A stretch of DNA of 26,497 nucleotides from Streptomyces alboflavus (GTDB taxonomy: Bacteria > Actinomycetota > Actinomycetes > Streptomycetales > Streptomycetaceae). The position numbers were made by a program, and so were the translations under genes. The stretch spans positions 1 through 26,497 of the forward strand of contig NZ_JNXT01000088.1 of NCBI RefSeq assembly GCF_000716675.1. The letters are read 5' to 3'. Shown here piece by piece: positions 1 through 26,497 of this stretch; position 1 is the stretch's first letter; every line of letters starts with the position of its first letter. Below the pieces are notes generated by a model, which did not search any database, had not been told where the DNA came from, and was given only the letters and a program-made list of their open reading frames with translations.

Positions 1-243
1 CGCTTGAGGACGAGGCGCGGAGCGCCGATACGGGGGTGATCCGGTCGGGGCTGAGGGTGCCGGGGTTTCGGGCAAGCCCGGGGCAAGTTGGGGCGGGCGG
101 GTGGGAGAGAGCCCGTCCGGCGCTTGAGGACGAGCGCGCAGCGCGATACGGGGGTGCGCCCGGGCGGGGGTGGGGGTGCCGGGCTGTCGGGCAGGCCCGG
201 GGCAAGTTGGGGCCGGTGGGTGGGAAAGGACCCGCACCCGCGG
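1..243. repeat. Two tandem copies of a ~120-bp intergenic repeat
   Basis: Copy 1 (1-120) and copy 2 (121-243) align over most of their length: both open with CGCTTGAGGACGAG, continue with GATACGGGGGT, and share GGGCAAGTTGGGG near their right halves. Each copy contains two short stems. The first is GGCGC-gga-GCGCC in copy 1 and GCGC-gca-GCGC in copy 2, so pairing is kept although the sequence changed. The second is CGGGC-aa-GCCCG (copy 1) and CGGGC-ag-GCCCG (copy 2). From memory, CGCTTGAGGACGAG...GATACGGGGGT is a dispersed intergenic element common in Streptomyces chromosomes. The pair lies downstream of the minus-strand nucleotidyltransferase gene and may form its transcript end. The left copy may continue beyond the window edge. 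Confidence 0.75.
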
Positions 244-1326
244 CTACTGGTCGGAGGAGAAGCGCACCGCCCCCGCCGGCAGGCGAGCCTCGCACCACAC
301 CCGTACCCCGTCCCGCAGCTCATTGTCCGCACCGACGAACGCGCCGTCGCCGACCACCGCACCGGTGAGCACAGACCGCGCCCCGACCGAGGCCCGCGCC
401 CCGATGAGCGAGTCGGTGATGACGGCCCCGGGCTCGATGACGGCGCCGGAGAGAACCGTGCTGCCGACGAGCCGGGCCCCCTCCCCCACGAAGGCGTCCT
501 CCCCGATCACCGTGCCACCGGTGAGCTTCGCGCCGGAGGCGACCCGGGCGGACGGCAGGACGAGCCGGTCGCCGCAGCGCCCGGGCACGGCGGGCGACGG
601 CGCGCGGCCGAGGACGAGGTCGGCGGAGCCGCGTACGAAGGCCTGCGGGGTGCCGAGGTCGAGCCAGTAGGTGGAGTCGACCATGCCCTGGAGGTGGGCC
701 CCGGAGGCGAGCAGGCCGGGGAAGGTCTCGCGTTCGACGGAGACGGGCCGCCCCGCGGGGATCGTGTCGATGACGGAGCGCCGGAAGACGTACGCGCCCG
801 CGTTGATCTGGTCGGTGACGATCTCCTGCGGGGTCTGCGGCTTCTCCAGGAAGGCGGTGACGCGCCCGGTCGGATCGGTGGGGACCAGGCCGTACGCCCG
901 CGGGTCGGCGACCTTGGTGAGGTGCAGGGAGACGTCCGCGTCGACGCGCCGGTGCTCGGCGACGAGGGCGCGGATGTCCAGGCCGGTGAGGATGTCGCCG
1001 TTGAAGACCAGGACGGGGTCCTCGGGTCCGGAGCGCAGCCGCGAGGCGACGTTGCGGATGGCGCCGCCGGTGCCGAGCGGCTCCTCCTCGGTCACGTACT
1101 CGATGTGGAGGCCGAGCGCCGAGCCGTCGCCGAAGTACGGCTCGAACACCTCCGCGAGGTAGGAGGTGGCGAGCACGATGTGGTCGACGCCCGCCGCGCG
1201 GGCGCGGGCCAGCTGGTGGGTGAGGAAGGGGACGCCCGCCGCCGGGACCATCGGCTTGGGTGTGTTCACCGTGAGCGGACGCAGCCGGGTGCCCTTGCCG
1301 CCGACCAGGAGGATCGCTTCTGTCAC
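244..1326 (-). CDS. manC: Nucleotidyltransferase, probable mannose-1-phosphate guanylyltransferase
   Basis: A 360-residue sugar-phosphate nucleotidyltransferase that probably makes GDP-mannose from mannose 1-phosphate and GTP in the cytoplasm. The N-terminus carries the nucleotide-binding signature GGKGTRLRPLT (about residues 9-19), followed by the TPKPM lysine motif. A catalytic-domain segment FNGDIL lies near residue 110. After about residue 250 the protein changes to hexapeptide-like repeats (GTVIGEDAFVGEGARLVGS and following), a left-handed beta helix as in GDP-mannose pyrophosphorylases. The start is GTG; the upstream ribosome-binding site is weak. It follows the amidase gene on the same strand, 93 bases downstream, with a hairpin between. 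Family membership is clear, but sugar specificity (mannose versus glucose 1-phosphate) cannot be settled by eye. Its place beside LCP genes suggests sugar donor supply for wall glycopolymers or protein O-mannosylation. Confidence 0.85.
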   Translation of the reverse strand: MTEAILLVGGKGTRLRPLTVNTPKPMVPAAGVPFLTHQLARARAAGVDHIVLATSYLAEVFEPYFGDGSALGLHIEYVTEEEPLGTGGAIRNVASRLRSGPEDPVLVFNGDILTGLDIRALVAEHRRVDADVSLHLTKVADPRAYGLVPTDPTGRVTAFLEKPQTPQEIVTDQINAGAYVFRRSVIDTIPAGRPVSVERETFPGLLASGAHLQGMVDSTYWLDLGTPQAFVRGSADLVLGRAPSPAVPGRCGDRLVLPSARVASGAKLTGGTVIGEDAFVGEGARLVGSTVLSGAVIEPGAVITDSLIGARASVGARSVLTGAVVGDGAFVGADNELRDGVRVWCEARLPAGAVRFSSDQ

Positions 1327-1349
1327 CTGTCGTCTCTGCTTCCTGCTGG

Positions 1350-1378
1350 GGCCGGCCGAGGTTTCGTGTCGGCCGGCC
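1350..1378 (-). terminator. Intercistronic hairpin
   Basis: A perfect 10-bp stem GGCCGGCCGA/TCGGCCGGCC with a 9-base loop lies between the amidase stop and the nucleotidyltransferase start. CTGG/CCAG outside extends it across a 2-base bulge. There is no T-run, as is usual in Streptomyces. It may end the amidase transcript or act as an attenuator for the nucleotidyltransferase gene. Confidence 0.5.
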
Positions 1379-1419
1379 AGTGTATGCAGATGGATGATCG
1401 GGGCTTCCGGGCGAGGGCC

Positions 1420-2847
1420 TCAGCGGCCCTGGAGGCGGGCCGCGACGGACCGAGCCGTGCCGAGCTTCTTGTACAGCAGGCGCCCCGGGCACTCCGTGGC
1501 GAACCCGTCCCGGTGGCCGGAGATCACGTTGAGCCTGACGTTGCTGCCCTTCCGGTAGAGGTTGCCACCGCCCGACTTCAGATACGTCTTGCCGCGGGGA
1601 TTCGCGCCGAACAGGCCGAGCTTCCACGCGGTGAGCTTCGCGACCGCGGTCACCGCCGCCTTGGGCGGGCCGGCGCTGGTGAACGTGCCGAGGACGGCGA
1701 TGCCCATGCTGTTGCTGTTGAAACCGAGAGTGTGCGCGCCGAGGACCGCCTTGGCCACTCCCCCGGCACGGCCTTCGTAGATGTTTCCGCACTTGTCGAC
1801 GGCGAAGTTGTAGCCGAAGTCTCGCCAGCCGCTGCTCTTGACGTGGTAGCGGTAGATACTGCGCAGGACGGAGGGCACCTGCGAGCACCTGTAGTTGTTG
1901 CCGGTGGCGCTGTGGTGCACGAAGGCCGCCTTGACGGTCCTCGTGTACGCGAAGTTCCGCTCGCGCAGGCTCTCGTCGGCGCCCCAGCCGCGCCGCGTGA
2001 CGATGCCCGGGCGCGGCCCGACGTACGGCCTGGCATTGGTGAGGTCACCGCCCCGCGCCGCGACGAGGTCTGCCTGTGTCTGGGCCCGGTCGAGCGGGGT
2101 GACGGCGGTGGCGCCGAGCGGGGCGAGGTCGGCGTTCACGGCGGACGCGGCCGCGGACTCGGCCGTCAGCAGGTTCGCGGCCGCGTCCGGCAGCCCGGCC
2201 TGGACGCCGTCGGCCCGCGCCGGGGCCCCCTGCGGCGCGCCCTCGTACTGGTCGGCGGGCGGCGCCGGGTGCTCCCCGGGGTCGACGAGTTCGAGGCGCA
2301 GGCCCGCGGGCAGCGCCGCCTCCGTCTCCGGCAGCGCGCGCCCGGCCCGTCCGGTGGCCCGCCCGGCCCCGCCCGCGCCCCCCTCGGCGGCTGCCCGCAC
2401 CCGCAGCTCGACCCCGTCCGAGTCGCCGACCCACAGGGGCGCGGTCGAGCCGCGGACGCGGCCCGAGTCGCCCTCGGCCGTGCCGGGGTCGGCGGCGTGT
2501 TCGTGGTTGTGCGTCTCGACCTCCTGCCAGGAGGACCAGCTCGTGGTGCCGGTCGCGCGGGTGCGGACCTGGACCCGGCCGTGCAGTTCGACGTCCGGGT
2601 CGTCCCAGACGACACCCACCAGGGAGAACGGGCGTACGTCGCGGCGGGCGAGCCCCTGGTCGCGGGACCCGGCGCCGCCCGCGCGGTCGGCGGCGAGCGG
2701 TCCCAGGGACAGCGACTGGGTGCTGCCGGGCGGCGTCTTGGCGGCGGGCCGGGTGACGGCCGCGGTATCGGACGACGTCAGGGCGAGGGGGAGGGCGAGC
2801 GCCGTGGCGCAGGTGACACCGATCGAGGAAGCAAGGAATCCACGCAT
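1420..2847 (-). CDS. Secreted PGRP-domain N-acetylmuramoyl-L-alanine amidase
   Basis: A 475-residue exported protein likely to cut the bond between N-acetylmuramic acid and the first L-alanine of peptidoglycan. The chosen ATG gives a typical signal peptide (MRGFLASSIGVTCATALALPLAL). An in-frame ATG at 2865 adds only six residues; neither start has a clear ribosome-binding site. Residues about 30-270 form an Ala/Gly/Asp-rich beta-type region (FSLVGVVWDDP...SWSSWQEVE). The C-terminal ~200 residues are an amidase_2/PGRP domain: RRGWGADES, then FVHHSATGNNY (first zinc histidine), YRYH and GYNFAVDKCGNIYEGRAGG, and finally ISGHRDGFATECPG (second histidine and the cysteine ligand). All expected zinc ligands are present. 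It is divergent from the TIGR03089-type gene. Placement beside LCP genes fits a wall-remodelling role. Confidence 0.9.
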   Translation of the reverse strand: MRGFLASSIGVTCATALALPLALTSSDTAAVTRPAAKTPPGSTQSLSLGPLAADRAGGAGSRDQGLARRDVRPFSLVGVVWDDPDVELHGRVQVRTRATGTTSWSSWQEVETHNHEHAADPGTAEGDSGRVRGSTAPLWVGDSDGVELRVRAAAEGGAGGAGRATGRAGRALPETEAALPAGLRLELVDPGEHPAPPADQYEGAPQGAPARADGVQAGLPDAAANLLTAESAAASAVNADLAPLGATAVTPLDRAQTQADLVAARGGDLTNARPYVGPRPGIVTRRGWGADESLRERNFAYTRTVKAAFVHHSATGNNYRCSQVPSVLRSIYRYHVKSSGWRDFGYNFAVDKCGNIYEGRAGGVAKAVLGAHTLGFNSNSMGIAVLGTFTSAGPPKAAVTAVAKLTAWKLGLFGANPRGKTYLKSGGGNLYRKGSNVRLNVISGHRDGFATECPGRLLYKKLGTARSVAARLQGR

Positions 2848-2982
2848 ACAACTGATAGTTGACATACCGGTACATATCTGTCCATCGGGAGGTGCCCGGA
2901 ACTGACGGCCCGTCGGCCCGACGACCGCCCGACCGGCGGCCCCAACTGGGCCTCCCACAGCGGCGACACACCGTCGCCCGCG

Positions 2983-2988
2983 TACCCT
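2983..2988 (+). promoter_or_regulatory. Candidate -10 box for a leaderless transcript
   Basis: TACCCT fits the actinobacterial -10 consensus TANNNT and lies 7 bases before the GTG at 2996. The expected transcription start therefore coincides with the start codon. No Shine-Dalgarno sequence is visible, and no convincing -35 hexamer is seen. Confidence 0.45.
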
Positions 2989-2995
2989 TGCGGCC

Positions 2996-3748
2996 GTGAA
3001 CGCCAACGACCGCACCCCTGCCGACCTGCTGCGATCCGCGCTCGCCGCGGACCCGGCGCGCCCGCTCGTGACGTACTACGACGACGCGACCGGCGAGCGC
3101 GTCGAATTGTCCGTGGCCACCTTCGCCAATTGGGTGGCCAAGACCTCCAACCTCCTCCAGGGCGAACTGTCCGCCGAGCCCGGCGACCGGCTCGCGCTGC
3201 TGCTGCCCGCGCACTGGCAGACGGCCGTGTGGCTGCTCGCCTGCTCCTCCGTGGGCGTCGTCGCGGACGTCGGCGGCGACCCGGCGGCGGCGGACCTCGT
3301 CGTCAGCGGCCCGGACGACCTGGAGGCCGCCCGGGCCTGCTCCGGCGAGCGCGTGGCCCTCGCCCTGCGCCCCCTCGGCGGCCGCTTCCCCGAGACCCCC
3401 GCGGGCTTCGCCGACTACGCCGTGGAGGTGCCGAGCCAGGGCGACCGCTTCGCCCCGTACGCGCCCGTGGACCCCGACGAGCCCGCGCTCGCCGTCGGCG
3501 GCCTGGAGCTGACCGGCGCCGAGCTCGTGGCGCGGTCCGGCGCCGACGCCGCCGAGCTGGGCCTCGCCCCGGGCTCCCGGCTGCTCTCCGACCGCCCCTA
3601 CGACACCTGGGACGGCCTGAGCGCCGGGCTGTACGCGCCCCTTGCCGCGGGCGGCTCGGTGGTCCTGTGCCGCCACCTCGACCGGCTGGGCGAGGGCGGC
3701 CTGGAGAAGCGGCTGGAGAGCGAGCGGGTGACGGCGACGGCCCGCTGA
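2996..3748 (+). CDS. TIGR03089 family protein (truncated acyl-AMP ligase-like)
   Basis: A 250-residue cytoplasmic protein resembling only the N-terminal part of the acyl-CoA synthetase/AMP-ligase (ANL) fold. LRSALAADPARPLVTYYDDATGERVELSVATFANWV and GDRLALLLPAHWQTAVWLLAC match the opening of ANL enzymes. The adenylate-forming loop (TSGTTGxPK), the later ATP motifs and the whole C-terminal domain are absent. It matches what I know as the actinobacterial family TIGR03089, whose function is unknown to me. The GTG start has no ribosome-binding site and is probably leaderless. The gene is divergent from the amidase, with 148 bases between them. A classical ligase activity is unlikely because the nucleotide-binding motifs are missing. 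Confidence 0.75.
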   Translation: MNANDRTPADLLRSALAADPARPLVTYYDDATGERVELSVATFANWVAKTSNLLQGELSAEPGDRLALLLPAHWQTAVWLLACSSVGVVADVGGDPAAADLVVSGPDDLEAARACSGERVALALRPLGGRFPETPAGFADYAVEVPSQGDRFAPYAPVDPDEPALAVGGLELTGAELVARSGADAAELGLAPGSRLLSDRPYDTWDGLSAGLYAPLAAGGSVVLCRHLDRLGEGGLEKRLESERVTATAR

Positions 3749-3893
3749 CGGCCCACCGGCGGCCGAGGCGGGGCACCACGCCGCCATGGCGCCCCGCCCC
3801 AGCCCCGCCAGGCCCCGCCGCACCCCGCCCGCGTCCCCCGTTCGGCCCAGCGGAGCCCCTGGCCCGCAGGCCCCCCGGCGCGCGCCGGTCCAT

Positions 3894-3948
3894 GGTCGGT
3901 AGGAGCGCTCAGTGCGCACTGAGCGAGCAGAGCGACCGTGCACCGACC
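3894..3948. promoter_or_regulatory. Nested palindrome, candidate operator before the first LCP gene
   Basis: A perfect 20-bp palindrome, CGCTCAGTGCGCACTGAGCG, lies at 3906-3925. It sits inside an outer inverted repeat, GGTCGGT (3894-3900) and ACCGACC (3942-3948). The structure ends about 25 bases before the start codon of the first LCP gene, where a dimeric repressor site or a 5' UTR hairpin would be expected. Confidence 0.6.
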
Positions 3949-3973
3949 GCAGCCATGAGGGGTGGACCGCCAC

Positions 3974-5284
3974 GTGACCGACACCGCGCGCACGCCGTCC
4001 GAGCCGGGCGAGGAAGCGGCAGAGACCGCGACCGCGCCACGCGAGGCCACGTACGCGCCGGGGGCGGGCGTGAGCCCCGCGGGGTTCGGACCACGCCGCC
4101 GCAGGCTCCGCTGGCTGCGCTGGGCCGCGCTCGCCACCGCCGTCCTCGTGCTCGCCGCGGGCGGCGTCGGCTGGGCCGCGTACACCAAGCTGAACGGGAA
4201 CATCACCAAAGACACCGGCGCCGCCGCCGAGCTCGCGCGCTACGAGGAGGAGCGGCCGACGCCGCTCGTGCACGACGCCCAGAACATCCTGCTCATCGGC
4301 TCCGACTCGCGCTCCGGGCGCGACAACCGCAAGTACGGCCGGGACCTCGGCACCCAGCGCTCGGACACCACGATCCTGCTGCACCTGGCCGCGGACCGGC
4401 AGAGCGCGACCGCCGTGTCGCTTCCGCGCGACCTGATGGTGGACATCCCGGGCTGCCGCCGCCCGGACGGCTCCCGTACGCGCGCCCAATTCGCCCAGTT
4501 CAACTGGGCGTTCGAGTTCGGCGGCACGGCCTGCACGATCCGCACGGTGGAGAAGCTCACCGACATCCGGATCGACCACCACATGGTCGTGGACTTCGCC
4601 GGGTTCAAGGACATGGTGGACGCCGTCGACGGGGTGCGGGTCTGCCTGAAGGAGCCCGTCGACGACCGGGCCGCGAAGGTGCGGCTGCCCGCGGGACCGC
4701 AGACCCTCGACGGCGAGCAGGCCCTCGGCTACGTACGCGCCCGCAAGTCCATCGGAAACGGCAGCGACACCGATCGCATGGACCGGCAGCAGGAGTTCCT
4801 CGCCGCGCTCGTCAACAAGGTGCGCAGCAATGACGTCCTGCTGAATCCCGTGAAGCTCTATCCCGTTCTGGACGCGGCCACGTCCTCGCTGACGACGGAC
4901 CCGGGTCTGGCGAGTCTGCGCAGTTTGTACGAACTGGTGCGCGGGGTGCGCAATATCCCCACAGAACGGGTTCAGTTCCTCACCGTGCCGCGGCGTTCCT
5001 ACACCTATGACGCGAATCGCGACGAGTTGGTCGAACCGGCCGCGGAGGAACTCTTCACGCGGCTGCGGAAGGACGAGCCGGTGCGCGTGACGCGCGACGC
5101 CGCGGCGGCCGCGTACGAGCGGACGGCCTCCAAGGCGTACGAGGACGACTCCGAAGAGACGTACGACGAAGGCGAATCCGCGTACGACGACGAGAGCGAC
5201 GGGAAGCCGGACGACCCGAGTCATACGCCGAGCCCCGCGCCCACATTCCGGGGCAACACGGCCGACCGGACCAGCTGCGAGTAA
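3974..5284 (+). CDS. LCP family protein 1 (wall glycopolymer transferase)
   Basis: A 436-residue LytR-CpsA-Psr protein that should transfer an undecaprenyl-linked glycopolymer to peptidoglycan on the outer membrane face. It has a short cytoplasmic tail, one transmembrane helix (about 45-67) and an LCP domain. The domain shows NILLIGSDSRSG, RSDTTILLHL, VSLPRDLMVDIP, GEQALGYVRARKS and DRMDRQQEFLAAL, so the usual Asp/Arg residues are present. There is no LytR_C domain. The C-terminal ~60 residues are acidic and repetitive (YEDDSEETYDEGE). Extracellular cysteines are C161, C187, C224 and C435, the last one residue from the end. I chose the GTG at 3974, preceded by GAGGGGTGGA. The in-frame GTG at 3962 has its purine tract too close. 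Confidence 0.92.
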   Translation: MTDTARTPSEPGEEAAETATAPREATYAPGAGVSPAGFGPRRRRLRWLRWAALATAVLVLAAGGVGWAAYTKLNGNITKDTGAAAELARYEEERPTPLVHDAQNILLIGSDSRSGRDNRKYGRDLGTQRSDTTILLHLAADRQSATAVSLPRDLMVDIPGCRRPDGSRTRAQFAQFNWAFEFGGTACTIRTVEKLTDIRIDHHMVVDFAGFKDMVDAVDGVRVCLKEPVDDRAAKVRLPAGPQTLDGEQALGYVRARKSIGNGSDTDRMDRQQEFLAALVNKVRSNDVLLNPVKLYPVLDAATSSLTTDPGLASLRSLYELVRGVRNIPTERVQFLTVPRRSYTYDANRDELVEPAAEELFTRLRKDEPVRVTRDAAAAAYERTASKAYEDDSEETYDEGESAYDDESDGKPDDPSHTPSPAPTFRGNTADRTSCE

Positions 5285-5354
5285 AACCCGCACCGCCCGG
5301 AAGGGCACCTCGGCAAAGAAATTGGGTGGATTGCCCAGTTGTAGGGGCCTCGAA

Positions 5355-5408
5355 GGTGAGTGGAATTTGTCACCGGCGTCGTTGGACGCTGAACTGGGCG
5401 GATAGTGT
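5355..5408 (+). promoter_or_regulatory. Candidate promoter region of the second LCP gene
   Basis: The 235-base gap before the second LCP gene is less GC-rich than its surroundings. TTGGAC (5382-5387) and TAGTGT (5403-5408) could be -35 and -10 boxes, but the 15-base spacing is short. Just upstream is a dyad, GGTGA (5355-5359) with TCACC (5370-5374). GCCCAGTT (5333-5340) recurs inverted as AACTGGGC (5392-5399), across the putative promoter. Confidence 0.35.
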
Positions 5409-5519
5409 GAGCCGATCCGGTGCCCGGCCTTCGCGACCGCGCACCGTTGTACGACTGACCGAGCGCCTTCTTGAGGGGGGAAAGGCGCCGCGTGGCCCTG
5501 ACGGAGGACGCAAACAACC

Positions 5520-7328
5520 GTGGACGCGCAAGGCCGTGGGCGGGCTGACGACATCGACCCCGCAGACCAGTGGGTACTGAACCCGCAGACAGGCGACTAC
5601 GAACTGCGACTGAGTCCTTCCGCAGGGCAGTCGGCGCCGCCTGGAGTTCCCGGACCCCGAGGCGCCGCGCCCCGGCCGCCGGGGCGGGGCTCCGAGCGCC
5701 CCGGCGGCCGTGAGCGCGGCCGGGACCAGGGGCGCGAGCCCGGCCGTGACCACGGACGCCGCCAGGGATCCGAGCACGGCAGCCGGGAGCACGGCCGCGA
5801 GCAGGTGCCGGGCCAGCGCAGGCGGCGCGGCGCGCAGCCGGAGGCGGCCACGGGCGGGCGGCGCAACAGGCGGCCCAAGAAGAAGAACACCGGCAAGAAG
5901 ATCGCCATCTGGACGGGCGGCACGGTGGCCTTCGTGGTCGTCGTCGCCGCGGTCGGCGGCTATCTCTACTACCAGCACCTCAACGACAACATCACCGCCG
6001 TCTCCGACGACGGCGCGGGCACCGGCGGGTTCAGCAAGGACCGCGCCATCAACATCCTGCTCGTCGGCACGGACAAGCGCAGCGGCGACGGCAACAAGGG
6101 CTACGGAGACGAGGGCAGCGTCGGCCACGCCGACACCACGCTCCTGCTGCACGTCTCCAAGGACCGCTCCAACGCGACCGCGTTGAGCATCCCGCGCGAC
6201 ATGATCACGGACATTCCGGACTGCCCCACCAAGCAGGACGACGGCTCCACGAAGGTCATCCCGGGCTCGCAGCAGGTCCGCTTCAACGAGAGCCTCGGCC
6301 AGAGCGAGCGCACGCCGAGCTGCGTCATGCGCACGGTCACGCAGATCACCGGCATAGAGCTCGACCACTTCATGGTGGCCGACTTCAACGCGGTCAAGAC
6401 GCTGTCCAGCGCGGTCGACGGCGTGGACGTGTGCCTCGCCAAGGACATCGACGACCCGGATTCGCATCTGAAGCTGTCCAAGGGCAAGCACACGATCGAG
6501 GGCGAGGAGGCCCTGGCCTTCGTGCGTACCCGGCACTCCGTGGGCAACGGCGGCGACCTCAGCCGGATCGAACTGCAACAGCAGTTCCTCAGCTCCCTGA
6601 TGCGCAAGCTGAAGTCCGGGGGCACGCTGACCAGCCCGAAGAAGATGATAAGTCTGGCGGAGGCGGGCACGAAGGCGCTGACCGTCGACTCCAAGATCGC
6701 CGACATAATGAAACTCCGTGACCTCGGCATGGAGCTCGGCAAGCTCGACATGAAGAACCTGACCTTCGCGACGACCCCGGTGGTCGACAACCCCGCCGAG
6801 CCGAAGCCCGTCACGGTCGTGCTGAACAAGCCCAAGTCCGACGAGCTGTTCTCGATGATGCGCGAGGACGTGTCGCTGACCGAGGTCAAGAAGAAGGAGA
6901 AGAAGGAGAAGGCCGCGGTGGCCGCCCGCCTCAAGGGCCCCAAGGCCGACCCCGCCGACGTCCGCGTCGACATCTACAACGGCAGCGGCAAGACGGGCGC
7001 CGCGCAGGCGACCCTCGCCTGGCTGCAGAACAACGAGGGTGTGACGAAGTCCAGCCAGCTCGGCAACGCGCCGAAGAACCTGGGCAAGACCACCCTGGAG
7101 TACGGCAAGGGCGAGGCCGACCAGGCGCGGCGGCTCGCCGAGCTGATGGGGCTGCCCGGGTCGGCGCTGAAGCCGGGCGAGAGCGAGAAGAACGCGCAGG
7201 GGCTGCCCGCGATGGTGCTGACCCTCGGGGCCGACTTCAAGGGCGCGGGGGTGCCCATAAGTGCTCCGTCGAAGGCACCGGACGGCATCCAGAAGGTCGG
7301 TGCCGACAAATCCGTGTGTGCCAAGTGA
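5520..7328 (+). CDS. LCP family protein 2 with LytR_C domain
   Basis: A 602-residue LCP glycopolymer transferase. The GTG start follows GGAGG at 5503-5507. The cytoplasmic tail (1-125) opens with DPADQWVLNPQTGDYELRL and contains four-residue Gly-Arg-Asp/Glu repeats (5718-5804). The transmembrane helix is at about 128-150. The LCP domain shows INILLVGTDKRSG, HADTTLLLHV, LSIPRDMITDIPDC, EEALAFVRTRHS and SRIELQQQFLSSL. A lysine-rich linker (EVKKKEKKEKAAVAARLKG) leads to a LytR_C domain (about 480-575, DVRVDIYNGSGKTGAA) ending in VLTLGADFKG. Cysteines C235, C268 and C305 match those of LCP 1, and C600 is two residues from the end. It is co-oriented with LCP 1 and LCP 3. Confidence 0.93.
   Translation: MDAQGRGRADDIDPADQWVLNPQTGDYELRLSPSAGQSAPPGVPGPRGAAPRPPGRGSERPGGRERGRDQGREPGRDHGRRQGSEHGSREHGREQVPGQRRRRGAQPEAATGGRRNRRPKKKNTGKKIAIWTGGTVAFVVVVAAVGGYLYYQHLNDNITAVSDDGAGTGGFSKDRAINILLVGTDKRSGDGNKGYGDEGSVGHADTTLLLHVSKDRSNATALSIPRDMITDIPDCPTKQDDGSTKVIPGSQQVRFNESLGQSERTPSCVMRTVTQITGIELDHFMVADFNAVKTLSSAVDGVDVCLAKDIDDPDSHLKLSKGKHTIEGEEALAFVRTRHSVGNGGDLSRIELQQQFLSSLMRKLKSGGTLTSPKKMISLAEAGTKALTVDSKIADIMKLRDLGMELGKLDMKNLTFATTPVVDNPAEPKPVTVVLNKPKSDELFSMMREDVSLTEVKKKEKKEKAAVAARLKGPKADPADVRVDIYNGSGKTGAAQATLAWLQNNEGVTKSSQLGNAPKNLGKTTLEYGKGEADQARRLAELMGLPGSALKPGESEKNAQGLPAMVLTLGADFKGAGVPISAPSKAPDGIQKVGADKSVCAK
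5718..5804 (+). repeat. GR(D/E)x repeats in the LCP 2 tail
   Basis: About seven degenerate 12-base units encode GRDQ, GREP, GRDH, GRRQ, GSEH and GREQ (with one inserted residue) at residues 67-95 of LCP 2. The result is a highly charged cytoplasmic tail. Confidence 0.6.
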
Positions 7329-7360
7329 CCTGAGACAGTTGTTTGACGTCTCACAGAACG

Positions 7361-7400
7361 CCACACCTGGCGGCGGGCCGGCGACCGCCGCCGGGTGTGG
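7361..7400 (+). terminator. Hairpin between LCP 2 and LCP 3
   Basis: A 16-bp stem pairs 7361-7376 (CCACACCTGGCGGCGG) with 7385-7400 (CCGCCGCCGGGTGTGG) across an 8-base loop, with a single T-G wobble. It begins 33 bases after the LCP 2 stop and ends 68 bases before the LCP 3 start, without a T-run. It could terminate LCP 2 transcripts or attenuate read-through. A smaller dyad, TGAGAC (7331-7336)/GTCTCA (7348-7353), lies between the LCP 2 stop and this stem. Confidence 0.6.
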
Positions 7401-7468
7401 CGGCGGCACCGCGCCGCAAGTCGCCGTGGGGCGGCCGCACTTGTGAAGCAGGGCGGGGAGGGGCAGGG

Positions 7469-9277
7469 ATGGGGCAGCACAGTGTCCGTGGGGAGGGAGC
7501 GTCCGGTGGGGCGGGGACGCGGAAGACTTCGCCCGACGCGGACTCGGGCACGGCGGAGGAATCCGGCACAAGCGACGCCGCCGCGGCGGCGGGATCCCGT
7601 GCGGTGGGGGCCGACGGGGCGCGGGCCGGGCGTGGTGCGGGTGCCAAAGGAGCAGGCACCGGCGGCGGACGCGCCAAGAACGGCACCGCCAAGAACGGCA
7701 CCGGCAAGAACGGCACCGCCAAGGGCGGCACGTCGGGCCCGCCCGGCAAGGGCGCGCGAGGCGGTGGTGACGGGGGCGGCGGCAAGCCGAGACGCCCGCG
7801 CAAGCGCCGTGTCCTGCGCTGGTCGGCGATCGTCCTCTCGGTCCTGATACTCGGCACGGCCGGCGCCGGTTACCTCTACTACCAGCACCTGAACAGCAAC
7901 CTGGAGACGGACGACCTGAACCTGGGCGACCACCGGGCCCCCGAGCCCACGCCCAACTCCGCGGGTCAGACGCCCCTGAACATCCTCCTGATCGGCTCCG
8001 ACGCCCGGGACTCCAAGGAGAACCAGAAGCTCGGCGGCGCCAAGGAGACCTTCGGCGGCCCGCCGCTCGCGGACGTACAGATGCTCCTGCACCTGTCGGC
8101 GGACCGCAGCAACATGTCCGTCATCAGCATGCCGCGCGACACCCTCCTGACCATCCCCAAGTGCACCGACCCGGACGACGGCAAGGTGTACCCGGAGAGC
8201 GGCCCGCGCACGATGACGAACGAGTCCCTGGGCCGCGGCGGCCCGGGCTGCACGGTCGCCACCTGGGAGAAGCTGACCAACATCCACATCAACCACTTCA
8301 TGATGGTCGACTTCGCGGGTGTGGTGTCGATGGCCGACGCGATCGGCGGCGTGCCCGTCTGCGTGGACAAGAACATCCACTCGCGCACCAGCGAGGGCAA
8401 GGGCTCGGGCCTGAAGCTGGAGAAGGGCACCACGAACATCAAGGGCGAGCAGGCCCTGCAGTGGCTGCGCACCCGCTACGGCTTCGAGGGCGGCACCGAC
8501 ATATCCCGCGCCAAGGCCCAGCACATGTACATGAACTCGCTGGTCCGCACGCTCCGCGAGAACACCGGCCTGACCAGCCCCAACCGGCTGCGCAAGCTCG
8601 CCGAGAACGCGACGAGGGCGCTGAAGGTCGACCCGGGCATCGGCTCCCCCTTGAAGCTCATCGGCCTCGGCAACGAGCTGAAGAAGGTCTCGCCGGAGCG
8701 CACGACGATGACGACCATGCCGTTCGAGTACTCCGGAGCCCGGGTGGTCCCGAAGCCCGGCGACGCCGAGCAGCTCTTCAGGCTGGTACGGGACGACATC
8801 GCCCTCGACGGCAAGGGCAAGCGCAAGCCCGCCAAGGAGAAGCTGTCGGACGACCCGGCGGCGCCGGACGGGGAGATCGCGCTGCAGGTCCAGAACGGCA
8901 CGCGCACGGCCACGGAGCCCGCCGCCGGCGGCCGGGCGAGCGCCGTCGCGCAGGAGCTGGCCGGGCTCGGCTTCGTGAAGGCGGCGCCGGACACGTCGGC
9001 GTCGGTGACCGAGGACAGGACGGTCATCCGCTATCCGAGCGTGGACCTGGAGGGCGACGCGCAGCGGGTCGCCAAGTCCCTGGGCATGCCGCTGAGTTCG
9101 GTGAAGAAGTCGACGGACGTCTCCGGCGTCACGCTGGTCGTCGGCGCCGACTGGCGGGAGGGCGACAAGCCGAAGAAGGCCGCGAAGCAGGACGACTCGA
9201 CGCCGGATTCGGCGGACGCCCTGAGCGGCTCCGACAAGAAGGCCTGCATGAAGGTGGACCCGAACTTCACCTGGTAG
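7469..9277 (+). CDS. LCP family protein 3 with LytR_C domain
   Basis: A 602-residue LCP protein. I chose ATG 7469 because GGGGAGGGG lies just upstream; the frame stays open to 7343, but that extension is proline/arginine-rich and has no ribosome site. The cytoplasmic tail is Ala/Gly/Lys-rich with AKNGT repeats. The transmembrane helix is at about 118-138 (AIVLSVLILGTAGAGYLYYQHL). The LCP domain shows LNILLIGSDARDS, LADVQMLLHL, ISMPRDTLLTIPKC, GEQALQWLRTRYG and DISRAKAQHMYMNSL. The usual DT/DS pair is DV here and the late RQQ motif is KAQ, so this is the most diverged of the five. LytR_C spans about 468-560 (IALQVQNGTRTATE). Cysteines C232, C261 and C298 match LCP 1 and 2; C593 is near the end. 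Confidence 0.9.
   Translation: MGQHSVRGEGASGGAGTRKTSPDADSGTAEESGTSDAAAAAGSRAVGADGARAGRGAGAKGAGTGGGRAKNGTAKNGTGKNGTAKGGTSGPPGKGARGGGDGGGGKPRRPRKRRVLRWSAIVLSVLILGTAGAGYLYYQHLNSNLETDDLNLGDHRAPEPTPNSAGQTPLNILLIGSDARDSKENQKLGGAKETFGGPPLADVQMLLHLSADRSNMSVISMPRDTLLTIPKCTDPDDGKVYPESGPRTMTNESLGRGGPGCTVATWEKLTNIHINHFMMVDFAGVVSMADAIGGVPVCVDKNIHSRTSEGKGSGLKLEKGTTNIKGEQALQWLRTRYGFEGGTDISRAKAQHMYMNSLVRTLRENTGLTSPNRLRKLAENATRALKVDPGIGSPLKLIGLGNELKKVSPERTTMTTMPFEYSGARVVPKPGDAEQLFRLVRDDIALDGKGKRKPAKEKLSDDPAAPDGEIALQVQNGTRTATEPAAGGRASAVAQELAGLGFVKAAPDTSASVTEDRTVIRYPSVDLEGDAQRVAKSLGMPLSSVKKSTDVSGVTLVVGADWREGDKPKKAAKQDDSTPDSADALSGSDKKACMKVDPNFTW
7673..7732 (+). repeat. Four 15-base tandem repeats (AKNGT) in LCP 3
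   Basis: Four consecutive 15-base units (GCCAAGAACGGCACC and variants) encode AKNGT, AKNGT, GKNGT and AKGGT in the cytoplasmic tail of LCP 3. Being in frame, copy-number changes would only lengthen or shorten the tail. Confidence 0.85.
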
Positions 9278-9280
9278 CCG

Positions 9281-9319
9281 AGGAGCCCCCGGCCCCGGGA
9301 AGGGGGGCCGGGGGCTCCT
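9281..9319. terminator. Bidirectional terminator between LCP 3 and the glycosyltransferase
   Basis: A perfect 16-bp stem pairs AGGAGCCCCCGGCCCC (9281-9296) with its complement at 9304-9319 across a 7-base loop. It lies immediately after the LCP 3 stop and before the end of the convergent glycosyltransferase gene. Confidence 0.9.
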
Positions 9320-9369
9320 TCAGGCCTCCGCGGCTCAGGGTCTGCCCGAGCCGGGGCACAGGCTCGGGC

Positions 9370-10509
9370 TCAGGCCTCCTGGGTCTCCCCGAGGACGGCC
9401 GGGCGGCGCGAGGCGATGACCCGCTTGGCCAGCGAGCGCGGGCTGGTGAGGAAGCCCCAGCCCCACGACATGTGCATCGTCGCGAGCGCCACGGGGATCT
9501 GAAGCCGCGCCTTCAGGGGCAGGCCCTTGCCGGCCGGGACGGAGCCCGCGGCGATGGCGGCGAGGTACCCGCCGGGCACGACCAGGCCCCACGGCGTGAG
9601 AGCCGCGCCCACGACGAGCCCCGCGGCGATGGCGCAGACGGCGACCGGCGGCGCGAGGTAGCGCAGGTTGATGGAGCCCTGGTGGTAGCGGGCGACGACG
9701 TGGCGCCAGCGGCCGTAGTCCTTGTACTGCTTGGCGAGGGCCTTCACGCTCGGGCGCGGCCGGTAGGAGACCTTCAGCTCCGGCGAGAACCAGATGAGGC
9801 CCCCGGCCTCCCTGATCCGGAAGTTCAGCTCCCAGTCCTGGGCGCGGATGAACTCGACGTTGTAGCCGCCCTGTTGCTCCAGGGCCTCGCGCCGGAACAC
9901 GCCCAGGTACACCGTCTCTGCCTGCTGGGCGTCGCCGCCGGTGTGGAAGGCGGCGTTGCCGACGCCGATCTTCGAGGTCATGGCGGCGGCGACGGCCTGC
10001 TCCCAGGCGTTGGTGCCCTGGGCGTGCATGATGCCGCCGACGTTCATCGCGCCGGTCTCCTCCAGGAGGCGCACGGCGGTCGTGATGTAGCCCGGCGAGA
10101 GCGCGGCGTGGCCGTCGACGCGTACCACGATCGGGTGGCGCGAGGCCTTGATCGCGGCGTTCAGGGCGGCGGGCGTGCGTCCCGTGGGGTTCGGGACCGT
10201 GTGCACCCGCGGGTCCTCCTTCACCAGCTCCGCGGCGATCTCGTCGGTGCGGTCGGTGGAGGGGCCGAGCGCGACCACGACCTCCATCTCGCCCGCGTAC
10301 TCCTGCTGGAGGATCGCGTGCACGGCTTCACGCAGGTGCCGCTCCTCGTTGAGGACCGGCATGATCACAGAGACAGCGGGGGGATGCACGTCGGACTTCA
10401 ACTGCGCGGGTTCCTTTTCGTCGCTCGGCCGGGGTCCGAGGGGGGCGCCCCCGGGAAACCCTCGGGAAAGTGGAGCATCGGGCGTCACGTTACCGCGAAC
10501 GGGGGACAC
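9370..10509 (-). CDS. Family 2 glycosyltransferase with C-terminal membrane segments
   Basis: A 379-residue GT-A-fold glycosyltransferase, membrane-associated through its C-terminus. The catalytic domain starts with VSVIMPVLNEERHLREAV (about residues 47-64), followed by VVALGPSTDRTDEIA, VRVDGHAALSPGY (the DxD-like position, here DGH) and AQDWELNFRIREAGG, the acceptor-side motif. RYLAPPVAVCAIAAGLVVGAAL and the following LVVPGGYLAAIAAG are likely membrane helices. The GTG at 10509 has no clear ribosome site; GTG at 10488 is equally possible. It sits between LCP genes on the opposite strand and is divergent from LCP 4, with 100 bases between. It probably adds sugars to a lipid-linked polymer. 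Donor and acceptor are unknown. Confidence 0.87.
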   Translation of the reverse strand: MSPVRGNVTPDAPLSRGFPGGAPLGPRPSDEKEPAQLKSDVHPPAVSVIMPVLNEERHLREAVHAILQQEYAGEMEVVVALGPSTDRTDEIAAELVKEDPRVHTVPNPTGRTPAALNAAIKASRHPIVVRVDGHAALSPGYITTAVRLLEETGAMNVGGIMHAQGTNAWEQAVAAAMTSKIGVGNAAFHTGGDAQQAETVYLGVFRREALEQQGGYNVEFIRAQDWELNFRIREAGGLIWFSPELKVSYRPRPSVKALAKQYKDYGRWRHVVARYHQGSINLRYLAPPVAVCAIAAGLVVGAALTPWGLVVPGGYLAAIAAGSVPAGKGLPLKARLQIPVALATMHMSWGWGFLTSPRSLAKRVIASRRPAVLGETQEA

Positions 10510-10609
10510 GGGCGCGCGCCGTCCGGGTCGCTACCCCGGTCCGCAGATCGTATGGGCCTACGGTTCTGGCGTCCCCCGCCCAGTGCCACGACCGCGGAGG
10601 TGCCCCGCA

Positions 10610-12097
10610 GTGCCCACACCGCCCCGCTCCCCCGCCACCCCACCGCACCGCCCGCGACCGCCGCGACCGGTCCCGAAGGGGGGTCCACGGGCGGGCCGGC
10701 GGGTGCGGCGGCCCCGCTGGGCCATGCGGGTGGCGACCACCCTGTCCGTCGGGGTGCTCGCCGCCGCCGGGATCGGCCACTCCGTGGTCTCGGGCCTGGA
10801 GACCGGCATCAGCCGTGTCGACGCCTTCAAGGACATGAAGAACAGGCCCGAGGCGGGCAACGGCATGAACGTGCTGCTCGTGGGCACCGACGGCCGCGAC
10901 AGGATCACCCGCGAGGAGCGCAGGAAGTACCGCCTCGGCGGAGCGCCCTGCCACTGCACGGACACGGTCATGATCGTGCACATCTCGGAGGACCGGGACC
11001 GGGCGAGCGTGGTCAGCCTGCCTCGGGACTCGTACGCCGAGATGCCCGAGCACGTCGACCAGAACTCCCGCAAGCACCACCGGGCGCACCCCGTGAAACT
11101 GAACGCGGCGTACGCGGAGGGCGGCCCGAACCTGACCGTGCGCACGGTCGAGAACATGACGAAGGTGAAGATCGACCACTATCTGGAGGTCGACTTCACC
11201 AGCTTCATGAAGACGGTGGACGTCCTCGGCGGCGTCGAGATCTGCACGACCCGCCCCCTGAAGGACTCCCACACCGGCCTGAACCTGCCCGTCGGCACGC
11301 ACGAGCTGAACGGCGGCCAGGCACTGCAGTACGTCCGCTCGCGGTACGTCGACGGGGCCTCCGACCTCGGCCGGATGCAGCGCCAGCAGCGGTTCCTCGC
11401 GGCGCTCATCGCGAAGGCGACGAGCAGCGGCGTGCTCCTGAACCCGGTGAAGTTCAACGACGTCACCAAGACGCTCCTGGAGTCGGTGCGGGCCGACAAG
11501 GGCTTCGGGACGACGGAGATGCTCACGCTCGGGCGGGCGATGCGGAACTTCTCGCCGTCGTCGTCGGAGTTCACGACGGTGCCGATCGGCAAGATGGGCT
11601 TCAAGGTGCCGGGCATCGGCTCCACCTTGAGGTGGGACCCGGTGAAGGCCGGGAAGCTGTTCAAGGCCCTGCGCGAGGACAAGCCGCTCGCCCCGCACAC
11701 GGTCAAGCGGAAGGCCGCGCTTGTGCCGGTGTCGCCGCAGCAGGTCCGGGTGCAGGTGGACAACGGCACGCGCACGCCGGGCCTCGGCAAGCGGGTCGAC
11801 GCGGCGCTGCGGACCACCGGGTTCCGCACCACGCGGGCACCGGGGAGCGCGCTGCCGCCGCCCGGCGCGGGGCCCGTGACGCGGAGCGTGGTCGCGTACG
11901 ACCCGCGCTGGGACCGCTCGGCGAAGTCCCTGGCCGCGGCGCTGCCCGGCTGCGAGATGCGGGTGGTGAAGGGGCAGGGCGCGACGCTGAAGGTCATCGT
12001 GGGCAGCGACTTCAAGGACGTGCGTCCGGTGCGGGCGGAGGACGCGTACCAGGGTGAGTACGGGGCGCTGACCGGGGACCAGGTGGTGTGTCCGTAG
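10610..12097 (+). CDS. LCP family protein 4 with LytR_C domain
   Basis: A 495-residue LCP protein. The frame is open far upstream (to 10148, antisense to the glycosyltransferase), but GTG 10610 has GGAGG at 10596-10600 with good spacing. A short Pro/Arg-rich tail leads to a transmembrane helix at about 40-60 (VATTLSVGVLAAAGIGHSVV). The LCP domain shows MNVLLVGTDGRDR, CTDTVMIVHI, VSLPRDSYAEMP, GGQALQYVRSRY and LGRMQRQQRFLAAL. A CHC motif (C114, C116) just before the catalytic DT is not seen in the other four. LytR_C spans about 376-475 (VRVQVDNGTRTPG) and ends in LKVIVGSDFKDV. Other cysteines are C212, C448 and C494, the last one residue from the end. Confidence 0.92.
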   Translation: MPTPPRSPATPPHRPRPPRPVPKGGPRAGRRVRRPRWAMRVATTLSVGVLAAAGIGHSVVSGLETGISRVDAFKDMKNRPEAGNGMNVLLVGTDGRDRITREERRKYRLGGAPCHCTDTVMIVHISEDRDRASVVSLPRDSYAEMPEHVDQNSRKHHRAHPVKLNAAYAEGGPNLTVRTVENMTKVKIDHYLEVDFTSFMKTVDVLGGVEICTTRPLKDSHTGLNLPVGTHELNGGQALQYVRSRYVDGASDLGRMQRQQRFLAALIAKATSSGVLLNPVKFNDVTKTLLESVRADKGFGTTEMLTLGRAMRNFSPSSSEFTTVPIGKMGFKVPGIGSTLRWDPVKAGKLFKALREDKPLAPHTVKRKAALVPVSPQQVRVQVDNGTRTPGLGKRVDAALRTTGFRTTRAPGSALPPPGAGPVTRSVVAYDPRWDRSAKSLAAALPGCEMRVVKGQGATLKVIVGSDFKDVRPVRAEDAYQGEYGALTGDQVVCP

Positions 12098-12108
12098 GCG
12101 GCGGGGCG

Positions 12109-12129
12109 GGGGCCCGGCGCTAGGGCCCC
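12109..12129. terminator. Short hairpin between LCP 4 and the NTF2-like gene
   Basis: GGGGCCC (12109-12115) pairs with GGGCCCC (12123-12129) across a 7-base loop. It occupies the short gap between the convergent stop codons and overlaps the stop of the minus-strand gene. It is a compact candidate bidirectional terminator. Confidence 0.5.
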
Positions 12130-12566
12130 TCCGGCGGGTCGTCGTCGCGTACGGCGTCGGTGCGTTCGTAGCAGTCGTAGTTGTGCTGCTCGACGATCCG
12201 GCCGTCGCGGAAGGTCAGGAATGTCGCGATGTGGGCGCGCAGGACCTGTCCGGCGGGCAGATCGCCGAGCGGCACGGCGAGGACACCGGTCCAGGTCACC
12301 TCCAGCGCGACCTGGTCGCCCGCGGCGACGGCGTTGAGCACGTCGAAGGTCTGCCGGCTGAGGAGGTTGGCACCCTGCTCGCCCGCCTTGAGGATGGCGG
12401 TCAGGTCACGCACCGCCCCGTCCGGCAGGAAGGCGTTGGGGTACTCGCGGTGCACGGCGTCGTCGTGGAAGAACCCGGCGAGCTCCTCGCCGAGGGCGCC
12501 GCGGGCGACGGCCTGGTGATAACGAATCGCCGTGTCGATGTTCGGGTGCCGCTGCGCATCCGCCAT
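12120..12566 (-). CDS. SnoaL/NTF2-like protein
   Basis: A 148-residue protein of the NTF2-like (SnoaL-like) alpha+beta cone superfamily. Typical features are the opening NIDTAIRYHQAVARGALGEELAGFFHDDAVHREYPN, the central DVLNAVAAGDQVALEVTWTGVLAV, and the end RAHIATFLTFRDGRIVEQHNYDCYE. Such folds serve as enzymes (ketosteroid isomerase-like) or binding domains, and the substrate cannot be told here. The ATG start is clear. It lies 65 bases downstream of the thioesterase gene on the same strand, with a hairpin between them. Confidence 0.75.
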   Translation of the reverse strand: MADAQRHPNIDTAIRYHQAVARGALGEELAGFFHDDAVHREYPNAFLPDGAVRDLTAILKAGEQGANLLSRQTFDVLNAVAAGDQVALEVTWTGVLAVPLGDLPAGQVLRAHIATFLTFRDGRIVEQHNYDCYERTDAVRDDDPPEGP

Positions 12567-12588
12567 GCCTCAAGCGTAGGACGGGGCT

Positions 12589-12610
12589 CCTGGGGCCACC
12601 AGGCCCCCGG
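12589..12610 (-). terminator. Hairpin after the thioesterase gene
   Basis: GGGGCC (12592-12597) pairs with GGCCCC (12602-12607) around a 4-base loop. CC/GG outside extends it past a single T/C mismatch. It lies just past the thioesterase stop on the minus strand and probably separates it from the NTF2-like gene. Confidence 0.45.
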
Positions 12611-12631
12611 GAGGCGGCCGCACCGCCGCGC

Positions 12632-13174
12632 TCAGCTCGCGTCGGGCTCCAGGGCGCGCAGCTCCTTGATGGCGCGGCGGCGCGCGAGTCGGTGCGTACG
12701 GCGAATTTGAGCCTCCTTGAAGCGGCGCTCGTTGCGCTCGGAGTCGGGGAGGACCGGGGGCACCGTGCGCGGCTTGCCGTCGGCGTCGACGGCGGCGAAG
12801 ACGAGGTAGGCGGAGCCGACCTGCTGCGCGGGGGTGGACTCGTTCCAGCGCTCGGCCATCACGCGGACGCCGATCTCCATGGACGTGCGGCCGGTCCAGT
12901 TCACTTGCGCGTGCACATGCACCAGGTCGCCGACGCGGACCGGCGACAGGAACGCCATCTCGTCCATGGAGGCGGTGACCGCGGGCCCGCCGGAGTGGCG
13001 CCCGGCGACGGCGCCCGCCGCGTCGTCCACCAGTTTCATGATCACGCCGCCGTGCACCGTGCCGAGGAGGTTCGTGTCACCCGCGGTCATGATGTGGCTC
13101 AGCGTGGTGCGGGAGGCCGAGGTCGCCTTGCCGGGAAGGTCGTCTCCGGCCCCTATCGGGGCGTGATCAGTCAT
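12632..13174 (-). CDS. Acyl-CoA thioesterase (hotdog fold)
   Basis: A 180-residue cytoplasmic acyl-CoA hydrolase of the YciA/BACH hotdog type. The core motif NLLGTVHGGVIMKLVDDAAGAVAGRHSG (about residues 34-61) holds the HGG turn and the helix with the catalytic aspartate. SMDEMAFLSPVRVGDLVHVHAQVNWTGRTSMEIGV and the later GSAYLVFAAVDADGKP complete the fold. The C-terminal tail is rich in Arg (RRTHRLARRRAIKEL). The ATG start at 13174 is supported by the family's usual length. It is divergent from LCP 5 across 171 bases. Acyl chain preference is unknown. Confidence 0.88.
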   Translation of the reverse strand: MTDHAPIGAGDDLPGKATSASRTTLSHIMTAGDTNLLGTVHGGVIMKLVDDAAGAVAGRHSGGPAVTASMDEMAFLSPVRVGDLVHVHAQVNWTGRTSMEIGVRVMAERWNESTPAQQVGSAYLVFAAVDADGKPRTVPPVLPDSERNERRFKEAQIRRTHRLARRRAIKELRALEPDAS

Positions 13175-13279
13175 GGAACAAGCCTAAACGCCCGGTACGC
13201 GCCATCGACCGGCCGAAAACGATCGGGGGCCGTCGTCACGTCGGTCCAGTGGCGTACGGCACATTGCATCAGCTCTGCA

Positions 13280-13332
13280 ACAGCACTGACCCGAAACAAC
13301 GCCCTCCCTGTGAGGCGCGGGGTACAGCACTG
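13280..13332. promoter_or_regulatory. Direct repeat pair in the thioesterase/LCP 5 divergent region
   Basis: ACAGCACTG occurs at 13280-13288 and again at 13324-13332, 44 bases apart, close to four helical turns. The second copy ends 13 bases before the LCP 5 start codon. This could be a pair of protein-binding sites, but a chance repeat is not excluded. Confidence 0.3.
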
Positions 13333-13345
13333 CACACTAAGCCAC

Positions 13346-14719
13346 ATGAGCGATTGGCCAGACGCGCGGAACAGCAACGGTGACCGCCACGGGTACGGCA
13401 GCGACGGCGCACAGCCCGAGGGCGCCCGTGTGATGCGCCACGTCCAGCGCGGCGGCCCCTCGGCCCCCGGCCAGCCCGGCTCGGTCCCGCGCCAGCCTCG
13501 CCAGGCTCGCCAGCCCTCGTATGACGACAACGTCTACGACGACCTCTACCGCGACCAGCGCGGCCAGGACCCGCACGCCCACGGCAACGGCCAGGACGGC
13601 TACGACAGCGGCTACAACACCGGCCAGGTGTACGGCTCCCCGCAGGGCCGCCCCGAGGGCCCGCAGGGCCCCGGCGGCCCCGGCGGCCCGCCCGCGCCGC
13701 CGCGCGCGCCCAAGCCGCCGGTCAACTGGAAGAAGCGCATCACCTGGGGCCTGGTGACGTTCCTCGCCCTGCTGATCGTGGTCTCCGTGAGCACGTACTT
13801 CTGGGCGGACTCCAAGCTCAAGCGCGAGGTCGACCTGTCGAAGGTCATCGAGCGGCCCGAGGGCGGCAAGGGCACGAACTACCTGATCGTGGGTTCGGAC
13901 AGCCGCGCGGGGATGTCCGACGAGGAGAAGAAGAAGCTCCACACCGGCTCCGCCGAGGGCAAGCGCACCGACTCGATGATGATCCTGCACGTCGCGGACG
14001 ACGGCGGGAACACGATGATCTCGCTGCCCCGCGACTCGAACGTCATGATCCCCTCCTTCAAGGGCTCGGACTCCGGCAAGATCTACCCCGCGCGGAACTG
14101 CGACACGACGACCCAGGTCTGCAAGAAGCTGAACGCCGCGTACGGCGAGGACGGCCCCGAGCTGCTCGTGCGCACCGTCGAGGCCAACACCGGCCTGCGC
14201 ATCGACCACTACGCGGAGATCGGCTTCGGCGGCTTCGCCAAGATCGTGGACGCGGTCGGCGGCGTGGAGATGAACATCCCCAAGGCCTTCAAGGACAAGA
14301 AGTCCGGCGCCGACTTCGAGGCGGGCAAGCAGACCCTGAACGGCGAGGAGGCCCTGGCCTTCGTCCGCACCCGCTACGCCCTGCCGGGCAGCGACCTGGA
14401 CCGCACCAAGAACCAGCAGAAGTTCCTCGCGGCCCTCGCCAACCAGGCGGCGACGCCCGGGACGGTCATGAACCCGTTCAAGCTGTACCCGACGATGGGC
14501 GCGGGCCTGGACACCCTGGTCGTCGACAAGGACATGGACCTGATGGACGTGGCCTCCATGTTCTGGGCCATGAAGGGCGTCACCGGCGGCGACGGCAAGT
14601 CGATGAACATGCCGATCTCCGGATCCGCGGGCGGCAACCTCGTCTGGGACAAGGCCAAGGTCAAGCAGCTGGTGTCGCAGCTCAACAACGACGAAAAGGT
14701 GACGGTGTCCGGCAACTAG
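13346..14719 (+). CDS. LCP family protein 5
   Basis: A 457-residue LCP protein. The frame is open upstream to 12692, but that part is antisense to the thioesterase. ATG 13346 gives MSDWPDARNSNGDRHGYG, a plausible hydrophilic start, though without a clear ribosome site. The cytoplasmic tail is about 130 residues of Gly/Pro/Asp/Tyr-rich sequence. The transmembrane helix is at about 132-153 (WGLVTFLALLIVVSVSTYFWA). The LCP domain shows TNYLIVGSDSRAG, RTDSMMILHV, ISLPRDSNVMIPSF, EEALAFVRTRYA and LDRTKNQQKFLAAL. It has no LytR_C domain. Its only extracellular cysteines are C252 and C259, in an insert absent from LCP 1-3. It is the last LCP gene of the cluster and is followed by a strong terminator. 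Confidence 0.92.
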   Translation: MSDWPDARNSNGDRHGYGSDGAQPEGARVMRHVQRGGPSAPGQPGSVPRQPRQARQPSYDDNVYDDLYRDQRGQDPHAHGNGQDGYDSGYNTGQVYGSPQGRPEGPQGPGGPGGPPAPPRAPKPPVNWKKRITWGLVTFLALLIVVSVSTYFWADSKLKREVDLSKVIERPEGGKGTNYLIVGSDSRAGMSDEEKKKLHTGSAEGKRTDSMMILHVADDGGNTMISLPRDSNVMIPSFKGSDSGKIYPARNCDTTTQVCKKLNAAYGEDGPELLVRTVEANTGLRIDHYAEIGFGGFAKIVDAVGGVEMNIPKAFKDKKSGADFEAGKQTLNGEEALAFVRTRYALPGSDLDRTKNQQKFLAALANQAATPGTVMNPFKLYPTMGAGLDTLVVDKDMDLMDVASMFWAMKGVTGGDGKSMNMPISGSAGGNLVWDKAKVKQLVSQLNNDEKVTVSGN

Positions 14720-14743
14720 CCGACCCGTCCGGCTCGCCGCTCA

Positions 14744-14793
14744 CGGCGACGGCCCCGGTACCGCGTGCTGACGCGACACCGGGGCCGTCGCCG
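14744..14793 (+). terminator. Strong terminator after LCP 5
   Basis: CGGCGACGGCCCCGGT (14744-14759) pairs perfectly with 14778-14793. An inner stem, CGCGT (14762-14766)/ACGCG (14771-14775), closes a 4-base loop GCTG. Only a 2x2 internal loop separates the stems. It begins 24 bases after the LCP 5 stop. Confidence 0.9.
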
Positions 14794-14842
14794 TTCTCCG
14801 GGAGGTGACGCGACACCGGGGCCGTCGCCGCCTTCCGGGAGG
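14769..14842 (+). repeat. 37-bp tandem duplication of the terminator right arm
   Basis: Positions 14769-14805 and 14806-14842 are adjacent copies differing at three bases. Each contains the full 16-base right arm (14778-14793 and 14815-14830), so the left arm at 14744-14759 could pair with either. Confidence 0.9.
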
Positions 14843-14953
14843 TACGGACGCCGGTGTACCCCGAACGCCTCGTCCGCCGCGAAGCCGCGCGGGCCCCGTG
14901 GCACGGTGGTTCGACCACCACTCACCAGCGCCACCACCGAGCGGAGCCCTGCC

Positions 14954-16117
14954 ATGGCGGACCTCCAGGACGAACTCGACTCCCCGGCCGAGGCAGGGGC
15001 GAACGACGAGCGCACCGCGCCCACCCACGACGTGCGCCCGGTGCCCGCCCCCACCGACGACGGCCGAACGCCCGAGCCCGCGCCGGAGCCCCTGGAGCCG
15101 GAGCTGCGGGACGCCCTGGAGCGGGCCGAGGCCCTGCTCGCCGCGCACCCCGTGGCCGACGGCTACAGCGGCCTGCCCGGAGCACTGCGCGAACTGCCCT
15201 GGTACGACCTGGAGTTGGGCGACACCGGACTGCAGACCGACCTGCCGCGGCTGCGGTCGGGCCGGGTCGGCATGCAGTTCTGGTCGCTCCAGATGCCGGA
15301 CGCCGAGCCCGAGGGCGACCGCGCGGTCAGCTCGGCCCTCGAACAGCTCGACCTGGTCAAGCACGTGGTCGCCCGGTACGCGGGCGGGCTGCGGGTGGCC
15401 CGGGACGCTTCCGAGACCACGGACGCCCGCAACTGCGGCCGCATCGCCACCCTGATCGGCCCGGCGAGCGCCCGCGCCATCGGTGACTCGCTCGGCGCCC
15501 TGCGCTCGCTGCACACCCTCGGCCTCAGCTCCCTCACCCTGGCCGGCACCTCCTGGGCGGGCGCGGACGGGCTGAGCGCGTTCGGCGAGGAGGTGGTGCG
15601 GGAGATGAACCGGCTGGGCGTCCTCGCGGACCTCTCCGGGGCCTCCGAGGCGACGGCGCACCGGGTCCTGGCCGTCTCCAAGGCCCCCTCCCTCTGGACC
15701 CGCTCCGGGGCCCGGGCCCTGCGCGAGCACCCCGCGAACCTCAGCGACGAGCTGCTCGCCGCGGTGGGCGCCGCGAAGGGCCTGTGCCTGGTGCCGCTCA
15801 CGGCCGACCGGGCGGGCCCGACGCTCGGGGACGTGGCCGACCACCTGGAGCATGTGCGCCGGGTGGCGGGGGCCGAGTGCGTCGGGATCTCCGGGATGTA
15901 CGACACCAGGTCCGGGCACCCCGGGGAGCTGGCCGACGCCTCGCGCTACCCGCGGCTGGTCGCCGAGCTGTTCGGGCGGGGCTGGACCGAGGCCGACGTC
16001 ACGGCGCTCACCTGGGGCAACGTGCAGCGCGTGCTGCGGGGCGCGGACTTCACGGCGCGGGCGGCGCGGGAGCGGCGGGGTGCGTCGACGGCGACGATCG
16101 GGCGGCTCGACGGCTGA
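14954..16117 (+). CDS. Degenerate M19 dipeptidase homologue (probable pseudoenzyme)
   Basis: A 387-residue protein homologous along its length to the intact dipeptidase at 21255-22451. All recognised metal and catalytic positions have changed. DGHND is DGYSG (Y71, G73). The bridging-Glu segment MGAEGGHS is IGPASARA. LTHND is LAGTS. DLSHV is DLSGA. FSHSSAR is WTRSGAR. GGDYDG is SGMYDT. The scaffold is kept (VREMNRLGVLADLS, YPRLVAELFGRGWTEADVTALTWGNVQRVL). An extra ~50-residue acidic N-terminus precedes the fold. I chose ATG 14954, with GCGGAG just upstream; the frame opens earlier within the repeat region. Hydrolysis is unlikely; a binding or regulatory role is inferred. It lies just after the LCP cluster. 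Confidence 0.85.
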   Translation: MADLQDELDSPAEAGANDERTAPTHDVRPVPAPTDDGRTPEPAPEPLEPELRDALERAEALLAAHPVADGYSGLPGALRELPWYDLELGDTGLQTDLPRLRSGRVGMQFWSLQMPDAEPEGDRAVSSALEQLDLVKHVVARYAGGLRVARDASETTDARNCGRIATLIGPASARAIGDSLGALRSLHTLGLSSLTLAGTSWAGADGLSAFGEEVVREMNRLGVLADLSGASEATAHRVLAVSKAPSLWTRSGARALREHPANLSDELLAAVGAAKGLCLVPLTADRAGPTLGDVADHLEHVRRVAGAECVGISGMYDTRSGHPGELADASRYPRLVAELFGRGWTEADVTALTWGNVQRVLRGADFTARAARERRGASTATIGRLDG

Positions 16118-16146
16118 GGGCGGCTGCGCGGCTGAGGGCGGCTGCG
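16111..16146 (+). repeat. Perfect 18-bp tandem duplication at a stop codon
   Basis: CGGCTGAGGGCGGCTGCG occurs at 16111-16128 and 16129-16146 without mismatch. The first copy contains the last codons and TGA stop of the degenerate dipeptidase gene, so the stop is duplicated downstream. Confidence 0.9.
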
Positions 16147-16202
16147 TAGGCCCGGGGTGGCTGCGCGGGCGCAGGGCGGCGCACGTCGGCCGACGCGCGT
16201 CG

Positions 16203-16229
16203 GGGCGGGCGGCCGGGCGTCGCCCGCCC
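16203..16229. terminator. Hairpin between convergent genes
   Basis: GGGCGGGC (16203-16210) pairs with GCCCGCCC (16222-16229) across 11 bases. It lies between the degenerate dipeptidase and the convergent VOC gene and could end either transcript. Surrounding sequence is nearly all G and C, so specificity is limited. Confidence 0.4.
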
Positions 16230-16266
16230 TGCCCCGGTCGGCCCGCCCCACCCCACCCCGCCCCGG

Positions 16267-16680
16267 TCAGACCCGGTCAGACTCCGCCACCAGGCAGAAG
16301 CAGAACGGGTGCCCCGCCGGGTCCGCGTACACACGCCAGTCCCGCTTGCCGCCGCCGTCGTCCAGGTCGAGCGGGCGGGCGCCGAGGGCGAAGGCGCGCT
16401 CCTGGGCCGCGTCGATCTCGGCCCAGGTCGAGCCCCCGTCGAAGTCCAGGTGGAACTGCTGGCCGTTGGTGTCGGAGCGCGGCCACGCGGGCGGGGTGTG
16501 GCCGTCGGAGCGCTGGAAGGCGATCCGCACGCGGCCGGGGGCGAGCAGTTCGACCCACTCCCCGTCGCCGTCGTAGTCGTGGATCGTGCCGCCGATGAGC
16601 CCGGCGTAGAACTCGGCGAGGGCGTGCGGATCGGGACAGTCGAGCGCGACGGTGCGCAGGCGGACGACAGGGGTGGCCAT
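16267..16680 (-). CDS. VOC family (glyoxalase-like) protein
   Basis: A 137-residue protein of the vicinal oxygen chelate fold, subgroup glyoxalase-like. It has two beta-alpha-beta-beta-beta halves: VVRLRTVALDCPDPHALAEFYAGLIGG...EWVELL and FHLDFDGGSTWAEIDAAQERAFALGARPL...WRVYADPAGHPFCFC. The closing DPAGHPFCFC is typical. ATG 16680 is preceded by GAGGAG with good spacing; the frame is open to 16761, but that part has no ribosome site and overlaps the regulatory region. It is divergent from the CGNR regulator gene. The substrate is unknown. The shared regulatory region suggests co-control by the neighbour. Confidence 0.85.
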   Translation of the reverse strand: MATPVVRLRTVALDCPDPHALAEFYAGLIGGTIHDYDGDGEWVELLAPGRVRIAFQRSDGHTPPAWPRSDTNGQQFHLDFDGGSTWAEIDAAQERAFALGARPLDLDDGGGKRDWRVYADPAGHPFCFCLVAESDRV

Positions 16681-16704
16681 GAGCTCTCCTCGGTCGGAAT
16701 CTCT

Positions 16705-16770
16705 GTTACCGGTATTCGGCGTTCTCTGGTAACCACTCTGGTTACCCCATAGTGGCCCCATACGGGTAAC
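16705..16770. promoter_or_regulatory. GTTACC/GGTAAC operator array between VOC and CGNR genes
   Basis: Four copies of one hexamer lie in the 99-base divergent gap: GTTACC at 16705-16710, GGTAAC at 16728-16733, GTTACC at 16741-16746 and GGTAAC at 16765-16770. The central pair forms a 19-bp inverted repeat GGTAACC-n5-GGTTACC (16728-16746). Pairing the outer copies gives GTTACC-n17-GGTAAC and GTTACC-n18-GGTAAC. TAACGT (16766-16771), overlapping the last copy, is a possible -10 box for a near-leaderless CGNR transcript. Confidence 0.7.
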
Positions 16771-16779
16771 GTCGCAACC

Positions 16780-17370
16780 ATGAACGACAGAGCGCCCGCA
16801 CCGGGGGGCCTCGCGCTGATCCAGGACCTGGTGAACACGCTGGACATCGAGGCGCGCACCGACGAGCTCGACACCGAGGCGGGGCGGGAACGGTTCGGCC
16901 TCGCCCCCGCGGACGTGGACGCGGCCCGCGAGCTGCGGGAGTCACTGCGGGCTGCCTGCCTCGCCCACGCCGGGCACGCGCCGCACCAGGAGGTGCGCCC
17001 GCTCGGCGAACTCCTGGCCGGGGCGCCCCTGTTGGTGCGCGTGGACGGGTCCGACGGCGCCGCGTCGCTGGTGCCCGCCGACCCGGGGCCGCTGGTGTCC
17101 CGGGTGGCGGCGGCCGTCGCGGAGGCCGTCGTGGCGGGCACCTGGTCCCGCCTCAAGGGCTGCGAGGCCGAGACCTGCCGCTGGGCGTACTACGACCGCA
17201 GCCCCGGGGGCCGGGGCCGCTGGTGCGACATGGGGGTGTGCGGGGCGCGGGCCAAGATGCGCGCGTACCGGGCGCGCCGGGGGCCGGGGCGCGTCCAGGC
17301 CACTGGAGCCACCGGAGCCACCGGAGCCGCGGATCCCGCCCCGCCCGCGGGCCCGTCGGACACGCCCTAG
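16780..17370 (+). CDS. CGNR zinc-finger (ABATE-domain) putative regulator
   Basis: A 196-residue protein with an N-terminal ABATE-like helical domain (LALIQDLVNTLDIEARTDEL; DAARELRESLRAACLAHAG) and a C-terminal zinc finger. Zinc ligands are C128-x4-C133-x15-C149-x4-C154 in KGCEAETCRWAYYDRS...RWCDMGVCGAR. The family hallmark CGNR is CGAR here. Such proteins are thought to be stress- or ligand-responsive transcription factors. The tail has an ATG/TGA-type Gly-Ala-Thr repeat (TGATGATGAA) and is likely disordered. It is divergent from the VOC gene and probably binds the repeated GTTACC motif between them (inference). Its stop overlaps the convergent UDP-glucose dehydrogenase stop within one CTAG. 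Confidence 0.85.
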   Translation: MNDRAPAPGGLALIQDLVNTLDIEARTDELDTEAGRERFGLAPADVDAARELRESLRAACLAHAGHAPHQEVRPLGELLAGAPLLVRVDGSDGAASLVPADPGPLVSRVAAAVAEAVVAGTWSRLKGCEAETCRWAYYDRSPGGRGRWCDMGVCGARAKMRAYRARRGPGRVQATGATGATGAADPAPPAGPSDTP

Positions 17371-18710
17371 GCCGCGGGCCGCCCCATCGCCCGGTAGGTC
17401 CAGCCCGCCGCGCGCCACCGCTCCGGGTCGAGCGCGTTGCGGCCGTCCAGGAGCACCCGGCGGCCGACCACGGCGCCCAGGGCCTCGGGGTCGAGGTCGC
17501 GGAACTCCTGCCACTCCGTGAGGTGCAGGACGACGTCGGCGCCGCGCACGGCGTCCTCGGCGGTGTCGGCGTACCCGAGGGTCGGGAAGAGGCGGCGGGC
17601 GTTGGCCATGCCCTTGGGGTCGTACACGGTGACCTGGCCGCCCTGGAGGTGGATCTGCCCGGCCACGTTCAGGGCGGGCGAGTCGCGCACGTCGTCCGAG
17701 TCGGGCTTGAAGGCGGCACCGAGGACCGCGACCCGCTTGCCCAGGAAGGACCCGCCGCCGACGGCCTCGCGGGCCAGCTCCACCATGTGGCCGCGGCGGC
17801 GCATGTTGATCGAGTCGACCTCGCGCAGGAAGGTGAGGGCCTGGTCGGCGCCCAGCTCGCCCGCGCGGGCCATGAAGGCGCGGATGTCCTTGGGCAGACA
17901 GCCGCCGCCGAAGCCGATCCCGGCGCGCAGGAACTTCTTGCCGATGCGGTCGTCGTGGCCGAGTGCCTCGGCGAGCTTCACCACGTCGCCGCCCGCGGCC
18001 TCGCAGACCTCGGCCATGGCGTTGATGAAGGAGATCTTCGTGGCGAGGAAGGAGTTGGCGGAGGTCTTGACCAGCTCGGCGGTGGGGAAGTCGGTGACGA
18101 TGAAGGGGGACCCCTCGGCGACCGGCGTCGCGTACACCTCGCGCAGGATCTTCTCGGCGCGCTCGCTGCGGACGCCGACGACGATCCGGTCGGGGTGCAG
18201 GGTGTCGTTGACGGCGAAGCCCTCGCGCAGGAACTCCGGGTTCCAGGCCAGCTCGACCTCGCCGCCCGCGGGGGCCAGCTCGGCGAGCCGGGCGGCGATG
18301 CGCTCGGCGCTGCCGACCGGCACGGTGGACTTGCCGACGACCAGGGCGGGCTTGGTGAGGTGCTTGGCCAGCGACTCCATGGCGGCGTCGACGTAGCTCA
18401 TGTCGCAGGCGTACTCGCCGTGCTTCTGCGGGGTGTTCACGCACACGAAGTGCACGTCGCCGAAGTCTGCGGCCTCGGCCCAGTCCATCGTGAAGCGCAG
18501 CCGCCCGGTGGCGCCCTCGATGCCCGCGACATGCTTACGGAGCAGCTCGTCGAGGCCGGGCTCGTACATCGGGACCTCGCCCCGGCGCAGCGTCTCGATC
18601 TTCTCCGGCACCACGTCGAGCCCGATGACCTCGAAGCCGAGCTCGGCCATGGCCGCGGCGTGGGTGGCACCGAGGTAGCCGGTGCCGATCACGGTGATCT
18701 TGAGGGCCAT
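17367..18710 (-). CDS. ugd: UDP-glucose 6-dehydrogenase
   Basis: A 447-residue cytoplasmic enzyme that oxidises UDP-glucose to UDP-glucuronate with two NAD+. The N-terminal Rossmann motif is ITVIGTGYLGATHAAAMAELGFEVIGLD. The middle domain has LAWNPEFLREGFAVNDTLHPDRIVVG and the catalytic cysteine C271 in GIGFGGGCLPKDIRAF. The C-terminal domain has VAVLGAAFKPDSDDVRDSPAL. Length is normal for the family. ATG 18710 has GGAGC upstream; the frame opens 35 codons earlier without a ribosome site. It is divergent from the acyl-CoA dehydrogenase and convergent with the CGNR gene. In this setting it may supply uronic acid for a wall polymer (teichuronic-type), which is inference. Confidence 0.93.
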   Translation of the reverse strand: MALKITVIGTGYLGATHAAAMAELGFEVIGLDVVPEKIETLRRGEVPMYEPGLDELLRKHVAGIEGATGRLRFTMDWAEAADFGDVHFVCVNTPQKHGEYACDMSYVDAAMESLAKHLTKPALVVGKSTVPVGSAERIAARLAELAPAGGEVELAWNPEFLREGFAVNDTLHPDRIVVGVRSERAEKILREVYATPVAEGSPFIVTDFPTAELVKTSANSFLATKISFINAMAEVCEAAGGDVVKLAEALGHDDRIGKKFLRAGIGFGGGCLPKDIRAFMARAGELGADQALTFLREVDSINMRRRGHMVELAREAVGGGSFLGKRVAVLGAAFKPDSDDVRDSPALNVAGQIHLQGGQVTVYDPKGMANARRLFPTLGYADTAEDAVRGADVVLHLTEWQEFRDLDPEALGAVVGRRVLLDGRNALDPERWRAAGWTYRAMGRPAA

Positions 18711-18850
18711 GCGGTGCTCCAGTGGATCGGGTACGACGGCTGCGCGGTGCCCGAGCATAGTCCTGGCGTAACAGGGGCTCCCACCGGGCACATCTTCCGC
18801 TGTCGTCAAGCTCACGTATCCCTGGCGTGGGCCGACCCCTAAAATTCGGG

Positions 18851-18871
18851 TTACTTAACGGTAATTAGCGT
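18851..18871 (+). promoter_or_regulatory. Candidate operator/promoter of the acyl-CoA dehydrogenase
   Basis: In an unusually AT-rich stretch, TTAC (18851-18854) and GTAA (18861-18864) form an inverted repeat with a 6-base centre. TAGCGT (18866-18871) fits a -10 box. A dyad just before the -10 would suit a repressor. Confidence 0.35.
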
Positions 18872-18899
18872 CCGCAGCATCCTTGGAGCGTGAGAGACC

Positions 18900-20057
18900 T
18901 TGGCCGGATCGGCTGACTTCGACCTGTACCGCCCGTCCGAGGAGCACGACATGCTCCGCGACGCGATCCGTTCCCTGGCGGAGGCGAAGATCGCCCCGTT
19001 CGCCGCCGCGGTGGACGAGGAGGCCCGCTTCCCGCAGGAGGCCCTCGACGCCCTGGTCTCCTCCGACCTGCACGCCGTGCACGTACCGGAGAGCTACGGC
19101 GGCACGGGCGCCGACGCCCTCGCCACGGTCATCGTGATCGAGGAGGTGGCCCGCGTCTGCGCGTCCTCCTCCCTCATCCCGGCCGTGAACAAGCTCGGCT
19201 CGCTCCCCGTGATCCTCTCCGGCTCCGAGGACCTGAAGAAGAAGTACATGACGCCGCTGGCCAAGGGCGACGCCATGTTCTCGTACTGCCTCTCCGAGCC
19301 GGACGCCGGTTCGGACGCGGCGGGCATGAAGACCCGCGCGGTCCGCGACGGCGACTTCTACGTCCTGAACGGCGTGAAGCGCTGGATCACCAACGCGGGC
19401 GTCTCCGAGTACTACACGGTGATGGCCGTGACCGACCCCGAGAAGCGCTCCAAGGGCATCTCGGCCTTCGTCGTCGAGAAGGGCGACGAGGGCGTGTCCT
19501 TCGGCGCCCCGGAGAAGAAGCTCGGCATCAAGGGCTCCCCCACCCGCGAGGTCTACCTCGACAACGTCCGTATCCCCGCCGACCGCATGATCGGCGCGGA
19601 GGGCACCGGCTTCGCCACCGCCATGAAGACCCTGGACCACACCCGCATCACCATCGCGGCCCAGGCCCTCGGCATCGCGCAGGGCGCCCTCGACTACGCC
19701 AAGGGCTACGTCCAGGAGCGCAAGCAGTTCGGCAAGCCGATCGGCGACTTCCAGGGCGTGCAGTTCATGCTCGCGGACATGGCCATGAAGATCTCCGCGG
19801 CCCGCGCCCTGACCTACCAGGCCGCCGCCGCCTCCGAGCGCGGCGACGCCGACCTCACCTACCTCGGCGCCGCCGCCAAGTGCTTCGCCTCCGACATCGC
19901 CATGGAGGCCACCACGGACGCCGTGCAGCTCCTCGGCGGTTATGGCTACACGCGGGACTACCCGGTGGAGCGGATGATGCGTGACGCCAAGATCACGCAG
20001 ATCTACGAGGGCACGAACCAGGTGCAGCGGATCGTGATGGCACGGAACCTGCCGTAG
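18900..20057 (+). CDS. Acyl-CoA dehydrogenase
   Basis: A 385-residue FAD-dependent acyl-CoA dehydrogenase that introduces the alpha-beta double bond in fatty or branched acyl-CoA. Domains in order: N-terminal helical (FDLYRPSEEHDMLRDAIRSLAE), middle beta (FSYCLSEPDAGSDAAGMKTRA; NGVKRWITNAG; KKLGIKGSPTREVYLDNVRIP), and C-terminal helical (ERKQFGKPIGDFQGVQFMLADM; LLGGYGYTRDYPVERMMRDAKITQIYEGTNQVQR). The catalytic base is E370 in QIYEGTNQ. The start is a rare TTG, with GGAG at 18885-18888 upstream. It is followed by a strong terminator shared with the convergent hydrolase. The substrate is probably a short or medium chain acyl-CoA, judging only by family resemblance. Confidence 0.93.
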   Translation: MAGSADFDLYRPSEEHDMLRDAIRSLAEAKIAPFAAAVDEEARFPQEALDALVSSDLHAVHVPESYGGTGADALATVIVIEEVARVCASSSLIPAVNKLGSLPVILSGSEDLKKKYMTPLAKGDAMFSYCLSEPDAGSDAAGMKTRAVRDGDFYVLNGVKRWITNAGVSEYYTVMAVTDPEKRSKGISAFVVEKGDEGVSFGAPEKKLGIKGSPTREVYLDNVRIPADRMIGAEGTGFATAMKTLDHTRITIAAQALGIAQGALDYAKGYVQERKQFGKPIGDFQGVQFMLADMAMKISAARALTYQAAAASERGDADLTYLGAAAKCFASDIAMEATTDAVQLLGGYGYTRDYPVERMMRDAKITQIYEGTNQVQRIVMARNLP

Positions 20058-20084
20058 TTCCGTCGGTCGCCCCACCGCACGAGA

Positions 20085-20119
20085 CGTCGCCCTCTCCCCG
20101 CGCCGGGGAGAGGGCGACG
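20085..20119. terminator. Bidirectional terminator
   Basis: A perfect 16-bp stem, CGTCGCCCTCTCCCCG (20085-20100) and its complement (20104-20119), with a 3-base loop. It sits between the convergent acyl-CoA dehydrogenase and alpha/beta hydrolase genes. Confidence 0.93.
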
Positions 20120-20136
20120 CGCGTGTCCGGGCGGGG

Positions 20137-21048
20137 TCAGGCGAAGAACTCCATCAGGTCCTTGGTGACCAGTTCCGGCTGCTCCTCCGGGAGGTAGTGG
20201 CCCGCGTCCGGGACCGCGCGCACCGCCGCGTCCGTGCCGTGCCGGGTGAGGCTCTCGCGCAGGTAGTCGAGGTTGGCCTCGCCGGCGAGGCCGAGGAGGG
20301 GGGCGCGCACCGGCTCGTACGTCGCGAAGTCGGCGATGTCCTGGCGGAAGGCCTGGTACCAGGCGTTGCCCGCGCGGAGGGCGTCCGGCGTGGAGTACGC
20401 CGCCGCGTACACGGCACGGGAGCGTTCGTCGATCGACGACTGGTCCTTGAGCATGTAGCCGAACAGCCAGTCGTTGAAGACGCCGACGCGGCCGTCGAGC
20501 AGCTGTTCCGGGAGGCCCTTGACCTGGTTGAAGGCGAACCACCAGAGGTAGTAGCCGGGGCCGGTCTCCCAGTCGGTGCCGGGCTCGGCCGTGGGGAGCA
20601 TGGGGATCTCGAGGAAGTTCTGGTCGGGGTGGGCCACGTCGAGGAGTGCCACCTTGCGGGTGGTCTCGGGGTGGTTGGCGGCGACGGCGTACGCGACCAT
20701 CGCACCGATGTCGTGTCCGACGAGGTGGGCGCTGTCGTGGCCGAGGTGGCGGATGAGTTCGTGGATGTCGCGCGCCATCGTCTTCTTGTCGTAGCCGGAC
20801 GGCGGCTTCGCCGAGCCGCCCATGCCCCGCAGGTCCACGGCGATCACGCGGTAGTGGCGGGCCAGCTCCGGCATGATCTTGTGGAACTGCCACCAGGTCT
20901 GCGGCCAGCCGCCCAGCAGGACCAGCGGCTCGCCCTCGCCGCCGGCCACGTAGTGCAGCCGGGTGCCGTTCACGTCGGCGTGCGCGCTGGTGAAGTCGCC
21001 CTCCAGGAAGGCGGCGAGGTCGCGGTCGGTCAGCGGTGCGTCGGTCAT
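20137..21048 (-). CDS. Alpha/beta hydrolase (epoxide hydrolase-like)
   Basis: A 303-residue cytoplasmic alpha/beta-hydrolase resembling epoxide hydrolases and haloalkane dehalogenases. The nucleophile elbow VGHDIGAMVAYA carries an aspartate. The cap region has WWFAFNQVKGLPEQLLDGR and WLFGYML. The catalytic histidine is in DAGHYLPEEQPE. The oxyanion motif, normally HGWP, is GGWP (LLGGWPQTWWQFHKIMPELA), and the acid position appears to be in GLAGEANLDYLRE with Glu in place of the usual Asp. The ATG has GGGGGAG upstream. The divergent-looking gap upstream has two TetR-like operators but no regulator gene. The substrate is unknown. Confidence 0.87.
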   Translation of the reverse strand: MTDAPLTDRDLAAFLEGDFTSAHADVNGTRLHYVAGGEGEPLVLLGGWPQTWWQFHKIMPELARHYRVIAVDLRGMGGSAKPPSGYDKKTMARDIHELIRHLGHDSAHLVGHDIGAMVAYAVAANHPETTRKVALLDVAHPDQNFLEIPMLPTAEPGTDWETGPGYYLWWFAFNQVKGLPEQLLDGRVGVFNDWLFGYMLKDQSSIDERSRAVYAAAYSTPDALRAGNAWYQAFRQDIADFATYEPVRAPLLGLAGEANLDYLRESLTRHGTDAAVRAVPDAGHYLPEEQPELVTKDLMEFFA

Positions 21049-21087
21049 GTCGTTCTCCCCCAGGGGTGCGGCGGTTCACCCGTCGCC

Positions 21088-21180
21088 AGTTCTAGACTGA
21101 TCGGTTCATTATTTGGCGAGCGATGAGGCCCGCCTTCGACACGAGAACGTTAACTCATTTAGATCGATCAGTCCAGAACT
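21088..21180. promoter_or_regulatory. Inverted pair of TetR-like operators
   Basis: AGTTCTAGACTGATCG (21088-21103) recurs inverted as CGATCAGTCCAGAACT (21165-21180), with 15 of 16 bases matching, 61 bases apart. Each copy contains a partial dyad around GACTGATCGGT/GATCGATCAGTC, of the style bound by TetR dimers. The spacer is AT-rich and probably holds the hydrolase promoter. Confidence 0.6.
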
Positions 21181-21191
21181 AGGCGCGAAAA

Positions 21192-21220
21192 CGGGGCGCG
21201 GCCCGAACAGCCGCGCCCCG
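21192..21220 (-). terminator. Terminator of the purK-purE-dipeptidase operon
   Basis: CGGGGCGCGGC (21192-21202) pairs perfectly with 21210-21220 across a 7-base loop. Read on the minus strand it is followed by TTTTCGC, a short T-run. It is 34 bases past the dipeptidase stop. Confidence 0.85.
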
Positions 21221-21254
21221 CAGTCCTGTTGAGCTGGTGTGAGCCGACAGGACC

Positions 21255-22451
21255 TCAGCCGTCCAACTGCTCCAGCGTCGCGATCGACGGCCCCCGCCGG
21301 GCCTGCTCGTCCCGCGCCACGTCCTCCGCCGCACCGAGCACACGCACCGCGTTCTGCCACGTCAGCTTGGCGAGGTCGGGCCTGGACCAGCCGCGGTCGA
21401 GGAGTTCCGCGACGAGGTTCGGGTAGCCCGCGACGTCGTCGAGGCCGGACGGGGTGAAGGCCGTGCCGTCGTAGTCGCCGCCGATGCCGATGTGGTCGAT
21501 GCCCGCGACCTCGCGCATGTGGTCGAGGTGGTCGGCGACCGTGGCGGCGGTGGCGATGGGGCGCGGGGTCGACTCCTCGAAGGCCGCGTGCACCTTCATC
21601 GCCTCGGGGGTGGTGTCGAGGTGGTGGAAGCCGTGGGCGCGCATGTTCTCGTCGGCGGCGAGGGTCCAGTCGACGGCCGCCTGGAGCACGAACTTCGGGA
21701 CGAAGGTGGCCATCGCCACGCCGCCGTTCGCGGGCAGGCGTTCCAGGACGTCGTCCGGGATGTTGCGGGGGTGGTCGCACACCGCGCGGGCGGAGGAGTG
21801 CGAGAAGATCACCGGCGCGACCGAGGTGTCCAGGGCCGCCCGCATCGTCGTCGCCGCGACGTGCGAGAGGTCCACGAGCATGCCGACGCGGTTCATCTCC
21901 CGGACCACCTCGTGGCCGAACGGGGAGAGCCCGCCGACGCCGGGTTCGTCCGTCGCCGAGTCCGCCCAGGCGATGCTGTCGTTGTGCGTGAGCGTCATGT
22001 AGCGCACGCCGAGCGTGTGCAGGGCCCGCAGGGTGGCCAGGGAGTTGTTGATGGAGTGGCCGCCCTCGGCGCCCATCAGGGAGGCGATGCGGCCCTCGCT
22101 CCTGGCCGCCTCCATGTCGGCGGCGGTGAGCGCGGCGCGCAGGTCCCCGGGATAGCGGGCCAGCAACTGCCGTACGCAGTCGATCTGTTCGAGCGTCGCG
22201 CTGACCGCCGTGTCGCCCGCCATGTCCGTGCGGACGTACACCGACCAGAACTGCGCGCCGACGCCGCCCGCCCGCAGCCGCCCGATGTCCGTGTGCAGGC
22301 GGCCCGTCTGGTCGGTGGCGATGTCCAGGCGGTCGATGTCGTACCCGGCCTTCTCGCGCAGCGCCCACGGCAGGTCGTTGTGACCGTCGACGACGGGGAA
22401 CTCAGCGAGCAGGGAACGGGCTTCGGGCAGGCGTTCGGGCAGCATCGTCAT
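21255..22451 (-). CDS. M19 membrane dipeptidase family enzyme
   Basis: A 398-residue zinc dipeptidase of the renal dipeptidase family. All expected residues are visible: DGHNDLP (H24, D26), [10 protein letters not shown] (bridging Glu), LTHND (catalytic-site His), VDLSHV and [10 protein letters not shown] (later zinc histidines and substrate Arg), and IGIGGDYDG (Asp). There is no signal peptide, so it is probably cytoplasmic, acting on L,D- or D,D-dipeptides or similar small amides. It starts 4 bases after the purE stop and is therefore probably co-transcribed and translationally coupled. It is an intact paralogue of the degenerate protein at 14954-16117. It ends near a terminator with a T-run. 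Confidence 0.93.
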
Positions 22452-22455
22452 GCGC

Positions 22456-22998
22456 TCACTTTCCCGAGCCGAAGCCGAATCCGGAACCCGCGCCCTCGAC
22501 CTTGGCGCGAAGCCGCTTGCCCTTCTCCGTCGCCTGGTCGTTCAGCTCCTGCTGGAACTCCCGCATCCGGGAGGCGAGTTCGTCGTCGTGCGCCGCCAGC
22601 ATGCGCGCCGCGAGCAGGCCCGCGTTGCGCGCGCCGCCCACCGAGACGGTCGCCACGGGCACGCCCGCGGGCATCTGCACGATGGAGAGGAGGCTGTCCA
22701 TGCCGTCGAGGTACTTGAGCGGGACGGGGACGCCGATCACCGGCAGCGTGGTGACCGAGGCGAGCATGCCGGGCAGGTGGGCGGCGCCGCCCGCGCCCGC
22801 GATGATCGCCTTCAGGCCGCGCTCCTCGGCGTGCTCGCCGTACGAGATCATCTCGCGCGGCATGCGGTGCGCGGAGACGACGTCGACCTCGTAGGGGACC
22901 TCGAACTCGTCGAGGGCCTTCGCGGCGGCCTCCATCACGGGCCAGTCGGAGTCCGAGCCCATGACGATGCCGACAACGGGGGCAACGGGAGAAGTCAT
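22456..22998 (-). CDS. purE: 5-(carboxyamino)imidazole ribonucleotide mutase
   Basis: A 180-residue class I PurE that converts N5-CAIR to CAIR in purine synthesis. The family motifs are [85 protein letters not shown] charged Gly-rich tail ([13 protein letters not shown]) is a small extension. Its ATG overlaps the purK stop (ATGA, 22995-22998), giving translational coupling with purK. It normally acts as an octamer (family knowledge). Confidence 0.97.
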
Positions 22999-24146
22999 TC
23001 GGTGATCGTCCCTCTGAGGTAGCCGGCCGCGTGACGGGCGCGGTCAAGGACGGCGTCAAGGTCGTCGCCGTAGGTGTTGACGTGACCGACCTTGCGGCCG
23101 GGCTTCACGTCCTTGCCGTACATGTGGATCTTCAGCTGCGGGTCGCGGGCCATGCAGTGCAGGTACGCGGTGTACATGTCGGGGTAGTCGCCCCCGAGGA
23201 CGTTCGCCATGACCGTCCACTTCGCGCGCGGGCGGGGGTCGCCGAGCGGCAGGTCGAGGACCGCGCGGACGTGGTTGGCGAACTGGGAGGTGACCGCGCC
23301 GTCCTGGCTCCAGTGTCCGGAATTGTGCGGTCGCATCGCGAGTTCGTTGACCAGGACGCGGCCGTCGGCGGTCTCGAACAGCTCGACCGCGAGATGCCCG
23401 ACCACGCCCAGCTCCTTGGCCACGCGCAGCGCCAGCTCCTGGGCCTGCCCCGCGAGCTCCTCGCTCAGCCCGGGCGCGGGCGCGATCACCGTGTCGCACA
23501 CGCCGTCGACCTGCCGGGACTCCACGACGGGGTACGCCACGGCCTGCCCGTGCGGCGACCGGACGACGTTCGCCGCCAGTTCCCGTACGAAGCCGACCAT
23601 CTCCTCGGCGAGCACCGGGACGCCCGCGCGGAAGGGGTCCTCGGCCTGTTCCGGCGAGCGCACGACCCACACGCCCTTGCCGTCGTACCCGCCGCGCACG
23701 GTCTTGAGGACGACCGGGAAGCCGTCACCCTCCGTGGCCCCCTCGGCCGCGAAGGCCACGACGTCCGCCGGGTCCTTCACGATGCGGTGGCGGGGGCAGG
23801 GCACCCCGAGCTCGTCCAGCTTCGCGCGCATCACCCCCTTGTCCTGGGCGTGCACCAACGCGTCGGGCCCCGGGCGCACGGGGATGCCGTCCGCCTCCAG
23901 GGCCCGTAGATGCTCGGTGGGTACGTGTTCGTGATCGAAGGTGATCACGTCGCAGCCCCGCGCGAAGTCACGCAGCGTGTCGAGGTCGCGATAGTCGCCG
24001 ATGACGACATCGCTGACGACCTGCGCCGCGGAATCCTGCGGGGTGTCACTGAGGAGCTTGAACCTGATGCCGAGCGGGATGCCCGCCTCGTGTGTCATAC
24101 GAGCGAGCTGCCCCCCGCCGACCATGCCGACTACCGGGAACGTCAC
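22995..24146 (-). CDS. purK: 5-(carboxyamino)imidazole ribonucleotide synthase
   Basis: A 383-residue ATP-grasp enzyme that carboxylates AIR to N5-CAIR with ATP and bicarbonate, feeding PurE. Motifs: [23 protein letters not shown] (N-terminal), [40 protein letters not shown] (ATP-grasp lysine and glycine loop), [34 protein letters not shown], and [11 protein letters not shown]. The frame opens to 24257, but GTG 24146 begins the conserved fold. It has no ribosome site and a TACCCT box 6 bases upstream, so it is probably leaderless. It is the first gene of the purK-purE-dipeptidase operon. Confidence 0.96.
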
Positions 24147-24152
24147 ACCCAC

Positions 24153-24158
24153 AGGGTA
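24153..24158 (-). promoter_or_regulatory. Candidate -10 box for leaderless purK
   Basis: On the minus strand, TACCCT is followed after 6 bases by the purK GTG, the spacing expected when transcription starts at the start codon. It is the same hexamer as before the gene at 2996. No clear -35 is visible. Confidence 0.45.
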
Positions 24159-24255
24159 TCGGCCATCCGGGAGCGGCCCGATCCCGTGCACCGGCGTCAC
24201 AGGGGTGCCACGGAGTGACGCCGTCCACGAGCGCCGACGGAGGTCGCTGGTTAGC

Positions 24256-24414
24256 ATGGCTGGGTTGACGCGAACGAAAAAGACGGATCGACCGGGAGAG
24301 ACGACGGATCGACTGGGGAAACCGACCGGCGATGCGGACGCGGACCACCCGCTCGACTTCGATCCCGTCGACGGACCACACGCAATCGACGGGGGCTGGG
24401 GCGACCAACCATGA
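24256..24414 (+). CDS. Possible small coupled ORF before the GtrA gene
   Basis: A 52-residue hydrophilic, acidic reading frame (MAGLTRTKKTDRPG...DGGWGDQP) whose TGA overlaps the GtrA ATG as ATGA, a coupling arrangement. Against it, third-position GC is about 70 percent by hand count, low for this genome, and no family is recognised. TAGCAT (24252-24257) overlaps the ATG and fits a -10 box, so the region may instead be a 5' UTR. It contains two GACGGATCGAC direct repeats 21 bases apart (24282-24292, 24303-24313). Confidence 0.25.
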   Translation: MAGLTRTKKTDRPGETTDRLGKPTGDADADHPLDFDPVDGPHAIDGGWGDQP

Positions 24415-24962
24415 CGGAGCGCGGCGCACTACGGGTGCGGTTCGACCGACTCGCACGTGAAGTGGCCAAGTTCGGGGCCGTGGGGGCGGTCGGAACGCTG
24501 GTCAACTTCGCCGTGTTCAACCTGGTGCGGCACCTCACGGACCTCCAGGTGGTGCGCGCGAGCGTCATCGCGACCGTCGTCGCCATCGCCTTCAACTACG
24601 TGGGGTTCCGGTACTTCACCTACCGTGACCGCGACAAGAGTGGCCGCACCAAGGAGCTGACGCTCTTCCTGCTGTTCAGCGCGGTCGGCCTCGTCATCGA
24701 GAACGGCGTCCTGTACGTCGCGACGTACGGCTTCGACTGGGACAGCAGGCTCCAGTCCAACGTCTTCAAGTTCGTCGGCATGGGCATAGCGACGCTGTTC
24801 CGCTTCTGGTCGTACCGCACCTGGGTGTTCCGGACCCTGCCCGCCCGCGAGGCCGTGGCGCATGCGGAATCGTTCCTGGAGGAGCGGGAGCGGGAGCCGG
24901 GGGGCGACGAGGGGCGGCCGAGCACGGCGTCGGGGGCTCGGGGCGGCGGGGCCGGGCTCTAG
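24411..24962 (+). CDS. GtrA family membrane protein
   Basis: A 183-residue GtrA-type protein with four predicted transmembrane helices: FGAVGAVGTLVNFAVFNLV, VVRASVIATVVAIAFNYVGF, LFLLFSAVGLVIENGVLYVA and FVGMGIATLFRFWSYRTWVF. The motif FNYVGFRYFTYR after helix 2 and FRFWSYRTWVF in helix 4 are typical. Family members are thought to help flip or transfer polyprenyl-phosphate-linked sugars across the membrane. A charged C-terminal tail (about 140-183) is extra to the core. It may flip a lipid-linked sugar for the wall polymer made by the LCP/glycosyltransferase genes (inference). It is convergent with the histidine kinase gene, with only 38 bases between. Confidence 0.9.
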   Translation: MTERGALRVRFDRLAREVAKFGAVGAVGTLVNFAVFNLVRHLTDLQVVRASVIATVVAIAFNYVGFRYFTYRDRDKSGRTKELTLFLLFSAVGLVIENGVLYVATYGFDWDSRLQSNVFKFVGMGIATLFRFWSYRTWVFRTLPAREAVAHAESFLEEREREPGGDEGRPSTASGARGGGAGL

Positions 24963-25000
24963 CGGCGTCGCGGCGACCCATCGGACAGGCCCTGGTCGGC

Positions 25001-26362
25001 TCAGCGCACCGTGCCCCCGGAGGCGTCTGACGCTTCGTGATTCTTACCGTCCCTGCCGTCCCTGCCGTCCCTGCTTTCCTTGCTGTCCTTGCCGTCCTTG
25101 CCGTCCTTGCCGTCCTTGCCGTCCCGGTATGACGGCGTACGGGACAGGAAGAGCGCGAACACCGGCGGCTTGCCCTGGAGCATCTCCAGACGGCCGCCGT
25201 CCGCTTCGGCCAGATCCCGGGCCACCGCGAGGCCGATTCCTGTCGAATTGCGACCGCTGATGGCCCGCTCGAAGATCCGCGCGCCGAGGTCGGCGGGCAC
25301 GCCCGGGCCGCTGTCCGTGACCTCCACGACGGCCTGGTTGCCGGTGACGCGGGTGCGCAGGGCGACGGTGCCGCCGCCGTGCATCAGGGAGTTCTCGATC
25401 AGCGCGGCCAGGACCTGGGCGACCGCGCCCGGGGTACCGACGGCGTGCAGATGGCGTTTGCCGGAGCTGACGATGGCGCGGCCCGCGCTGCGGTAGGCGG
25501 GGCGCCACTCCTCGAGCTGCTGCTTGATCACCTCGTCCAGGTCGAAGGTGACGGCGGAGCCGGTGCTGGGGTCACGGGAGTTGGTGAGCAGCCGCTCCAC
25601 GACGTCCGTGAGGCGCTCGACCTGTGTGAGGGCGACCGTGGCCTCCTCCTTCACCGTGTCCAGGTCGTCGGTGAGGGTGATCTCCTCCAGGCGCATGGAC
25701 AGGGCGGTCAGCGGGGTGCGGAGCTGGTGGGACGCGTCCGCGGCCAGGCGCCGCTCCGCGGTGAGCATGCGGGCGATGCGTTCGGCGCTGCCGTCCAGGA
25801 CGTCGGCCACGCGGTCCAGCTCGGGGACGCCGTAGCGGCGGTGGCGGGGGCGGGGGTCGCCGGAGCCGAGGCGCTCCGCGGTCTCCGCGAGGTCGGTGAG
25901 GGGGGAGGTCAGGCGGTTGGCCTGGCGTACGGCGAGGAGGACCGCGGCGACGATGGCGAGGAGGGCGACGCCGCCGATGATGAGCAGGGTCCGGCCGACC
26001 TCCTGGGTGACGGCCGTCCGGGGCTCCTCGACCGTGACCTTCTCGCCCTCCTCCCCGTCCCGGGTGGCGCGGATCACGTCGCCCGTGGGGCGGGTGCCCA
26101 CCTCGATGGGGGCGCGGCCCGGGATCTCGATGCGGGCGTAGCGGTCGGTGTCGACCTGCTTGCGCAGCACCTCCCCGCTGACCCGCTCGTCGCTCAGCAG
26201 CCGGCTGTCCACGATGCCCGCGAGGCGCAGGGCCTCCGAGTCCACCCGCTCCTGGGCGCTGTTGCTGATCGTGCGGGTCTCGACGATCACCAGGGAGACG
26301 CCGAAGACGGCGATCACCACGAGTACTACGGCGAGGGTCGAGTTGATGAGGCGACGACGCAC
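25001..26362 (-). CDS. HAMP-domain sensor histidine kinase
   Basis: A 453-residue membrane sensor kinase. GTG 26362 is preceded by GGAGGG; the frame stays open to the right edge, but without a better start. It has TM1 (about 7-28, LINSTLAVVLVVIAVFGVSLVIV), an extracellular sensor (29-122) of no recognised family, TM2 (about 124-146), HAMP (RLTSPLTDLAETAERLGSGD), and DHp with H212 in AADASHQLRTPLTALSMRLE. The ATPase has the N box ALIENSLMHGGG, G1 VTDSGPGVP and G2 NSTGIGLAVARDLAEADGG. The tail carries nine KDG/RDG-like triplets. Its response regulator is presumably upstream, beyond the edge. The signal is unknown. Confidence 0.94.
   Translation of the reverse strand: MRRRLINSTLAVVLVVIAVFGVSLVIVETRTISNSAQERVDSEALRLAGIVDSRLLSDERVSGEVLRKQVDTDRYARIEIPGRAPIEVGTRPTGDVIRATRDGEEGEKVTVEEPRTAVTQEVGRTLLIIGGVALLAIVAAVLLAVRQANRLTSPLTDLAETAERLGSGDPRPRHRRYGVPELDRVADVLDGSAERIARMLTAERRLAADASHQLRTPLTALSMRLEEITLTDDLDTVKEEATVALTQVERLTDVVERLLTNSRDPSTGSAVTFDLDEVIKQQLEEWRPAYRSAGRAIVSSGKRHLHAVGTPGAVAQVLAALIENSLMHGGGTVALRTRVTGNQAVVEVTDSGPGVPADLGARIFERAISGRNSTGIGLAVARDLAEADGGRLEMLQGKPPVFALFLSRTPSYRDGKDGKDGKDGKDSKESRDGRDGRDGKNHEASDASGGTVR
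25046..25126 (-). repeat. Nine 9-base tandem repeats in the kinase tail
   Basis: Nine units of 9 bases encode RDG, KDG, KDG, KDG, KDS, KES, RDG, RDG, RDG near the kinase C-terminus. Units are in frame, so slippage changes only tail length. Confidence 0.85.
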
Positions 26363-26497
26363 GGGGCCCTCCGGCCGGGCAGGGGGACGGACCACCCCAG
26401 TGTGCCCCTCGCCTGCCGTCCGCCGAGCCACTGTGTCCCCTCGCGGCAACCGGCCCCGCCGCTCCGCGGCGGTTCTCCCCCACCCACCCACCCGCAC
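26363..26497. other. Sequence upstream of the kinase start
   Basis: No gene is supported here. On the minus strand the kinase frame is open throughout but lacks an earlier start with a ribosome site. A 7-bp stem, CCGCCGC (26456-26462)/GCGGCGG (26466-26472), with a 3-base loop is the only structure seen. The response regulator gene expected for this kinase may end beyond the edge. Confidence 0.5.

Follow-up and report, generated by a model that had tools for sequence, protein, structure and literature searches.

What is a dipeptidase gene kept for once its metal centre has gone, and is it kept at all? The question is raised by a 26,497-nucleotide stretch of Streptomyces alboflavus DNA (hereafter the window), which encodes two members of the M19 dipeptidase family, one with all five expected metal ligands and the other with none. 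An earlier note, made from the letters of this stretch, had described the latter as a selected pseudo-dipeptidase beside a cluster of LCP genes, and had proposed that it binds peptidoglycan peptides or regulates the real dipeptidase.

The pseudo-dipeptidase gene forms an uninterrupted frame from ATG to stop, with a GC3 of 0.97 compared to 0.88-0.97 in the adjoining genes, consistent with the intact frame and normal codon use reported earlier. By sequence, its product is a member of the M19 family, scoring 254.6 bits against the Pfam profile PF01244 (positions 3-318 of 319), well above the gathering cut-off of 26. Searches of NCBIfam revealed no model matching the window protein or four of its relatives, and an Rfam search of 14700-16800 gave no match at the gathering score. 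The active-type paralogue, with 46-48% identity to the window protein in two local matches, is a canonical M19 dipeptidase closely related to PDB 3id7 (715 bits); the entry, listed under “Dipeptidase” and “renal dipeptidase”, is presumably Sco3058 of S. coelicolor. The genome contains one further, distant M19 relative on another contig.

Alignment of the two paralogues revealed that each of the five ligands of the active enzyme is replaced in the window protein: H24 by Y71, D26 by G73, the bridging E129 by A171, H197 by G229 and H218 by R250, the five being the HxD motif, the bridging Glu and two His of the binuclear metal site. In addition, D326 of the active enzyme corresponds to M315. The ligand-by-ligand comparison bears out the replacements that the earlier note had read from the paralogue, namely HND to YSG, bridging Glu to Ala, DLSHV to DLSGA, FSHSS to WTRSG and GGDYDG to SGMYDT, leaving none of five ligands in the window protein against five in the paralogue. 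The remaining one, LTHND to LAGTS, proved not to be a substitution, as residues 156-158 are in fact deleted. The loss is conserved among orthologues, as expected from that reading: 116 of 121 sequences (the window protein plus the best 120 of 1859 homologues) have no ligand and five have one, compared to five ligands in 72 of 72 active paralogues. In the set of loci (the best 80 of 491 candidates plus the window), 76 members have no ligand and five have one. Within the main clade the replacement residues are nearly fixed and show no drift (Table 1); S251 and G314 are each present in 81 of 81 sequences and R254 in 73 of 81 (best 80 of 491 loci plus the window). Moreover, the two paralogues have different residues, each conserved to at least 95%, at 24 positions, including Y71, G73, P170, A171, R250, R257, C278, P281, S313, H322, Q358 and F366. 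The bridging Glu is also missing in all divergent members read, in several of which position 250 is His, Asn, Gln, Cys, Tyr or Glu.

The changes extend well beyond the ligands. A total of 59 positions of the active protein (48-53, 156-158, 167-173, 253-291 and 297-300) are missing in the pseudo family, that is, absent in more than 90% of the pseudo set, and the N-terminus is longer by about 47 residues (A58 is aligned to A11), so that the rest of the scaffold is not intact, contrary to the earlier description. As the missing positions include the LTHND loop and the segment 253-291, both deleted in the window protein, the scaffold has been cut back around the former active site.

Table 1. Features of the pseudo-dipeptidase locus in the window. 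Counts out of 81 refer to the best 80 of 491 candidate loci plus the window, those out of 121 to the window protein plus the best 120 of 1859 homologues, and those out of 80 to the best 80 of 491 loci.
Feature	Position	Strand	Basis or frequency
Conserved upstream element, GAACG-N13-GAAG-N13-GTGnnACGGT	14863..14908	+	Strict pattern, single match in own genome
Likely ribosome-binding site, CGGAG (predicted role)	14942..14946	+	Visible in most listed upstream regions
Pseudo-dipeptidase gene, 387 aa, Peptidase_M19 relative, 0 metal ligands	14954..16117	+	ORF, Pfam, alignment
N-terminal motif MADLQDEL...AEAG, aa 1-15	14954..14998	+	Absent from active paralogue
Variable acidic/Pro-rich linker, about aa 16-52	14999..15109	+	Pooled NG86 dN/dS 0.86 (17 codons)
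Y71-S72-G73, replacing HxD motif (H24, D26)	15164..15172	+	Y 77/81, G 80/81
A171, replacing bridging Glu E129	15464..15466	+	A 81/81; A 120, V 1 of 121
G229, replacing ligand H197	15638..15640	+	G 75/81, H 4, Y 2
R250, replacing ligand H218	15701..15703	+	R 81/81
M315-Y316-D317, replacing D326-Y327-D328	15896..15904	+	T 75/81, M 4/81 at 315; D317 81/81
C-terminal segment LTWGNVQRVLRGADFTARA, with residues Q358, R362 and F366 fixed in the pseudo family only	16001..16063	+	Alignment
Glyoxalase-like gene, usual downstream neighbour of pseudo gene	16267..16761	-	In 76/80 loci
Active-type M19 dipeptidase paralogue, five metal ligands present	21255..22451	-	Pfam 383.3 bits
purE	22456..22998	-	TIGR01162
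purK	22995..24257	-	Pfam ATP-grasp and PurK_C
Histidine kinase, DraK-type N-terminal domain, adjoining GtrA	25001-26497		In 66/80 loci

The added N-terminal residues consist of a short motif followed by the variable linker. All of the best 120 of 1859 homologues, with starts as predicted by the sources, begin with M-A-[DEGN]-L; the same pattern was used to choose the starts in the 80 loci and in 28 divergent loci, which are not independent evidence in this respect. A frame with the pattern was not found in five of the 28 divergent loci (G107, G111, G113, G020 and G124), three of which were later read to start with MADL, and G020 shows ADLHDD at its start. Reading without the pattern gave MADL or MAGL in the frames of G015, G004, G025, G012, G006, G010, G021 and G002, and the motif is also present in the reduced and transitional forms read. 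Among the other proteins of four genomes, no outside match to the motif was better than E 0.015. Inspected by eye, the M-A-[DEGN]-L start does not resemble a signal sequence, which would make the binding of peptidoglycan peptides outside the cell, one of the two roles proposed earlier, unlikely.

At least 76 of the 151 Streptomyces genomes with a completeness of at least 95%, the window's own included, carry the pseudo gene. Of these, 71 give matches with E of 1.2e-57 or better (a count by eye of the rows above all those of the active gene), and five more (G004, G015, G025, G065 and G162) carry a shortened form; the second matches of G099, G123 and G160 were left out of the count. At E 1e-30, a threshold that the shortened forms pass, no pseudo gene was found in 51 genomes from other genera of the family (16 genera). 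Unusual matches outside the genus, in G195, G205 (twice) and G225, were rejected because both the HND motif and the Glu are present in them. That of G198, its second, belongs to the active-type gene. The matches of G195 and G205 (L154, L155) represent another M19 branch, from a related genus, that keeps HND, the Glu and both His, with LTWSRTT replacing LTHND.

In two maximum-likelihood trees, of 22 and 25 rows, the pseudo proteins form one clade with a support of 100/100. The branching of this clade largely parallels that of the active paralogues by eye, with G010 and G012 placed differently. In the 25-row tree, rooted at the midpoint for drawing, the active Streptomyces copies do not form one clade apart from other genera. 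The first branch within the drawn pseudo clade comprises the transitional forms of G107 and G111, which keep most of the loop following LT, while the bridging Glu is already Ala (G-S-A-G-G) and D326 is Gly; that of G107 also retains the first His. Both transitional members adjoin the active gene (L161:1945-3135 and L162:1987-3264). A further 23 divergent members lack LTHND; their residue 71 is H, C, Y, F or R, and around position 250 they show H, N, Q, R, Y or E. The group of G012 and G153 is characterized by H/C71, N72, T/S73, H/N/Q250 and G317. Much more of the barrel is lost in the five shortened members, of 305-312 residues (L114, L115, L116, L150 and L151), and their MADL/MAGL start and C-terminal segment persist.

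Codon analysis revealed that the pseudo gene is kept under purifying selection, in agreement with the earlier note. Under the IQ-TREE codon model GY+F3X4, omega is 0.096 for the pseudo gene (24 genes) and 0.082 for its barrel, compared to 0.055 for the active gene (23 genes); a separate fit to the 15 N-terminal columns returned 1.000, a value that was not used. Over 38 disjoint close pairs, the barrel has a pooled Nei-Gojobori dN/dS of 0.281, compared to 0.86 in the linker and 0.48 in the N-terminal motif (12 codons), and the active gene, on 32 of the 38 pairs, has 0.186. The latter values exceed those of the codon model, perhaps because codon bias lowers the apparent synonymous change. Nevertheless, both methods give the same order, constraint being stronger on the active gene than on the pseudo barrel; by the Nei-Gojobori counts, the barrel is under far stronger constraint than the linker of the same gene. 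The N-terminal motif is no more constrained than the barrel within the main clade, where the majority fraction is 0.73 over residues 1-20 compared to 0.75-0.93 from residue 61; the case for the motif therefore rests on its persistence across sub-clades. Frames are full-length, with at least 362 residues, in the best 80 of 491 loci, where decayed copies are under-represented because the loci were chosen as best matches. Against these stands a single relict, in G024, where only a C-terminal fragment is found beside the active gene (L117:2155-2406). The random decay that the earlier note had named as evidence against its reading was seen in this one case, indicating loss in one lineage. Apparent internal stops in G012 and G006 were rejected as signs of decay, as both frames are open from MADL to the end. 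By sequence, the window protein has an M19 domain with a disabled metal site and its gene is retained under purifying selection, which makes it very probably a pseudo-dipeptidase of the DPEP3-like kind.

The gene neighbourhood points away from the LCP genes. Five LCP domains are indeed encoded upstream of the pseudo gene in the window, as the earlier note had it, but the functional link drawn from them is not supported in that form, since an LCP gene lies directly upstream in only 6 of the best 80 of 491 loci; the LCP link was thus rejected as the ancestral context. The active dipeptidase gene, in contrast, is found upstream on the same strand in 69 of these 80 loci, often 122-185 bp away, downstream on the other strand in three and outside the locus in eight. 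The common order is histidine kinase, GtrA, purK, purE, active dipeptidase and pseudo gene, followed by glyoxalase-like, CGNR, UDP-glucose dehydrogenase, acyl-CoA dehydrogenase and LCP; purE and purK each occur near the pseudo gene in 71, CGNR in 68 and UDP-glucose dehydrogenase in 72 of the same 80 loci. Compared to this order, the segment 14954-20057 of the window, from the pseudo gene to the acyl-CoA dehydrogenase gene, is inverted. The same inversion is seen in three of 80 loci, those flanked by LCP on one side and by the active gene on the other. In such inverted loci the pseudo gene follows LCP and lies some kilobases from the active gene (5.1 kb in the window), in convergent orientation; three more loci have LCP directly upstream and the active gene not shown. 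Proximity to LCP is a product of local rearrangement. A 37-bp unit, repeated 2.4 times, occupies 14769-14854, between the LCP gene and the pseudo gene's upstream element. We take the dipeptidase gene of S. coelicolor to be SCO3058, and by position the pseudo gene of this species would be SCO3057. The S. coelicolor purE and purK are SCO3059 and SCO3060, according to a passage of PMC6344877.

A conserved element precedes the pseudo gene (Table 1), with equivalents in loci L034-L113 and parts visible before the shortened and divergent forms. Its end-to-end spacing is 34 or 35 bases in 60 of 81 regions and different in two, and in 19 the two ends were not both found; its last part, where found (68 of 81 regions), lies 45-83 bp before the start. 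With a stricter pattern, three of 11 genomes gave a single site, which in each case immediately precedes the pseudo gene; the remaining eight gave no site although most carry the gene, showing that the pattern misses relatives. No co-regulated genes were found in the 11 genomes with this stricter pattern, and a regulon search with a lax pattern gave noise. The element is probably the pseudo gene's own promoter or operator, and its separate conservation suggests that the pseudo gene is not simply co-transcribed with the active gene.

The evolutionary rates offer a further clue to the partner. We calculated partial correlations of protein distances among nine genes of the locus in 46 species, thinned from the 60 of 80 loci (best of 491) that have all nine. 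The pair of pseudo and active dipeptidase ranks first of 36 gene pairs, with a partial r of 0.40 and a small lead over GtrA-UGDH (0.38) and HK-glyoxalase (0.35), whereas the pseudo gene gives -0.12 with purE, 0.09 with purK, 0.07 with UGDH and 0.19 with ACAD. The pair also comes first when the loci are split by gap, with 0.49 for gaps under 350 bp (32 species) and 0.46 for the remaining loci (18 species). Among 30 random subsets, using the barrel only, it is first in 22 and second in 8. The observed r was reached in none of 500 permutations, as was equally the case for pseudo-ACAD. Gene conversion was rejected as the cause of the covariation, as the identity of the paralogues is 0.473 within genomes and 0.472 between genomes (72 genomes). 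Co-occurrence is uninformative about partnership: irrespective of the pseudo gene, an M19 match at E 1e-30 or better is found in 150 of the 151 Streptomyces genomes. Altogether, the covariation lends modest and indirect support to a link with the active enzyme.

Taken together, the window protein is very probably a conserved metal-free M19 pseudoenzyme, for which we propose the following history. A dipeptidase gene beside purEK would have been duplicated once, in or before the ancestor of Streptomyces. One copy would have lost the bridging Glu and most other ligands and then the active-site loops, and gained the N-terminal MADLQDE motif on a flexible linker. Purifying selection has kept this copy in about half of the sampled Streptomyces, the rest having lost it or never had it. 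Binuclear metal hydrolases depend on their metal centre for catalysis; with this centre gone, dipeptide hydrolysis by the known mechanism is excluded, and the protein would not hydrolyse dipeptides. As the pocket varies among sub-clades, whereas the core of the scaffold is retained along with the N-terminal motif and the C-terminal segment, we infer that the protein may act via contacts of these three parts with other proteins. Renal dipeptidase and other M19 enzymes form dimers. Given this shared ancestry, together with the tandem gene order and the rate covariation, the neighbouring active dipeptidase is the likeliest partner, and the pseudo-dipeptidase may tether or tune it; that the two are partners is quite possible, if short of probable. 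Regulation of the real dipeptidase, the second role suggested in the earlier note, is thus the reading that we prefer on modest evidence. The account as a whole, from the single duplication through the loss of ligands and loops to retention as a non-catalytic partner of the neighbouring dipeptidase, remains tentative, and we count against it that about half of the Streptomyces genomes have no full match, that G024 has a fragment only, that the lead in covariation is small and that the separate upstream element speaks against simple co-transcription. A rather doubtful extension is that the MADL motif and the metal-dead M19 scaffold would be the only constants of the family, the protein being a dedicated heteromeric regulator of its tandem parent enzyme, with sub-lineages that would preserve the successive steps: loss of the ligands while the loops were still partly present, deletion of the loops, refilling of the pocket with Arg and a drastic reduction of the barrel.

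The strongest rival is a ligand-binding role of the main-clade pocket, in which Y71, R250, R254, D317 and H322 would bind an anionic small molecule, for example an amino acid, a peptide or a nucleotide intermediate, and the protein would serve as a sensor or a non-metal enzyme. The conservation of this pocket, with R250, A171 and D317 invariant in the main-clade set, G73, Y71 and R254 close behind, and the 24 positions at which the two paralogues have each fixed a different residue, would fit such a role. However, the G012/G153 group has other residues and the region is largely missing in G004, G015, G025, G065 and G162, so the main-clade pocket is not the shared function; moreover, its fixed residues may merely repack a hole. 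We regard this role as rather unlikely. Catalysis by a different metal site, or as a mononuclear hydrolase, is a very improbable reading: five of 121 members keep one old ligand and other polar residues are conserved (H65, C278 and H322), yet the bridging Glu is gone in the members read, and no new set of metal-type residues common to the sub-clades appears around the old site in our reading of the sequences.

Two further explanations dispense with the neighbouring dipeptidase. The protein might be a non-catalytic adaptor for another partner, such as the envelope or purine enzymes encoded nearby, given the recurrent synteny with purE, purK, glyoxalase-like, CGNR and UDP-glucose dehydrogenase genes and the motif on its flexible linker. 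Covariation is nevertheless strongest with the active dipeptidase and negligible to low with purE, purK and UGDH, though ACAD stands somewhat higher, and LCP is rarely the direct upstream neighbour; we judge this adaptor role distinctly unlikely. A functionless duplicate in slow decay could explain why about half of the 151 Streptomyces genomes have no full match, why G024 keeps only a C-terminal fragment and why the pseudo gene evolves faster than the active copy. It is hard to reconcile with full-length frames in the window and the 80 loci, although these were picked as the best matches of 491, with an omega of about 0.08-0.1 for which the near-neutral linker serves as an internal control, and with the conserved upstream element. 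Decay is largely refuted by purifying selection, and we give it very little weight.

The source names of the pseudo-dipeptidase homologues, “dipeptidase”, “membrane dipeptidase” and “peptidase M19”, are probably misnomers, in a family carried by at least 76 of 151 sampled Streptomyces genomes. The genus holds the active parent, transitional, fully dead and shortened forms as well as a relict side by side, and thus allows the conversion of an enzyme into a non-enzyme to be followed step by step and by experiment, which also bears on what a dead copy is kept for.

In the open-licence literature, we found no bacterial case of a metal-free M19 protein and no mention of SCO3057. The closest known relatives are of two kinds. 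The 3id7-type dipeptidase belongs to the same family as the window protein by sequence (233 bits) but is of the active type, which keeps the five ligands; the window protein retains no ligand, is missing 59 positions and begins with the additional motif and linker. Mammalian DPEP3 (PDB 6vgo) resembles the window protein as an M19 member with a damaged metal centre, aligning with DLSY for DLSH, LTFT for LTHN and GNYD for GDYD. To judge from the title of a study by Hayashi et al. 2020, DPEP3 is reportedly without dipeptidase activity. It is called a dipeptidase in passages of PMC12229892 and PMC12283963, and is placed in the GPI-anchored group in a passage of the former (PMC12229892). A metal-damaged M19 protein is thus known in mammals, and the Streptomyces family, undescribed as far as our searches of open-licence papers show, goes further. 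In DPEP3 the HND motif, the bridging Glu and the SHS histidine are still present, whereas the Streptomyces family has lost the five ligands together with the loops and carries the MADL motif, and the two are likely to have arisen independently.
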